From contig NZ_CP084098.1 in the NCBI RefSeq assembly GCF_036345015.1, positions 1-64,000 on the forward strand: a stretch of 64,000 nt of DNA, given 5' to 3'. The first letter of the stretch is position 1, and each line of letters begins with the position of its first letter. This DNA is from Cyanobacterium sp. Dongsha4. Lineage in GTDB: Bacteria > Cyanobacteriota > Cyanobacteriia > Cyanobacteriales > Cyanobacteriaceae. The notes below the pieces were generated by a model. That model was not told where the DNA came from, did no database searches, and saw nothing but the letters and a program-made list of their open reading frames with translations. Made by a program: the position numbers and the translations under genes. Positions 1-64,000 of the stretch are shown here, piece after piece.

Positions 1-642
1 ATGACTCAAACTTTAACAGCAGAACAACTTTTCCGCAATGCCTACGAAAATCGCTATACATGGGATGAGAATTTTCCGGGTTATACCTGTGACATTACTT
101 ATAAAACCCCTACAGCTACCTATACAGCTAAGGGTAAAATAGAATCTAATCTACAGTTTAGCGTTTCTGACATTGAAGATAGTTCTGCCCAAAAAGCAAT
201 TCAACAACAGTTATGGGAAATTACCATTCACCGAGTTAATCATAGTTTTGAAAAATCCCACGGAGAAAATACTTTCAGTTTTGGAGAAACTGATGCAGAT
301 GGTGCGGTAGAAATTCTAGTGGGTGGAGCTTCTGAAGGTAATAAATATAAAGTAAAAGATAATGTTGTCACCCTTGTTTATCGCAAAATTCGTGATATTT
401 TCGTTACCATCAACACTTTTGAGGTTTTACACACTGACAAAGGCTATTTATCTTTAGGTTATGACTCCATTTACGCTGATGCTCAAACTGGTGAACAAAA
501 AGGGGCTAAATCTATTTTTCATGACAAATTTGAGAAAGTTGGTGATTACTATGTTTTAACTAATCGTCAGATTATTACTGAAGAAAATGAGCAACCAACA
601 ATTACCGAATTTAGTTTTTCTAATGTTGTTTTTAATAACTGA
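1..642 (+). CDS. DUF3386 family protein
   Basis: A 213-residue soluble protein with no signal peptide or membrane segment. The overall sequence, including the N-terminal AEQLFRNAYENRYTWDENFPGY, looks like the cyanobacterial DUF3386 family, whose members are about this length and whose function is unknown. The ATG is the first base of the window, so an upstream start cannot be excluded, but the length fits the family. It is followed by about 150 bp of AT-rich DNA and then the convergent 3' end of the tRNA nucleotidyltransferase gene. Family assignment is from recognition; no function is proposed. Confidence 0.8.
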   Translation: MTQTLTAEQLFRNAYENRYTWDENFPGYTCDITYKTPTATYTAKGKIESNLQFSVSDIEDSSAQKAIQQQLWEITIHRVNHSFEKSHGENTFSFGETDADGAVEILVGGASEGNKYKVKDNVVTLVYRKIRDIFVTINTFEVLHTDKGYLSLGYDSIYADAQTGEQKGAKSIFHDKFEKVGDYYVLTNRQIITEENEQPTITEFSFSNVVFNN

Positions 643-798
643 TGTTACGCAAAAATATAATTAATTAACGTCAATTAATGTCAATTAATAATTAGTTTCT
701 TTCTAATACCCTAAGCCCCTCTCTCCCTTTCTCCCTCCTATTATATTTTTTTCTATCCCCTAATTTTTTAAGCCCCAAATACTGAACTCATATGATAA

Positions 799-2013
799 TT
801 ATGTTGTAAAATTATTTTTAATAAAATCAATAGCAGTTTCTTTATTATTTATTTTCCCTTCGATATAAGCAATTTGTACTTCTGTCAATATTTTCCCAAT
901 TAAAGGGCTAGGGGCAATATTCAAGCGTTTCATAATATCATTACCTGATAATAATGGTTGAGGATGTGCGATCGCATTTTCAGGATTTAAGTATAATTCC
1001 ATAAGCTGAAGAATTAAATCTTTGGATACATTATGAGCAAGGGCAAAAACAGCTAAATTTGGGAAATAATCCCCTACTGACTGGAAGAAAAAATATTGTT
1101 TTCTTTTATTGTTTCGGAAATCTATTTCTGTTAATTTATTAGTGAATTGTAAGATAGTCAAAACTGATTTTATTTCTTGACGGGAGTATTTTAAATTAAT
1201 TAATTCTGTTTCAGCAATCGAAGAATTTTGGTTAGTTAAACAAGCTAACTTTGCTTCTTTATACCATGAGTAATTGTCAGGAAAATTTGAGCTATATTTA
1301 CTGCTTAAAAACTGAGCAGATTCATCAATATTTACTAAGAGATTGACCATTTTTTCATCAGCAGAAGGAAAACAAATGGAAAGTAAACCATCTTTAAAGG
1401 CTTCTTTTAACCAATAACTACCTTTTTTTGTCTCAAATAAATAAGCTAATTCCTGATTAACCCTCTCCATTGCTATATTTTTTAACAATTCTTTTAAATC
1501 TTTAATAGTGGCACGGGTAAAAGATTCAATGGTAAAATCAAGTTGGGAAGCCTGTCGATAACCTCGCATTAATCTTAAAGGATCATCCGCTAAATTATCA
1601 CGACTAATCATCTTTAATATTCCTTTTTTTATATCTATTTCTCCCTGAAAAGGGTCAACAATTATACCCTCTTGACAATGAAATGCGATCGCATTTATGG
1701 TATAATCTCGCCTAGCCAAATCCTGATAAATTGAATCTCCTTCTTGCCGTGCAAAATCAATAGTTGCATGGGGAAACACTACCCTCGCAATATACCTTAC
1801 TGGGTCTAAAACAACAAATCCTGCTTGATATTCACGAGCGATGATTTTTGCTGTTTCTATGGGCTGATGGGGCAAAACAAAATCTAAGTCTAAATAACTC
1901 CTTGAGCGTTGTAATAATATATCCCTAACTGCACCACCAACTAAATAACAATTATCGGGTAATAAACTAACATCAAAAGGTAAATTTTGCTTTAAAAAAT
2001 TATGTAATATCAT
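799..2013 (-). CDS. CCA tRNA nucleotidyltransferase (class II, possibly CC- or A-adding only)
   Basis: A 404-residue class II nucleotidyltransferase that adds the 3' CCA (or part of it) to tRNAs. The head domain shows YLVGGAVRDILL near residue 25 followed by LDLDFV, the metal-binding carboxylates, then the nucleotide-binding stretch DDPLRLMRGYRQASQL and the ERVNQEL motif. The C-terminal half is the variable body and tail. Neither tRNA gene in this window encodes CCA, so such an enzyme is required. In Synechocystis the activity is split between separate CC-adding and A-adding enzymes; the sequence alone does not tell me which this is. Confidence 0.88.
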   Translation of the reverse strand: MILHNFLKQNLPFDVSLLPDNCYLVGGAVRDILLQRSRSYLDLDFVLPHQPIETAKIIAREYQAGFVVLDPVRYIARVVFPHATIDFARQEGDSIYQDLARRDYTINAIAFHCQEGIIVDPFQGEIDIKKGILKMISRDNLADDPLRLMRGYRQASQLDFTIESFTRATIKDLKELLKNIAMERVNQELAYLFETKKGSYWLKEAFKDGLLSICFPSADEKMVNLLVNIDESAQFLSSKYSSNFPDNYSWYKEAKLACLTNQNSSIAETELINLKYSRQEIKSVLTILQFTNKLTEIDFRNNKRKQYFFFQSVGDYFPNLAVFALAHNVSKDLILQLMELYLNPENAIAHPQPLLSGNDIMKRLNIAPSPLIGKILTEVQIAYIEGKINNKETAIDFIKNNFTT

Positions 2014-2189
2014 TAAAAATATTTTTACGTAATTATTATATTGTAATTGAATAATTAAACTGGTTATTTTATAGTTATGTATAATCTCAATTCAAAATAA
2101 AACTTATGTTATGAGTTATAAAAAATATATCAAAGTTTAGAAGATAGTAGATAAAAAATAAAGGGAAGTTTATCTAATTTCATACTTAA

Positions 2190-4658
2190 CTATTTAAACC
2201 CAAATTGTACCTTTAAATTAGGATCTATTTTGGCATAATTACTTAAATCTTCTCCTCTTTCAATAGCTTCTTTTAACGCTCTTTTATCAGCGCTGTAGCT
2301 TATTTTTTCAAGACGATATTCTTCTGGTAATTCTTCTGTTTTTACTGTTATATCTATTTTAGGATATTCTCTAAATAATAATCTTCTTTCTTCCCCTTCT
2401 TCTTTTTTATTTAATGAACCTTCTTGATATAAATTAACTAATGTTTTTTGTAGTAATTCTTGTCCTTTTTCTAATTGTTGAACCTGATTTTTGAGCATTT
2501 CATTAACTTTTTTTTGTCTAGCTTTAACAGATGCGATCGCAATTTCATATTGATCATTAATCCACGCAAAACCATCTATATCTAAACCTAATTTTCTTAG
2601 TAAACTAATAATTTCATCTTCATCTTCAAGGTTAACTAAATCTTGCCAAATAGTCGCTGCTTTTTCATGATAATTTTGATGTAGAGAAGTAACAATTTCT
2701 TCATTAATAACGACAGACTTTTGAGAATTAATTTGTTGAGTAATATTTTCCAATGGTAATTGATAATCATAACTATTATCTTCTTGTTTCTCTTTCCATC
2801 GATTATTAATCCATTCAGTTTCAAAACGATTCAAAGAATCTTGATAAAGATGCAAAATTTCTACCGCCGAAGACATACTTCTTTTTTGATAAATTTTGAC
2901 TAAATCTGATAATAAACTCTGACGGTGATTAATTTCTTTTTTTAGCTCAATATATTGTTTAAAACTTAGGTAAAATCGATATAGTTTTTCATCAGTAATA
3001 TTTTTATTTTGATTATAATTTTGTAAAATAATTTTAACAGAATTTAATTTAGTATTTCCTTCTAAATATTTAACTATTTCTTGGGCAAATATCAAACCAA
3101 TTTCATCGACTTCAACAGCAGAATTAACAGGAGAAAGAAAAGGAAAAGCAATAGAATTTCTACCGCTACTATCAGATAAAGTTAAACAGCGACTAATAAC
3201 TGTGCTAATTAGATTTTTATCCGTTAAACTATGATTATGATAATCATAAATAACTGCATGAAAAATTTTATCCGCTCTTAATTGACCTCCATTAGTGATC
3301 AAAATTTGCCCTAAGTTTTTGACTTGTTCCTGTTTTAATTCCCGATCAATATTTTTTCCCCCTACCTCTGAAATAATCCTATTAATATCCTCCGCAAAAG
3401 ATAAATCTTTATCGATATAATTAACTATTACTTCTGTATTTGTTTCCGTCAAAGATTCATATTCAATTATCAATTGAGTTTTATTAATCAGAGTTTCTAA
3501 AACTAAATGTTGGAAATTTTCAGGAGGTTTAATTGTTTTAATACTGATTGGAGCAAAATCAAGGCCTTGCAAATTCTGCCAAGTCAAGGGTAAACTAGCG
3601 GGATTTTGACAAATAATCGGCAACCAAGTAGCACAGGGATATTCTTTTTCAAGTTCTTGGAGTCTTTCCCTAGCTTGTCTCACTGCCAGATAAAGAGTTT
3701 GATTTTGAGCAAAATTAGCCAGAAATTCTTTGATGAAAACATGGGCAACTTTATCAGGTATCATTTCTCCCATAACAATGGTTTGAGGAAGATGTAAAGC
3801 GGCTAAATCTTTGGCTAACCCTAACCCATCACAAGAGTTAAAAATTGCCAGTCTTAATCCTTTTTGAATAGACTTCATTATCGCTTTATTAAATTCTTCA
3901 ATAGTAATAATATCTTCTTGATTTAGATATAATTGCCCTTGTTGAGTTAGTGGATTTTTTCCACTATGTCCTGCAAAAAAAAATAAGTCCCATTCTTCTT
4001 CATAAAGATGAGCAAATAATTCTTTTCTACAAGTATTAATTAAAGTTTTAATTTCTGCTTTTTCTAAGTTATTTAATGTCTCTAAATCTGGCTTTAAATT
4101 AATTCCTTCATCATTACCTAACACCGCTAATATTCTTATATTTTGTCTCTGTTTTTGAGGAGTATTTAAACTTTTATATTCAATAGGAGCGATCGCAATT
4201 TCAGCTTGAGGATATTTAGATAAAAAAGGTTCAAAAAATAAATGCCAAGGAAGAAAAATCAACTCAGAAATTTCTGTTTGAATTAAAAGACGCACAGATT
4301 CATCTCTATTTAATTCTGACAATAAATTTTCTCGAACACGAGCAAAATCAGGAAAAGACGAATTATACCAATTACTTAAAGTTTCTTTTAACTGGGAAGC
4401 TGACTGACGGCAACTATTACTAATATGAGTTATTTGTTGAGGAGAAGACCCTAATCTCACTTTTTGATTTAAACTGCGATAACTTTCTTGCCATTGTTGA
4501 TAATGTTGACGAATCGGTTGACAAGGGGGAAGTTTCCCTGTAAAAGTAGCAAAAGGATGAGCGATGCGATCGCAACTATCTTCACAAATTTGCAAAGTTA
4601 AATAAAAACCTGTCTGAAAACTACCTGCTTGAATAGTAAAGAGAATGAGCTTACCCAT
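2190..4658 (-). CDS. CHAT-domain protein with macro-like and Gp157-like regions
   Basis: An 822-residue multidomain protein. Residues about 170-355 form a CHAT (caspase-like) protease: His231 lies in FFFAGHSGK and Cys276 in AIFNSCDGLG, the expected dyad. Residues about 396-545 look like a macro domain (EVIVNYIDKDL, then LITNGGQLRADKIFHAVI, then NSIAFPFLSP), but the usual NAAN is NYID and the glycine loop is weak, so ADP-ribose binding is doubtful. Residues about 655-820 resemble siphovirus Gp157: a helical part, then LPEEYRLEK and SADKRALKEAIERGEDL. Residues 560-650 are helical. Single gene, no partner on its strand. CHAT assignment is firm; macro and Gp157 are by eye. Likely a regulated protease, possibly in phage defence (inference). 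Confidence 0.85.
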   Translation of the reverse strand: MGKLILFTIQAGSFQTGFYLTLQICEDSCDRIAHPFATFTGKLPPCQPIRQHYQQWQESYRSLNQKVRLGSSPQQITHISNSCRQSASQLKETLSNWYNSSFPDFARVRENLLSELNRDESVRLLIQTEISELIFLPWHLFFEPFLSKYPQAEIAIAPIEYKSLNTPQKQRQNIRILAVLGNDEGINLKPDLETLNNLEKAEIKTLINTCRKELFAHLYEEEWDLFFFAGHSGKNPLTQQGQLYLNQEDIITIEEFNKAIMKSIQKGLRLAIFNSCDGLGLAKDLAALHLPQTIVMGEMIPDKVAHVFIKEFLANFAQNQTLYLAVRQARERLQELEKEYPCATWLPIICQNPASLPLTWQNLQGLDFAPISIKTIKPPENFQHLVLETLINKTQLIIEYESLTETNTEVIVNYIDKDLSFAEDINRIISEVGGKNIDRELKQEQVKNLGQILITNGGQLRADKIFHAVIYDYHNHSLTDKNLISTVISRCLTLSDSSGRNSIAFPFLSPVNSAVEVDEIGLIFAQEIVKYLEGNTKLNSVKIILQNYNQNKNITDEKLYRFYLSFKQYIELKKEINHRQSLLSDLVKIYQKRSMSSAVEILHLYQDSLNRFETEWINNRWKEKQEDNSYDYQLPLENITQQINSQKSVVINEEIVTSLHQNYHEKAATIWQDLVNLEDEDEIISLLRKLGLDIDGFAWINDQYEIAIASVKARQKKVNEMLKNQVQQLEKGQELLQKTLVNLYQEGSLNKKEEGEERRLLFREYPKIDITVKTEELPEEYRLEKISYSADKRALKEAIERGEDLSNYAKIDPNLKVQFGFK

Positions 4659-4689
4659 AATTTAATTAAGACTTAGTAATTAGTAATCA

Positions 4690-4815
4690 GCAATTAAAAC
4701 AAGGCAAAGTTAAAGGGGCAAGGGGCAAAGGTGAAGAATTAAGAATAAAAAACTCCTAATCGTGAACTGGTTTCTCCCTAATACCCCAATACCCCAATAC
4801 CCCAATCCTCCAAAC
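4690..4815. repeat. Degenerate intergenic short-motif repeat
   Basis: The gap between the antiporter and CHAT genes is filled with recurring words (GGCAAGGGGCAAAGG, GAAGAATTAAGAAT, CCCCAATACCCCAATAC) that reappear in many other gaps of this window, for example 7260-7410, 12165-12335, 28430-28626 and 32813-32938. No coding capacity is evident. Confidence 0.6.
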
Positions 4816-4820
4816 CTAGA

Positions 4821-6179
4821 TTAATTGACTTTGCTTTCCGTTTCCGTTGTCGGTACTGGCTCTTTAAATACTAACTTAAGTAAAGGGGGTGCAACAAAAG
4901 TTGTAACAATAACCATCACGATGATTGCCGCATCTGTTGCAGGAGAAAGTGCCCCACTAGCCGCCCCCACACCGGCAAATACCAAACCAACCTCACCTCT
5001 AGGAATCATACCCACACCTACTGCTAACTTATTAACTTCAGGTTGTCCCCAAATAGTGAAACCTGCCACAACTTTACCGATAATTGCCACCACTATTAAG
5101 AAAGATGCAATTATTAATCCTTCTCTATTACTAGGCACAGCAGGATTTAAGACACTTAAATCAGTTTTTGCCCCGACACACACAAAGAAAATAGGGACAA
5201 ACATATCAGCCACAGGAATAATTTGTTCTTCCAATTCTTTTCTTTTCTCCGTCTCTGCCAAAATTAGACCCGCCGCAAATGCTCCTAAAATCGCCTCTAA
5301 TTGAATGACATTAGCAATATATGCCAGAGTAAAAGCAAAAATCAAACCTGTAATCAGAATATCTCCTCTCGTCTTCATCTGGTTCACCAAACCCACTAAC
5401 CAAGGACTGATTAAACGTCCAATGAGGATTGCACCGATTAAAAATGCACCAGCACTAATAATGAGATAAACAATTTGACTAATTTGGATTTCTCCCGTTT
5501 TAGCTAAACTTGCAACCACTGCCAAAACAATAATACCTAAAATATCATCTAAAACCGCCGCCCCGATGATAATTTGACCTTCTTTTGAGCTTAACTGCCC
5601 TAACTCAGCTAATACCTTCGCCGTAATACCGATACTGGTAGCAGTCAATGCCGCCCCTGCAAAAATAGAAGGGATTAAGGGTAAGTAGAAAAAATAGTCT
5701 AAACCAAAAGTACCCAAGGCAAAAGGAACAACAACCCCAGCCACAGCCACAACAGACGCAGAAGGACCTACTCTAATTAATTCTTTTAGGTCAGATTCTA
5801 AACCAATTTCAAATAAGAGAATAATCACCCCTAACTCAGAAAAAACAGAAATAACCTCACTTACGCTGTCAAAAACTTTTTCTGCTGATGAGGGTTCTAA
5901 ATTAGCTGTAGTTTCCAAAAATTGAATAATTAAAGACTCATCTCCTGACAATCCACCTTCAGGAAAAATAACTAACTTAAGGGCAGATACCCCGATCACA
6001 ACCCCACCAACTAACTCCCCTAAAACCGCAGGAAGACCAATTCTTGAACATAACTCTCCCCCGACTTTACTTGCAAAGTAAATTACGATTAATGTTAATA
6101 ATACCCCAGCCAGAATAAGGGCAGGACTGGCTGTTTCTGTTGATGTTGCTGTTGCGAAAACAGGATAAAACCAAGCCAT
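4821..6179 (-). CDS. Cation:proton antiporter (CPA2/NapA type)
   Basis: A 452-residue membrane protein with about 12 hydrophobic segments, matching the Na+/H+ exchanger family of the CPA2 group. Typical features are GLPAVLGELVGGVVIGVSAL near the N terminus, FEIGLESDLKEL in the middle, AALTATSIGITAKVLAELG, and AVLDDILGIIVLAVV, which contains the paired aspartates used for ion translocation. It would exchange Na+ or K+ for H+ across the plasma or thylakoid membrane. It resembles the NhaS antiporters of Synechocystis, perhaps NhaS3, but I do not assign a number. Single gene, 155 bp divergent from the epimerase gene. Confidence 0.88.
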   Translation of the reverse strand: MAWFYPVFATATSTETASPALILAGVLLTLIVIYFASKVGGELCSRIGLPAVLGELVGGVVIGVSALKLVIFPEGGLSGDESLIIQFLETTANLEPSSAEKVFDSVSEVISVFSELGVIILLFEIGLESDLKELIRVGPSASVVAVAGVVVPFALGTFGLDYFFYLPLIPSIFAGAALTATSIGITAKVLAELGQLSSKEGQIIIGAAVLDDILGIIVLAVVASLAKTGEIQISQIVYLIISAGAFLIGAILIGRLISPWLVGLVNQMKTRGDILITGLIFAFTLAYIANVIQLEAILGAFAAGLILAETEKRKELEEQIIPVADMFVPIFFVCVGAKTDLSVLNPAVPSNREGLIIASFLIVVAIIGKVVAGFTIWGQPEVNKLAVGVGMIPRGEVGLVFAGVGAASGALSPATDAAIIVMVIVTTFVAPPLLKLVFKEPVPTTETESKVN

Positions 6180-6334
6180 ATATTTTTTGATTCTATTGTT
6201 AAAGTTTACTTTCTTTTTTTGATTGTTTACACTTTAACCTATCATGACCTCTGTTCGAGCTAAAATTATGGGTCAAAAAAGGGGATGGTGTATAGTGAGG
6301 AATTAAATTAAATACTTTATAGGAGCTATTATTT

Positions 6335-7252
6335 ATGAAAATCGCAATTACAGGAGCTACGGGTTTTATTGGTGAACAATTAGTCAATAAATTAGCCATT
6401 AAACATCAAATTGTCATCTTCACCCGTAATATTGAAAAAGCAAAATCAGCTTTTAAAGCTAGTCTTTTGTCTAACCTAGAGTTTGTATCCTACACTCCCA
6501 AACAAGCAGGAGAATGGCAAAAAAAAATAGATGGTTGCGATGCAGTAGTTAATTTAGCAGGAGCTCCCATTGCCGAGAGATGGACTACAGATTATAAGCG
6601 AGAGATACTAGAGAGTAGGCAATTAGGTACAAGGATGATTGTAGAGGCAATTTCTCAAGGGGAAAATAAACCAAAAGTTTTAATTAATGCTTCTGCCATT
6701 GGTTACTATGGCACCAGTGAAACGGAAACTTATACAGAAATTAGCCCTGCAGGAAATGATTTTTTAGCGGAAGTTTGTCAAAGTTGGGAAAATGAAGCTC
6801 AGAAAGTGACATCAGAGGGGGTAAGATTAGCTATTTTTCGTTTAGGCATTGTTTTGGGTAATGGGGGGGCATTAGCAAAGATGATTCCACCTTTTAAAAT
6901 TTTTGCTGGAGGTCCTATTGGTAGCGGTAAGCAATGGTTTTCTTGGGTGCATATCGATGATGTGGTAAATATGATTGAAAATGCTTTAACGTCTGACAAC
7001 ATTGAGGGAATATTTAATGCTACTGCCCCTTATCCTGTAACCATGAATCAATTATGTGAAACCCTAGGAAATGTTTTAAAACGTCCTTCTTGGTTGCCTG
7101 TGCCGAGTATTGCCCTAGAGCTATTGTTAGGAGATGGAGCAAAAGTGGTATTGGAAGGACAAAAGGTTTTACCGCAAAAAACCCAAGAAGTTATGAATTA
7201 TGATTTTCAGTATTCTAATTTAAAATCTGCCCTAGAAGATATTGTCAGATGA
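6335..7252 (+). CDS. TIGR01777 family NAD(P)-dependent epimerase-like protein
   Basis: A 305-residue extended short-chain dehydrogenase/reductase of the YfcH/SDR39U1 type. The N terminus MKIAITGATGFIGEQLV is the Rossmann GxxGxxG motif; CDAVVNLAGAPIAERWT, INASAIGYYG (with the YxxxK-region tyrosine) and the C-terminal DUF1731-like segment (WLPVPSIALELLLGDGAKVVLEGQ) are typical of the family. Substrate unknown; plant homologues are plastid proteins. A good AGGAG ribosome site sits at 6320-6324. Transcribed alone, convergent with the GAF gene across a repeat-filled gap. Confidence 0.88.
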   Translation: MKIAITGATGFIGEQLVNKLAIKHQIVIFTRNIEKAKSAFKASLLSNLEFVSYTPKQAGEWQKKIDGCDAVVNLAGAPIAERWTTDYKREILESRQLGTRMIVEAISQGENKPKVLINASAIGYYGTSETETYTEISPAGNDFLAEVCQSWENEAQKVTSEGVRLAIFRLGIVLGNGGALAKMIPPFKIFAGGPIGSGKQWFSWVHIDDVVNMIENALTSDNIEGIFNATAPYPVTMNQLCETLGNVLKRPSWLPVPSIALELLLGDGAKVVLEGQKVLPQKTQEVMNYDFQYSNLKSALEDIVR

Positions 7253-7257
7253 TGGAG

Positions 7258-7412
7258 AATAAAAGTTCGGAGTTATGAAAGAGATGTCAGGTATCAGGTG
7301 TTAAGGGATTGGGGGATTAGGGAAGACAAGTTAGGAGTTAAGAGTTATTAATTATCAACTATTTACCTTTGCCCTTGCCCCTTGTCTCTTGCCTTTTACC
7401 CTTTACTTCTTA
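7258..7412. repeat. Degenerate intergenic short-motif repeat
   Basis: The gap between two convergent genes holds recurring words such as GTTCGGAGTTATG, TCAGGTATCAGGTG, GGGATTGGGGGATTAGGG, TTAATTATCAACTATTTACC and TTTGCCCTTGCCCC. The same words, in either orientation, occur in at least eight other gaps of this window. Confidence 0.65.
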
Positions 7413-7425
7413 ATTACTAATAGCT

Positions 7426-8037
7426 CTAATGGCTTTCGAGATAAATTCTGGCATGGTCAAGTGCGATCGCGATCGAAGGAGAAAACATACTCATAAAATC
7501 TTCCATATCTTCGTTGAAATGCCTTGGTTTGGGATGAGTTAACGTTAGAATACCTAAAACGAGACTACCCCTTAAAAAAGGAATGCAAAGGGCAGAACCA
7601 ACTTCATAGGGTTGATTTTCAAAATTTAACCATCGCTCATCCTGTTGAGTGTCCTTGACTAAAGCCATACGACGATAACGATAAACCCAACCTGCTAAAC
7701 CTCGATCTAAAATAGTACCAATCAGGTGAGTTTTTTCTTCTTGGATTGTCGGACCTCTGGCTAAAATGCTTTCTGTAATTACCCCTGTCGGATTGAGAAT
7801 AAATAAACTGGCATCCTGTGCTTTTAATAAATCTCTAGTTACTTCAGATATTTCTAGTAAAATAGAGCGTAGCATCAATTTCCCACTCGCTACATTACTC
7901 ATCATCAGAATAGAGCGAAATAACTCTTTTTGAGCCTCCATCGCTCTTTTATACTTACTCAAATCAACTACCAATTTTTTCAGAGAGGCAACCTCTAAGG
8001 CTAGGGCTTCAGAAGAATGTTGACGGGGGGAATTCAT
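7426..8037 (-). CDS. GAF domain protein
   Basis: A 203-residue soluble protein: a helical N-terminal segment (residues about 10-50, LEVASLKKLVVDLSKYKRAM) followed by one GAF domain (about 55-200). GAF signs are LLEISEVTRDLLKAQDASLFIL, the G-rich ILDRGLAGWVYRYRRMALVKD, and SALCIPFLRGSLVLGILTLTH. There is no output domain, so it probably senses a small ligand and acts through a partner, or is a structural GAF. No bilin-type cysteine motif is obvious. The gene stands alone, divergent from the DUF389 gene with 168 bp between. Confidence 0.85.
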   Translation of the reverse strand: MNSPRQHSSEALALEVASLKKLVVDLSKYKRAMEAQKELFRSILMMSNVASGKLMLRSILLEISEVTRDLLKAQDASLFILNPTGVITESILARGPTIQEEKTHLIGTILDRGLAGWVYRYRRMALVKDTQQDERWLNFENQPYEVGSALCIPFLRGSLVLGILTLTHPKPRHFNEDMEDFMSMFSPSIAIALDHARIYLESH

Positions 8038-8205
8038 GATTGTTTTTTTTTCAGACGAGATTCTGTCAAGCTAAATTATAGAACAATCTACAATTTGAGG
8101 GCAGAGTTATTTTTTTACAATTTATCTCGAATTATCTCAGAAATACATAAACAACAAAGATAATTATTTAATTAGGTCTCCTTTTGATTTTCAGGTACAA
8201 ATGTA

Positions 8206-9348
8206 ATGAATAAAATCATTCAACAAATTTATAGTCAATGGTTTAACAAAAAGAAGATTAAGGCGATTTTTCGTTGGCTAAGAATGTTTGCTTATCGTTC
8301 AATGCCTCCTTCTCATCCTGAAGAAATCAAAACTCTTCATTTACAGTTATCTCAAGATTCTGCTTGGAGCAAAGATTTTATTTTATGTACTATTGCTTCT
8401 TGTTTAATCGCTACTTTTGGATTAATTAGTAACAGTAGCGCTGTTATTATTGGAGCAATGATTGTAGCACCATTAATGTTACCTTTAAGAGGACTTGCTT
8501 TTTCAGCTTGTGAGGGGGAATTATTATTATTTCGCAGGGCTTTTTTCTCCATTGTGGGAGCTACTTTATTAGCGTTGTTTCTTTCTAGTTTTATTGCTAA
8601 ATTGGTGGGACTTCCCGATGTAGGCTCAGAAATTGCGGCTAGAACTCAACCGAATTTAATTGATTTGGGTATTGCTATTACCGCAGGGGCTATAAGTGGC
8701 TTTGGCAAAGTCAGAAAAGGTATTAGTGATACTTTGGCGGGAACTGCGATCGCAGTTGCTCTGATGCCTCCTTTATGTGTAGTGGGTATTTCCTTAACTA
8801 TGGATAATTATACTCATGCGATCGGAGCTTTTTTATTATATGCAACTAACCTACTTGGTATCACTCTTGCTTGTATGATCGTGTTTATCATCTCAGGTTA
8901 TACTAAGCCTAGCCAAGCAGTGGGATGGACTTCTCTGTTAACCTTATTATTAATTATTCCCCTCAGTGCCAGTTTTTATCGCCTAATACAACAACAACGT
9001 ATTGAAAGAGAAATTAGAACAAAACTTATCAACGAAACTATTACTGTTGGTACAGAAGTAGAAGATACTCAAATTCAGGTTGTGTGGACAACTCAAACAC
9101 CTACTATTTATGTAACCTTGGAAACTGACAAAGAAGTAACACCTAATCAAGTACGCTTAGTACAAGATTTTCTCAATCAACGTTTGCAAAGAGAATTTGA
9201 ATTAGTCTTTTATGTAGTTCCTCTCCATCGTGTTACCACAGAAATTCCCACAGATAACTCTCAACAATCAGACACAACAAAACCATCTAAAGATAATATT
9301 CGTTGGCAAATAGACAAAAACAACTATCTAAAACCTTACTCCCCATAA
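8206..9348 (+). CDS. DUF389 (TIGR00341-like) membrane protein
   Basis: A 380-residue membrane protein. Residues about 60-260 form the DUF389 hydrophobic core, with SNSSAVIIGAMIVAPLMLPL, the glycine-rich AITAGAISGFGKVRKGISDT and VALMPPLCVVGISL, the conserved signatures of this family. The C-terminal ~100 residues are hydrophilic and probably cytoplasmic, with a polar Gln/Asp/Thr-rich tail. The function of the family is not established; it is widespread in cyanobacteria and actinobacteria. Single-gene unit ending about 130 bp before ftrV. Confidence 0.88.
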   Translation: MNKIIQQIYSQWFNKKKIKAIFRWLRMFAYRSMPPSHPEEIKTLHLQLSQDSAWSKDFILCTIASCLIATFGLISNSSAVIIGAMIVAPLMLPLRGLAFSACEGELLLFRRAFFSIVGATLLALFLSSFIAKLVGLPDVGSEIAARTQPNLIDLGIAITAGAISGFGKVRKGISDTLAGTAIAVALMPPLCVVGISLTMDNYTHAIGAFLLYATNLLGITLACMIVFIISGYTKPSQAVGWTSLLTLLLIIPLSASFYRLIQQQRIEREIRTKLINETITVGTEVEDTQIQVVWTTQTPTIYVTLETDKEVTPNQVRLVQDFLNQRLQREFELVFYVVPLHRVTTEIPTDNSQQSDTTKPSKDNIRWQIDKNNYLKPYSP

Positions 9349-9480
9349 AATCTTAATCCAAAGTAAGCAAAATTTAAACTAACTTAACGGTAACTTTGCA
9401 CCAACTGACCAACTATGCAAGAATAAAAGACTGTATGTCCGTATTTTTAAATTTATTTCACCTAAAAATTAATCTTAACT

Positions 9481-9708
9481 ATGAAAATAGGCGATCGCGT
9501 TAAAGTTAAAGAATCTGTGATAGTTTATCATCATCCTGAGCATAAAAAAGAACCTTTTGACATCAAAGGAATGGAAGGAGAATTGATTAGAATTGTAACT
9601 GAATGGCAAGGAAGACCTGTTAGCGCTAATTTTCCTTATCTGGTTCAATTTAGCAAAAAATTTAAAGCTCACCTAAAAGAAGAAGAAATTACCATTGTAG
9701 AATCATAA
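9481..9708 (+). CDS. ftrV: Ferredoxin-thioredoxin reductase, variable chain
   Basis: A 75-residue protein matching the variable (alpha) subunit of ferredoxin-thioredoxin reductase: MKIGDRVKVKESVIVYHHPE at the N terminus and WQGRPVSANFPYLVQF in the middle are family hallmarks, and length is normal for cyanobacteria. FTR is a soluble heterodimer that passes electrons from photoreduced ferredoxin to thioredoxin; the catalytic 4Fe-4S subunit (ftrC) is not in this window. Monocistronic by position. The thioredoxin-linked regulator gene pedR lies about 1.3 kb downstream on the other strand. Confidence 0.93.
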   Translation: MKIGDRVKVKESVIVYHHPEHKKEPFDIKGMEGELIRIVTEWQGRPVSANFPYLVQFSKKFKAHLKEEEITIVES

Positions 9709-10035
9709 ACAATAGACCTCTGGCAAAATCAGAATGAAGATAAAATTAGTGCAATTGAAAACTGCATTGGTTATTTGAGCTATGATTTTTTGTTGTAAGT
9801 CGAAAGCAAAAGGCAAAAGTAAACCGTATTTAGACTTTAGGTTTATATTTTTACCTAGTTTTGTCTCTGTTTCATATCTCTAGTCAGTAAAGTTTTAAAA
9901 CCAATTTTATCACTGCTCCCTGTTGATTAAATTATGTAAGAAGTCCAATATATCATCCCTAGTAAAAAAAAATATAACCAAAACTCAATATTTTTGATAT
10001 ATATGTTACTAGGGAACAAAAAATAAAAAAATTTT
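9709..10035. repeat. Gap with a dispersed repeat shared with 45.04-45.23 kb
   Basis: A 327-bp non-coding gap between ftrV and the response regulator. From 9767 to 9884 it holds two blocks also found at 45040-45225: one beginning TTGGTTATTTGAGCTATGAT and containing GTTGTAAGTCGAAAG, the second containing TTACCTAGTTTTGTCTCTG. A TAGACCTCTGGCAAAA word near 9714 also resembles TAGACCTCGTGCAAAA at 13869, which suggests old mobile-element ends. The last 100 bp are AT-rich and probably hold the promoter of the next gene; I see no clear promoter boxes. Confidence 0.6.
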
Positions 10036-10788
10036 ATGTTGTGTCTGGATTTACCACCAATTGGCGCTAATGAAAAAGTATCAATCAACTATAACATCCT
10101 TGTAGTTGAAGATGAGCAGTTGATTCGTAATATGATTGCCTTAAATCTTGCAGATGAGGGTTACAATGTAATTCAAGCAGAAAATGGCAGAGAAGCATTA
10201 AATGTTCTTGAGCGTATTGGAGAAGAAAACTCGAAAGAAAAAATAGACCTAATTATTCTCGACTTAATGTTACCAGAAGTAAACGGCTTAGATATTTGTC
10301 GTTTACTACGTTATAGAGGAAATAATATTCCTATCCTTATTTTAAGTGCCAAAGCCGCCGAAACAGACAGAGTCTTAGGCTTAGAAATAGGTGCAGACGA
10401 CTATGTAACTAAACCTTTCAGCATGAAAGAACTTATTGCTCGTTGTCGTGCCTTACTACGAAGAAATAACATCAACAATAATATCTCCAGTGCTATTCGT
10501 CAATTTAAAGATATAACCTTATACACCACAGAGTGTAGAGTGACTGTCAGGGGAGAAGAAGTAAGTCTTTCACCCAAAGAATTTCGTCTTTTAGAACTAT
10601 TTATGACTTATCCTAAAAGAGTCTGGGACAGAGAACAACTCATCGAAAATATCTGGGGTGCTGATTTTCTGGGAGATACAAAAACGGTTGATGTCCATAT
10701 CCGTTGGCTAAGAGAAAAATTAGAACTTGATCCTAGCAATCCTGAGTACATAGTAACGGTAAGAGGATTTGGCTATCGTTTCGGATAA
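10036..10788 (+). CDS. OmpR/PhoB-family response regulator
   Basis: A 250-residue two-domain response regulator. The receiver (about 20-140) has the acidic pair in ILVVEDEQ, the phospho-acceptor Asp in LIILDLMLP and the Lys in ADDYVTKPF. The C-terminal winged helix (about 150-250) has LSPKEFRLLELF, a recognition helix with DTKTVDVHIRWLREKL, and the wing VTVRGFGYRFG. It should be a DNA-binding regulator of a two-component system; no histidine kinase gene is nearby. The sequence differs from my memory of RpaA and RpaB, so no symbol is assigned. The ~18-residue leader before the receiver may mean the true start is slightly downstream. Confidence 0.9.
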   Translation: MLCLDLPPIGANEKVSINYNILVVEDEQLIRNMIALNLADEGYNVIQAENGREALNVLERIGEENSKEKIDLIILDLMLPEVNGLDICRLLRYRGNNIPILILSAKAAETDRVLGLEIGADDYVTKPFSMKELIARCRALLRRNNINNNISSAIRQFKDITLYTTECRVTVRGEEVSLSPKEFRLLELFMTYPKRVWDREQLIENIWGADFLGDTKTVDVHIRWLREKLELDPSNPEYIVTVRGFGYRFG

Positions 10789-11025
10789 TTGGTTCAGATA
10801 AAAATTGAACACTAATAAACAGGGGGATGAGGTAAAACCTTTTTTCCCCAGAGTTTTTTCTTCATAAACATCTTCAAAATCAAACACTTTTATAGTTATT
10901 TTTGTTTCAATCAAGTTTGATACAGGTTAAAAAATTTTGTAGGATTGGTATCGCCTACTATTTGTGTTTTTGAGATGAATATTATTATTCTTAAACTGTT
11001 TCATTCTTATTTGAAACGACTATCT

Positions 11026-11292
11026 TTAATCTTTTGACACAGATGGAAGACTACAACAATTCACTTCATCCAAGCAGATTTTTCCCCACTGCAAAGCCCA
11101 ACGCACTAACTCTACACGATTATCAGTTTTGGTTTTAGAAAGAATATTACTAATATGATTATCAACAGTTCTTTTACTAATCTCTAGTTTATCGGCAATA
11201 TCATGATTAGTTAGTCCTGTTGCCACTAATTCAAGGATTTCTAATTCCCTTTCTGATAGAATTGGAAATTCTGACGTGTTGCCAGTAGTCAT
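11026..11292 (-). CDS. pedR: PedR-type LuxR-family redox regulator
   Basis: An 88-residue protein that is almost only a LuxR/FixJ helix-turn-helix: LSERELEILELVATGLTNHD and ISKRTVDNHISNILSKTKT. It lacks a receiver domain. The size and the cysteines near the C terminus (Cys73, Cys79, Cys80) match PedR of Synechocystis, a small regulator that is active as an oxidised form and is inactivated by thioredoxin reduced from photosynthetic electron transport. The cysteines are visible; the redox mechanism is family knowledge. ftrV, which feeds electrons to thioredoxin, lies nearby. Confidence 0.85.
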   Translation of the reverse strand: MTTGNTSEFPILSERELEILELVATGLTNHDIADKLEISKRTVDNHISNILSKTKTDNRVELVRWALQWGKICLDEVNCCSLPSVSKD

Positions 11293-11569
11293 AAGTATTT
11301 TTAATCCAGTATTTTTGCTTATTATTTTTATTATTCTATCTCAAATCACGACAAACTCTAAAATTCTCCATGAAAGAGTATCATAAGAAAAGGGCTAAAG
11401 CAATAATTTTTTTCTTAGGTAAAAATTCATCAAACAAAGTCTTAATAAGTTAAGAAATTCGGGAATTAAAGAGACTCTTATATATAAGGTTTACACTTAG
11501 TTCTTTAGTTTTTGTGTATTATGATGAAATATCAGTATCAGTTATTCAATTTTTAGATAATATCTTTTC

Positions 11570-12145
11570 GTGCATTTTGATAACCTTTCTCTTGTTCAAA
11601 TATTAGCTATTTTGTCTGCATCGGCGGCAGGGGGATTAAGAATCGGTTTACCCCTACTAATTATAGGTTTAATTAGAATAGACCAACTTTGGGATAATAT
11701 ACCTTTTCTTTCGTCATTTCCTCCGCAAGTTATCATTGGCGTTTTAAGCAGTTGGTCATTATTTGAACTATTGGGCAGTAAAAAATTAATAGGGTTAAGA
11801 ATAATACAAATTATTCAGTTGATTTTTAGTCCTTTTGTGGGGGGAATAATGGCGGTAGGGGTTGCCCGTTTATTAGAGGTACAAATAACTCCTTTATGGT
11901 TGTTAGGATTGATAGGAGGCTTATTCGCATTAGTCTTAAAATTAGTTCAAGTTGGCTGGTTTTTCCGTTTGGGAAAAATACCAATAATGTTTATTTTTAT
12001 TGAAGATTTTTTATCTGCTATTTTAGTTGTGTTTGCCTTGGATGCACCTAAAAATGGAGGTTTAATTGCTATGTTATTACTTTGGATTGCAATACGTAGC
12101 TCTACAGAATGGAAATATAGAAAGGAAACTATTAGTAAAAAATGA
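11570..12145 (+). CDS. DUF4126 membrane protein
   Basis: A 191-residue hydrophobic protein with about five or six membrane segments. The N-terminal ILAILSASAAGGLRIGLPLL and the VIIGVLSSWSLFELLGSKKL stretch fit DUF4126, an uncharacterised inner-membrane family common in cyanobacteria. The only suitable start is GTG at 11570, with no strong ribosome site, so the start is less certain than the rest. Function unknown. Convergent with the secreted-protein gene at 12346. Confidence 0.75.
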   Translation: MHFDNLSLVQILAILSASAAGGLRIGLPLLIIGLIRIDQLWDNIPFLSSFPPQVIIGVLSSWSLFELLGSKKLIGLRIIQIIQLIFSPFVGGIMAVGVARLLEVQITPLWLLGLIGGLFALVLKLVQVGWFFRLGKIPIMFIFIEDFLSAILVVFALDAPKNGGLIAMLLLWIAIRSSTEWKYRKETISKK

Positions 12146-12176
12146 GTTTCTATTAGGCAAATTTAAAAGGGCAATG

Positions 12177-12252
12177 GGCAAAGGTAAATAGTTGATAATT
12201 AAGAATTAAGAATTAAAAACCCCGTTCACGATCAAAGGGAGTGTAAGAGCCG
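12177..12252. repeat. 76-bp intergenic repeat, copy 1 (copy 2 at 32825-32900)
   Basis: A 76-bp block running from GGCAAAGGTAAATAGTTGAT to GGGAGTGTAAGAGCCG, nearly identical (a handful of mismatches by eye) to 32825-32900 in the same orientation. Both copies sit between convergent genes. Flanking sequence on both sides also consists of the short-motif repeats seen elsewhere in the window. No ORF or RNA gene is recognised in it. Confidence 0.8.
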
Positions 12253-12345
12253 AAGACGAACTCTCCTAACTCGTTTCTCCCTAATCCCCCAACAACAACC
12301 TGACACCTACCCTTACCCGATATTCTTAAATCTAACAGAGGTTAC

Positions 12346-13242
12346 TTATTGCTCATTAGTTAATTTTAAATAACCTCTTTCTTGAAGGAATGCTTTTAAA
12401 GCGGTGGGGAAATCCGGATGTTGTCCGACTTCTTCAAATTCTGCATTATAAATAGTTAAGCCAGTAGTATCATTGCGATCGAAGTTTTCTAACATAAATT
12501 GCCAACCTTCTTCATACTCATCTAGTAAAATTTTTTGAGCCACATATCCAGCTAAAACCCCATTTACTTCATAATCATTTGCTATTCCTTCTTTTAGGGC
12601 TGTTAGCATATCATCGGCGGTTTCTTGTAAATAATTGGGATAATTACGGGTGTTTTCGATTAGCTCTCCTTTTTTAACATCATAAATTAAACTAGGAGGA
12701 TAAGACCCTGCATAAGAACTAAAAGCATAAAGAAAACTATTATCATTAGTCACAAATTGCAAAGAATTATCCTCTTTTAAATCTTTAAAAATTCCTCCAC
12801 CAGAGTTTAAATTTTCGATACTGGTTTCAACAAATTTCCCATCCAACCATGTATAAATATAAAAACTGGTACAACAATGAGCCCCACCACTGTAGGTTTG
12901 AATAACAATGTAAGGGTAGGGATTATCTTTTTCTGAGGGTTGAAAATAAACTTGAGAAAAAAAAGTCTCTTTAGATGCTTTGAATTTTTCTTTTCCCTGA
13001 TAAAAAAGTCTATATTTTAAATTATCGTCATTATTTTCAAAATTATAGGGCTGGAAATCAATTTCAATGGATAAGTCTCCTTCTGTTAGCCTTTTGCCTT
13101 GAAATGCCGGTGTTTCATTGGTTAACTCTAATTGATTCTTAATCTGTGTTTCGGCTAATAGTTTATTTGGTAAAAAAGAGGAAATTAAAGAGAATGAAAT
13201 AAGAAAATACGCTCCAGTGCTAAAAATAGTGGAATATTTCAT
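12346..13242 (-). CDS. Predicted secreted/periplasmic protein of unknown function
   Basis: A 298-residue protein with a clear signal peptide: basic MKYSTIF start, a hydrophobic stretch to about residue 25, and likely cleavage near LLAETQ (about 30). The mature part has YIVIQTYSGGAHCCTSFYIY, with a Cys pair, and a C-terminal segment YEVNGVLAGYVAQKILLDEY. I recognise no catalytic motif. It may bind or sense something in the periplasm, but nothing in the neighbourhood points to a pathway. Followed on its strand, across a gap, by the NIL-ferredoxin gene's upstream region. Confidence 0.7.
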   Translation of the reverse strand: MKYSTIFSTGAYFLISFSLISSFLPNKLLAETQIKNQLELTNETPAFQGKRLTEGDLSIEIDFQPYNFENNDDNLKYRLFYQGKEKFKASKETFFSQVYFQPSEKDNPYPYIVIQTYSGGAHCCTSFYIYTWLDGKFVETSIENLNSGGGIFKDLKEDNSLQFVTNDNSFLYAFSSYAGSYPPSLIYDVKKGELIENTRNYPNYLQETADDMLTALKEGIANDYEVNGVLAGYVAQKILLDEYEEGWQFMLENFDRNDTTGLTIYNAEFEEVGQHPDFPTALKAFLQERGYLKLTNEQ

Positions 13243-13430
13243 AGGTTTTTGATTAAAAATTCAAGGGAAAATTAAATATTTTTTGAGGACTTATGTTGAA
13301 ACAAAATATGATAAAGAATATCTCCTAAAAACTAGAGATTAGGGTGAATACCTGAATTTATAAGCACTTTTACTGATTCGGTGACTTCTAACTTCATCAC
13401 TCATACTTTTTCTATAACCCCAAGTAAGTG

Positions 13431-13835
13431 TTACATATTGCTTGTAATGGCTTGTACAGGGCAAGTGGGAATACATTGTTCACAAACAATACAAGTTTGT
13501 TGCCTAAATTGTAATTGATAACTACTAGGATTAATGGTTAAAGATTCTGTGGGACATACTCCTGTACATAAACCGCAGTGAACACAAATTTCCTCATCAA
13601 TAATAATTTCTCCTGTTGTTAGGGATACCCCTATGTTATTGCTTTTCATCCAATCGATCGCAGCTTCTAATTGATCAATATCTCCCGATAACTCTAAAAC
13701 TAATTTCCCTACTTGATTAGGGGCAACAGCCGCTCGAATTATATTTGCGGCAATGTTAAATTCTTTTGCTAGTCGATAAGTGACGGGCATTTGCACGACT
13801 GTACGGGGAAAACTAAGGGTTACTCTTTTCTTCAT
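13431..13835 (-). CDS. NIL-domain 2x[4Fe-4S] ferredoxin-like protein
   Basis: A 134-residue protein with an N-terminal NIL domain (about 1-75, a small ACT-like fold also found in methionine transporters) and a C-terminal bacterial-type ferredoxin (about 78-134) with two cluster motifs, CVHCGLCTGVCP and CIVCEQCIPTCP. Such proteins are common in cyanobacteria and are thought to have electron-transfer or sulfur-related roles; the exact partner is not known. Start ATG at 13835 gives the usual length. Confidence 0.88.
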   Translation of the reverse strand: MKKRVTLSFPRTVVQMPVTYRLAKEFNIAANIIRAAVAPNQVGKLVLELSGDIDQLEAAIDWMKSNNIGVSLTTGEIIIDEEICVHCGLCTGVCPTESLTINPSSYQLQFRQQTCIVCEQCIPTCPVQAITSNM

Positions 13836-14063
13836 TTCTACTTATAAAAATCCATCTATATCAATAATAGACCTCGTGCAAAATAAAAACTAGAATTAAG
13901 TTGACCTGAGTTTGAGATAAAATTGTCGATTTTTGTTAAATCATTAATGCTAGAGAAATATGATACCTGAAATTTTGCTAAATCACATATTACTGCTGAA
14001 TAACTGAGGTTCATGAAGACATAATCATAACTGGGGTTACAATATATTAAAGTTGCGCCTATT

Positions 14064-14460
14064 GTGGATGAGATTATCAAAGTAATGAAAAAAATTATTA
14101 TTGTCGGTAGTGGTATTGTAGGAAGTGCGATCGCAAAGCTCCTCAATGTTTCTGCTCAGACTATTCTAAATTGGATTAGAGCTTTGGCACTAGAAAATTA
14201 TGAAAAGCCTGAACCCTGCGAAGCGGTCGTTGTGGGACTAGATGAACTTTGGCATTTTATAGAGTCAAAAAAAACAAGTTATGGATCTGGAAAGCTTATG
14301 ACCGCAATACTAACAGACTTATCGACTGGGAATTGGGAAACCGTGATAGTGAAACCCTCAAAAAACTTTTAATTAGATTACTAAAATGGGATGTAACAGT
14401 CTACTGTATTGATAATTGGAAACCATACCAAGAGTTATTCCTTTGGTTCTGTCATTGATG
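14064..14460 (+). pseudogene. IS1-family transposase remnant, frameshifted and truncated
   Basis: Two overlapping frames encode pieces of an IS1-type transposase: a helix-turn-helix segment AIAKLLNVSAQTILNWIRAL, then VVGLDELWHFIESKK (start of the DDE domain), then in the next frame NKLWIWKAYDRNTNRLIDWE and VTVYCIDNWKPYQE. The frames meet at a run of eight A (14267-14274); one more A would restore a continuous SKKNK. IS1 elements can use programmed frameshifting at A runs, but here the 5' zinc-finger part and the 3' third are also missing, so the copy is dead. I see no convincing terminal inverted repeats; TAGACCTCGTGCAAAA at 13869 may be a left-end relic. Confidence 0.8.
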
Positions 14461-14875
14461 CTTTTACTGGTGGCGGTGTATTGCCTCCTAGCTAGATTGT
14501 AAGGTATCTATAAGTTTTTATTCTTTAGGTGAAGGTGTTTTTTTATAAGACTTTTGCTTAAACTACCCTAAATTACGGATAAGTTAAATAAAATCATAAC
14601 AAATAATTAGTTTTATTTATATAAACTATTACCTCTCAAGCAGAACAGTGTAAGATTTCTCCCTGTTTTCCTTGGAGGGCTTTTTTCTGTCAACATGGGA
14701 AAAAAACAATTTACAGTGTTTTGGGAAAAAGACTATTACGCAACTTGTAAAGGAATAAAAATGCGTGAAAACATTTAACTACATCGACAAAAACTGTCTT
14801 TCCATAACCTCTAGTTATTAATGTTTCTAATTTTCAGGTAATATTTACTAATGATAGTTTTAAATAAGAATAACT
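14461..14875. other. Non-coding ndhB leader region
   Basis: About 415 bp without a supportable gene. The first ~50 bp are probably the tail of the dead IS1 copy. The rest is AT-rich and leads into ndhB, with a T-rich stretch CTTGGAGGGCTTTTTTCTG near 14670 that could belong to a terminator or leader hairpin, though I find no strong stem. No small RNA was recognised. Confidence 0.4.
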
Positions 14876-16453
14876 ATGGATTTTTCCAGTCAAATAGCTA
14901 GTCAACTAAATGCGGTCACAATTCTGCCAGAAGGAATTGTTACTGTAACTTTATTATTAGTCTTAATTGGTGATTTAATTTTTGGACGTAAATCAGCTAA
15001 CACTTTAGCATACTTCTCCGTAATTGGTTTATTTAGTGCTGTTGTTGCCTTATTTTACGGTTGGAATAACACAGAAATAACCTCTTTTTTAGGTGCTTTC
15101 ACCGCCGACAATTTGAGTATTGTTTTTCGTGCCATTGTAGCCCTTTCAACGGCGATAACTATATTAATGTCTATTGCCTATATTGAAAACACAGGAACAT
15201 CTCTCGCTGAATTTATCGGTATTATGCTTACTGCTACTTTAGGGGGAATGCTTTTATGTGGGGCATCTGAATTAGTAATGGTGTTTGTATCCTTAGAAAT
15301 GCTTAGTATTTCTTCTTATTTAATGACAGGATACATGAAACGAGATCCCCGTTCTAATGAAGCCGCTTTGAAATATTTGCTAATTGGTGCGGCAAGTTCT
15401 GCTATTTTCCTTTATGGTTCATCCTTGCTCTATGGTTTGTCTGGGGGATTGACCAACATTAACGAAATCGGTGCCGTATTACAAGCAGGAGAAGGTTTAG
15501 AATCTCTTGGTTTAGCCATCGCCTTAGTATTTATGATTGCAGGGATTGCGTTTAAAATTTCTGCTGTGCCTTTCCACCAGTGGACTCCCGATGTTTATGA
15601 AGGCTCTCCTACTCCAGTAGTTGCATTTTTATCTGTGGGTTCAAAAGCGGCAGGATTTGCGATCGCAATTCGTTTATTAGTCACAGTATTTGAACCAGTA
15701 GCTCAACAATGGCATTTCATTTTTACCGCTTTAGCCATTTTAAGTATGGTGTTAGGCAACGTAGTGGCATTAGCTCAAACTAGCATGAAACGTATGTTAG
15801 CGTACTCTTCCATCGGACAAGCAGGATTTGTCATGATTGGTTTAGTTGCTAGTACAACAGCAGGTTACTCAAGTATAATCTTTTACTTGTTTATTTATCT
15901 ATTCATGAACCTCGGTGCTTTTGCCTGTGTGATTTTATTCTCTTTAAGAACGGGAACAGATAAAATTAGTGACTATGCAGGACTATATCAAAAAGACCCC
16001 TTACTAACTTTAGGATTAAGTCTTTGTTTACTATCCCTAGGCGGAATACCCCCCTTAGCAGGATTTTTCGGCAAAATCTACATTTTTTGGGCAGGTTGGC
16101 AAGCAGGACTTTATAGCCTTGTTTTAGTAGCCCTCGTTACCAGTGTTATCTCCATCTACTACTACATTAGAGTAGTCAAAATGATGGTTGTTAAAGAACC
16201 TCATGAAATGTCCGAAGTAGTGAAAAACTATCCTTCCGTGCGTTGGAATATGAGTGGAATGCGTCCTATTCAAATTAGTTTAATCATTTTAACCATTGCC
16301 ACATCCCTTATCGGAATATTATCTAACCCCGTAGTTAACGTTGCTAATCAATCTGTAACTAGCAGTCGTGTTTTAGAAGCATCTTTAACTCAAGCTAGTG
16401 CTAATATTGATAGTACGATGGATGACCAAACAAAAAACATCGCTCTGCGTTAA
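14876..16453 (+). CDS. ndhB: NAD(P)H-quinone oxidoreductase subunit 2 (NdhB)
   Basis: A 525-residue, strongly hydrophobic protein with about 14 membrane helices, matching NdhB of the photosynthetic NDH-1 complex. Typical stretches are [40 protein letters not shown] and [15 protein letters not shown], the proton-translocating core with buried lysines and glutamates. NDH-1 takes part in respiration, cyclic electron flow around photosystem I and CO2 uptake in the thylakoid membrane. Length is normal and the reading frame intact. It is monocistronic here and ends about 200 bp before tRNA-Tyr. Confidence 0.96.
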
Positions 16454-16651
16454 AAAAATTGAGGGAATAGCCCATAAAATATTAGATTAGGAAATTTATA
16501 AATGTTATGCAAAAATTTCCTAACTTAATAATGCTATTCCCTTTAACTATTGCTTTCGGAACATACCTTATTAATTGTCTCACCAATTTTTTTTATATTT
16601 GTTGGCATTTTTTTTTATATTCAGTTATAATTATTAAATGTGAAAACAAAA

Positions 16652-16733
16652 GGGTCGATGCCCGAGTGGTTAATGGGGGCGGACTGTAAATCCGCTGGCT
16701 ATGCCTACGCTGGTTCAAATCCAGCTCGGCCCA
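16652..16733 (+). tRNA. tRNA-Tyr (GTA)
   Basis: An 82-nt class II tRNA. Acceptor GGGTCGA pairs with TCGGCCC, the anticodon loop CTGTAAA carries GTA at 16686-16688, there is a long variable arm, and the T arm contains GGTTCAAATCC. Discriminator A at 16733; CCA is not encoded. Only 3 nt separate it from tRNA-Thr, so the two are probably co-transcribed. Confidence 0.96.
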
Positions 16734-16736
16734 GTT

Positions 16737-16808
16737 GCCTTTGTAGCTCAGTGGTAGAGCACACCCTTGGTAAGGGTGAGGTCACGAGTTCAATCCTCGT
16801 CAAAGGCT
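16737..16808 (+). tRNA. tRNA-Thr (GGT), homing target of the adjacent CAST
   Basis: A 72-nt tRNA. Acceptor GCCTTTG pairs with CAAAGGC, the anticodon stem CACCC/GGGTG encloses TTGGTAA with anticodon GGT at 16769-16771, and the T arm contains CGAGTTCAATCCTCG. CCA is not encoded. Bases 16779-16795 (AGGTCACGAGTTCAATC) are an exact 17-nt match to the detached spacer at 16970-16986, and the three bases before them, 16776-16778, are GTG, which fits the GTN PAM of Cas12k. Confidence 0.96.
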
Positions 16809-16854
16809 CTTTACTAAACGGTTATAATTGCTTGTCGATATATTTGTTTACTAT

Positions 16855-16963
16855 CGAATAACATTTTATCTGTTATCGTTAACAAATTGTTGTCATCTTA
16901 ACGAATTAACTGTCGTCTTAACAAATTGCTGTCGCTGAATAATCGTTAACAAATTAAATGTCA
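16855..16963 (-). repeat. CAST end, cas12k/CRISPR side (five TnsB-type end repeats)
   Basis: Five copies of an 18-bp word TTAACAnnTTnnnTGTCn at 16858, 16879, 16898, 16918 and 16946. They correspond in reverse complement to the four repeats of the opposite end (24787-24957). The segment CGAATAACATTTTATCTG from 16855 mirrors the outermost 24.94-kb repeat. V-K CAST ends are known to be built from such repeats bound by TnsB. The tip may be the TGTCGA at 16833 or may have lost its TGT at 16855. Confidence 0.85.
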
Positions 16964-16969
16964 TTTTAT

Positions 16970-16996
16970 GATTGAACTCGTGACCTCTTTCAATCC
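16970..16996 (-). CRISPR. Delocalised homing repeat-spacer unit targeting tRNA-Thr
   Basis: On the minus strand a partial CRISPR repeat ending GGATTGAAAG (16987-16996) is followed by the 17-nt spacer AGGTCACGAGTTCAATC (16970-16986), which is identical to tRNA-Thr 16779-16795. The partial repeat matches the end of the local array repeat in most of its last ten bases. Placement between the array and the transposon end, a 17-nt match to a tRNA gene and a GTN PAM are the published signs of V-K CAST chromosomal homing. The target lies 54 bp (PAM to the TGTCGA tip), close to known insertion spacings. Confidence 0.88.
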
Positions 16997-17053
16997 ACAT
17001 ATATATCTATTATAATTATAGCCATTTTTGTATTTTGCTGTTTTATGATGATC

Positions 17054-17163
17054 CTTTCGATCGCACCGAGAAGTAAACTCATCTGCAACCTGTATCACTT
17101 GCGTGGTTTACTTCTAGCCTGATTGTACTTTCGATCGCACTGGGAAGTAAACTCATCTGCAAC
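17054..17163 (-). CRISPR. Minimal CRISPR array, two 36-nt repeats
   Basis: Two direct copies of a 36-nt repeat at 17128-17163 and 17054-17089, differing at two positions, separated by a 38-nt spacer (17090-17127). Read on the minus strand, each begins GTTGCAGATGAGTTTACTTC and ends GCGATCGAAAG, the GAAAG ending usual for V-K repeats. The next unit on the same strand is the degenerate homing repeat at 16987. The spacer itself contains GTTTACTTCT, echoing the repeat. There is no room for a tracrRNA between the array and the cas12k remnant. Confidence 0.8.
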
Positions 17164-17196
17164 TGCCATCGAGTTCACTGGTTGCTTTGACTCTAT

Positions 17197-18079
17197 TCAA
17201 CCCATGATAATATTAGGATTACCCTGATATTTAACTCTACTAGGACGAGGAAAAGACTGATGTAAATTTTTCTGACTGGTCTTTTTCCGTTTAAGGCACT
17301 GCTTCTGATTATCATTTAGAGAAGGTTTCTTCTCCATACTTTCGATAATCTTAGATACTTGAGTTAGTTTCTCCTGTCAAACCTCCTGTGTACCCTCATT
17401 CATCGGTTAGTAAACGGGTTACTCTCAGTGAGAAGATATTTCTGCAATAACTTGGCTTCATTTTCATCTTTAGGTACATTTTGAGACGCAGTGATAAGAG
17501 TATTTAACCATTGTTGATCACTTAAATTTCTACCTTTAGGTAATCTGGCTTCAATCTGCTTTTCCAGTCTCTCTATTTCTATCTCCGTCTTGCGGTAAAG
17601 TTTGTCAAATTTATCCCTTTGTTCAGGTTGAGTAGGTATCTTTTGATTATGCTTAATCAAATAAGTGATAGCCGTTTTTTCTAAAATATCACTACTGTCA
17701 CGATGCCTTTGAAATAAATACTTATGCTTTTCTTCTGTCTTTTTATTAGATATTTGGTTGAGAATTATCTGAGCTTGAGCTTATGTTGTGACGCTAACCA
17801 AGAAGCAAAGATATAATTAACTAGGTTAATGGCTGAACCATAAAAATTACTTGGTAAGCCTGTGAAGGGGGGAACTTTTTTCAGAGTAGCACATAAATCT
17901 TTAACAATATCCGAAGGCATTTTTCCTTTATCCTGCCATTGAGACAAATCAGGATGCTCCCCCACTTGTCTTATCAATTCCGTCATCAGTGGGGTATATT
18001 GTTCCGCCATATATTGCCAGAGCCTTTGGCGGGTTTGTTCCGGGGCGATTAACTGGCAACAGATAGTTTTAATTGTCAT
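17197..18079 (-). pseudogene. cas12k: cas12k remnant (type V-K effector), three fragments
   Basis: Three pieces resemble Cas12k in order. Piece 1 starts at ATG 18079 (MTIKTICCQLIAPEQTRQRL to NYIFASWLASQHKLK). Piece 2, in another frame from about 17770 to 17400, has ILEKTAITYLIKHNQKI and RLEKQIEARLPKGRNLS. Piece 3, about 17365-17197, has ESMEKKPSLNDNQKQCLKRK and RVKYQGNPNIIMG, then stops. Compared with the ~640-residue family, one frameshift, at least two internal deletions and loss of the whole C-terminal RuvC-like half are evident. It cannot give a working effector. It lies divergently to the cvkR gene, as in intact systems. Confidence 0.88.
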
Positions 18080-18085
18080 AACTTT

Positions 18086-18105
18086 AAAATAACATATTGT
18101 TTTTA
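18086..18105. promoter_or_regulatory. Candidate CvkR operator in the cas12k-cvkR intergenic region
   Basis: The 91-bp divergent spacer contains an imperfect palindrome AACATATTGTT at 18091-18101. As I recall, CvkR of Anabaena binds a WnnACATnATGTnnW motif in cas12k promoters; the site here differs from that at one core base. The motif is seen; the function is inferred. Confidence 0.45.
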
Positions 18106-18170
18106 TAAATAGCAAGATAATGGTAAACTTAATTGATAAATTATTGTTTTCGAGTAGTACAATATAGATT

Positions 18171-18632
18171 ATGGATAAACAGTTTTTTACAAGCAAAGAA
18201 GCGGCAACCATTGCAGGATTAACTTATCGTCAGGTGGAATACTGGCGTAAGAAGGAGATTATTGTGCCAACGGTTAATACTGAAGGTAGTGGTCACAATG
18301 TCTATTATTCTCTGTCTGAGCTTTGGCAGTTAGCCTTAATGGGCTATCTGTTAGATATGGGCTTGGATTTTAAGGTTTGTTCTCAAATATTGGGTGAATT
18401 TAAGGAACGCCATGAAGAACTAATGAAACATCCTCTTGATTTCCCCCACCTTAAGTACACTTTATGTCCCCATCCAGAAAAGGGCTTGACTCTTACCCAT
18501 CTTTCTGCCATTGAAATAACCAAGGCTTTAATGAGGGGTGAGAGTATTCTGATGTTGTGGACGGAGAATGTTAATCAAAGGCTTATTGAAGGTTTATCCC
18601 TCGTTTTAACTCCAAAAAAAAACCTTTGTTGA
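18171..18632 (+). CDS. MerR-family regulator, CvkR-like
   Basis: A 153-residue protein with an N-terminal MerR helix-turn-helix: FTSKEAATIAGLTYRQVEYW followed by RKKEIIVPTVNTEGSGHNVY and LSELWQLALMGYLLDMGLDF. The rest (about 80-153) is a helical dimerisation part without effector cysteines typical of metal sensors. Position and orientation, divergent from cas12k inside a V-K CAST, match CvkR, the MerR-type repressor of V-K systems. The frame is intact although its usual target is broken. It ends 7 bp before hsdR, so it may now be co-transcribed with, and influence, the R-M genes. Confidence 0.82.
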   Translation: MDKQFFTSKEAATIAGLTYRQVEYWRKKEIIVPTVNTEGSGHNVYYSLSELWQLALMGYLLDMGLDFKVCSQILGEFKERHEELMKHPLDFPHLKYTLCPHPEKGLTLTHLSAIEITKALMRGESILMLWTENVNQRLIEGLSLVLTPKKNLC

Positions 18633-18639
18633 CAAGGAA

Positions 18640-21099
18640 ATGAATGAAGCAGAAACTAGAGCTAAGTTAATTGATCCAACGTTACATCAAAGGGGATGGA
18701 CAGAAGATCATATTCGTAGGGAAGAAACGGCGGGGAGTATCGTTATTATTGATGATCAGCCCCGTAAATTGGGTAAGGGTAGGGTTGACTATATCTTAAG
18801 GTTAAGATTATCAGAAACAACTCAACCCGTCGCAGTGGCAATTATCGAAGCGAAGGCAGAATATGCACCGCCGAATCAAGGTTTAGAACAGGTGAAACGT
18901 TATGGCAAGTTGTCGAATGTGCCTTTTGTTTATAGTTCTAATGGTCATTTATTTGTGGAATATGACGCTTTTACGGGAAAAACCAGTAAGCCTAAAACGT
19001 TGAGTCAGTTTCCTACTCCTCAAGATTTACAGGCTAGGTATGAACAACATAAGGGTTTTAAGTTAGATGCGGAAATAGCGAAACCTTTATTAACTCCCTA
19101 TCGTGGTGGGGAAGCGTCAAGGCGATACTATCAGGATGCGGCGATTCGAGCGGTATTTGAGAAGATTGCTTCTTGTTATGAGGGTAATGAGGCTTTAAGG
19201 GCTTTATTGAGTTTGGCTACTGGTGCAGGGAAAACCTATATTGCGACTCAAATTCTCTGTCGTATAGCCGATGCAGGACAGTTAAGACGGGCTTTATTTA
19301 TCTGTGACAGAACCGAATTAAGGGATCAAGCTAGTGCGGCTTTAAAGGGGATTTTTGGGGATGATGTGGCGGTGATTTCGGGTAAGAATCCTCAGAAAAA
19401 TGCACGGATTTTAGTGGCTACCTATCAAACTTTAGATGTAGATGATTCCCCCCAACCCTTAATTACAGATGATCCCCCCCAACCCCCCTTAATAAGGGGG
19501 GAGAAGACAAAACAAGTCCCCCTTAGCAAGGGGGATAAAGGGGGATCAAATTTCTTAGTCAATAATTATCCCGAAAATTACTTCAGTCATATCATTATAG
19601 ATGAGTGTCATCGATCGGCGTGGGGTAAATGGTCATTAGTTTTAACTCGTAATCCTGAAGCGGTGCAAATTGGTTTAACTGCTACTCCTCGCAAGTTAGA
19701 CACTACCGAAGACACCCCCGAAGTGAGGGAAGATTTACAGATTACGGCGGATAATGTCCGTTATTTTGGTGAGCCTGTTTATGAGTATGATATTGGACAA
19801 GGTATTGAGGATGGTTATTTAGCGGTTTGTTCTATTCATCCTCGTAATATCAATTTAGATCATACGGGTATCACTATTGAGGAGATTTTGGCACGGAATC
19901 CAGTGGATAGTATTACAGGGCAACCCGTCACCGAGGAGGAGATTCGAGAGCGTTATGAGTGTACTAGCTATGAGCGTCGTATAGAGCTTCCCGATCGAGT
20001 TTTAGTGATGTGCAAAGACTTATTCTCGGCTTTAGTACAAAGGGGCAAACCTGAGCAAAAAACTGTTATCTTCTGTGTCAGTGATAAACACGCTGATGAG
20101 GTGGCTATTACCATGAATAATATTTATGTGGATTGGTGTGGTCAAAATAACCGTCAACCGTTGCCTGATTATGCTTTTAAATGTACGGCAAAAAGTTCTG
20201 GTAATGATTATTTACCTGATTTAAAGGAGTCTTCGAGAAGTCATTTTATCGCTACTACGGTGGATTTGTTGACTACTGGGGTGGATGTGCCTCCGTTGGA
20301 AAACATTGTCTTTTTCCGTTATATGCGATCGCCTCTTACTTTTTATCAGATGATTGGTAGGGGTACAAGGTTACATCCGCCTTCGGGTAAGTTGATGTTT
20401 CGGGTTTATGACTATACCAATGCTACTCGTTTATTTGGGGTGGAGTTTTTGACTAAGTTATCACCCCGTAAGGATGATAAGACAGGCAATAAAGTTAAGG
20501 AGAAGGGGGGTAGTTATAATGTGGAATCTCAAAAAATTATTACTGTGGAAGGTTTTGATGTACGCATTAGTGCAGGGCAAAAGTCTATTTTAACGATGGT
20601 AAATGGTGAGACGATTCCGGTGAGTGTGGAGGAATACCGAGAAAGGTTAGGGAAACGGTTAATTGAGGAGGTGTCGAATATTGCTCTATTTCGAGAGATT
20701 TGGATTAAGCCTAATACCCGTAATCAGTTAATGAGTATTTTACCTGATGGGGGGCGATCGCCTTTAGTATTAAGAGCAGTATCGGAGTTGGAAGACTATG
20801 ATTTGTTTGATATTCTAGGGGAATTGGGTTATGGTATTCAGTTACGCACCCGTAAACAACGGGCAGAAGCCTTTGAGTATAAGCAAGAAAAATGGTTAGA
20901 AATGATGCCAGAAGCCACAGGAAAGACTATTAAAGCCATTACAGCTCAATTTGCTCAAAATGGAACGGAGGAGCTAGAAAACCCTAAATTATTTCAGTTA
21001 CCAATGGTGAAAAAAGCAGGGGGAATCGGTGCTTTAAAAGAGTTTGGCGATCCTAAAGAGATATTATTAGAGACTAAAATGAGGTTATTTGCGGCATAA
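18640..21099 (+). CDS. hsdR: Type I restriction endonuclease subunit HsdR
   Basis: An 819-residue ATP-dependent translocase/nuclease subunit. The N-terminal nuclease domain (about 1-120) shows GKGRVDYILRL and VAVAIIEAKAE, the D and ExK of the PD-(D/E)XK fold. The SF2 helicase motor has LATGAGKTYIA (Walker A, about 190), IIIDECHRSAWGKW (motif II), LTATP, and the later TGVDVPPLENIVF and QMIGRGTRL. A proline- and lysine-rich insert at residues about 268-305 is encoded by a repeat (see 19444-19548). First gene of the R-M island, after cvkR. With HsdM and HsdS it would cut DNA lacking the cognate adenine methylation. Confidence 0.92.
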   Translation: MNEAETRAKLIDPTLHQRGWTEDHIRREETAGSIVIIDDQPRKLGKGRVDYILRLRLSETTQPVAVAIIEAKAEYAPPNQGLEQVKRYGKLSNVPFVYSSNGHLFVEYDAFTGKTSKPKTLSQFPTPQDLQARYEQHKGFKLDAEIAKPLLTPYRGGEASRRYYQDAAIRAVFEKIASCYEGNEALRALLSLATGAGKTYIATQILCRIADAGQLRRALFICDRTELRDQASAALKGIFGDDVAVISGKNPQKNARILVATYQTLDVDDSPQPLITDDPPQPPLIRGEKTKQVPLSKGDKGGSNFLVNNYPENYFSHIIIDECHRSAWGKWSLVLTRNPEAVQIGLTATPRKLDTTEDTPEVREDLQITADNVRYFGEPVYEYDIGQGIEDGYLAVCSIHPRNINLDHTGITIEEILARNPVDSITGQPVTEEEIRERYECTSYERRIELPDRVLVMCKDLFSALVQRGKPEQKTVIFCVSDKHADEVAITMNNIYVDWCGQNNRQPLPDYAFKCTAKSSGNDYLPDLKESSRSHFIATTVDLLTTGVDVPPLENIVFFRYMRSPLTFYQMIGRGTRLHPPSGKLMFRVYDYTNATRLFGVEFLTKLSPRKDDKTGNKVKEKGGSYNVESQKIITVEGFDVRISAGQKSILTMVNGETIPVSVEEYRERLGKRLIEEVSNIALFREIWIKPNTRNQLMSILPDGGRSPLVLRAVSELEDYDLFDILGELGYGIQLRTRKQRAEAFEYKQEKWLEMMPEATGKTIKAITAQFAQNGTEELENPKLFQLPMVKKAGGIGALKEFGDPKEILLETKMRLFAA
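19444..19548. repeat. Palindromic GC-rich repeat inserted in frame in hsdR
   Basis: About 105 bp of C- and G-run palindromes inside hsdR: CCCCCCTTAATAAGGGGGG near 19485-19503 and TCCCCCTTAGCAAGGGGGA near 19517-19535, bordered by GATCCCCCC and GGGGGATC. Such CCCCC/GGGGG elements are common between cyanobacterial genes. Here the reading frame is kept and about 35-38 residues are added between the helicase motifs Ia and II. Confidence 0.8.
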
Positions 21100-21112
21100 G
21101 GAGTTAAAAACG

Positions 21113-21349
21113 ATGAGTAACATTTCACCTACTTTACTTGATCAAATTCAAGAAATGAATGTTAATGAAAAGCTAGAATTGATGGTTTTTTTAGCTAATT
21201 CAATTAAAAATAATCAACAAAAAATGATAAATATTTCTGAAAAAAAAGGTTCTTTAAGTAGATTTATTGGGACTGGTAAAGGTTGTTATCTAACTCCTAA
21301 AGATGCTGATAATTTTATTCGTCAGGAGCGTGATAAATGGGATTATTAG
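21113..21349 (+). CDS. Putative antitoxin of a PIN-domain toxin pair
   Basis: A 78-residue protein if started at ATG 21113, which has AAGGAG eight bases upstream; a TTG-started form from 21089 is less likely. The N-terminal half is helical (LLDQIQEMNVNEKLELMVFL) and the C-terminal part, SRFIGTGKGCYLTPKDADNF, resembles the toxin-wrapping tails of antitoxins. Its end overlaps the PIN gene by 13 bp, a typical toxin-antitoxin layout. No DNA-binding fold is certain. It lies between hsdR and hsdS, in the same direction. Confidence 0.7.
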   Translation: MSNISPTLLDQIQEMNVNEKLELMVFLANSIKNNQQKMINISEKKGSLSRFIGTGKGCYLTPKDADNFIRQERDKWDY

Positions 21350-21783
21350 AAGTTATTAAAGGTAAAAAAATTTATTTAGATACTAATATTTTTATTTATG
21401 CTGTCGAAGGCTATGAAGAATATTTAGAACATTTAGACTTGTTATTTAATTATTTAGAACATGGTCTTTTACAAGCTATTACCAGTGAGTTGAGCCTGTC
21501 AGAAGTTTTGGTTAAACCAATGATAGATGAAAATATTCATCTACAAAATATTTATCAAGATATGATTCAAACTTCTTCTAGTTTAGAGGTAATAAACATT
21601 GATAGAAAAATCCTAATAGAGTCAGCAAACATAAGAAGCAAAACGAAAATTAAGTTACCTGATTCTATTCATGGGGCTACCGCAATTTTCAATAATTGTT
21701 CCGATTTTTTAACTAATGACAAACAGTTAAATTTATTACCTGATATTAACGTTATTATTTTGGAGGATTTACTGAATAAATGA
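21337..21783 (+). CDS. PIN-domain toxin (VapC-like ribonuclease)
   Basis: A 148-residue PIN protein. The acidic residues expected for a Mg-dependent RNase are present: IYLDTNIFIYA near residue 12, SELSLSEVLVKP near 50, and KLPDSIHGATAIFNNCSDFL near 110, followed by TNDKQL. It would cleave RNA unless held by the overlapping upstream antitoxin. Toxin-antitoxin pairs often sit inside R-M islands and may stabilise them. It overlaps hsdS by 4 bp, so it is probably translated with it. Confidence 0.85.
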   Translation: MGLLEVIKGKKIYLDTNIFIYAVEGYEEYLEHLDLLFNYLEHGLLQAITSELSLSEVLVKPMIDENIHLQNIYQDMIQTSSSLEVINIDRKILIESANIRSKTKIKLPDSIHGATAIFNNCSDFLTNDKQLNLLPDINVIILEDLLNK

Positions 21784-22397
21784 CTAAAAATAAGCACAAT
21801 TTACCTGATGGTTGGCAATGGGTTAAATTAGGTGATGTTTGTGAGATTATTAATGGTTCAACCCCAAAATCGACAATAGATGAATATTGGAATGGTGATA
21901 TAGTATGGATTACACCTACTGATTTAGGACAATTATCAACGCCAATCATTAAAGATTCTCTAAGAAAAATAACAGAGAAAGGTTATAAAAGCTGTAATAC
22001 AAATATTGTACCTAAAGGATCAATAATTTTTTCTTGTAGAGCACCAATAGGTCATATTGGAATAGCAGATGTTTCTCTGTGTACGAATCAAGGTTGTAAA
22101 AGTTTTGTGTTAAAAGAGAATATAGATCAATGGTTTCTTTATTATTATATTAAAGAATCAGTCCCTGAGTTACAGTCGTTAGGTAGTGGAGCAACTTTTA
22201 AAGAAATTTCTAAGTCTAAACTAGCTACTTTTCCGATTCTGTTACCGCCGATAGATGAACAAAAACGCATCGCATCGATACTGAATGAGCAAATGTCAGC
22301 AGTGGAAAGGGCAAGGAAAGCCGCAGAAGCTCAACTGGAAGCAATAAATCAACTACCATCCGCCTTATTAAGACGTGCCTTTAATGGAGAATTATAA
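21780..22397 (+). CDS. hsdS: Type I specificity subunit HsdS, half-length
   Basis: A 205-residue protein with one target-recognition domain (about 8-160: LPDGWQWVKLGDVCEIINGS, GDIVWITPTDL, PKGSIIFSCRAPIGHIGIA, then FPILLPPIDEQKRIASIL) and one long helical spacer (about 160-205). Full HsdS has two recognition domains and about 400 residues. Half-size forms are known to dimerise and read a palindromic interrupted site, so this one may do the same. No second hsdS or inverted repeats for shuffling are present. The gene sits between the PIN toxin and a small ORF leading to hsdM. Confidence 0.88.
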   Translation: MTKNKHNLPDGWQWVKLGDVCEIINGSTPKSTIDEYWNGDIVWITPTDLGQLSTPIIKDSLRKITEKGYKSCNTNIVPKGSIIFSCRAPIGHIGIADVSLCTNQGCKSFVLKENIDQWFLYYYIKESVPELQSLGSGATFKEISKSKLATFPILLPPIDEQKRIASILNEQMSAVERARKAAEAQLEAINQLPSALLRRAFNGEL

Positions 22398-22399
22398 CC

Positions 22400-22645
22400 A
22401 TGACTAAAGTAACAGTATCAAAAGCCCGAATCTTTGAAGAAGAATATCCTTATATAAGTCGCTTTGTGCAAGAGCAAGGAAAAATAGAGGTAGGCTATGC
22501 TGAAGGGCATCCTCCCTTCTTTGTGGTTGCTTACGATGAAGGCGGTACAATCTTTGAGGGTAAAGAAGAATATAACTCAATGGATAAAGCCTTTGCAGAC
22601 TTAGAAAATGGTATCAAAGAATTTATGGAGAAAAATGGACTATGA
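22400..22645 (+). CDS. Small acidic protein between hsdS and hsdM
   Basis: An 81-residue acidic protein (EEEYPYISRFVQEQGKIEVG, then FFVVAYDEGGTIFEGKEEYN). It is tightly packed: 2 bp after hsdS and overlapping hsdM by 4 bp (ATGA), so it is translated as part of the R-M operon. I do not recognise a family. Its acidic character would allow a DNA-mimic or assembly role, but that is speculation. The frame and ribosome spacing support it as a real gene. Confidence 0.7.
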   Translation: MTKVTVSKARIFEEEYPYISRFVQEQGKIEVGYAEGHPPFFVVAYDEGGTIFEGKEEYNSMDKAFADLENGIKEFMEKNGL

Positions 22646-24189
22646 GCAGTAAAAACGGTAAAAACAACATCAAACAATTTAACACCCAACAAAGCCTCAA
22701 CAGCTATATTAAAGGTATCTGTGACATTATGAGGCGATCGAACTGTACCAGTGCCTTACAATACGTTCCCGAATTAACATGGTTGTTATTTTTGCGTATC
22801 CTTGATGACATCGAACAACAAGAAGCTGAAGGTATGGAAGTATTAGGCTTAGACTTTCATTACTCCCTTGAATACCCTTACCGTTGGCAAGATTGGGCAT
22901 CTCCTAACGGCACAAAACGGCTAGAGTTAACCATGAGTGGCAACTTAGGGGATTTTATGAACTTCGTTAACGGCGGTTACGACAATGACGGTAAACCCTT
23001 TGGCTTGTTACCCACCCTCAAAACCTTAAAAGATAAACCGAAAGCCACCCCTAGACAAAAAATTATCAGCGAAGTTCTCTCTGCTACTGATAAAGTAAGA
23101 ATTGATAGTGAGCGTAACTTACTAGATGTCTTAGATAAAGTCCACGAAATCCGCAACGTTGACGATACCCACATCTTCCCCATATCCCAAGTATATGAAG
23201 GGTTACTGTTGAAGATGGGGGAGAAAAATAACGATGGTGGGCAATTCTTTACCCCTAGAGAAGTAATAAGGGCGATTGTTACTGCTATAAATCCCCAAAT
23301 CGGAGAAACCGTCTATGATCCAGCCAGTGGTACAGGAGGCTTCCTTGCCCAAACCTACGAACATATTAGCAATCAATTAGGGGATGACATCACCGCCGAA
23401 CAATTAGAGACGCTTAAACATCAAACCTTTTACGGTAGAGAAAAAGAAAACCTGATTTATCCCATCGCCTTAGCGAACCTTATGTTACACGGTATTGATC
23501 AACCGAACCTATGGCATGGTAACACCTTAACAGGTAGTGCCGTCTATGGCGACTTATTTAAAAATGCCCCTCAATTATTTGATGTTATCCTCACTAATCC
23601 GCCTTTTGGGGGTAAAGAACATAAAGAAGTACAAGCCAAGTTTAGTTATAAAACCAGTGCCACTCAAGTTCTTTTTTTACAACACTTAATTGACAGTCTC
23701 AATCATAACGGTAGATGCGGAGTCGTGTTAGATGAAGGGGTATTATTCCGCACCAATGAAACCGCCTTTGTGCAAACCAAGAAGAAACTACTCAATGATT
23801 GTGATTTATGGTGTATTGTCAGCCTTCCTGCGGGGACATTTGCGGCGGCTGGAGGGGGAGTTAAAGCCAATATTCTATTTTTCACCAAAGGTAAACCCAC
23901 TGAGAAAATTTGGTATTATGACTTATCTGAGGTGAAAGTTACTAAACGTCAACCCCTAACCTCTAAACACTTTGAGGAATTTTTAGAGTTACTCCCTGAT
24001 AGACAAGACAGTGAGAGAAGTTGGACTGTTACCCGTGAGGAAATAGAACAGAAAAACTATGATCTCAAAGCCGTCAATCCAAATATAAAAGTAGAGGAGG
24101 ACGATCAAACCCCTGAAGAACTGATACAATTCATAGAAACTAAAAGTCAAGAAGTACAACTTGTACTAAATAATCTAAGAAAAGGATAA
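22642..24189 (+). CDS. hsdM: Type I DNA adenine methyltransferase subunit HsdM
   Basis: A 515-residue N6-adenine methyltransferase. The N-terminal helical domain (about 15-150, with LQYVPELTWLLFLRILDDIE) is followed by the catalytic domain with motif I VYDPASGTGGFLAQ and motif IV ILTNPPFGGKEHKE, plus GGQFFTPREVIRAIV ahead of them. It methylates the site chosen by HsdS and is needed for both modification and restriction. Its stop (TAA) overlaps the start of the mrr fragment. No frame damage is visible, so the methylase is probably active. Confidence 0.94.
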   Translation: MSSKNGKNNIKQFNTQQSLNSYIKGICDIMRRSNCTSALQYVPELTWLLFLRILDDIEQQEAEGMEVLGLDFHYSLEYPYRWQDWASPNGTKRLELTMSGNLGDFMNFVNGGYDNDGKPFGLLPTLKTLKDKPKATPRQKIISEVLSATDKVRIDSERNLLDVLDKVHEIRNVDDTHIFPISQVYEGLLLKMGEKNNDGGQFFTPREVIRAIVTAINPQIGETVYDPASGTGGFLAQTYEHISNQLGDDITAEQLETLKHQTFYGREKENLIYPIALANLMLHGIDQPNLWHGNTLTGSAVYGDLFKNAPQLFDVILTNPPFGGKEHKEVQAKFSYKTSATQVLFLQHLIDSLNHNGRCGVVLDEGVLFRTNETAFVQTKKKLLNDCDLWCIVSLPAGTFAAAGGGVKANILFFTKGKPTEKIWYYDLSEVKVTKRQPLTSKHFEEFLELLPDRQDSERSWTVTREEIEQKNYDLKAVNPNIKVEEDDQTPEELIQFIETKSQEVQLVLNNLRKG

Positions 24190-24340
24190 TGTCAGAATCT
24201 TTACCTTCAATCCCCTCATATCAGTCTTTGATGTTGCCCATATTAACTATTGTTGCTGACGGAAGTGAATATAAATTATCAGAAGTCAGACAAACATTAG
24301 AAAATAAATTAGGGCTTAGTAACGAACAACTAGACTTAAA
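24189..24340 (+). pseudogene. Mrr-type restriction endonuclease, N-terminal fragment
   Basis: About 50 codons resemble the Mrr N-terminal winged helix: PSYQSLMLPILTIVADGSEY, KLSEVRQTLENKLGLSNEQL. The match stops at about 24338 where the sequence becomes the reverse strand of tnsB; the remaining ~30 codons of the open frame are read-through of that gene backwards. The nuclease domain is missing. It was probably the last gene of the cargo, cut by the deletion that removed tnsC and tniQ. Confidence 0.75.
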
Positions 24341-24689
24341 GGGCTTTAACTTGTGCTTTAACCGCAATCTGAGAACGATTAACTTTACTTCCTCCCCGAT
24401 TCGCTTCTATATACTGCTTTTTAATGAAATCAACTAAAACTGAATCTATACGATGTTGACCTTTGTCGGCTCTTTGACTTGAAGATAGACCGTTATTTCC
24501 TCCTTCTTCCCATTTTTTCACCATACGTTGCACTGTTCGACGGGAGCAATTTAACTTCTCACTCACTTCATCTAACTTTTTCCCATAAGAGATGCGATCG
24601 CACGGTTCCATTAAATAATTGATGAGTTCAATCTTCCTCTGGACATCTTAGGGGATGTCAACAGGGATTACATTCTCTTCTTTGCTCAT
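24336..24689 (-). pseudogene. tnsB: tnsB remnant (Tn7-like/V-K transposase), 5' end only
   Basis: The N-terminal DNA-binding part of a V-K TnsB: ATG at 24689, in-frame stop TAA at 24648-24650, then DVQRKIELINYLMEPCDR, KLNCSRRTVQRMVKKWEEGG, SSSQRADKGQHRID and GGSKVNRSQIAVKAQVKAL. The DDE catalytic domain and everything after residue ~115 are absent; the break at about 24338 abuts mrr. Together with the nonsense codon this makes the gene dead. It could be mistaken for an IS630-type HTH protein, but position and end repeats argue for TnsB. Confidence 0.82.
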
Positions 24690-24786
24690 ACTTATGTTTT
24701 ATAGAAACATAATGTTATTTTAACTGCATTATTATAAAGATGGCAACTATTGTGTTATAAATCGTCAAAAGTCAAATCAGAAGAAG

Positions 24787-24957
24787 TGACAGTTAATTTG
24801 TTAATAATCAGAATAATGACAACTAATTTGTTAAACCTATCTTTGATGATGAGGAGGGATCAAAGATGGTTATGATTGTTTAGGGAAGGGGATTTGAGGA
24901 GGAATTATCCCCATGACAAATAAAATGTTAAAGCGACAGATAAAATGTTATTCGACA
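24787..24957 (+). repeat. CAST end, tnsB side (four end repeats)
   Basis: Four copies of TGACAnnTAAnnTGTTAA at 24787, 24817, 24914 and 24934 (the last as CGACAGATAAAATGTTATTC). They are the reverse complement of the repeats at 16858-16963. The tip is TTCGACA, ending at 24957. A 79-bp spacer separates the inner and outer pairs. This arrangement is as expected for TnsB binding sites beside the tnsB gene. Confidence 0.85.
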
Positions 24958-25150
24958 ACTATCATATAATCATTATAAGTCAATTCTTAACATCTTTTTG
25001 TCTAAGTACCGGTAAGTATTTTAAACTCTTGCCTGTTGCTTATCCTTGGTGACACTTCTTTTTTCTCAACCCCTATTTAGTTTGAGCTATTTTATCAAGT
25101 ATTAAATTAAATACTAACTGTTAATTTTATTGAAAAAAATAGTATTAATA

Positions 25151-25924
25151 ATGATTACTTTACTGACAGATTTTGGTTTGCAAGATATTTATGTGGGAGT
25201 GATGAAAGGAATTATAAAAACAATTAATCCAGATATATATATTATTGATTTAACCCACGATATTCCCCCTCAAAATATCTCCGCCGCTAGTTTTGCTTTA
25301 GCAAATTCTGTGGATTTTTTTCCTGATGATACCATTCATTTAGCCATAGTTGATCCTACCGTTGGTAGTGACAGAAAAATAGTTGCGATCGCATTTGAAA
25401 AAGGTTATATAATATGTCCTAATAATGGCATAATAACAGGGGTTTTAAATAGGTATAAACCACAACAAATTTATGAGTTAACTAATAGTAATTATTGGCT
25501 TAATCAAATTCCTAGCAATACTTTTCATGGTAGAGATATATTTGCACCTATGACGGCTTATTTAAGTAAAGGTATCGGATTAGAAACTTTAGGTCATAAT
25601 CTTAATAAAGAAGATTTAGTGATTTTAGATGACATTTATCCCATAATTAAAGAAAAAGAAATAATCGGTTCAATACAATATATTGATACTTACGGTAATT
25701 TAATTACTAATATCACCGCTAAAATGTTAGAAAATAAATCTTGGTACGTACAAGAAGGAGAAAATAAAATTTTTCCTCAATCCACTTATAGCAACATTAA
25801 AAAGAAAGAATTACTTACCCTAATTGGTAGTCATGGATATGTAGAAATAGCCATTAATCAGGGCAATGCTAAAATGATTTTAAATAAAGAATATGGTGAT
25901 TTTATAACAGTAAAAATACAGTGA
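25151..25924 (+). CDS. SAM hydrolase / SAM hydroxide adenosyltransferase (DUF62)
   Basis: A 257-residue enzyme of the fluorinase-like family that splits S-adenosylmethionine to adenosine and methionine using hydroxide. Hallmarks are MITLLTDFGLQDIYVGVMKG at the N terminus, YIIDLTHDIPPQNI, AIVDPTVGSDRKIVAI and NTFHGRDIFAPMTAYL. I chose ATG 25151, which gives the family's standard start, over the in-frame TTG 21 bp upstream. No halogenase-specific evidence. First intact gene beyond the CAST. Confidence 0.9.
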   Translation: MITLLTDFGLQDIYVGVMKGIIKTINPDIYIIDLTHDIPPQNISAASFALANSVDFFPDDTIHLAIVDPTVGSDRKIVAIAFEKGYIICPNNGIITGVLNRYKPQQIYELTNSNYWLNQIPSNTFHGRDIFAPMTAYLSKGIGLETLGHNLNKEDLVILDDIYPIIKEKEIIGSIQYIDTYGNLITNITAKMLENKSWYVQEGENKIFPQSTYSNIKKKELLTLIGSHGYVEIAINQGNAKMILNKEYGDFITVKIQ

Positions 25925-25941
25925 TGTAACTGACTTGCTTT

Positions 25942-26835
25942 CTAACTGAAATTTTCCAGATGTTGGTAAGCATTAATCATCCCCTGAGTGCCTTGACTAT
26001 ATCCTTCTCCTTCATTCAAATCAGCACTGACTTGAAATAACTGATTAGCTAATTCTATGCCGGGTAAATGCTCATCCTTGAGGGTTTCTTGCACTAAACG
26101 TAAGTCTTTTAATATATGCTTAATCATGAATCCGGGTTCAAAATCTGCCTCAATAACTTTTTTGCCCAAATTAGCTAATGCCCACGAACCTGCCGCACCC
26201 GTACTACATACTTTTACAATTAAGTTGGGGTCTATATTTTGAACTTGGGCTAATTTCATCGCTTCACATAAGGCTACCATATGCAAACTAGCTAAAACCT
26301 GATTACATAATTTTACCCCTTGTCCACTACCGACTTCTCCACAGTGAGTAATATTTTTGCCCATAATCTCTAAATATGGTAAACATTCTCTAAAGTCTTC
26401 TTCTTTGCCTCCTACCATAATCGTTAAAGTGCCTTGTTGAGCTCCAATATCTCCCCCAGAAACAGGGGCATCTAAGAAACGAATTTGCTTTTTCTCTAAT
26501 TGACTGGCAATGTTTTTCACTGCTGTTGAGCCAATGGTGCTAAAGTCAACTACTAAGCTGTTTGAGGAAGCAAAATTAATTACCCCTGACTCTGACAATA
26601 AAACTTCTTCTACATCTGGCACATCTCCTAAACAAGTAAAAATTATTTCGGCAGACTCTACCGCTTCGGCAATGCTATCTACCATTGTTAAAGATGATTC
26701 TTGTAATAAAGATTGTATATGAGGGCGATTTTTTGTGCGATTCCAAACTTTAACTTGACATTGGGCATTAGCTAAATTTTTTGCCATTGGTGCCCCCATT
26801 ACCCCTAATCCTAAAAATGCTATTTGATGATTCAT
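25942..26835 (-). CDS. NAD(P)-dependent beta-hydroxyacid dehydrogenase
   Basis: A 297-residue enzyme of the 3-hydroxyisobutyrate dehydrogenase group. The N terminus has the Rossmann IAFLGLGVMGAPMAKNL, then FLDAPVSGGDIGAQQGTL (substrate loop) and GSGQGVKLCNQVL, which holds the catalytic lysine. In cyanobacteria close relatives reduce glyoxylate or succinic semialdehyde; which substrate applies here cannot be told. It starts 11 bp after the end of the PPK2 gene's coding region on the same strand, so the two may form an operon. Confidence 0.9.
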   Translation of the reverse strand: MNHQIAFLGLGVMGAPMAKNLANAQCQVKVWNRTKNRPHIQSLLQESSLTMVDSIAEAVESAEIIFTCLGDVPDVEEVLLSESGVINFASSNSLVVDFSTIGSTAVKNIASQLEKKQIRFLDAPVSGGDIGAQQGTLTIMVGGKEEDFRECLPYLEIMGKNITHCGEVGSGQGVKLCNQVLASLHMVALCEAMKLAQVQNIDPNLIVKVCSTGAAGSWALANLGKKVIEADFEPGFMIKHILKDLRLVQETLKDEHLPGIELANQLFQVSADLNEGEGYSQGTQGMINAYQHLENFS

Positions 26836-26846
26836 GATTAACAGTT

Positions 26847-28328
26847 CTAATTAATCTTACTTTTGACAGCGTTGACTACGGTTTCTAATACATGAACCCT
26901 AGCATAATATTTATCATTCCCCGGTACAACTGTCCAAGGGGCGAGGGCTGTGCTAGTACGGGCGATCGCTTGATTTACTGCCACATCATACAAATTCCAT
27001 TTTTCTCGGTTGCGCCAATCTTCTTCGGTTAGTTTATAACGTTTATAAGGGTCTTCTTTTCGATCTTGAAAACGGTTTAATTGTTCTTCTGGACTAATAT
27101 GTAACCAGAATTTTAAAACAATATAATTATATGTAGCTAATTGAGCTTCAAACTCGTTAATTTCTCTGTAGGCTCTCCGCCATTCAATCTCCGTGGCAAA
27201 TCCTTCTATTCTTTCTACTAATACTCTACCATACCAACTGCGATCGCATATAGCAATTTTTCCTAAAGCTGGTAAACTACGCCAAAAACGCCAAAGATAA
27301 TGATATTTTTTTTCTTCATCTGTTGGGGCCGCAAAGGCGTGAACTTCATAACTACGAGGGTCTAAAATATCGGTAACACGCTTAATAGCACCTCCTTTCC
27401 CTGCCGCATCCCAACCTTCAAACAATAGTAAAACCCCGATATTATGTTCATAAATATCTTTTTGTAATTGTCTGAGTTGCACTTGGTATTTTTTTAATTT
27501 AGTTTTATATTCATCCTTTGGTAAGTGTAAGGTTAAATCTGTTTGAGCTAAATAATCAGGCTCAGTGGGTAATAATTGATTTTGGGGTGCAGAAGATGGA
27601 GTTGCTGTGATAATTTCTCTCTTGGCTAAACCTTCTCGAATAGTGGCCACTAGGTGGGTTAAAACCTTCACTTTCGCCCAACGTTGACAATCTGCCTCTA
27701 CTAAAACCCACGGGGCAAATCCCGTGCTAGTATAAATCAACATTTCTTCTGCTAAATGACTATATTCCTCATAATTTTTTACTTGTTGCCAGTCTTCTTT
27801 ACGCACTCGCCACGATTCTAGTTCATCTTTTTCATATTTTTTAAGACGATTTTTAAGTTCTTTATTGCTAACATGAAGCCAATATTTAGCAACCACTGCC
27901 CCATCTTCTACTAACTGTCTTTCAAAGGCATTAATATCCCTCATTATCAATGGCACTCTTTCATCTTCTAGGCGCTTAAATAATCTATCTTCTAATACAT
28001 GGGTGTACCAACTATGGTAAAAAATGCCAATACTTCCAACTGGCGGAATTTTCTGCCAGAAACGCCAAAGAAAAGGATATTGTTTTTCTTGGTCTGATGG
28101 TGCTAGGATAGGATGAACGGTAAAACCACGAGGATCCATATAGTTTGTCATTTGTTTTACTAATCCCCCTTTTCCTGCGGCCGCCCACCCTTCTAAAACT
28201 ACGATGATAGGCAATTTTTGTAACCAACAAATATTCTGGAGCGATCGCAACTCTCGCATTAATTCTTCTATTTTGTAGCGGTAAGTATCCTTATCGAGAG
28301 AGTTACTTAAATCAAGGGTGTCTAACAT
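26847..28328 (-). CDS. Tandem PPK2 polyphosphate:AMP/nucleotide phosphotransferase
   Basis: A 493-residue protein with two PPK2 domains. The C-terminal one (about 255-493) is complete: LLFEGWDAAGKGGAIKRV, then EIAICDRSWYGRVLVE-type residues ICDRSWYGRV and FWLHIS. The N-terminal one (about 15-240) has LEGWAAAGKGGLVKQM, but its lid motif reads YHSWYTHVLEDR, so it is probably less active or structural. Tandem PPK2 enzymes (class II) use polyphosphate to phosphorylate AMP to ADP. It would link polyphosphate stores to adenylate balance. Transcribed upstream of the hydroxyacid dehydrogenase. Confidence 0.9.
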   Translation of the reverse strand: MLDTLDLSNSLDKDTYRYKIEELMRELRSLQNICWLQKLPIIVVLEGWAAAGKGGLVKQMTNYMDPRGFTVHPILAPSDQEKQYPFLWRFWQKIPPVGSIGIFYHSWYTHVLEDRLFKRLEDERVPLIMRDINAFERQLVEDGAVVAKYWLHVSNKELKNRLKKYEKDELESWRVRKEDWQQVKNYEEYSHLAEEMLIYTSTGFAPWVLVEADCQRWAKVKVLTHLVATIREGLAKREIITATPSSAPQNQLLPTEPDYLAQTDLTLHLPKDEYKTKLKKYQVQLRQLQKDIYEHNIGVLLLFEGWDAAGKGGAIKRVTDILDPRSYEVHAFAAPTDEEKKYHYLWRFWRSLPALGKIAICDRSWYGRVLVERIEGFATEIEWRRAYREINEFEAQLATYNYIVLKFWLHISPEEQLNRFQDRKEDPYKRYKLTEEDWRNREKWNLYDVAVNQAIARTSTALAPWTVVPGNDKYYARVHVLETVVNAVKSKIN

Positions 28329-28429
28329 TTAAAAACTTTATCCTAACAACTTTATTCTATTTCCAAATATATAGTTTATTTTGTTGATACTAATTCATTC
28401 TTAATTAATTCTTAACACAAGTAAATAAA

Positions 28430-28626
28430 GGTTTCAGGCTTCAGGTGGTAGGGGTTGAATATATTAAATCCTTACGGTATTGGGGAATTAGGGGGAAACG
28501 AGTTAGTAGTTAGGAGTTAGGAGTTCGGAGTTAGAAGTCATTAATTATCATCAACTATTTACCTTTGCCCTTTGCCCCTTGCCCTTTGCCCTTTTAACTT
28601 TCACCTTTGCCCCTTGCCCTTTTCTC
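28430..28626. repeat. Degenerate intergenic short-motif repeat
   Basis: The 338-bp gap 28329-28666 is largely made of recurring words: AGGTTTCAGGCTTCAGG-like text, GGAGTTAGGAGTTCGGAG, TAATTATCATCAACTATTT, and alternating TTTGCCCTTTGCCCCTTGCC. They are the same words as at 7258-7412 in the same orientation. No gene is seen. Confidence 0.65.
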
Positions 28627-28666
28627 CACCACTCATAGATGAAAATGTATCCCGAACTCAGGTTAC

Positions 28667-30925
28667 TTAAAATTTCTCCCCTATACCAAAATGAATACGG
28701 CTATCACCTTCATCATTAATGGCATAATCAATACGAATAGGCCCGACAGGAGATTGAACCCTTACTCCTAAACCATAGCCAAAACCATCACCATTTAAGC
28801 CTCTGACTTCAGCAGGTTTACCAATCACTGCACCCCCAGAACCTAAAGTAGTACCATAGTCAAAGAATAATGCACCCCCAACAAAAGAAATAATTGGGAA
28901 ACGATATTCCGCAGTGGCTTGAAAGTACGATCGCCCATTCCCTAAATCTCCTTCTCCGTAGCCTCTGACAGAATTACTACCGCCGATAACAAAGGCTTCA
29001 TAGGGGGGTAAGTCACCGAGAACAGTACCTCCTTGGAAGTTAAAAGCAAGGGTTTGAGGACCTTCTGTAAAGTCAAAATTAATTAGTTTCAGGGGAATAT
29101 AATAACTATAACTAGCACGAACACGGTTAAATAATATACCAGTACCCGGAAGAGTTTGTTCTGTTCCTAACAGTAGTAAACTACCGCTAGTAGGTGTTAA
29201 ACCATTATTACGAGTATCTTGAGACGCATTAAAACGCCAAGTAATTAAATCATCAACTCCACTGGCATTATACGCTAATTTCTGACTGCCAAAGGCTTCT
29301 CCTGAACGGGGCGATAAATCACCGTCTGCGTCTTGAACTTCAATGTGTTGATATTGTAAGCCTGTACTTAATACCCACTCGGCGGGAGAAAAGGGATCTT
29401 TAGCAAGGGGTCTGGAGAAAGAAATACCTGCCCCCGTACGAACAACTCTAGGGCTATCATTATTGACCTCTGTACGGATGGTTTCTGTATCTGTACCATC
29501 GTACACTAGAGAGATGGAACGACGACGGAAAATATTGCCAGTGTAGGATGTGCGGTAAGGATCTCCTGCAATCCAAGGATCTTGATAGCTCAAGTCGAAA
29601 AGAAGTTCTCTTTCCCCTAACTGAAATTCAACCCCAACAGTCTGGTTATTTCCGCCAAGGTTTCTTTCTTGATAACTAACTGTACCAAAAATACCGCTAG
29701 TGGAACTAATACCTGCACCTGCCGCAAGAGAGCCAGTATTTGTTTCAACAACCTCTACATTCATGACCACTTCTGAGGGGTCTTCTGCAGGACTAAAGGA
29801 GAGTTTTACATCCTCAAAAATGCCTAAACCGAATACTCTTTGTAAGTCTTGTTGAGCAGTTCTCCGATTAAATATATCTCCGGGTTTAAGTTTCATTTCT
29901 CTGGTAACAATGAAATCTCTTGTTCTACCATTAGTTTCTTCTTGTTCAGAGTTAAAAAATTTAACTTGAATATCAGCGATTTGTCCTTCTGCGATAATTA
30001 GGGTGACGACTCCTTGTTCACTAATTTGGGGTGCCCCAACTACTTGTGCTAGGTCATAGCCGTTATCGGTGTACCATTTATTTAGTTCTGCAATGCCTTC
30101 TTGTAAGTCTCGCAGATTAAGAATTTGTCCATACTGTTCTGCAAAGGCTTCGTTAATTACTTCAGGAGGTAATAAACTTTGTTCATCAGTTTTTTCAGGT
30201 AGAGTTTGAATTTCTACTTTTTGCAAAACTGGGTTTGCTTCAACTTGGTAGGTAATTCTGACCCCATATTGGGTATCTTCGGGAGTTACTCGAACGTTGC
30301 GGAAAAAGCCTGTGGCATAGATGGCGTTAATATCTTCTTGTAAACGAGAGCGAGTCGTGGTGCGTCCGGGAGTAGTACGAATTGTATTGTAAACCAGATC
30401 GGTCAGTTCAGGATCAACCCCTGTAACTAAGACTTCAGAAACTAATACTCTGGGTTCTTGGGAGGTTTCATTTTGAGGAGAATTTGGTGTTGAGGGGGGT
30501 TGATTTTGCTGAGTTTCTGGAGAGGTGGTTGTGTCTGTTTGAGATAATAAGTTTTGGGCAATATATGAGGGGGAATTTTCGATAATTTTATCTTCACTCA
30601 GGGGTTGAGTTGGGTAGGTTACGGGAATAGAAATATGAGGAGTTTCGGAGTTATGGGAAGATAACTGAGGGGTTTTTTCTGCCAGAGCCTTTAAGGGTGT
30701 TGTGACACTAATCAGAGATAGCAGTGTAAGAGTAAGGGGTTTTGACCATAGGGATTTAGGCTTTGTATAAGAGATTGTTTGCTGGGGGATTTTTTTTGTA
30801 AGCAAAGAGAGATTTTTTGCTATGTTTTTTTCGTTCAAGGTGATACTGACACCCTCTTTTTGTGCCTGTGTCAAACCCAGACTTATTGTCTTTAAATAAT
30901 TCTTACTGTTTTTGTTCACTGCCAC
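28667..30925 (-). CDS. Outer-membrane assembly protein Omp85/BamA
   Basis: A 752-residue cyanobacterial Omp85. A long N-terminal leader with a hydrophobic stretch near 65-85 (signal) and a Pro/Ser/Gln-rich linker precede POTRA domains (about 155-410: VLVSEVLVTGVDPELTDLVY, YATGFFRNVRVTPEDT, FGLGIFEDVKLSFSP) and a 16-strand barrel (about 420-752) with NSVRGYGEGDLGNGRSYF (the VRGY loop) and the terminal FGIGEKF ending in Phe. It inserts beta-barrel proteins into the outer membrane. Starts 30 bp after purC's stop on the same strand, so both may be co-transcribed. Confidence 0.93.
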   Translation of the reverse strand: MAVNKNSKNYLKTISLGLTQAQKEGVSITLNEKNIAKNLSLLTKKIPQQTISYTKPKSLWSKPLTLTLLSLISVTTPLKALAEKTPQLSSHNSETPHISIPVTYPTQPLSEDKIIENSPSYIAQNLLSQTDTTTSPETQQNQPPSTPNSPQNETSQEPRVLVSEVLVTGVDPELTDLVYNTIRTTPGRTTTRSRLQEDINAIYATGFFRNVRVTPEDTQYGVRITYQVEANPVLQKVEIQTLPEKTDEQSLLPPEVINEAFAEQYGQILNLRDLQEGIAELNKWYTDNGYDLAQVVGAPQISEQGVVTLIIAEGQIADIQVKFFNSEQEETNGRTRDFIVTREMKLKPGDIFNRRTAQQDLQRVFGLGIFEDVKLSFSPAEDPSEVVMNVEVVETNTGSLAAGAGISSTSGIFGTVSYQERNLGGNNQTVGVEFQLGERELLFDLSYQDPWIAGDPYRTSYTGNIFRRRSISLVYDGTDTETIRTEVNNDSPRVVRTGAGISFSRPLAKDPFSPAEWVLSTGLQYQHIEVQDADGDLSPRSGEAFGSQKLAYNASGVDDLITWRFNASQDTRNNGLTPTSGSLLLLGTEQTLPGTGILFNRVRASYSYYIPLKLINFDFTEGPQTLAFNFQGGTVLGDLPPYEAFVIGGSNSVRGYGEGDLGNGRSYFQATAEYRFPIISFVGGALFFDYGTTLGSGGAVIGKPAEVRGLNGDGFGYGLGVRVQSPVGPIRIDYAINDEGDSRIHFGIGEKF

Positions 30926-30958
30926 ACACCAAATGTTAATTATTTGTTTTTAAATATA

Positions 30959-31705
30959 CTAGCTATTTTTGAGTTTTTCAATTTGTGTTAAAACTCTTTG
31001 TTGTACCTCTTGATAGGCGGATTCTATTTTGCCTAAGTCTTGGCGAAAACGATCTTTATCTAGGACTCTTTTTTGTTTATCTTGTTCCAATTCATCCCAT
31101 AAACGGCAAGTATCGGGACTAATTTCATCGGCTAAAATAATATTGTTTTCTGAATCAAAGCCGAATTCTAGTTTAAAATCGACGAGGGTAATTTGACAAC
31201 TTTGGAAAAATTCTTGTAGGTGTTGATTAATTTGTAGTGCGTATTGTTTCAGTTGCTCTATTTGTTCTGAAGGTATGATATTGAGAATTGAGAGGCGATC
31301 GCGCGTTAGTAGAGGATCTCCTAATTCATCATTTTTAAGGTAAAATTCCACGAGGGGGAAAGGCAATTTTTCACCTTGATTTAATCCCGTTTGTTTACAT
31401 AAACTTCCTGCGGCGATATTTCTAACTACTACTTCGAGGGGAATAATCTTAACGGCTTTGACCAACATTTCACGAGAGGAGGGCTGATCAATAAAATGCG
31501 TGGGAATACCTTTAGATTCTAGCCACTTTAGCAGGGCGGATGAAACTGTACAGTTTATTTCTCCTTTACCTACTATCGTTCCTTTTTTTTGGGCATTGAA
31601 AGCGGTGGCATCATCCTTAAAATAAGTTAAGTATTCTTGCTCTTTTTCTGTCCCATAGACAATTTTGGCTTTTCCTTCATATAATTTTTGAGCCGATGTT
31701 GACAT
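30959..31705 (-). CDS. purC: Phosphoribosylaminoimidazole-succinocarboxamide synthase
   Basis: A 248-residue SAICAR synthetase, the ATP-dependent enzyme joining CAIR and aspartate in purine synthesis. Family signs are KLYEGKAKIVYGTEKEQEYL at the N terminus, PLEVVVRNIAAGSLCK, LVDFKLEFGFD and ADEISPDTCRLWD. Length is typical. The gene lies directly upstream of the Omp85 gene on the same strand and 104 bp (divergent) from the nearest upstream ORF region of holB. Confidence 0.95.
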   Translation of the reverse strand: MSTSAQKLYEGKAKIVYGTEKEQEYLTYFKDDATAFNAQKKGTIVGKGEINCTVSSALLKWLESKGIPTHFIDQPSSREMLVKAVKIIPLEVVVRNIAAGSLCKQTGLNQGEKLPFPLVEFYLKNDELGDPLLTRDRLSILNIIPSEQIEQLKQYALQINQHLQEFFQSCQITLVDFKLEFGFDSENNIILADEISPDTCRLWDELEQDKQKRVLDKDRFRQDLGKIESAYQEVQQRVLTQIEKLKNS

Positions 31706-31860
31706 AGTTAAAAATCATCCTAGACAAATAAATCCAAATATTACCTTATCATAATTAGCGATTTGAGCAATGGAGATTTCACTGTTCAGGAGAGGTTAAT
31801 TAAACACTCTTGCCTTTTGTCTTATCGAAATTGTTAATTACTAATAAAAATCTACTACGA

Positions 31861-32808
31861 ATGAAACCTTTAGCAAAATTAATTGGACAACCTTTAGCCG
31901 TAGAACTTTTAGAAAGTGCGATCGCAATAGATAGAATTGCCCCTGCATATTTGTTTATCGGTGCGGAAGGCATTGGTAAAGCATTAGCGGCGAAGTGTTT
32001 TACAGAAATGTTGTTAATTTCCCCCGATGAAGATTATGCTTCTGCTTGTCAAAAGTTATATGCGGGAAATCATCCTGATTTTTTATGGGTTGAACCAACT
32101 TACAATGATAAAGGTCAATTGTTAACAGCGAAAGAAGCCGAGGAAAAAGGTTTAAAACGGAAAACTGCTCCACAAATTAGAATTGAGCAAGTGAGAGAAA
32201 TTAGTCAATTTGTAAGTCGTCCTCCCCTAAAAGGCGATCGCTCTATTGTGGTGATTGAAGGGGCAGAGTTAATGGCAGAATCGGCAGGAAATGCTCTTTT
32301 AAAAACCCTTGAAGATCCGGGCAGAGCAACAATTATTTTAATTGCAAAAAGCACAGATTCTATTCTTTCAACCTTAGTTTCTCGCTGTCAAATAATTCCT
32401 TTTTTTCGTCTTAGTGAAGAACATTTAAAGTTAGTTTTATATAGAGCTAATAAAGCTGAAGTTTTAGATTATCCTCAGTTAATAAATTTATCTCAAGGTT
32501 GTCCGGGCAAAGCGATCGCAGATTGGCAAAAATTGACTGATATTCCTTCTGATTTGATCAATAAATTAACTAAATTTCCTAGGAATATTATAGAAGGCTT
32601 ATTATTAGCCAAAGAAATTACCAAAAATTTAGAATTAGATACACAACTATGGTTAGCTGATTATTTACAGTATTTTTATTGGGAAAAAGAAAGAAAATCA
32701 GAGTTAATTAATAGTTTAGAAAAAGTAAAAAAATTATTATTTAGATATGTACAACCTCGACTTGTTTGGGATTGTTTTTTCTTAGAAAATATTTTAGAAA
32801 GCAACTAA
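31861..32808 (+). CDS. holB: DNA polymerase III subunit delta'
   Basis: A 315-residue AAA+ clamp-loader subunit, starting at ATG 31861 (MKPLAKLIGQPLAVELLESA) rather than at an in-frame TTG 51 bp upstream. A P-loop-like YLFIGAEGIGKALAAKCF, the sensor region VVIEGAELMAESAGNALLKT and LEDPGRATIILIAKS followed by LVSRCQIIPF are as in delta'. The zinc-finger cysteines common in DnaX/delta' are reduced here. It would load the sliding clamp with DnaX and delta. Convergent with pfk across a 76-bp repeat. Confidence 0.88.
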   Translation: MKPLAKLIGQPLAVELLESAIAIDRIAPAYLFIGAEGIGKALAAKCFTEMLLISPDEDYASACQKLYAGNHPDFLWVEPTYNDKGQLLTAKEAEEKGLKRKTAPQIRIEQVREISQFVSRPPLKGDRSIVVIEGAELMAESAGNALLKTLEDPGRATIILIAKSTDSILSTLVSRCQIIPFFRLSEEHLKLVLYRANKAEVLDYPQLINLSQGCPGKAIADWQKLTDIPSDLINKLTKFPRNIIEGLLLAKEITKNLELDTQLWLADYLQYFYWEKERKSELINSLEKVKKLLFRYVQPRLVWDCFFLENILESN

Positions 32809-32824
32809 GAATCAAAGGGCAAGG

Positions 32825-32900
32825 GGCAAAGGTAAATAGTTGCTAATTAAGAATTAAGAATTAAAAACTCCGTTCACGACCGAAGGGAGTGTAAGAGCCG
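32825..32900. repeat. 76-bp intergenic repeat, copy 2 (copy 1 at 12177-12252)
   Basis: Nearly identical to 12177-12252 over 76 bp, same orientation, again between convergent genes. Contains CGTTCACGACCGAAGGGAGT followed by GTAAGAGCCG. The following 35 bp (GAACTCTCCGAACTCTCC) are a short tandem duplication. Confidence 0.8.
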
Positions 32901-32938
32901 GGGGGTGCGAACTCTCCGAACTCTCCAACTCCGATAAT

Positions 32939-34159
32939 TCACTCATTAGTAATGGTTGAAGCTAAAGGAGTGTAAGGATAGTTAGAAGTATGAGGATGAT
33001 AGTGGGATTCTCCTAAATAAATACCCAAAGATAAAGCTGTTCTGACCATGAAACCTTCTGGATCTACGGGTGAAGGACAAGTTTTTTCCTGATGACACCA
33101 TTTAATCATAGGCATAATTTGCTCAAGGGATTTGCTTTCCACATTTCCGTTTTGCCAAATAACTAGGCGGTTATAACATTCTTCTCCGATCAAATCTAGG
33201 GCTTTGATAGCAAATACTGTCGCTAAAATGCGATCGAATGAGCTAGGGACACCACATCTTTGTAAATGACCTAAAATAGTTGCTCTTGTATCAATTTGGT
33301 TTAATCCGCAGTAGCGATCGCCCCCAGTGGAACATAATTGATGACTTCTTTCTTTCAATAAATCTGCCAAGGTTTCCGCAATATAAGGATCTTTTTCCGC
33401 ATTTAGCCCTTTTACCCCTTCTGCTATGACAATTAAAGCAAATTTACGCCTATCTTTACGCAATTGGGCAATATATTCACACATTCCTACTAAAGTAGCT
33501 TCCGTTAGTTGAGGAGTTAACTCTGGAATTAAAATACAGTCTGCTCCCCCTGCTATACCAGCGTGTAAAGATAAATGACCTGCATCTCTTCCCATCACCT
33601 GCACCACCATAATTCTTTCGTGACTGGCGGCGGTAAAAGTCAAATCGTATAGGGCTTGTGTGACTGTATTACGAGCAGTATCAAAGCCCACAGACCTCTC
33701 GGTAAAAGCAACATCATTATCAATAGTTTTAGGAATTACAACTAAGTTCCAATTACCTTTTTTAGCTAAATCATAAATAATATCTAAGCTACCATCTCCA
33801 CCAATAGCAATTAAAGCATCTAATTCTAGGGCTTCATAACCTTTGATAATGTCTTTTGTAACTTGTTCTTCTTGAGGATTACCTCTACTTAAAGAACCCA
33901 AAACACTACCACTCATAAACTGTAATACATCCAAACCCTGTAAAACACCGGGTAAATCATAACCGTGAGGATGTAACTTAAGTTCCTCAATATTTAGTTT
34001 TCCATGAACAAAATCAATAAATCCATCCGTACCCCTAGGAATACCATATACTTCCCATCCCCTTAAAGTCGCATACTTTACCACTGCTCTAATAATCGCA
34101 TTTAGTCCGGGGCAGTCTCCTCCACTGGTGAGAATACCAATTCTTTTTTTTGTCTTCAT
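32939..34159 (-). CDS. ATP-dependent 6-phosphofructokinase
   Basis: A 406-residue phosphofructokinase. [20 protein letters not shown] is the nucleotide-binding start, [12 protein letters not shown] has Gly after GGDG (typical of ATP use) and [20 protein letters not shown] is the fructose-phosphate site with the catalytic Asp. The Lys in PKTIDND, where classical bacterial enzymes have Gly, places it in the clade of longer cyanobacterial/plant-type PFKs. It commits sugar phosphate to glycolysis in the dark. Single gene with a long repeat-rich gap upstream. Confidence 0.92.
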
Positions 34160-34630
34160 CTTGCAATTTTCTTATTATTTAAAACATAAGTTTTATGCTT
34201 TAATCTTATGATTAATTTAAAAATTTCTATCAAGAGAAAACATTAAATTAAATTAAAAAAAATAACAGAAAGTTTTTAGTGGAATGAGGAAATGAGGAAG
34301 TAGGGGCTTAGGGTTTTGATGTGTTAGGGAAGACAAGTTCGGAAGAGGTTTCAGGTTTGGGGTTTCAGGTCTCAGGTTTGACTGTTTTAATTAATTACTA
34401 ATTTCTAATTACCACTGCCCTGTACATCGTTGCCCTTTCCTTTCAACTTAAAGACAAATTAGCTTAAAATGAGATCTTAAATTAGTACAACAATAGTAGA
34501 AAGCGAATTTAATAAGTTTTTTGTCAATTCTTATTACTGTTGTCCTTCTCCCCTTTTAAGGGGAGATATAGAGGGGTTTCCCTTATTTCTTGGCTTCACC
34601 AGTATATTTTTGGCTAGATTCAAGTCTGAG
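34160..34630. repeat. Repeat-rich gap between pfk and ycf4
   Basis: About 470 bp without a gene. 34285-34440 holds the short-motif repeats (GAGGTTTCAGGTTTGGGGTT, TTTCAGGTCTCAGG). At 34548-34565 there is a perfect small palindrome CTCCCCTTTTAAGGGGAG, followed by AGAGGGGTTTCCC, a common cyanobacterial intergenic element that could end ycf4 transcription from the minus strand. The first ~100 bp upstream of pfk are AT-rich and likely hold its promoter. Confidence 0.6.
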
Positions 34631-35182
34631 TTAAAGTCCTTCTAAAGGCACAGTTAGAAAACGAGCTAATTCTGCTCCTTGATTTTCTAGTTGAGAAAGA
34701 GGCATTGGCTCACCAACCGAGGTTAATGGTATGTCTCTTTTGGGTTTAACTCTCAAATATAAAGCTCTTTTGGGGTTTAATCCTTCTTTGATTTCTGCTC
34801 TTATAGCCTGAATATCATCAATATCATAGACTAATTCAATTTTGCGATTTTTCCCTAGAAAACCTTGACGATAGATGGTAACTTTACCCTTTTTTTTATC
34901 AAATTCGTTGTAACCGCTACCAACATCAAGAATAATCATTAACCATAGATAACTAGCTAATAATGTTCCTGCTACACCGTAAAAAGTTAGGGCAATACCT
35001 TGGGGAATGAATTGTAATTCCGAAGTGTCACTAACAATAAGTAAATTTGTATGTAAATAACTGGATAATCCTGCTAAAAGAAAGCCGATACCGCCAATGG
35101 AAACTGCGATCGCCCAAAAATAGTTACTAAATCTTCTTGAACCTATTATCTGTTGTTTGTAAATAAAATTATTTGCTGTCAT
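34631..35182 (-). CDS. ycf4: Photosystem I assembly protein Ycf4
   Basis: A 183-residue thylakoid protein with two membrane helices near the N terminus (FWAIAVSIGGIGFLLAGLSS about 23-42 and GIALTFYGVAGTLLASYLWL about 63-82) and a hydrophilic C-terminal domain with RKIELVYDIDDIQAIRAEIK and ALYLRVKPKRDIPLT. Length and layout match Ycf4, which helps build photosystem I. Monocistronic here. Confidence 0.95.
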   Translation of the reverse strand: MTANNFIYKQQIIGSRRFSNYFWAIAVSIGGIGFLLAGLSSYLHTNLLIVSDTSELQFIPQGIALTFYGVAGTLLASYLWLMIILDVGSGYNEFDKKKGKVTIYRQGFLGKNRKIELVYDIDDIQAIRAEIKEGLNPKRALYLRVKPKRDIPLTSVGEPMPLSQLENQGAELARFLTVPLEGL

Positions 35183-35249
35183 TGGTAAAAATTAATAAAT
35201 TTATCTTATTAAGAGGGAATAACCTCATCATTATTGAAACAAGTTTAAT

Positions 35250-35403
35250 TGTACCTGAGTTCGACAAGAGGTGTTAGGTTTCAGGTGTCAGGTGTTACGC
35301 TGTTAGGGGGAAATAAGTAATGAGTTCGGGGTATTGTGTTCAGGGTTCAGAGTTAGAAGTTATTAATTATTCACTAATTCATCTTTGCCCATTGCCCTTT
35401 GAT
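35250..35403. repeat. Degenerate intergenic short-motif repeat
   Basis: The gap between the Rieske oxygenase and ycf4 contains TGAGTTCGACAAGAGG, GTTTCAGGTGTCAGGTG, GGTTCAGAGTTAGAAG and TTTGCCCATTGCCC, the same word set as the other gaps. No coding capacity. Confidence 0.6.
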
Positions 35404-35406
35404 AAA

Positions 35407-36813
35407 CTATGATTTTCTGTTGCGGGAGGGTATTTTTTCTCCCTGATAAAATCTCTTTTCTAACTTGCCTAAATAGATATATAGACTAAAGTTAATTACA
35501 CTAATAACAGAAACTAAGGGGAAAATAAAATTAGTTAATTCCTCAATATATAAAAATATTAAAGGTATCAAAGACCACACAATTCCTGTTATTATTAAAG
35601 CTGAAAAACGTATTTTTTTTATATTCTTCAAAGCACCGCTACAACTGGAACATTGCTCTGTGTGTGAATAATATCTTTCAATTAACTGATCATGATTAGG
35701 TGTTTCTGGAAACTCTTGTTCAGGGAATAAATAGGCATTATAGTTCACAACCCATTTTCTTAATTCACTGACAAATAAATCAGATTTTGTTGGTAAATAA
35801 AAGGCTTGATTAAATTTTTTACTTCCTCCTAATTTTTCTAAATATCTTTCTTGGTAATGTAGAAATATTTGATCATCTTCGAGAATAGTATTTTGATTAA
35901 GATGAGAGTACCATTGAGGAGTTAATTTAATAAAAAATTGGGGGATTTTAGAAGCAAATTGGAAGGGAAATAAAGCAAAAACTCGACATTTTCCCTTACT
36001 GATAGGAGTAACATAAACTACCGTCATGGTGCGTCCTAGTTGTTTTGAGGTTAAATCATGCCACATTAAATTAGGAGCAATAAAGGTTGTGCTTTGACTT
36101 CCTAGCTTTCCTTTTCTTGGTCCTTCTGCCCAAAATCCTGTAAATCCTTGTCTATCGGCTGTTTTTACTTCTAATTCTACGGGGGCGGCGTTCGATCTAT
36201 TTCCGACTGTGCCATGATGGGTATAAGAGACATGACTACTATCTAACACGTTTTCTAATAAAGTGAGGGCATCATAGGGTATATCCCTAAAGGTTTTTAA
36301 GATAGTCCATTTTTCTTCATTTTCTGTGAGGGGTTGAGTTATGGGCATGGGAGTGAAAAAGGCATTTTCTTTTTTCCCTGCATACACAAATAACATATCA
36401 TGCTCGATCGCACTTGGGTAAGATTTGACACAAGCACGGGGAGATTTATGACGATTTTCTCCTTCTGGTTGCTGAGGGATTGACTGACAATCACCTTTCC
36501 CTGAAAAAGTCCAACCATGATAAGGACATTCTAATAAGCCATCTTCGTTAATTCTACCGGTACTTAAAGGGGCAAGACGATGAGGACACATATCTTGAAA
36601 CACCCGCCACTGTTGATCCTTTTTATCCCACCAGACTACTAAATCTTCATCTAATAAGGTAAAACGACTTGGTTTATCTTTATGTAAATCATTAACAAAA
36701 AAAACAGGATACCAGACCTCTTTGTAATCGAATTCATTGGGATCTTCTCCACCTACAGGAAGGCTTATCAGAGATTTTTTGATATTTTTGTCTTGATGTT
36801 GAGCAATAGTCAT
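35407..36813 (-). CDS. Rieske oxygenase of the PaO/Tic55 type
   Basis: A 468-residue iron-sulfur oxygenase. The Rieske site is CPHRLAPLSTG then CPYHGWTF (about 95-120); the mononuclear iron site is LLENVLDSSHVSYTHHGT (about 190-205). The C terminus has EQCSSCSGAL (a CxxC also found in plant PaO/Tic55, a thioredoxin target there) and two membrane helices (SALIITGIVWSLIPLIFLYI and following). Relatives break open pheophorbide or oxidise chlorophyll-type rings; substrate here is not known. Divergent from the S9 peptidase gene. Confidence 0.88.
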   Translation of the reverse strand: MTIAQHQDKNIKKSLISLPVGGEDPNEFDYKEVWYPVFFVNDLHKDKPSRFTLLDEDLVVWWDKKDQQWRVFQDMCPHRLAPLSTGRINEDGLLECPYHGWTFSGKGDCQSIPQQPEGENRHKSPRACVKSYPSAIEHDMLFVYAGKKENAFFTPMPITQPLTENEEKWTILKTFRDIPYDALTLLENVLDSSHVSYTHHGTVGNRSNAAPVELEVKTADRQGFTGFWAEGPRKGKLGSQSTTFIAPNLMWHDLTSKQLGRTMTVVYVTPISKGKCRVFALFPFQFASKIPQFFIKLTPQWYSHLNQNTILEDDQIFLHYQERYLEKLGGSKKFNQAFYLPTKSDLFVSELRKWVVNYNAYLFPEQEFPETPNHDQLIERYYSHTEQCSSCSGALKNIKKIRFSALIITGIVWSLIPLIFLYIEELTNFIFPLVSVISVINFSLYIYLGKLEKRFYQGEKIPSRNRKS

Positions 36814-37029
36814 AATTACTGGCTGTGATGGCTTAATTTAAGTTTCTTCAATTGTAACAAAACTTAATATTTGACCCTGAGAAATTAGTAATTAGCAATA
36901 GTGAAGAATAAAAAAACACCTGCAACCCGAAACCTGAAACCTGACACCTCTTTCTGAACTTAGATATTTAAGGTTTGAATTTATGTCAAGATAGGTTGTA
37001 AAAGTTTGTGGAAAAATAAATCAAGGAAA

Positions 37030-38928
37030 ATGACGGAAGTAAACTGTGTGAGTTATGGAAAGTGGCGATCGCCTCTAACCTCAGATTTAATTGTGTCTGC
37101 TACCATTGGCTTAAGTAGTCCTCGTTTTGACGGTGAGGATATTTACTGGCTAGAAAGTCGTCCTTTAGAGGGAGGTAGAAGTGTTATTGTTAAGTATAGT
37201 CCCAATGGAGAACATCAAGACATAACCCCTGCCTCTTTTAATGTGCGTAGTCGTGTTCATGAATATGGTGGAGGTGCTTTTTTAGTTCAAGATAGCACAG
37301 TTTATTTTTGTAATAATGCAGATCAAAGAGTTTATATCCAAAAAGTAGGGGAATCTCCTCAACCTCAACCTTTAACCCCTGAATCGAAGTTACGTTATGC
37401 TGATTTTTGTCTTGATAAATCTCATAATCGTCTGATTTGCGTCTGTGAGGATCATTCTGAAGAAAATCACGAACCGCAAAATAAGCTAGTTACCATCAAT
37501 ATAACCACAGGAGAAGTTAAAACCCTGTGTGACGGTGCTGATTTCTATGCTTCTCCTCGTATTTCTCCTAATAACTCTCAATTGGCATGGTTATCATGGA
37601 ATCATCCGAATATGCCTTGGGATAGTACGGAATTGCATTTAGCAGATATTAACCCTGATGGTAGTTTAACTAATATTACTTTGGTTGCTGGAGGGGAAAA
37701 CGAATCTATCTGTCAACCTGAGTTTAGTCCTAATGGTATTCTTTATTTTAGCGGCGATCGCAGTCTTTGGTGGAATTTATATTATCGAGATGAAAAAGGT
37801 AATATTCACTCTGCCTATCCCTTAGATGCTGAATTTGGTTATCCTCATTGGGTATTTGGGGAATCCGTTTATGGTTTTGAGAAAGAAGATAAGATTATTT
37901 GCACCTATACTCAAGATGGTTGTTGGTTTCTTGGCAGTATCGATAAAAAGACAAAATCTCTCACTGATTATGAAATACCCTTTACTAATATTGCTTACTT
38001 ACAGGTACAAGGAGAAGAAATTTTATTTGCAGGTAGTTCACCATCTCAACCCGGCGCTATTGTAAAGATGAATCTTAATCATGGTCAATACGAAATTTTA
38101 AAACAATCTAGTAATACAATTATTGATGAAGGATATATCAGTCAACCCATCCCTCTGGAGTTTCCCACCAGTAACGGCAAAACTGCCTATGCTTGGTATT
38201 ATCCCCCCCAAAATAAAGATTTTGTCGCCCCCGAAGGAGAATTACCCCCTCTTTTAGTTAAAAGTCACGGAGGCCCCACTGCCATGACATCTGCTAGTTA
38301 TAATCTCAGAATACAATACTGGACGAGTAGGGGTTTTGCTTTTGTTGATGTTAACTATGGTGGTAGTACGGGCTACGGTAGAGATTATCGTCAGAGGTTG
38401 AAAGGTAATTGGGGCATTGTGGATGTGGAAGATTGCGTTAATGTGGCTCAGTATTTAGTTAAAGAGGGTAAAGTTGACGGGGATAAATTAGCTATATCAG
38501 GAGGAAGTGCAGGAGGATATACAACCTTAGCCGCCCTAACTTTTTTTGATACTTTTAAAGCTGGTGCAAGTTATTATGGGGTAAGTGATTTAGAAATTCT
38601 AGCTACTGATACCCACAAATTTGAGTCTCGTTATTTAGATAGCTTAATTGGAAAATATCCCGAAGAAAAAGAAATTTACAAGATGCGATCGCCTCTTTAT
38701 CATATAGATAAACTATCATGTCCCGTGATCTTTTTTCAAGGACTAGAAGATAAAGTTGTACCCCCTAACCAAGCGGAAATGATGTATAATGCCCTCAAAC
38801 AAAAAGGTATCAAAACATCCTATATCACCTTTCCCGACGAACAACACGGCTTCCGTAAAGCAGAAAACATAAAAAAAGCCTTAGACACCGAATATAATTT
38901 TTATATAGAAATTTTCTCCAATCATTAA
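37030..38928 (+). CDS. S9-family prolyl oligopeptidase-like peptidase
   Basis: A 632-residue serine peptidase starting at ATG 37030 (MTEVNCVSYGKWRSPL). Residues about 25-370 form the beta-propeller lid (repeated blades such as ISPNNSQLAWLSW), and about 385-632 the alpha/beta hydrolase with nucleophile Ser in SGGSAGGYTTLAA, Asp in FFQGLEDKVVPP and His in FPDEQHGFRKAEN. It lacks a signal peptide, so probably acts on short peptides in the cytosol. An upstream in-frame TTG would add 8 residues. Followed by a GC-rich hairpin and xisH. Confidence 0.92.
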   Translation: MTEVNCVSYGKWRSPLTSDLIVSATIGLSSPRFDGEDIYWLESRPLEGGRSVIVKYSPNGEHQDITPASFNVRSRVHEYGGGAFLVQDSTVYFCNNADQRVYIQKVGESPQPQPLTPESKLRYADFCLDKSHNRLICVCEDHSEENHEPQNKLVTINITTGEVKTLCDGADFYASPRISPNNSQLAWLSWNHPNMPWDSTELHLADINPDGSLTNITLVAGGENESICQPEFSPNGILYFSGDRSLWWNLYYRDEKGNIHSAYPLDAEFGYPHWVFGESVYGFEKEDKIICTYTQDGCWFLGSIDKKTKSLTDYEIPFTNIAYLQVQGEEILFAGSSPSQPGAIVKMNLNHGQYEILKQSSNTIIDEGYISQPIPLEFPTSNGKTAYAWYYPPQNKDFVAPEGELPPLLVKSHGGPTAMTSASYNLRIQYWTSRGFAFVDVNYGGSTGYGRDYRQRLKGNWGIVDVEDCVNVAQYLVKEGKVDGDKLAISGGSAGGYTTLAALTFFDTFKAGASYYGVSDLEILATDTHKFESRYLDSLIGKYPEEKEIYKMRSPLYHIDKLSCPVIFFQGLEDKVVPPNQAEMMYNALKQKGIKTSYITFPDEQHGFRKAENIKKALDTEYNFYIEIFSNH

Positions 38929-38936
38929 AATTCTAG

Positions 38937-38954
38937 GGCGGGGTATGCCCCGCC
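38937..38954. repeat. GC-rich hairpin after the S9 peptidase gene
   Basis: GGCGGGGTATGCCCCGCC, a 7-bp perfect stem with a four-base loop, 8 bp after the peptidase stop codon. No T-run follows on the plus strand, so it is more likely an mRNA-stabilising or dispersed palindromic element than an intrinsic terminator. Confidence 0.75.
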
Positions 38955-38976
38955 AAACCATCAAAAAGAGAGAAAA

Positions 38977-39411
38977 ATGTTCGCAAAAGATGTTTCCAAT
39001 GAAATAGTTAAAAATGCTTTAATTAAAGATGGTTGGATGATTTTAGCAGATCTTTACACCATTGAATATGAAGATGATAACCTCTATGCCGATTTACTGG
39101 CACAAAAAACATTACTTGCTCAACAACTAAACCGTAAAATAGTAGTAGAAATAAAAAGTTTTTTAAATCCATCACCTATGAATGACTTTCAAAATGCTTT
39201 AGGTCAATATCTGCTGTATCGTGATTTTCTCAATTTTTCTCATAAAAATTATGAACTTTATTTAGCTGTAAAAAGCTCAGTATTCAATAGTTTTTTTCAA
39301 AGAAAATCCATATAGACAGTCATCAAACATTATGGGGTTGATTTTATCATATTTAATCAGAGTAAAGAGGAAATTATCTCATGGGTAAAATTATCAAATA
39401 TAGAGAATTAA
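38977..39411 (+). pseudogene. xisH: xisH interrupted by an in-frame TAG
   Basis: XisH, a small protein first found as an fdxN-element excision factor of Anabaena and now common in cyanobacteria. The N-terminal part is typical (MFAKDVSNEIVKNALIKDGW), with KIVVEIKSFLNPSPMNDFQN carrying a nuclease-like ExK motif. At 39313-39315 the frame hits TAG, then continues without shift as [20 protein letters not shown] to the expected end at 39411, overlapping xisI by 31 bp. A CAG to TAG change would explain it. The protein may be truncated by ~32 residues or translated by read-through. Confidence 0.8.
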
Positions 39412-39722
39412 TAAAAAATATACTAACCGAATATGATCAATTAGTTTATAAATCTCCTGATTATCAATCCGAAACTTCTCCAGTATTTGACGAAAATCAT
39501 GATCATTATCTTTGGTTAACTGTTGATTGGAAAGAAGATAAAAGACCAAAATCAACTCATATTCATATCCGTATAAAAAATGAAAAAATTTATATTGAAG
39601 AAGATTGGACAGAGGCAGATATTGCTAATGAATTATTAGAAAAAGGAGTGCCAAAAGAAGATATAGTATTAGCATTTCATGACCCAGAAACACGCAAATT
39701 AACAGATTTTGCCGTAGCCTAA
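39381..39722 (+). CDS. xisI: XisI-like protein
   Basis: A 113-residue XisI homologue: [80 protein letters not shown]. The family was named as a control factor for fdxN-element excision, but most cyanobacteria with xisH/xisI pairs have no such element; a toxin-antitoxin-like role has been considered for such pairs. The frame is intact and overlaps the end of the full-length xisH frame. Confidence 0.88.
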
Positions 39723-39774
39723 TTTAACTTTTATAAGATATTTCAACTCCTTTGCTAACTTCTAATTAAATCTA

Positions 39775-41790
39775 ATGTCTAATCAAGAAAAAATCACCAT
39801 CCTTATCGCAGATGATGAATCCGTAAGTAGAAAATATCTAACGATGATTTTACAAAAAGACGGATATGAAATTATTACTGTAGAAAATGGAGAAAAATGT
39901 TTAGAGACATATCAACAAATATTCCCTGATATGGTTTTGTTGGATGGATTAATGCCCGTAATGGATGGCTTTGATTGTTGTCGTCGTTTAAAAGAGTTAC
40001 CTAGGGGCAATGATACCATTGTGTTGATGATAACAGGTTTAGACGATCGCGATTCCGTTAATCAGGCTTATGAAGTGGGTGCAACTGATTTTTTAACCAA
40101 ACCCATCAACCCTGCGGTTTTACGTCGTCGTATTAAATATTTGCTTGATGTCAAAAAAGCAGAAAGAGCATTAAAAGAAAGCGAGGAAAAATACAGAACT
40201 TTAGTAGAAAATTTAAGAGAAGTTATCTTTTATGCAGATAAAAAAGGTAATTTGACTTTTCTTAACCCTGCATGGCAAGATTTAACTGGTTTACCCCCTG
40301 ATGCTTGTTTGGGGTATCCTTTATCTATCTATATCTATCCAGAAGACCAACCTATTTATGCACAGTATTGGCATTGTCTTGTTAATTCTCCTGAAGATAC
40401 TACATCAAAACTGAAATGTCAAGTTAGATATGTTAAGAAAAATGGTAATTTCGGTTGGATGAGAATTTTTGCTTCTCTAATTATTAACGATAAGGGAGAA
40501 TTAGAAGGGGTAACAGGTACAATCAATGATATTACAGAAAGAAAAAGAATCGAGCAGTATCAAATAATTGAAAGAGATGTAATCAAAATCTTGGCACAAT
40601 CAGAGCAAAAAACTGAAGCCATCCAAAAAATATTAAAAGTAATTGGTAATAATCTTGGTTTAGAAATTGGGGAATATTGGGAGTTAAAAACAGAGGATAA
40701 TTTAATTTATCCAGAAATAAAATGGCATATTAATAATCAAGAAATTGAAAAAATACTCTCAATTCGAGAAGAAAATTTGAACTCTATTCTCTGGGAAAAA
40801 TGGGATTTTTCTTATGATGAATTTTGGCTAAATAATCATAAATTACTTTCATCAAAAAATGAGGTAAATTTAAGACATATATTTGCTTTTCCTATATGTA
40901 ATGGGGAAGAAAAATTAGGCATCATTACCTTTTTTTCTCGTAAATCTGCTCAATATGACATTAACTTATTAGAAAATATTGTTAATTTAGGTAATCAAAT
41001 CGGTCAATTTATCAAACGAAAACAAGCAGAAGAAAAACTGAAAGAAACTAATTCTCTTTTACAATCAGAATTAAGCACAGCTTCTGAATATGTGTTTTCT
41101 TTATTACCCTCTCCTGAAGAACATAATTTATCTGTGGAACAAAAATTTATTCCATCTTCTAAGTTGGGAGGAGATATTTTTGATTATTATTGGTTGGATG
41201 AGGAGAATATAGCTATTTATTTACTAGATGTTGCAGGTCATGGTATTCATTCCGCTTTGTTATCTGTGTCTATCCTTAATTTAGTTCGCAATAATTCACT
41301 ATATAATACAGATCCTTATCAACCTTGGACAATTATCACTGAATTAAATCGTCTTTTTCAAATGGATAGCGATCGCCTCAATTACTTTACAATATGGTAT
41401 GGGGTATATAATACCGATACCCATGAGCTAATATATTCTTCGGCGGGGCATCCTCCAGCCATATTAATTTATCAAGAAAATAATCAATGGAAATATGAGA
41501 AATTAAAGACTCCTAGCTTACCAGTGGGTATGATTGAAGATGTGGAATTTGACCAGAGTTTATGCGTTGTTAAACCCGATAGTTATTTATATATTTTCAG
41601 TGATGGTATTTATGAAATTGAGCAAGAAAACGAAAATATCTGGGGATTAGAAAACTTTATCAGTTTATTAGTGGATACCCAAGCAAAATACAAAGGCGAA
41701 TTACGACATTTAATTAAGCACATAGAAAAAGTCAACCATTCTCGTAATTTTAATGATGACCTTTCTATTCTTAAAATTCATTTACGATAG
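39775..41790 (+). CDS. Response regulator with PAS, GAF-like and PP2C (RsbU/SpoIIE) domains
   Basis: A 671-residue signalling phosphatase. Receiver (about 8-125): ILIADDESVSRKYL, phospho-Asp in VLLDGLMPVMDG, Lys in DFLTKPINP. PAS/PAC (about 135-262): YRTLVENLREVIFYADKKG and GVTGTINDITERK. GAF-like part (about 270-415). PP2C-type phosphatase (about 450-671): LGGDIFDYYWLDEENIAIYL, DVAGHGIHSALLSVS and SDGIYEIEQ hold the metal-binding aspartates. Such proteins reverse Ser/Thr phosphorylation of anti-sigma-antagonist type partners. Its 3' end overlaps the convergent metallophosphoesterase by 13 bp. Confidence 0.92.
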   Translation: MSNQEKITILIADDESVSRKYLTMILQKDGYEIITVENGEKCLETYQQIFPDMVLLDGLMPVMDGFDCCRRLKELPRGNDTIVLMITGLDDRDSVNQAYEVGATDFLTKPINPAVLRRRIKYLLDVKKAERALKESEEKYRTLVENLREVIFYADKKGNLTFLNPAWQDLTGLPPDACLGYPLSIYIYPEDQPIYAQYWHCLVNSPEDTTSKLKCQVRYVKKNGNFGWMRIFASLIINDKGELEGVTGTINDITERKRIEQYQIIERDVIKILAQSEQKTEAIQKILKVIGNNLGLEIGEYWELKTEDNLIYPEIKWHINNQEIEKILSIREENLNSILWEKWDFSYDEFWLNNHKLLSSKNEVNLRHIFAFPICNGEEKLGIITFFSRKSAQYDINLLENIVNLGNQIGQFIKRKQAEEKLKETNSLLQSELSTASEYVFSLLPSPEEHNLSVEQKFIPSSKLGGDIFDYYWLDEENIAIYLLDVAGHGIHSALLSVSILNLVRNNSLYNTDPYQPWTIITELNRLFQMDSDRLNYFTIWYGVYNTDTHELIYSSAGHPPAILIYQENNQWKYEKLKTPSLPVGMIEDVEFDQSLCVVKPDSYLYIFSDGIYEIEQENENIWGLENFISLLVDTQAKYKGELRHLIKHIEKVNHSRNFNDDLSILKIHLR

Positions 41791-42668
41791 AGGTTTATTG
41801 TGTCTTTTACTTTCATATTTTCACTGATAGCCATTAAATCAATTTTGGTAACTATGCCAGTATCTAGGGTGACAAGGGAAAATTTATGGATTTTTTCCCC
41901 TTCGATTTCTTGAATACGGGGGGTGGAGGCGGCATTCAAATAAATTGTTTTATGTTCATCTTGGTTAATAATGGTTCTTAATCTATCTTTAGTATGCCTT
42001 AAGCTATGGTGCATATGACCAAAGGTGACTAATGGTACATTTTTGCCTAATTCTTGAGTGTATTTTATCGCTTCTTGAAAATCAGGATCGCCAAAGTCTC
42101 CCCCTAGGGGTTTCCAGTCTCTACCGCAGGTATCTTCTGGATTTGCCCCTAAACCGAAAGGGCCATTATGGCCAATAAAAATTATCTGTTGGGTTTGAGT
42201 TTTGTTGACAGAGGCGATGATTCTGTCTGAAGACTGATTGAAATTTTCGATCGCATATTTTTCTCGATAAAATTCTTCACACTTCCATTTTGACCCACCC
42301 CAACTAAAAGGGCGACTACCCACCACAGAAATATCTAATTCTGGAAAATCAAGATAGCCATAACCAACATGGAATTTTCCTAATATGTCTAACTGTTGTT
42401 GTACTCTATCTTCCAAGATGCGATCGTAAGGACATTTTTTTCTACCCCATTCTGTGGCACTAAACCAAGCATCATGATTACCTAATACTATTGCTTTGGG
42501 GATATTTAATTGAGCGATTTGACTGATTAAGGGAATTGATTCATTGCCAAAATCCCCGACAAATAAGACTAAGTCCACTTGTAAAAATTCTAACGCCTCA
42601 TGGTCAAATTCATTCCAAAGATCGTGAACATCCCCTATTACTGCAATATTGATAATTTTATCGGTCAT
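41778..42668 (-). CDS. TIGR04168-family metallophosphoesterase
   Basis: A 296-residue calcineurin-like phosphoesterase. Metal ligands are in IAVIGDVHDLW (DxH), LVLFVGDFGNES (GD), IVLGNHDAWFS (GNHD), then IIFIGHNGPFG and VTFGHMHHSLRH. The set fits the cyanobacterial/plant TIGR04168 family; substrate unknown. Stop codon region overlaps the 3' end of the PP2C gene by 13 bp tail to tail. Divergent from the RNB nuclease gene. Confidence 0.9.
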   Translation of the reverse strand: MTDKIINIAVIGDVHDLWNEFDHEALEFLQVDLVLFVGDFGNESIPLISQIAQLNIPKAIVLGNHDAWFSATEWGRKKCPYDRILEDRVQQQLDILGKFHVGYGYLDFPELDISVVGSRPFSWGGSKWKCEEFYREKYAIENFNQSSDRIIASVNKTQTQQIIFIGHNGPFGLGANPEDTCGRDWKPLGGDFGDPDFQEAIKYTQELGKNVPLVTFGHMHHSLRHTKDRLRTIINQDEHKTIYLNAASTPRIQEIEGEKIHKFSLVTLDTGIVTKIDLMAISENMKVKDTINLYRK

Positions 42669-42750
42669 GGTGAGTAGAATAAGTATGATAAATAATAATT
42701 AGGCTATATATAATAATTTAAAGAATTATCTGTCAACTAAAAACCAGAGG

Positions 42751-45036
42751 ATGAAAGCGGAAATAGAAATCAAACCGAGAAAATTTAACTCTAGCCACAT
42801 TCAACAGGCTTCTGCTGTAAATTTAGCTGACCATTTTCACAATCGTTTATCTGTATTTGGTATAACTATAGATGATTCAAGTACCGTTGATCGAGATGAT
42901 GGTATCTGGTTGATAGAATTAAGTGACGGTAATTTTGAGCTTCAAGTGAGTATTACTGATGTTTCTAGCGTAATCCCTAAACATTCCCCCATTGATAAAG
43001 AAGCAGAGGAAAGAGTAATAACCCTCTATCATACTAACCCTTCAACCCCCATGTTACCTAATCATCTTAGTACTAATTTAGGTTCATTGGAAGAAGAGCA
43101 AAGACGGTTAGCTTTAACTATTTTTTTTCAAATTGATAGTAATGGAAACGTTAATAATTTTACCATTAAAGAGACTGTTTTTACTAATAAAAAGGCTTTT
43201 AGTTATGAAGAAGTAGAAAAAATTTTAGCAAATCCTCAAGATATTCCCGAACATAAATTATTATTAAAAATGCAACAATTAGCTCATTTATTTGCTCAAA
43301 AAAGAGTGGGTAAATCAGGCATATTAACAACAGAAGGTTATGTTGATGAAGACGGCAATTTAATTAAAGAAAATGTTAATACCCATCAATTAATTGCTGA
43401 ATTTATGATTTTAACTAATGCAACAGTTGCCAATTTTTTAGCAGAGAATAATCTACCTGCAATTTATCGTACTCAGGATGTTGGGACAACGGATTTTGAT
43501 TTTGTGATTAAAACTATGGGTCATTGTCTAGTCCCTGCTGTTTATGAGTCTTGTGCAAAACCTCATGTTGGTTTAGGTTTGATGGCATATGCTCATTTTA
43601 CTAGCCCTTTAAGAAGATTTGTTGATTTAGTTAATCATCGTATTATTAAAAATTTTCTTCTGCAAAAATCCCATCCTTATTCTATTCAAGAATTAAATAA
43701 AATTTGTGATTATGTTAATGAGTTTACCGAAAAATTTAAGTGCGATCGAGCTAATTATTTAAAGCAAAAAAGAAAAGATGAATTAGAAGAAAAATATAGC
43801 AAATTAAACAAAGTTAATATTGGTAAATTATCTACCGATGAATTATCAGAGTTAATCGAATATACAGCAAAAAATAATCGCTTAAAAGAGATAGTTTTAT
43901 CTTTAGAAAAAAGAAAACAGGATTTACAACCAAAAGATTTTTATAATATCTGGTTTGTCAGTGAAATCCAACATTTTTTAGAAGACGAAGAAATAGATGG
44001 TATTTCCGTTTTAAGGATTAAAAGCCAACTAGACAATTCCATTGTTGATTATAAATCTTACTACTGCCATATAAGACAAAAAAACTTTGCTTTCTGTTAT
44101 CTTGATGGTAAAACAACCCTTAACCCAGAAGAAGATAGTAAAAAAAATAAAGCTCGACAAAAAGCGGCTTTAGCAACAATTAAATCCTATTTACAAGGAG
44201 AATTAACGTCACAACCTAATAATTTTCCATCTGCTACTTTTGAGGATTTTATCAAAGAACAATCCTTACAAAAATTAGAAAACGATATTGATTTAATTAA
44301 CTTAGATGATAAGCTATTTAGCCAACTAATTGACTATTGTCTTGAAAATCAATTTGAAGAAAAAATCATTCAGGAAATAGAAAACAGAATTAATCGTCTG
44401 AGTGTTAAGGATTTATATAAAATTTGGTTTGAAGGGAAAATAAATAAATTTTTCAACTTTACCAACCTAGACTCTACCTCCGTAGTTTTAATTTATTGTC
44501 AAATCAATAATTACCCCATTAAATATCAAATAGAATATAATTCTTCTGAAGGAGTTTATTCTGCCCTTTGTTGTATCAATAATTTAACCCCCTCAGAAGT
44601 TTCGGTGGATGCAAAAAAAAGTAGGGCAAAACAAAAAGCATCTATGGCGTATATTCAGGCTTATGTTAATAATACTTTAATTGCCGCTCCTGATATTTTT
44701 GTTGATGAAAATGAAGATAATTATCCTGAGAAAAACGCTAATCAAGATGATGACATTAACCCTAAAAAAGATACTATTAATAACATTGATAATAACGAAG
44801 AAAAACCAACAAAATTAAATATTGATTGGGTATCTAAACTTCATTATCTCTGTCAGGCAAATCATTGGAAATCCCCAGAATATATATTTGATAATATCGG
44901 CACTTTTTTTTCTTGTATCGTCGTTTTGTCTGTGGAAAATAAAGTCTTAAAATCTAAAGGTTATGGTAAAAGCAAAAAGGATGCTAAACAATCTGCTTCT
45001 CAGGTGTTTATGATTCAACATCAATTAGAAACTTAA
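42751..45036 (+). CDS. RNase II/R-type exonuclease with dsRNA-binding-like repeats
   Basis: A 761-residue protein with an RNB catalytic domain near its N terminus (about 35-345): ITIDDSSTVDRDDGIWLIEL (acidic metal site), LPNHLSTNLGSLEEEQRRLA, and AYAHFTSPLRRFVDLVNHRI are canonical. N-terminal cold-shock and C-terminal S1 domains of RNase R are not seen. Instead the C-terminal half has three similar modules of dsRNA-binding style, ending KNKARQKAALATIKSYL, KSRAKQKASMAYIQAYV and KSKKDAKQSASQVFMI, each with a Lys-rich start of the last helix. It likely degrades structured RNA. Single gene, followed by a repeat-rich gap. Confidence 0.85.
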   Translation: MKAEIEIKPRKFNSSHIQQASAVNLADHFHNRLSVFGITIDDSSTVDRDDGIWLIELSDGNFELQVSITDVSSVIPKHSPIDKEAEERVITLYHTNPSTPMLPNHLSTNLGSLEEEQRRLALTIFFQIDSNGNVNNFTIKETVFTNKKAFSYEEVEKILANPQDIPEHKLLLKMQQLAHLFAQKRVGKSGILTTEGYVDEDGNLIKENVNTHQLIAEFMILTNATVANFLAENNLPAIYRTQDVGTTDFDFVIKTMGHCLVPAVYESCAKPHVGLGLMAYAHFTSPLRRFVDLVNHRIIKNFLLQKSHPYSIQELNKICDYVNEFTEKFKCDRANYLKQKRKDELEEKYSKLNKVNIGKLSTDELSELIEYTAKNNRLKEIVLSLEKRKQDLQPKDFYNIWFVSEIQHFLEDEEIDGISVLRIKSQLDNSIVDYKSYYCHIRQKNFAFCYLDGKTTLNPEEDSKKNKARQKAALATIKSYLQGELTSQPNNFPSATFEDFIKEQSLQKLENDIDLINLDDKLFSQLIDYCLENQFEEKIIQEIENRINRLSVKDLYKIWFEGKINKFFNFTNLDSTSVVLIYCQINNYPIKYQIEYNSSEGVYSALCCINNLTPSEVSVDAKKSRAKQKASMAYIQAYVNNTLIAAPDIFVDENEDNYPEKNANQDDDINPKKDTINNIDNNEEKPTKLNIDWVSKLHYLCQANHWKSPEYIFDNIGTFFSCIVVLSVENKVLKSKGYGKSKKDAKQSASQVFMIQHQLET

Positions 45037-45039
45037 GCG

Positions 45040-45225
45040 TTGGTGATTTGAGCTATAATTTTTGTTGTAAGTTGAAGGCAAAAGGCAAAGTTAAAAGGGC
45101 AAAGGTAAATAGTTGATAATTAATAACTTCTAACTCTGACACCTAACCTTATCCGATATTCTAAAACCGAACTGAAGTTATTTTTTACCTAGTTTTTTCT
45201 GTGTTTCATTTCTTTATTCAGCCAT
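45040..45225. repeat. Dispersed repeat shared with 9767-9884, with an insert
   Basis: Blocks TTGGTGATTTGAGCTATAAT to GTTGTAAGTTGAAGGC and TTACCTAGTTTTTTCTGTG match the two blocks at 9767-9884. Here they are about 95 bp apart instead of about 30; the extra DNA consists of the short-motif repeats (GGGCAAAGGTAAATAGTTGA, TCTAACTCTGACACC). One repeat thus appears to have landed in another. Confidence 0.7.
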
Positions 45226-45328
45226 GACAAAATTTAAAATCATCTAAGTTTTTTCGAGAGGTAGCAAAAAATGACTCGTTTCCTGACATGATATTATAAT
45301 GAGACTGCGTCAAAGGAGAGATGAATAA

Positions 45329-46096
45329 ATGTTAGCAAAAAGAATATTACCCTGTTTAGATGTTAATGCTGGTAGAGTGGTTAAAGGTGTAAATTTTACC
45401 AATTTGAAAGATGCAGGTGATCCCGTTGAACTAGCAAAGCTATATAATGATGCAGGGGCAGATGAATTAGTTTTTCTGGATATTACCGCTACCCATGAAG
45501 CGAGAGACACAATCATTGATGTGGTATATCGCACTGCAGAACAAGTATTTATTCCTCTTACTGTTGGGGGGGGGATTAAAACCTTAGAAAATGTTAAGGA
45601 TTTGTTAAGGGCGGGAGCGGATAAAATAAGTGTCAACTCAACGGCAGTAAGGAATCCAGATTTTATTAATAAAGCTAGTGAGCGTTTTGGCAGTCAATGT
45701 ATTGTTGTTGCTATTGATGCAAGAAGAAGAGAAGATGCAAATAATCCGGGGTGGGATGTATATGTGAGAGGCGGAAGGGAAAACACTGGAATTGATGCGG
45801 TGACATGGGCGAAAGAGGTGACGGAGAGAGGTGCCGGGGAATTACTAATTACCAGTATGGATGCGGATGGAACTCAAGCAGGATATGATTTAGAATTAAC
45901 TAAAACCATTGCGGAAATGGTGGAAATACCTGTTATCGCCTCTGGGGGTGCTGGTAACTGTCATCATATTTATCAAGCCTTAACAGAGGGAAAAGCAGAA
46001 GCGGCTTTGTTAGCTTCTTTATTACATTATGGACAATTGACGGTAGAAGAGATTAAAAAATACTTAAGTAGTCATCAAGTGCCAGTAAGAAATTAA
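45329..46096 (+). CDS. hisF: Imidazole glycerol phosphate synthase subunit HisF
   Basis: A 255-residue (beta/alpha)8 cyclase of histidine synthesis, making IGP and AICAR from PRFAR with ammonia from His[21 protein letters not shown] holds the first catalytic Asp, [15 protein letters not shown] the second; [11 protein letters not shown] and [11 protein letters not shown] are phosphate-binding loops. Good AAAGGAGAG ribosome site. Length normal. hisH is not nearby. Confidence 0.96.
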
Positions 46097-46169
46097 TTTT
46101 TTCCTTAACGAAAGTTAATATTTCTGAGAAAGATGTATTAAAATAGACTAAAACTTACATTCTTAAGAA

Positions 46170-46364
46170 ATGTTAATTCCGATTCTCATTTTAGATATAG
46201 CTTTAGTAGCTTGGTCGTTGCATTTGATGCAACAGGCTTTTGATAGCCGAGAATTCTCTTTGATGTTAGCTGGTACATTAGTTGCCCTTGCGGCGGCCGC
46301 AATGATGGTAGTTTATTTTTTGGTTCACAATTGTCTAGCATATTTTGCTAACATTCCTAGTTAA
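46170..46364 (+). CDS. Small two-helix membrane protein
   Basis: A 64-residue hydrophobic protein with two predicted membrane helices (MLIPILILDIALVAWSLHL and LAGTLVALAAAAMMVVYFLV), joined by QQAFDSREFS. It lies 73 bp after hisF in the same direction. I do not recognise the family; similar small proteins are common in cyanobacterial thylakoids, but no role can be given. Codon use and a clean start support a real gene. Confidence 0.6.
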   Translation: MLIPILILDIALVAWSLHLMQQAFDSREFSLMLAGTLVALAAAAMMVVYFLVHNCLAYFANIPS

Positions 46365-46490
46365 TTATTGATATTTCTGTCTATTTATTCAGATAATTTG
46401 AGGAAAGTTTTTTGATACTAGAATTGTAAATAATTAGATATTGAATATCATCTATACTATTGATTGCTTTTGTGATTTTGTTGATAATCC

Positions 46491-47663
46491 TCAAGATTCT
46501 GAGAGGGATTTTAGGTGAAATAGTATTTTTTCCGCTTCTAAAGAATTAAAATATTTTTTGCTATTTTCGGCAATTTCTTGAATATATTTAAGGGCAGATT
46601 TTGCTTTTAGTTGTTTCCATGAGTAACAAAGACTTTGGAGAATTTCTGAGGTGTTTTTACTTGGGGGGATATTTTCATAAAAATTATTTAAAATTGCGAT
46701 CGCATCTTGTGTTATTTTGGAATCAGTAATTCTACCTAAAACTTTAATTATTTCCAATGTGAGTAAGTTATCAGCTAAGATTATATAGTTTCCTAAAGAT
46801 TGGATACTTTTTTCTGTTTCTATCCATGCCAGTGACTTAATGATAGTTATTTTTAATGGTATGGGAGTATAAGGAGAGATTAAAGATTTCTCCAGAAAAT
46901 TAACCGCTAGAGGGTGACTACATTTACTTAATGTAATTGCCGCTTGTTGGGCAACCCCAAGATTGAGATCATCGAGTAAGGGTGCAATAATTGATATAAG
47001 GGGAATTTCTTGAGTTTTTTTCAACCTTAAACCAATTCCGATTAAGGCTTCTTTACGAACACTAGAGCTATTATCCTCCAATGCCTCTATCATAACCTTA
47101 AGTATGGAAGTGCGATCGAAATTTTTTAAAGCAGTGAGAGAGTAAAGTCTAACTTGACTATTTTCATCCTTAGTAACAGATAGTAATGGTGCAATAATCG
47201 AAGTGTGAGGAATTTGTGCTAGGGCTTTAGTGGCAAAAATACGATATTCTTCTTGATTTAGTAGATTAGATAAAAAGCCAACACACTCCTTACCTTGAGA
47301 AGCTAGAGTTTCAATGGCGAGAGTAATTAATTCTTCTGACTGAGTGAGAGAAAATAACTCACTAATAATTAATATTACTTGAGGACTTTTAATTTGTTCA
47401 ACTATTCTCAAGGCACTGCAACGCAAATCCAAATCCACATTTTCATCGAGAATAATCTCTTTCAATAAGGGTATAACCTTTTCTCCATATTTAACCAAAA
47501 CTTTAGAAACAACCCACTTCGCCTCAAAATTGCCCCTTGCTAACATTTCTATAGCAGTCTCTAAAGGGATTGAATCGTAACTACTTAAAATATGGGTGAT
47601 GTCATAATGATTAATCTTCCCTGTTTCTGTTTCTAAATTAAGACTTTCTAAAGTTTGAGACAT
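46491..47663 (-). CDS. HEAT-repeat protein
   Basis: A 390-residue all-helical protein made of HEAT-like repeats of about 30 residues; recurring units include VDLDLRCSALRIVEQIKSPQ, SQVRLYSLTALKNFDRTSIL and SSVRKEALIGIGLRLKK. No bilin-lyase-specific motif was recognised, so it is more likely a scaffold than a phycobilin lyase, though the repeat type is shared. Single gene on the minus strand. Confidence 0.8.
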   Translation of the reverse strand: MSQTLESLNLETETGKINHYDITHILSSYDSIPLETAIEMLARGNFEAKWVVSKVLVKYGEKVIPLLKEIILDENVDLDLRCSALRIVEQIKSPQVILIISELFSLTQSEELITLAIETLASQGKECVGFLSNLLNQEEYRIFATKALAQIPHTSIIAPLLSVTKDENSQVRLYSLTALKNFDRTSILKVMIEALEDNSSSVRKEALIGIGLRLKKTQEIPLISIIAPLLDDLNLGVAQQAAITLSKCSHPLAVNFLEKSLISPYTPIPLKITIIKSLAWIETEKSIQSLGNYIILADNLLTLEIIKVLGRITDSKITQDAIAILNNFYENIPPSKNTSEILQSLCYSWKQLKAKSALKYIQEIAENSKKYFNSLEAEKILFHLKSLSES

Positions 47664-47971
47664 ACCAATAAGTTAATAAAAATTCGATGGGAGATAGGTG
47701 CAGATTAGCTTTATTTTCCGTAGCTCCAAGAGTTAAGTAATTAACTAAGTTTGAGATGTAATTATTTAACCTTCCTAGATAAGTTAATTTCCTTTGTATC
47801 AAAATTTTGTAACGATAATCACATTCTTTTATGGTTGATGCTTTTTAAACATAAATTCGATGCAAAAAATACAAGACAGTTCATATTTTATGCAACTTGT
47901 AACATAAAAGCCAAGATAAAATTAAAACGTTTTTAAGATCAACTTTATCCCCTTTTTTCTCTGTCAAAAAT
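47664..47971. other. AT-rich gap without recognised features
   Basis: A 308-bp gap between the TPR-glycosyltransferase stop and the HEAT gene start, both minus strand. It is AT-rich, shows no conserved protein and no strong hairpin, and presumably contains the HEAT promoter and the glycosyltransferase 3' region. I see nothing more in it. Confidence 0.5.
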
Positions 47972-50218
47972 TTATACAATTAAATCTAATATTACCATTG
48001 GGGATTGCAAATAAATATCCTCTAATCTACTATCAGGATAAAGGAAAGAGTGAAAATGAGAACTACCAATAGCTTCCCCAATTATATAATGGTAGTCCAA
48101 ATTAACTAAATTACTCACCAACCAATAGCAAGGATAAACATAATTTGGTGCAAATATTTCCACAACTTTAGTATTAGGTTGACAAAAAACAAGGTTACTT
48201 AAACCACTACCGTGAGGAGAAATAACTATTTTTGCCTCAGATAATAATTCTGCTTGTTGTTTAACGGAAAATGATTCTAAATCAACTATTTCAAAGTCAT
48301 TTTTTTTCAATAATTTTACTAATTCTTGCTCATTGATAAAACGACGACTATGGGCATTATTTCGGGTTATATATAATTTTCTATAGGGTTTTTGCTCTTT
48401 GTTATATCCCAATAATTTATTTTTCAAATATTGACAACTCCAAGAAGGCATCCAAGCAATACAACCGGGAAATGAAGGAATAATTAATTCTTCAGCTTGA
48501 AGATATAAAGGAAATGAAAGGGGTAATATTTTTTCAGGAGAGATGTTCAATATTTGTAAGGTTTCTTTTTGAAAATTTGTCCTATTATCTACTAAAATAT
48601 AATCAATGTCCTGCCAATTTATACCTAATAGTTCAACTAAATAAAGACGAGGAAAAATGTCAAACAACCAATGAAAATAAACGTTATTTAATAATCCTAC
48701 TAATACTAAAACTTTACCTTCTATTATTGTTTTAGGCGGCAGAAAAGGGCTTTGTAAAAGAGAATGCTTACTAGGGTGACTATCAGGATGATTTGGACTT
48801 AAAGCTGGAGATTCAGGAGACAAATCACCAATTAAATAATTATCTTCCGTAATAATGGCACTACTTCCTTCTGTCTTTTTTAAATACACTTTACCATTAG
48901 GAATTTTGACAAGAAAGGGTTTGGGTAGTTCTATTTTTTCAGGAAAGTAAAAACTGGGATGATTTTTTTTATGAATAGTTTTCGGCGGTTTTAAGTATAA
49001 ATAGTTGTCTAATTCAAAAGAATAATAGTTTGTTTCTAATCGGTTATTTTGTTTTGCCCATTCATAAGCTGTTTCATAATATTGATTAACAGGATTATTA
49101 ATTTGATATTCATGCTCCTTTCTGTTATCTAATTTGGTATTAATTTGTTGTGCAATTATTTGATATTGATGAGGGTTAATTACTTTCAATTTCTCAAGAT
49201 AAAGATTAATATTATCGTATTGATTCTGATAGTAAAGGCTAACAATTAAATTAGTATAAATGATGTCGTTTTCTATTTTGTTGTCTAATGAAATTTGATA
49301 ATAGTGGATTGCTAATTTATATTTTCTTTGGCTAAATAATATGTGAGCAATATTCTGACTAATTTCTCCTAATGATTTATTAGTTTGTAAACTCTCAATT
49401 AAGTCAATATTTAGTTTAATTACTTCTTCTTGATTTACTTTAATTGCTATTTCTTGTTGATACCAATTTTGATAGTTATTAATTGTTTTCGGTATCTGAT
49501 TAATTAATATTTTCCATTTATCGACAACTAGATTTAATTTTTTTTCTATGAGATAGATATAACCTAATTGTCCATAACTTTGAATATGGTGAGGATTTAT
49601 TTTTATTATTTCTTTTAATATGTTTCTTGCGGAGTTATAATCATCAATTTTGAGGTAACAATCTGCTAAGGAGGAGAGAATTTGTAAATTTTGAGGCTCT
49701 ATTTTTTTTCCTTGTTCATAGACTGCGATCGCATTTTTCCATTCTTTTATATCTTCCCATAATTGACCTAAATTTTCATAAGCAATAATACAGTTAGGTT
49801 GGTTTTCTAATAATTTTTTTAAGACTTCTATTCCTAAATCAACGTTACTTTGTTGAGCAAAAATATGAGCTAAATCAATATAAGCACTGACATGATTAGG
49901 ATTTAATTCTAATCCTTGATAATATAACTCTATTGCTAAATTAAAATTATATTGACTATATTTAATTGTGGCAATTTTAAAAATAATTTCAGCAATATTA
50001 TCTATTTCTAATTCATCAATATTTAATAACAATTCTAAGTAAATAGCACCACTTAAATCATTTTCTTCTAAACAAAGATAAGTTATCGCTAAATAATTTT
50101 TGAGAAGATTATTTTCTGGATTTGTTTCTAATAAGTTTGTAATATATTCCTTAGCTAAAAAATACTTTCCCTCTGCCAATAAGTTCTCAATTATATAAAT
50201 ATCATTTTCTCTTAACAT
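47972..50218 (-). CDS. TPR protein with GT61-type glycosyltransferase domain (DUF563)
   Basis: A 748-residue fusion. Residues about 1-360 are tetratricopeptide repeats (for example AIELYYQGLELNPNHVSAYI and AIAVYEQGKKIEPQNLQILS). Residues about 455-740 match the DUF563/family 61 glycosyltransferases: NNVYFHWLFDIFPRLYLVEL, SFPGCIAWMPSWSC, KLYITRNNAHSRRFINEQEL, VISPHGSGLSNLVFCQPNTK. It probably transfers a sugar in polysaccharide or glycoprotein assembly, with TPRs binding a partner. The amt gene follows on the same strand, but across 170 bp. Confidence 0.88.
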   Translation of the reverse strand: MLRENDIYIIENLLAEGKYFLAKEYITNLLETNPENNLLKNYLAITYLCLEENDLSGAIYLELLLNIDELEIDNIAEIIFKIATIKYSQYNFNLAIELYYQGLELNPNHVSAYIDLAHIFAQQSNVDLGIEVLKKLLENQPNCIIAYENLGQLWEDIKEWKNAIAVYEQGKKIEPQNLQILSSLADCYLKIDDYNSARNILKEIIKINPHHIQSYGQLGYIYLIEKKLNLVVDKWKILINQIPKTINNYQNWYQQEIAIKVNQEEVIKLNIDLIESLQTNKSLGEISQNIAHILFSQRKYKLAIHYYQISLDNKIENDIIYTNLIVSLYYQNQYDNINLYLEKLKVINPHQYQIIAQQINTKLDNRKEHEYQINNPVNQYYETAYEWAKQNNRLETNYYSFELDNYLYLKPPKTIHKKNHPSFYFPEKIELPKPFLVKIPNGKVYLKKTEGSSAIITEDNYLIGDLSPESPALSPNHPDSHPSKHSLLQSPFLPPKTIIEGKVLVLVGLLNNVYFHWLFDIFPRLYLVELLGINWQDIDYILVDNRTNFQKETLQILNISPEKILPLSFPLYLQAEELIIPSFPGCIAWMPSWSCQYLKNKLLGYNKEQKPYRKLYITRNNAHSRRFINEQELVKLLKKNDFEIVDLESFSVKQQAELLSEAKIVISPHGSGLSNLVFCQPNTKVVEIFAPNYVYPCYWLVSNLVNLDYHYIIGEAIGSSHFHSFLYPDSRLEDIYLQSPMVILDLIV

Positions 50219-50219
50219 C

Positions 50220-50385
50220 AGTAGTTGGGGATTGAAAAAAATTAATTCCTAATTCCTAATTCCTAAATTATCATTTAAAGTCTTGTATAGATTCTTATGT
50301 ATTAAGACAAAATCAATTTATCTGTTTTTTATTTATCTATACTCATTTAAGTATAACTCCGAACTCCGAACTCCGAACTAAATTT
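50220..50385. repeat. Degenerate intergenic short-motif repeat
   Basis: The gap between the amt stop and the glycosyltransferase start carries AATTCCTAATTCCTAATTCC and AACTCCGAACTCCGAACTCC, tandem three-copy words of the same family as the other gaps. Confidence 0.6.
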
Positions 50386-50390
50386 AATTA

Positions 50391-51917
50391 CTACTGGCTT
50401 TCTCCTTCAAAATCAAAAAATCCAGTATAAGCCTCCATACCATGTTCACCAATATCTAAACCTAAGTATTCCTCTTCCTGAGAAACTCTTAAACCAAAAA
50501 TAGATCTTAACACAACCCAAAATACTGTACTAAAAATAATCATGGCAACCCCCACACTAACAACCCCTAAAATCTGTGAGCCAAGTAACTCAAAAGTACC
50601 ATTACTGAAGAAACCAGCAATATTTTCATCCCCTGTAATGTTCTCGTCAGCGAATAAACCTACGGCAATAGTGCCCCAAATGCCATTAACTAAGTGTACC
50701 GATACTGCACCGACAGGATCATCAATTTTTAATTTATCTAACATATATACAGAAAAAACCACCAAAATACCAGCTAATGCCCCAATAGTGACCGCACTAG
50801 AGTAAGATACCATTGAACATCCCGCAGTAATTGCTACTAATCCTGACAAAATACCGTTGATACTTAGGGATAAATCGGGTTTTCCTGCTAATACCCAACT
50901 ACTAATAGTGCCTGTTAATGCCCCAGAGGCGGCCGCTAAATTCGTCACCACCGCAATATAAGCTATATTTTCTCCTACTGCCATGGTTGAGCCGGGGTTA
51001 AAGCCAAACCAACCAATCCAAAGAATAAAACACCCTAAAGTTGCCAAACTTAAATTATGACCGGGTAAGGGTACTATACCACCATCAGATAAATATTTTC
51101 CTAGTCTTGGTCCTAAAATTATTGCTCCTGTTAAAGCACACCATCCTCCTACAGAATGCACTACCGTTGACCCTGCAAAATCCTGAAATCCAGCTTCTGC
51201 TAACCATCCACCTCCCCAAGTCCAATGTCCTATAATAGGATATGCGATCGCAACTAGGAAAAAACTGAAAAATAAAAAATCAATGAATTTAACTCTCTCT
51301 GCCACCGCACCAGAGACGATTGTCGCCGCCGTACCAGCAAAAGCCACCTGAAATAAAAATTTTGCCGATAAAGGTACTCCTGCCCAACTCAAGGCGTTGT
51401 AAACCCCCTCATAAGCCTCTCCTGTAGCGGGGCTGTTATCTGCTCCTTGTAAAAAAAATCCCTGAGTACCAATAAAGCTATTTCCATCGGCAAACATTAA
51501 ACCGAATCCAATAGCCCAAAAAGCCAAAGTTGATACGGCAAAAACGATTAAATTTTTGGAGAGTAAATTAACGGCGTTTTTACTACGGCAAAATCCTGTT
51601 TCTAACATCGCAAAACCGGCATTCATGGCGATAACTAAAATTGAAGCTATTACCACCCATAGGGTATCCAAGCCTACTTTTAACTCTCCTGTAACGATTT
51701 CTAGGGAAGTAGAACTATCTTGAGCATACACCGCATAACTGGAACATAAGAGTAAAATAACACTTAATAAAACACAACCTTGCCAACTAGAAGATTTCTG
51801 AATTTTGTTGATAATTAACTGAATTTTCCTTTTTTGAGTTCTTGTAATTAACATTGTTTTAGATTCTGTTTTGACTCGCTTATTATAAGTTAAACGAGTT
51901 TTGATTATTAGCATCAA
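50391..51917 (-). CDS. amt: Ammonium transporter
   Basis: A 508-residue AmtB-type channel with an N-terminal signal-like segment ([18 protein letters not shown]) and 11 membrane helices. Family stretches are [30 protein letters not shown]-like [11 protein letters not shown], the pore histidine in [16 protein letters not shown], and [16 protein letters not shown]. It brings in ammonium. The start is ambiguous: ATG 51917 or ATG 51854 ([10 protein letters not shown]), the latter being 487 residues and plausible. No glnB/PII gene is next to it. Confidence 0.93.
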
Positions 51918-51974
51918 ATTTTACAGAATTTTATAAGTTTTTTATTAGTTTTATTTGACCTTTATATTCAAAAA

Positions 51975-53612
51975 TTATAAATAACTATTATAAATCATAA
52001 TTAACTTTTGTTGAGGGTTATATACTTCTACTGGTATTTTATATTTAGAGCTAATATATTGATAGTTTTTCTCCACCTGATTGATATGATTGATTATCTG
52101 TTTTTCTTGCTCATTATTATTGGTTAAATCACTCATTACTGAAAGAGAAGTAATTTTTTGGATGTACTCATCTGTTAAATATATTTTTATATTCCTGTCA
52201 CTAACACTATAACTACATATTTTCTCTGAACTTTGACAAATTTCTTTTAATTTGGTTTTTATTTCCTCTCTTTTAACTGCTTTTTTTAAAGCACCTTGGG
52301 CAATTTCTAATTTTCCTTCGGCTTCATTTTTTTGTTTTTCTATCTCATCTTTTAACCAACTATCTGGAGAAATAGTACCAGTTAAATTAATAACTTCTTG
52401 CCACAAATTAACTGCTTTTGTCCATTGATTTTGTCTTTCTTGTTCTTGAGCCGATTTCATTTTTGCTTCTATATTTTTTTTCAGATTTAATGCTTTTTCT
52501 TCAACGGTAATTTTCTTTTGAACTTCACTAATCTGCTGAAGATAATCATTAATAATTTTTTCTTTTTGCTGATACACCTCAGTTTGAGGAGGAATTTGTT
52601 CTATTTCTTGGATGGCAGATTTCCATTTTGCTTCTCTTTCTCTCAGGGCTTCTAAAGTATCATTAACGTTATTTTCTCCTTTGATTTGTGCTACTATTTT
52701 TTTCGCATTTTCTCGTTTCTTAATTGCTAAATTTTCTTTCTCTATTTGTCTATTTACAAAAGATAATTGTTGTTGATAGGTGTTAATTCTTAAGGTTTTA
52801 AATTCTTTAAATTCTTCACTTTTTATCTTATTTAAAGGTGCGATCGCATCTTGCCAAAATTGCTTAACTCTTAACCATTCATCTAAAGATAGAGGTAATT
52901 TTTCACTCATATTTTGAGCATTACTAGCAACGCTTTTAGCATCTAAGAATAATTGTAAATCATTAATCTTTTCTTTATAACTATTAATAAGTATTTCGGC
53001 TTGATCATGTTCCTTAGACCAAGATGGTATAGTTTTTAAAGTATCGATATTTTTAACTAAATCAGCAATCAATTCTTTAATTTCATTATCCGTTAAATCA
53101 TTGGTTTCTAACTGATTAAACAAATTATTTGTCGCAACTTCTGTATCTGTAATTACAGTACAAGTACCTAAAACACAAGGACGAGTGAAATAATAAGTAA
53201 TACCAAAAATACTTAAAGAAATAACTCCTAATATAAAAATAATAAAACCAGCCGAAAAATTTGCCGACTTATAAAAAGTGCTTGATGCTTTTTCATCTCC
53301 TATAACATTAGATAAATCTTGATTATTTTCAGCTCTATTTATAGAAGAAAAATAAACTATATCTCGATTTTCGATATTAATAATTGAGTAGTAATCAGTA
53401 ATTTTACAGTCACCAATAATGTCTTTAATTAAATCAACAACTTTTGTTAAAATATTCTCAGAATAACTATTAATCAAAATCAGCAATTGATCATTTTCTG
53501 GTAACTCAATTTGACAATCAAACTCAAGCTGAATTTCCTTCGTAACAACCGCTTTAATTTTTTCTTGGAAAGTTTCAGGGTTTATTTTTTGCCCCATTGC
53601 TGTTTTAATCAT
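51975..53612 (-). CDS. Unknown protein with one membrane helix and coiled coils
   Basis: A 545-residue protein. The N-terminal ~110 residues form a compact soluble part, a single helix lies at about 118-140 (ANFSAGFIIFILGVISLSIF), and the rest is long, charged and helical (for example EKENLAIKKRENAKKIVAQI, EAKMKSAQEQERQNQWTKAV). Such one-helix coiled-coil proteins are common unknowns in cyanobacteria. A second possible start is MGQKINPETF, five residues in. No family recognised. Confidence 0.6.
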   Translation of the reverse strand: MIKTAMGQKINPETFQEKIKAVVTKEIQLEFDCQIELPENDQLLILINSYSENILTKVVDLIKDIIGDCKITDYYSIINIENRDIVYFSSINRAENNQDLSNVIGDEKASSTFYKSANFSAGFIIFILGVISLSIFGITYYFTRPCVLGTCTVITDTEVATNNLFNQLETNDLTDNEIKELIADLVKNIDTLKTIPSWSKEHDQAEILINSYKEKINDLQLFLDAKSVASNAQNMSEKLPLSLDEWLRVKQFWQDAIAPLNKIKSEEFKEFKTLRINTYQQQLSFVNRQIEKENLAIKKRENAKKIVAQIKGENNVNDTLEALREREAKWKSAIQEIEQIPPQTEVYQQKEKIINDYLQQISEVQKKITVEEKALNLKKNIEAKMKSAQEQERQNQWTKAVNLWQEVINLTGTISPDSWLKDEIEKQKNEAEGKLEIAQGALKKAVKREEIKTKLKEICQSSEKICSYSVSDRNIKIYLTDEYIQKITSLSVMSDLTNNNEQEKQIINHINQVEKNYQYISSKYKIPVEVYNPQQKLIMIYNSYL

Positions 53613-53839
53613 AGATAAAAAACCATTAACTTAACTACCTATAAGGTGGATTATAAAATAATCAATACAGGAGGCTAACCTCGCAAGACAAAAATTAACC
53701 CTTATTCATTCAAAAAGTGTATCATTAAATTCAATTTTAATTTATGATCATAGTTAACGATTTATTAAATATCAAAAACTTTACAGACTTTTTGCGTCAA
53801 CTTCACCAACTTTTTCTCTAATCTCTTCTGGTAAAAAAT

Positions 53840-54847
53840 ATGGCAGATAAAATATCTAACAGCAACTTACAACCTTGGTGGAATCGCCCTCTTTGGGGGG
53901 ATAAAAGTATGCTAGAAAAATTAGAATCTATAGTTCATAAACCTCATGATACTATCCCAGAGGAAGTGATTGAGCATCATCAAAGAGTTTTCGGAGAGTT
54001 GAAAATACTGACACCTATAGCGAAAGCCCTAGATAGTAATGAATTTAATAATCCTGAATTTTTGGAATTTGTCCATATTTCTAAATTGTTTGCCTATGAA
54101 ATTGGGGAATATAAAGGTCTAAAAAATTATATTGCATTATTTAGAGTTGCGGTAGAAGCGAGAAATAGTTTTTTGAAAATTGAACAAATAGAGTTATCCT
54201 ATCGTAGTAGTAAACAACAAGAAATGTATCGCTTTCTTCTGGGTTTACTCGAACAACAATTAAACTCTGAAGAATTCATCAAGAAACTAGAACAAAAACA
54301 GCAAGAAATATTACCAGAAATTCATAGTGAAGAAGGAAAAGATGCCATTAATGTATATACTGAAACTCTCAAAAAATTAGCTCGTCAAGATGAGTTAGGT
54401 ATTAAATTAATGTACCTTTTTAAAAAATATCAATTAGAAAATTTTTCCTTATTAAGAATAATATCGGAAATCGTCCAATACTTATTAGAAAGGAATTTGC
54501 GAGATTTTAATGATATAAAAATTTTGGTAAGGGCAAATCAGAATTTATTTGATCAACTAGGAAAAGTTATCGAATTACCTATTGATAAAACTAGAGAAGA
54601 AGATTATGCGAGGATGCTTCAATATATTGCCATGAAACAAAAATACCAAGATATATATATTCAGTTTCTCCGCCTATTAGAAGTAATGACTTCGTGGAGT
54701 CATTTTTACCTAATTTTAAAAGAAATTCGTGAACATTATGACCCTGATGAATTTGAAATTCCTGAAGAATTTAACACTCCTATCCCCGGAATAGAAATTT
54801 ATAATAAGTACCAAGGCGTAATCACGAAGAAATACAAGTCTGACTAG
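53840..54847 (+). CDS. Unknown soluble helical protein
   Basis: A 335-residue, highly charged, mostly helical protein without membrane segments or signal. The start MADKISNSNLQPWWNRPLWG is distinctive, and the C terminus IPGIEIYNKYQGVITKKYKS is basic. I recognise no domain. It lies 154 bp ahead of the NRPS gene in the same direction, but nothing ties it to that pathway. Confidence 0.6.
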   Translation: MADKISNSNLQPWWNRPLWGDKSMLEKLESIVHKPHDTIPEEVIEHHQRVFGELKILTPIAKALDSNEFNNPEFLEFVHISKLFAYEIGEYKGLKNYIALFRVAVEARNSFLKIEQIELSYRSSKQQEMYRFLLGLLEQQLNSEEFIKKLEQKQQEILPEIHSEEGKDAINVYTETLKKLARQDELGIKLMYLFKKYQLENFSLLRIISEIVQYLLERNLRDFNDIKILVRANQNLFDQLGKVIELPIDKTREEDYARMLQYIAMKQKYQDIYIQFLRLLEVMTSWSHFYLILKEIREHYDPDEFEIPEEFNTPIPGIEIYNKYQGVITKKYKSD

Positions 54848-55001
54848 GAATTTTGGCTCTTGTATAATTCTATAAAAGTTCTCTGAATATCAATGTGAAT
54901 TTGTATTTTTAGTTTTTGTATAGGTATCGAAAGTTATTGAAATATTATTCGTTTAGTTGCTATATTGATTTTTAACACTTTAACTTCATGAATATTTAGC
55001 A

Positions 55002-58000
55002 ATGAAACTGAATCAATTTATTAGCTATCTTTCCGATTTAGATATAAAAATTTACTTAAACGGTGAAAAATTGGGGGTAGATGCCCCTAAAGGAGCTTTA
55101 AATATTCAGTTACAACAAGAGATTATTTCTCGTAAATCAGAGATTATTACCTACTTACAAAAACAAGCAAATTTAACCTTAAAACCTATTGATAGAAACC
55201 AAAAATTACCTCTTTATTTTGCTCAGGTGCGATCGTGGTTTTTTGAACAATTTGTACCTAACACGGGAGTATATAACATCCCTAGGGCAATAAAGATGGA
55301 GGGTAATCTTGAGATAAATGTCTTAGAAAAAACGATTAATGAAATTATCAAAAGACATGAGGTATTGCGTTCTAGTTGTGAAAATATCGATGGAAAACCG
55401 AAATTAAAGATTGCTTCTCAATTAAACATATCTCTCCCCGTTATCGATTTATCTCATTTATCCCCAGAAAAACAAACAATAAAAGTCGAAGAAATAGCTC
55501 AAAAAGAAGCTCATAAATCATTTGATTTATCCATTTTACCTTTATTAAGAGTCAATTTATTACGCTTAAATCCACAAAAGCATATTTTACTATTAACTCT
55601 ACATCATTTTGTGGCAGATGGTTGGTCAATGCCTCTTTTGTATCAGGAATTATCTCAAATTTATCAAGCATTTTGTCAAGATTTACCATCACCGTTACCA
55701 GATTTCGCCATTCAATATACTGACTTCGCTTATTGGCAACACAAACTCTTAGAAACTGGATATTTTGATAAACAACTCACCTATTGGAAACGGCAGTTAA
55801 AAGACTCTTCTTTCGTAATAAATTTATCCACAGACAAACCACGACCACCAATTCAAACCTACGATGGAGATTCTTATTCCTTTAACTTTTCTCCTGAATT
55901 ATCACAGAAAATTAATCAACTTTGTCGTGAGAAACAAGTAACGCCTTTTATGTTACTTTTAGCAGTATTTAATGTTCTTCTTTATCGCTATACCCAACAA
56001 GAAGATTTTATCGTGGCTACCACGGTTTCTAATCGTAAAAATCTGGAATTAGAAAAAATAATTGGCGCTTTTGCTAATAATATTTTATTAAGGGCAAAAT
56101 GTAAGGATAGTTTGAGTTTTAATAATTTTTTAGAACAGGTTAAACAAACAACTATTTCTGCTTATACTCATCAAGATTTTCCCTTTGAAAAATTGGTAGA
56201 AGAATTGCAACCGCCAACCGATTTAAGTCGTAATCCTCTTTATCAAGTTTGGTTTATTCTACACCAAAGAAATAATCAAAATAAAAATTTACTTCAGAAT
56301 GATAATCTAATTTTTCATGAATTTGAATTGTTAAAATTAAGTAATTCTCGTATGGATTTAGGCTTAAGTTTTATCGCTGATAATGATAAATTTGAGGGAT
56401 GTTTTGAATATAACATTAATTTATTCAGTTGCGATCGCATTCAAAGAATGGCACAGCATTTTCAAGTGTTATTGTCAGAAATAATCGAAAATCCTCAAGA
56501 GAAAATATCGAAATTAAATATATTAACAGAAACTGAGAAAAAACAGATATTAATTGATTGGAATAATACCAAAGTCGATTATCCTAAAGATAAGTGTATT
56601 CATCAACTATTTGAAGAACAAGTAATCAAAACTCCAGATAATATTGCTGTTATTTTAGAAGAAGAAAAACTCACTTATCAACAATTAAACGAAAAAGCTA
56701 ATCAGTTAGCTTATTATCTGATTAAACAAGGAGTAAAATTAGAAACAAAAGTAGGGATAAAATGCGATCGCTCTTTTGATATGATTATTGGTATATTAGG
56801 TATATTAAAAGCAGGAGGTTGTTATGTCCCCATTGATGATAATTACCCTCAAGAGAGAATAAATTACATTTTAGAAGAAGCAAATATAGATATTTTGTTA
56901 ACACAAAAAGGGTTAAAAAACAACATAAAAAAACAAATATTTACAGTTTATTTAGATGAAAAAAGCCTATTTGATCAAGAAAGCAAAATTAACCCCATCA
57001 ATGAAGTAAAAAGTAATAATTTAGCTTATGTAATTTACACTTCAGGAAGTACAGGAAAGCCAAAAGGAGTACTAATAAAACATAAAAGTGTTAATAGATT
57101 AGTTATTAATTGTAATTATATTTCCATTAATGCACAGGATAAAATAGCCCAAATTGCCAATACTTCTTTTGATGCCGCAACTTTTGAAATTTGGGGGGCA
57201 TTATTGACTGGAGCAAATCTGGTAATTTTTTCTCAAGAAACAGTTTTACAATTAGACTTATTTATCAACAAATTGAGACAACAAAAAATTGATACTATAT
57301 TTATGACAACAGCCTTATTCAATCAAATAGTAAATTTATATCCCGAAGGACTAAAAACTTTAAAAAATGTTTTATTTGGGGGCGAAAAATGTAATAAACA
57401 ATTAGTCGAGAAAATCTTAAAACAGGAAAAACTAAATCAGTTAATTCACGTTTACGGACCAACTGAAAATACTACATTTTCTAGTTATTATATAGTCAGT
57501 AAAGTAAATAATCATCAAAATTTGCCAATTGGTAAACCAATCAACAATACACAACTGTACATTTTAGACAAACAATTACAACCCCTACCTATCGGAGTAA
57601 CAGGAGAATTACACATAGGAGGGGATGGATTAGCCAGAAGTTATTTGAATCGCCCTGAATTAACTGCAGAAAAATTTATAGATAACCCTTTTGGGAAAGG
57701 AAAATTATATAAAACAGGAGATTTATGTCGTTATTTACCTGATGGAAACATTGAATTTATTGGCAGAATTGATAATCAAGTAAAAGTGCGAGGTTTTCGT
57801 ATTGAATTAGGAGAAATTGAAGCAACACTCAGTCAATATCAAGGGATAAAAGAAACGGTAGTTATAGTTAAAGAAAATAGTTGGGGGGATAAATATTTAG
57901 TCGCTTATCTAATCACAAATAGTCACGTTAATCAGAAGGAGTTAAAAACATATTTACAAGAAAAATTACCTCATTATATGATACCTTCAGGGTTTATCTC

Positions 58001-58082
58001 TTTAGATAAATTTCCTCTAACACCTAACGGAAAAATAGATAAAAAAGCCCTACCTGATATTGACTATCAAGAAAATAGATAA
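55002..58082 (+). CDS. NRPS module: docking, condensation and adenylation domains
   Basis: A 1026-residue synthetase part. Residues about 1-55 look like a TubC-type N-terminal docking domain. The condensation domain (about 65-500) has LHHFVADGWS with the catalytic HHxxxDG at 201-207. The adenylation domain (about 515-1020) has AYVIYTSGSTGKPKGVLIKH, FDAATFEIWGALLTGANLV, VYGPTENTT and the Lys in TPNGKIDKKAL. The specificity residues read by eye suggest an aliphatic amino acid such as Ile, Val or Leu. The frame ends at TAA 58080-58082, yet carrier-protein sequence follows in the same frame, so the natural product was a longer protein. Confidence 0.9.
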   Translation: MKLNQFISYLSDLDIKIYLNGEKLGVDAPKGALNIQLQQEIISRKSEIITYLQKQANLTLKPIDRNQKLPLYFAQVRSWFFEQFVPNTGVYNIPRAIKMEGNLEINVLEKTINEIIKRHEVLRSSCENIDGKPKLKIASQLNISLPVIDLSHLSPEKQTIKVEEIAQKEAHKSFDLSILPLLRVNLLRLNPQKHILLLTLHHFVADGWSMPLLYQELSQIYQAFCQDLPSPLPDFAIQYTDFAYWQHKLLETGYFDKQLTYWKRQLKDSSFVINLSTDKPRPPIQTYDGDSYSFNFSPELSQKINQLCREKQVTPFMLLLAVFNVLLYRYTQQEDFIVATTVSNRKNLELEKIIGAFANNILLRAKCKDSLSFNNFLEQVKQTTISAYTHQDFPFEKLVEELQPPTDLSRNPLYQVWFILHQRNNQNKNLLQNDNLIFHEFELLKLSNSRMDLGLSFIADNDKFEGCFEYNINLFSCDRIQRMAQHFQVLLSEIIENPQEKISKLNILTETEKKQILIDWNNTKVDYPKDKCIHQLFEEQVIKTPDNIAVILEEEKLTYQQLNEKANQLAYYLIKQGVKLETKVGIKCDRSFDMIIGILGILKAGGCYVPIDDNYPQERINYILEEANIDILLTQKGLKNNIKKQIFTVYLDEKSLFDQESKINPINEVKSNNLAYVIYTSGSTGKPKGVLIKHKSVNRLVINCNYISINAQDKIAQIANTSFDAATFEIWGALLTGANLVIFSQETVLQLDLFINKLRQQKIDTIFMTTALFNQIVNLYPEGLKTLKNVLFGGEKCNKQLVEKILKQEKLNQLIHVYGPTENTTFSSYYIVSKVNNHQNLPIGKPINNTQLYILDKQLQPLPIGVTGELHIGGDGLARSYLNRPELTAEKFIDNPFGKGKLYKTGDLCRYLPDGNIEFIGRIDNQVKVRGFRIELGEIEATLSQYQGIKETVVIVKENSWGDKYLVAYLITNSHVNQKELKTYLQEKLPHYMIPSGFISLDKFPLTPNGKIDKKALPDIDYQENR

Positions 58083-59594
58083 AATGAATATATTGCCCCC
58101 ACAAATGAAGTAGAAATAGAATTAGTAAATATTTGGCAGGAAGTTTTAAATATAGAAAAAATAGGAATTAACGATAACTTTTTTGATTTAGGTGGCCATT
58201 CACTTTTAGCCGCCCAATTAGTCTCTCGTATTTCCAATACTATGGGCAAAGAAATTTCCTTAAAAACTTTATTTTTATGTCCTACAATTGAGCAATTAGC
58301 AAAAAAAGTAATAGAAAAATCATATTTAAAATCAACAATTACTGATATAAAAGTTACTCACCTTCACCAAAATATAAAAGAAGCACAAATAAAAATTCCC
58401 GATTCTCCTCATTGCCAGATAGAGCGTTATTCTCTATTATCTTTATGGGCAACAAAACAAATAAACGCCGTTGATTCTGTTGCCTTAGCCTATGTTTCTC
58501 AGTCTTGGTTAGACAAATATCAGCTAAACAAAAATAATTTTGCTCATACAGGTTTTGAGAATCTTCCTTTTCTCTCTCGAATTATACAAACTCATTGGGG
58601 AAGAATTGGTATTGTTATATTACCCCATTTAAGCGAAGAGCTATATAATAATCATGATAGTTTACTAGACTCAGTCATTAAAGCCTTACACTTGAGTAAA
58701 ATAATTGGTGCTAAAGCCGTTTCCCTTACGGGATTACTTCCATCAGCTACTAATTACGGCTATGATATTTTGCATAGAATTTCCCCTGAAGATAATTTAC
58801 CCAAAATTACCACAGGACACGATACCACCAGTGCTACAGTGGTATTGTCGATAGCTAATATTCTACAACAAGCAGGACGAAAACTCAATCAAGAAACCGT
58901 TGCGTTTATCGGATTAGGTTCGGTTGGTATAAGTACGTTACGTTTAATGTTAAAATGTTTACCGCACCCTCACAAACTTATCCTCTGTGATTTGTACAGT
59001 AAAAAAAGTCACATAGAAGCAGTTAGTCAAGAATTAATCTATGAGTTAGATTTTAAAGGAAAAATAAGCATTGCCGTCTCTCAACCAGACATACCTCCTG
59101 AAATTTATCAAGCCAGTTTGATTATTGGTGCAACAAATGTACCAGATGTTTTAGACATTAATTTAGTAAAATCAGGTACTTTAATTGTAGATGATTCCGG
59201 TCCTCATTGTTTTGATCCTAAAATAGCTATTCAAAGGTTTGAAAAGAAAAATGATATATTATTTACCGAGGGAGGAGTATTACATTTACCTATTCCCCAT
59301 CACAGACTAATTCACATACCACAACAACTACCGACAGACGTGGCTCAAAATTTAGTCAACTCTTTTTCTCAATTCAATAGTAATCATTTAACAGGTTGTG
59401 TATTTTCTAGTCTTCTTTGTTCAAAATTTGACCATTTAAAACCAACTATTGGTAATGTATCATTAACTGAAAGTCAACTCAATTATGAAACTCTGATTAA
59501 GTTGAATTGTCGAGGTGCAGATTTACATTGTCAAGAATATTTATTATCTCCTGAAATAATAGCCAAATTTCGTTCTCTATATGGTGAAACTTGA
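58083..59594 (+). CDS. NRPS continuation: carrier protein fused to an acyl-ACP-reductase-like domain
   Basis: In frame after the TAA, codons 58083 onward give NEYIAPTNEVEIELVNIWQE and FFDLGGHSLLAAQL, a carrier protein with phosphopantetheine Ser at 58200-58202. The first in-frame ATG, 58242, lies after that Ser. From about 58500 the protein resembles cyanobacterial long-chain acyl-ACP reductase: AVSLTGLLPSATNYGYDI, KITTGHDTTSATVVLS, VAFIGLGSVGISTLR (nucleotide fold), LFTEGGVLHLP and LTGCVFSSLL, whose Cys (59397-59399) aligns with the enzyme's thioester Cys. It would release the chain as an aldehyde. Translation across the TAA is unresolved. Confidence 0.75.
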   Translation, partial: NEYIAPTNEVEIELVNIWQEVLNIEKIGINDNFFDLGGHSLLAAQLVSRISNTMGKEISLKTLFLCPTIEQLAKKVIEKSYLKSTITDIKVTHLHQNIKEAQIKIPDSPHCQIERYSLLSLWATKQINAVDSVALAYVSQSWLDKYQLNKNNFAHTGFENLPFLSRIIQTHWGRIGIVILPHLSEELYNNHDSLLDSVIKALHLSKIIGAKAVSLTGLLPSATNYGYDILHRISPEDNLPKITTGHDTTSATVVLSIANILQQAGRKLNQETVAFIGLGSVGISTLRLMLKCLPHPHKLILCDLYSKKSHIEAVSQELIYELDFKGKISIAVSQPDIPPEIYQASLIIGATNVPDVLDINLVKSGTLIVDDSGPHCFDPKIAIQRFEKKNDILFTEGGVLHLPIPHHRLIHIPQQLPTDVAQNLVNSFSQFNSNHLTGCVFSSLLCSKFDHLKPTIGNVSLTESQLNYETLIKLNCRGADLHCQEYLLSPEIIAKFRSLYGET

Positions 59595-59665
59595 TATTTT
59601 TACTCTTCAACTATTTCCTCATTAATGCTAATAATAAAGTTTAAAAATAATCATTATAAAAAAAT

Positions 59666-62038
59666 ATGAATCAGACTAATTTAATATTCAATAACAATCA
59701 AAGTTATAAGATGCTAAAAACACAAAGTGCGATCGCACATGGGGATAAAATTGTTATGCAAAAAAAATCTCCTACCAACGTTATTCAAGCCTTACAAGAC
59801 TTATTAATAAAATATCCAAAAGGTAAATTCGTTTATATTTCAGACAAAGAAACGCAAGAACAGACTTATAATAAAAGTTGGGATAGAGCAAATCAAATTC
59901 TCGCCTATTTACAAAGTAAAGGATTAAATTCTGGCACAAAAGTAATCTTACAATTAGATAACAGTTTAGATTTTATCTGTTGTTTTTGGGGTTGTCTTTT
60001 AGGAGGATTAATACCTATTTTAACTCCCATGATATTTAATGGTAATTCAAATAAGCAAAAAAGAAAATTATTAAAACAAATTTTTCAAGATTGTCAATTA
60101 CCTTTTATCATTACCAAAGAGAAATTTGTAGCAGAAATCAAGGAATTATTAACATTAGAAAATGAAGATAAACTAATTATTATTGATAAATTTGATATTG
60201 AAGAAAATACACCTCAACTTTACCCTCGAAAACCTGAAGATTTAGCATATTATCTCCTCACATCAGGCACAACAGGAAAACCTAAACTTATTACTATTAA
60301 TCACCAAACATTACTTTATCGTCTCTTCCCACCCATAGAAAAATCAACAGATAATACAGATAGTAAAGATAGTAATATCAACACCGTTAACTTATTTCCC
60401 ATAGAACATATTAGCGGAAACTTATTCACAGTACCCAACACTGAAGTAAAAATTCATTTAGAGATGAATACCTTTATCAAAAACCCCTTAATCTTGCTAG
60501 ATACTCTGGAAAAATACCAAGCAACTCCAGCCATGATAACCAATTTTATTGCCAGTTTAATTATAGATGCAGTTGAACAATCACCCCATAAAACATGGAA
60601 TCTTACCTCCGTGAAAGTTATGGGGATGGGGGGGGAAATGATAGACTATAAAATATCTCAACTCTTTCTTAACACATTGGCTAAATATGGAGTCAAACAA
60701 AATACCATCAAACCGGGTTATGGAATGTCAGAATGTGGATTAGCTGTGAGGGCAGAAGAATTTATCCTGAAAACATCCCCCAACGGTGACACATTTGTGG
60801 AAGCGGGAAAACCTACTGCAGGGCATTCTATTCGTATAGTAGATGAGACAAATCAAATATTATCAGAAAATCAAATTGGCAGAATTCAGTTAACTGGTGT
60901 CACCATGACTTCTGGTTACTATAACAATGCTGAAGCAAATCAAGAATTATTCACCCCTGATGGTTGGATTAACACTGGGGATTTAGGATTCATCGATAAT
61001 GGCGGTTTAACCATTACAGGTAGAGAAAAAGAAACAATTATTATTAACACTTCTAACTATTCTAGTTCTGTAATTGAGATTTTGACTGAGCAAATAGAAG
61101 GAGTAACTAAGGGATATACTGTAGCCTGTGGTGTTCGCAGTAAGGGTAGCATGACTGATGAGTTAGCTATCTTTTTCCATTCTTCATTATCCGATAATGA
61201 ATTAGTAACATTATGCCAAGAAATTAGAATATTAATAGTGAAAGAATTAGGCTTAAATCCTAGTTATTTAATACCTGTAAAAAAAGAGCAAATTCTTCGC
61301 ACTGGTACGGGTAAAATTCAAAGATTAAAATTAAAAGAAAAATTTGAGCAAGGAGATTTTCAAGATATTATTGAATCAATAAAAAAACAATTACAAGAAA
61401 ATTTAGCTAATAGTTTTATTTCTCCAAGTAATGATATAGAAAATAAACTTGCTGGTGTTTGGGAGGAAATATTAAAAATAGAAAAAGTAGGCATAAATGA
61501 TGATTTTTTTAGTTTAGGAGGAAACTCTTTATTAGCTACTCAATTAGTTACAAAAATTAGTGATCAGTTAAATATAGATATTCCTGTAAAAATTATCTTT
61601 GAAAAAAATACCATTAGAAAAATAGTCAACTATATCAATCATAACTTAAATAATAATGATAATGATAATGATAATGATTCAAGTTGTATAATTATGATTA
61701 ATTCTCACGGTAATAAAACACCTATATATTTTATAAACTCAACGGAAATTACTTATAAATTGAATCAATATTTAGATGATGATCAACCTTTGTATAGTTT
61801 AAATATATTTGGCTTAATCAGTAAAATAAAAAAACCTTTTGAGAGTTTAACTATCAGTGATTTTGCTGAATATATCATTGATGATTTATTAAAATATCAA
61901 TCAGAACAATCCTATAATTTAATTGGTTTTTGTAAAGATGGAGCTTTAACTATAGAAATAGCAAAACAATTAAAAGAAAAAGGTAAAAATGTTCATTTGC
62001 TAGTTTTAATTGATATTTTTTTAGTAGAACATTACTAG
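59666..62038 (+). CDS. Acyl/aryl-AMP ligase - carrier protein - thioesterase (frameshifted)
   Basis: A 790-residue protein. The ligase (about 30-560) has AYYLLTSGTTGKPKLITINH, KPGYGMSECGLAVRAEEFI, DGWINTGDLGFIDNGGLTIT and EKETIIINTSNYSSSVIE, closer to FAAL-like ligases than to amino-acid A domains. The carrier (about 590-660) has FFSLGGNSLLATQL with Ser621. The thioesterase begins near 685, and its nucleophile elbow reads LIGFCKDGAL, with Cys756 where Ser is usual. A (AATGAT)4 microsatellite (61655-61678) encodes the carrier-thioesterase linker. At a T7 run (62016-62022) the frame is lost and ends at TAG 62036. Confidence 0.85.
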   Translation: MNQTNLIFNNNQSYKMLKTQSAIAHGDKIVMQKKSPTNVIQALQDLLIKYPKGKFVYISDKETQEQTYNKSWDRANQILAYLQSKGLNSGTKVILQLDNSLDFICCFWGCLLGGLIPILTPMIFNGNSNKQKRKLLKQIFQDCQLPFIITKEKFVAEIKELLTLENEDKLIIIDKFDIEENTPQLYPRKPEDLAYYLLTSGTTGKPKLITINHQTLLYRLFPPIEKSTDNTDSKDSNINTVNLFPIEHISGNLFTVPNTEVKIHLEMNTFIKNPLILLDTLEKYQATPAMITNFIASLIIDAVEQSPHKTWNLTSVKVMGMGGEMIDYKISQLFLNTLAKYGVKQNTIKPGYGMSECGLAVRAEEFILKTSPNGDTFVEAGKPTAGHSIRIVDETNQILSENQIGRIQLTGVTMTSGYYNNAEANQELFTPDGWINTGDLGFIDNGGLTITGREKETIIINTSNYSSSVIEILTEQIEGVTKGYTVACGVRSKGSMTDELAIFFHSSLSDNELVTLCQEIRILIVKELGLNPSYLIPVKKEQILRTGTGKIQRLKLKEKFEQGDFQDIIESIKKQLQENLANSFISPSNDIENKLAGVWEEILKIEKVGINDDFFSLGGNSLLATQLVTKISDQLNIDIPVKIIFEKNTIRKIVNYINHNLNNNDNDNDNDSSCIIMINSHGNKTPIYFINSTEITYKLNQYLDDDQPLYSLNIFGLISKIKKPFESLTISDFAEYIIDDLLKYQSEQSYNLIGFCKDGALTIEIAKQLKEKGKNVHLLVLIDIFLVEHY

Positions 62039-62463
62039 AAAAAATTAAAATGAGAATAAAAAGTTTCAAAGATAAAGAGTTTAAATTTGCTTATTTGAAA
62101 CAAAAGATTATAGAATATGGTAGTGAATACTTCAGTAAAATCAAAAATAAACTGGGATTATATCGATTATCAGAAAATAAACATCGAAATATTAATATTA
62201 CAACAACTAATAAAGAGCAACTAAATAAATTTTATTGGAGAGCAACAAATAATTATTGGGAAGCAATAAATTATGAGAATCCACTTATCTATAACGGTAA
62301 AATATTGTGTTTTCGTACATCAGAATGGCAGTATGGGAAATATCACAAATTAGAAGGAATAACAAATAATGACTTAAAATTTATTAACGTAGAAGGCTCA
62401 CATTTTGCCGTGTTTCAAGAGCCTTATATTAGATCATTTGTTCAAGAATTACTCAATAATTAA
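62039..62463 (+). pseudogene. C-terminal half of the thioesterase domain, out of frame
   Basis: Reading frame from about 62014 (ATG at 62050) to 62463 encodes the missing thioesterase end: SRTLLEKIKMRIKSFKDKEF, FYWRATNNYWEAINYENPLI, GKILCFRTSEWQYGKYHKLE and FINVEGSHFAVFQEPYIRSF, which carries the catalytic His region. One extra T in the T7 run at 62016-62022 would join it to the preceding gene with no other change. If the sequence is right, this piece is not made as part of that protein unless by slippage. Confidence 0.8.
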
Positions 62464-62535
62464 TCGTTTTGATAGATATAGTAAAAATCGTTTAAATTTT
62501 TTGTCCTGTAATTGAGAAATAACCATAAAGTTTTC

Positions 62536-64000
62536 ATGAGAAAATTAAAAAATTTTAATCAAATTAAATGTTCATATTTGTTATCTCCCATGCAAGAAGG
62601 TATATTATTTGAGTCTTTACTTAAACAAAATTTGGGGACATATATCGAACAAATAGTTATAAATTTGGAAGAAGAAATTAATATTTCTCTACTAGAAAAA
62701 AGTTGGCAAAAAATTATTCTTAGACATTCTTTACTCAGAACAAGTTTTTCTTGGCAAGAAACAGAAAAACCAATTCAAATAGTTAATTCTGATGTGAAGT
62801 TAAGTTTTCTTTTTTTTGACTATCAAGAGCTATCTGTTGCCGAATATAATGCTAAATTTAAGCAATATTTAACCGAAGATAAAGAAAAAGGATTTGAGTT
62901 AAACCAAGCACCATTAGCGAGAATAGCATTATTTAAACAGAAAGAAAATAGCTATACCATGTTGTGGACGTTTCATCATATTTTATTGGATGGTCGTTCT
63001 TTTTTTATAATTTTAAAGGAATTATTTACTATTTATGAATCTCTGAGTAAAAGTCAAACATTAGACTTACCTAAAACTGTACCTTATGAAAATTATATTA
63101 ACTGGTTAAAACGACAGGATTTAGATCAAGCACAAAAATTTTGGCGATCGCATCTTCAAAATTTTACAACACCCACATCTTTACCGATTAATTATAATAA
63201 CAAAATCAAAAAAGAGCGTTATATTCAAGAATATAAATTATCAGAAAATCTGACTAAAAAATTATATAAATTCGCAGAAAATAATGGAATAACAGTTAAT
63301 ACTATTTGTCAAGGAATATGGGGAATATTACTAAGTCGATATAGTGGAGAAAAAGATATTTTATTTGGAGCGATTAGGGCTTGTCGTCATGGGATAGAAG
63401 GTGCAGAGTCAATGGTGGGATTACTTATTAATACTTTGCCTGTAAGAATTAAAGTTAATCCTGATGAATCTATTATTGCATTATTAAAACAAATTAGAAA
63501 GCAATGGTTAGACTTGAGAAAATATGAATATACACCCCTATCAAAAATTAAGCAATGGATTGATTTTCCGACAAATATAGATTTATTTAATAGTTTAGTT
63601 AATTTTGAAAATTATGATTTTAACGAAGTATTACGCAGTCAAGGAGAAAGTTGGAAAAAGAGAAAATTTCAATTATTACAACAAGCCAATTATCCTTTAT
63701 CTTTAGGGTTTTGTGGCGGGGAAAAATTACTCATAAAAATAGGATACGATCGCACTTTTTTTGAAGCAGATACTATCAGAAGAATTATTGGTCATATTAA
63801 GACTTTATGTCAAGAAATTGTTAATAATCCTCAACAAAAAATATATCAGTTAAACATCTTAACAGAAGCAGAAAAAAATCAGATATTAATTGATTGGAAT
63901 AATAAAAAAGTTGATTATCCAAAAAATAAATCTATTCATCAACTATTTGAAGCACAAGTACAGCAAACTCCCAATAATATTGCTGTTATTTTTAAAGAAG
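62536..64000 (+). CDS. NRPS: condensation domain and start of adenylation domain (partial, runs off window)
   Basis: Open from ATG 62536 to the window edge (488 codons). The start MRKLKNFNQIKCSYLLSPMQ is a condensation domain without a docking domain; FHHILLDGRSFF near residue 150 has the HHxxxDG. The rest includes DILFGAIRACRHGIEGAESM and the A-domain start DWNNKKVDYPKNKSIHQLFE, which also matches the junction in the first synthetase. The LSPMQEGILFE beginning is typical of LCL or starter-type C domains. Third gene of the cluster, same direction. Confidence 0.9.
   Translation, partial: MRKLKNFNQIKCSYLLSPMQEGILFESLLKQNLGTYIEQIVINLEEEINISLLEKSWQKIILRHSLLRTSFSWQETEKPIQIVNSDVKLSFLFFDYQELSVAEYNAKFKQYLTEDKEKGFELNQAPLARIALFKQKENSYTMLWTFHHILLDGRSFFIILKELFTIYESLSKSQTLDLPKTVPYENYINWLKRQDLDQAQKFWRSHLQNFTTPTSLPINYNNKIKKERYIQEYKLSENLTKKLYKFAENNGITVNTICQGIWGILLSRYSGEKDILFGAIRACRHGIEGAESMVGLLINTLPVRIKVNPDESIIALLKQIRKQWLDLRKYEYTPLSKIKQWIDFPTNIDLFNSLVNFENYDFNEVLRSQGESWKKRKFQLLQQANYPLSLGFCGGEKLLIKIGYDRTFFEADTIRRIIGHIKTLCQEIVNNPQQKIYQLNILTEAEKNQILIDWNNKKVDYPKNKSIHQLFEAQVQQTPNNIAVIFKE

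Follow-up and report, generated by a model that had tools for sequence, protein, structure and literature searches.

The window, the 64,000-nt stretch of contig NZ_CP084098.1 of Cyanobacterium sp. Dongsha4 analysed here, holds an intact tRNA-Thr(GGT) gene (16737-16809, plus strand; called by ARAGORN and Rfam, with its end at 16809 or 16808) that is directed towards, and serves as the attachment gene of, an element of 8.1 kb, element A (~16852-24957). The left end of the element (16852-16969, plus strand) carries TnsB-type repeats and is 95-98% identical, over 110-bp stretches, to the left ends of two sister elements of the same genome (sites B and C) and of an element in G005, a genome from another genus of the family. 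Inward of it, minus-strand positions 16998-16970 read GTGGATTGAAAG followed by AGGTCACGAGTTCAATC, that is, a truncated repeat R* (16987-16998) and a 17-nt anchor spacer (16970-16986). A remnant CRISPR array of two repeats and one spacer (17046-17163) and a cas12k remnant (17200-18091) follow on the minus strand, with 36 bp between the array and the nearest open cas12k piece. Divergent to cas12k lies an open cvkR gene for a MerR-type repressor of 153 aa (18171-18632), whose best PDB match is Alr3614/CvkR (7xn2, E 9.1e-24), and 7 bp after it an open hsdR of 819 aa (18640-21099). The restriction-modification cargo continues with a PIN-domain gene (21337-21783, identified by Pfam), which overlaps an hsdS of 205 aa with a single specificity domain (21780-22397; the pair spans 21337-22397), hsdM (22642-24189) and an Mrr_N-domain fragment (24189-24341), all on the plus strand like cvkR and hsdR; the fragment is cut at the joint 24341/24342, where homology shifts from site C to site B. 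The five frames of at least 100 aa in 18171-24189 fall in families other than those of transposition genes. An N-terminal remnant of tnsB (24339-24704, minus strand) and the right end (24787-24957, minus strand), whose TnsB-type repeats terminate in TGTCGAATAAC and which shares 90-97% identity with its counterparts in G005 and at site B, complete the element.

Decay, cargo and ends of element A

The cas12k remnant consists of three open pieces that align to ShCas12k aa 5-102, 174-277 and 392-450. They match the PADLOC Cas12k model at E 9.2e-41, 6.7e-34 and 1.1e-15 and PDB Cas12k at E 8.3e-29, 3.4e-20 and 1.9e-7, all significant PDB matches being Cas12k; for each piece the best-scoring PADLOC model carries the label Cas12j, Cas12k coming second, and the NCBIfam scores (135.7, 112 and 51.4 bits) lie below the whole-protein cut-off of 150. 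Judging by these alignments, the cas12k of element A is a pseudogene from which about half of the gene is gone. The tnsB remnant aligns to ShTnsB aa 42-142 and matches PDB TnsB (E 7.8e-28) by the N-terminus alone. No full-length cas12k was found in the five contigs of the genome, seven fragments lying at three places (A, C and a further site, D), nor any full-length tnsB, for which there are three partial matches at A, B and D, each with stops. The tracrRNA region of G005 gave no match within the window and one in the genome, which has 68% identity and adjoins the broken cas12k at site D. Since the G005 element has a tracrRNA, the absence of one from A is read as loss by deletion, and because of this loss A is described as the remnant of a type V-K CAST and not as a working member. 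With three cas12k fragments, the N-terminus of tnsB, no tracrRNA and a damaged left TGT, the element looks dead.

The dN/dS values of the cargo are low, both between A and G005 (hsdR 0.067, cvkR 0.129) and between A and site C (hsdM 0.058, hsdR 0.053). Selection on the cargo after the decay was nevertheless rejected as an explanation, because the dead cas12k pieces give low values as well (0.10-0.11, A against G005); most of the divergence thus predates the decay, and present function is not to be inferred from it. CvkR-like motifs, each with one mismatch, lie at the former promoters of cas12k (18089-18103) and tnsB (24704-24718). The window holds five matches to the CvkR operator against 3.85 expected, a number reached by 34 of 100 shuffles, and it is the placement of two of the five at former promoters that is suggestive.

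At the right end of the element the terminal TGTCG is intact, while the left end is homologous to those of its relatives but has a terminal TGT that reads TAT or is missing after ACTAT. The original prediction had put the element end 54 bp from the PAM, taking TGTCGATA at 16833 as that end. This figure has to be revised: the left ends of G005, B and C, which start TGTCGAATAACATTTTATC in G005 and site B and TGTCGAGTAACAGC in site C, align to the window from TATCGAATAAC (16852) or CGAATAAC (16855), the window itself reading TATCGAATAACATTTTATC from 16852. On this homology the end would lie 73 bp from the PAM if TGT has become TAT, and 76 bp if the TGT has been lost after ACTAT; both distances fall within the range of 46-82 given in the accessible text of PMC9938897.

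The motif ACTAT (16850-16854, plus strand, with a second copy at 24958-24962) could be a 5-bp target duplication or a coincidence. It stands on both sides of A only if the TGT was deleted, and the duplication is doubtful because only the right of the two flanks is part of a dispersed repeat. The 58 bp directly after the right end (24958-25015) are a piece of this IS-like repeat; the genome holds four further copies of it, and one adjoins a frame that appears transposase-like by eye. A rearrangement may have affected the right flank. Homology of the left flank to G001 extends to 16812, and the right-flank gene sits elsewhere in that genome; with no clean joint to be shown, a proof of the empty site from G001 was given up. 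A plasmid search matched 71 records, none over more than 80% of the query, and the 20 matches listed cover the tRNA part only. Outside the element, a gene for a SAM hydroxide adenosyltransferase occupies 25130-25921 and has a shorter second copy, 95% identical (G000:C1:92255-92881), and xisH and xisI are neighbours at 38977-39722.

The guide, its target and its relatives

Central to the interpretation of the element is the relation of its anchor to the neighbouring tRNA gene. The final 17 nt of the minus-strand segment are identical to positions 16779-16795 of tRNA-Thr(GGT), which form the anchor protospacer on the plus strand, and a GTG PAM (16776-16778) stands just before them. The identity is 17/17, or 18 nt with the final G of the repeat included, and beyond these 18 nt the guide site and the tRNA site differ immediately. 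The exact match and its PAM were as originally described, and the match is unique both in the window and in the genome: across 4.32 Mb the 17-mer occurs at two places, the anchor and tRNA-Thr, and the sole further match at up to 3 mismatches has 3. In a control, one of the 17 TTGAAAG sites in the 64-kb window has an inverted match (3 mismatches or fewer, up to 900 nt downstream), namely the anchor of element A, with 0 mismatches; none of the others shows one, a match beside unrelated repeats being what the original prediction had named as speaking against it. Likewise, the inverted exact 17-mers no more than 320 bp apart in the 64 kb comprise only two overlapping registers of the guide-tRNA match. 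A chance origin of this match is very unlikely.

The original reading of the anchor as the tRNA-directed, delocalised guide of a V-K CAST holds on several grounds: homology to Cas12k, TnsB and CvkR, end repeats on both sides, and a fit to the layout set out in the accessible text of PMC9938897. In that layout the tRNA gene stands towards the left end, R* measures ~12 nt, the anchor spacer 17 nt, the PAM is GTN and 46-82 nt lead to the end, and tnsB adjoins the right end (PMC9938897, Ziemann et al. 2023).

Equivalent guides were sought with the pattern TTGAAAG followed by AGGTCACGAGTTCAA, 2 mismatches being allowed, in 386 genomes of the phylum drawn from a larger group, and the pattern was found in four of them, namely the present genome, G005, G026 and G162. 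All four loci adjoin a tRNA-Thr(GGT) gene with a GTG PAM and a V-K end, at PAM-to-end distances of 73-76 bp (A), 68 bp (G005), 46 bp (G026) and 58 bp (G162); the loci were selected through the guide and so form no random sample, and the adjoining tRNA stood outside the search criteria. In G005 the guide and R* are unchanged from A, and the element has a full-length cas12k frame, five array repeats that are exact copies of G005's own repeat version, intact TGTCG ends and GGTAT on both sides, a perfect 5-bp duplication. The guide of G026 differs from that of A at positions 16 and 17, and its host tRNA carries the same allele, AGGTCACGAGTTCAAGT; the guide follows the tRNA allele of the host. That of G162 is one letter off from A and from its own tRNA. 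A scan of a named genome collection gave a single match, Tolypothrix campylonemoides VB511288, with spacer and tRNA-Thr(GGT) target identical to those of A; here a DDE-transposase gene now lies between the tRNA and the left end, and the cas12k frame of 549 aa starts at model position 99. The scan missed G005, G026 and G162 despite their fitting guides, the genome sets being of different release and near genomes perhaps left out. In sum, four other genomes have an equivalent guide next to tRNA-Thr(GGT), two of them the identical one and two a variant, with an R* that differs somewhat from that of A in G026, G162 and Tolypothrix. CAST homologues at tRNA-Thr, whose lack had been put forward as the second argument against the original prediction, thus exist. 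A pattern search of viral contigs gave 0 matches, to which little weight attaches since the pattern demanded GTTGAAAG whereas the R* of A has GATTGAAAG.

It had also been proposed that R* could be folded with a V-K tracrRNA, and here the outcome is mixed. The GUGGAUU of A's R* can pair with the AAUCCAC of the G005 tracrRNA anti-repeat, and with the anti-repeat AAUCCAUCCU and the R* AGGAUGGAUU of G162, R* and anti-repeat change together between G005 and G162. When judged by energy, the pairing was rejected as no better than shuffles, 225 of 500 shuffled R* being as good as the R*-tracr duplex of G005. The anti-repeat motif is present in 5 of 11 loci inspected, and R* is known for four of these; the best duplex lies elsewhere in two of the four (G008 and the second G005 element), which is discordant. 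The pairing would therefore give partial support, the co-change between G005 and G162 being a better sign than the energy.

Sister elements and differing guides

Anchors were read for 12 V-K elements: A, B, C and D, two each in G005 and G003, and one each in G026, G162, G008 and Tolypothrix. Of 14 loci scanned, eight yielded an anchor whose target lay no more than 900 bp away and differed by 2 mismatches at most, and separate readings gave the anchors of C, D, the second G003 copy and Tolypothrix; the count of 12 leaves out a second, unreadable G008 element, the V-K elements of G006 and other matches to cas12k, tnsB or cvkR. On this count the guide fits the adjoining tRNA with 0-1 mismatch in nine elements and does not match in three (C, D and the second G003 copy). 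The two V-K elements of G003 (L085; L086/L150) have equal cas12k scores and different guides; one lies at tRNA-Leu(GAG), and the other is without a tRNA found nearby. For the second G003 copy no guide match was found nearby, the best having 6-7 mismatches.

The present genome itself holds four decayed V-K elements, of which A and B have matching guides and C and D do not. The guide at site B matches tRNA-Thr(CGT) exactly, with a GTA PAM and 61 bp to the end. Site C (~3578190-3578330; G000:C1, L038/L039) carries the guide of B, yet lies at tRNA-Met(CAT), 61 bp from the corresponding position, with 5 mismatches and a TTA PAM; because unrelated guide-tRNA pairs already show 5-6 mismatches, C is not claimed as a proven near-cognate insertion. 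A deletion at site C has removed cvkR and parts of cas12k and hsdR, and the right end was not found within the stretch fetched. Site D (~1546600-1557232; G000:C1, L080/L081) is a broken V-K CAST at tRNA-Arg(ACG), to which its guide has 4 mismatches, with a GTT PAM and 63 bp; as in A, its left terminus has TAT in place of the TGT of relatives. The D guide is 1 mismatch from the 3' part of a tRNA-Leu(UAA)-like sequence, which we take to be an intron-bearing tRNA-Leu(UAA) and the best target of this guide; ARAGORN made no tRNA call there.

Over 110 bp the left ends of A and of B and C are 95-98% identical (98% between A and B), whereas the cassettes, which lie between the last end repeat and the array, differ. 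The cassette of A is close to that of G005, an element with a more distant body (88-93% in the cas12k pieces, 93% in hsdR); between A and C, hsdR is 97% and hsdM 98% identical. The simplest history would be one cassette replacement on the B/C branch. Going further, the exchanged cassettes on near-identical left ends, together with landings at near-cognate tRNAs (C and D), might make this genome a fossil record of guide switching, an idea we offer tentatively and regard as rather doubtful. If true, guide switching would account for V-K attachment sites that differ even among close relatives. The accessible text of PMC11406308 describes the use of attachment sites by V-K CASTs as unusually dynamic and differing within closely related CASTs, for reasons unknown, and four decayed V-K elements in one genome provide a concrete case.

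Origin of the placement and known systems

The favoured reading, to which we give a probability of roughly 0.93, is the RNA-guided homing of an ancestral V-K CAST to tRNA-Thr(GGT) by the guide formed of R* and anchor spacer, followed by decay. An ancestral type V-K CAST with type I restriction-modification cargo would have produced a short crRNA from R* and the anchor spacer; together with tracrRNA and Cas12k, this crRNA would have bound the GTG-flanked 17-bp protospacer of tRNA-Thr(GGT), and TniQ, TnsC and TnsB would have placed the element beyond the 3' end of the tRNA gene, 73-76 bp downstream. The tracrRNA, roughly half of cas12k and the greater part of the transposase operon would later have been lost to deletions. 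What is left would be a fixed island in which cvkR and the restriction-modification genes are open and the guide is probably inactive in the present genome. The biochemistry of guide and insertion in this account is presumed by analogy with studied V-K systems. According to the original prediction, the guide that placed the element is still readable. The readability of the guide stands; its placing role we infer, because the guides of C and D mismatch their adjoining tRNA and a readable guide is therefore not always the placing guide.

Given that three of the 12 elements have non-matching guides, replacement of the guide after insertion is possible in principle for A as well. By gene conversion or cassette exchange, A would then have acquired a guide that fits tRNA-Thr(GGT) without having placed the present copy. 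The differing guide cassettes on the closely similar left ends of A and B would fit such a history, as would the cassette that B and C have in common although C sits at tRNA-Met, C and B differing at 3 of the 14 outermost bases and then agreeing up to the array. However, the exchange would need to have delivered the one guide that fits the neighbouring tRNA, and G005 has the same guide and the same tRNA gene with a clean duplication, so that we consider later acquisition improbable. More improbable still is a guide in present use, its crRNA working with another CAST of the cell and A being non-autonomous: the guide, R* and the end repeats on both sides can still be read, cvkR has an open frame and CvkR-like motifs stand at both former promoters, but a full-length cas12k or tnsB was not found in the five contigs, the only tracrRNA-like match is the 68% one next to site D's broken cas12k, and the TGT of A's left terminus is damaged. 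Least of all do we credit the tRNA fragment as the att-site copy of an integrase-type island remnant, for although islands often use the 3' ends of tRNA genes, the copy is inverted, ends 14 bp short of the tRNA end, is preceded by a CRISPR-type repeat and is surrounded by V-K end repeats and remnants of Cas12k and TnsB, no integrase was found among the element frames scanned against Pfam, and this reading was rejected on orientation and context.

Homing by its own guide remains the preferred reading, and element A belongs to a known family. A literature search for Cas12k with tRNA-Thr found no paper, the main preprint on V-K attachment sites (Hsieh and Peters 2021) lying outside its coverage, and the use of tRNA-Thr by V-K CASTs may well be in print already. 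Element A is a clear fossil example in this family, of which homing guides are a known trait, and not a new kind of system. Its wider meaning is that the address of a CAST can outlive the machinery, decayed elements being recognisable and traceable by their guides.

As described in the accessible text of PMC9938897, the anchor-spacer unit of type V-K CASTs shares with A the R* of ~12 nt, the 17-nt spacer towards the left end and the GTN PAM in a tRNA gene, and the CASTs themselves share with it the spacing of 46-82 nt, the array, cas12k, the divergent cvkR and the tnsB by the right end; A differs in its damaged left TGT and in having cas12k, tracrRNA and transposase operon either broken or lost. 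The same text reports degenerate cas12k near CvkR-like genes, restriction-modification cargo and four known CvkR-HsdR fusions. Element A resembles these CvkR regulators beside degenerate cas12k, but it has cvkR and hsdR as two distinct frames with 7 bp between them. Another close counterpart is the V-K CAST of G005 (L035/L082), with the same tRNA gene, guide and R* and the same order of cvkR then hsdR; in contrast to A, it spans ~31 kb and has a full-length cas12k frame, a longer array, intact ends, a GGTAT duplication and an insertion at 68 bp instead of 73-76 bp.
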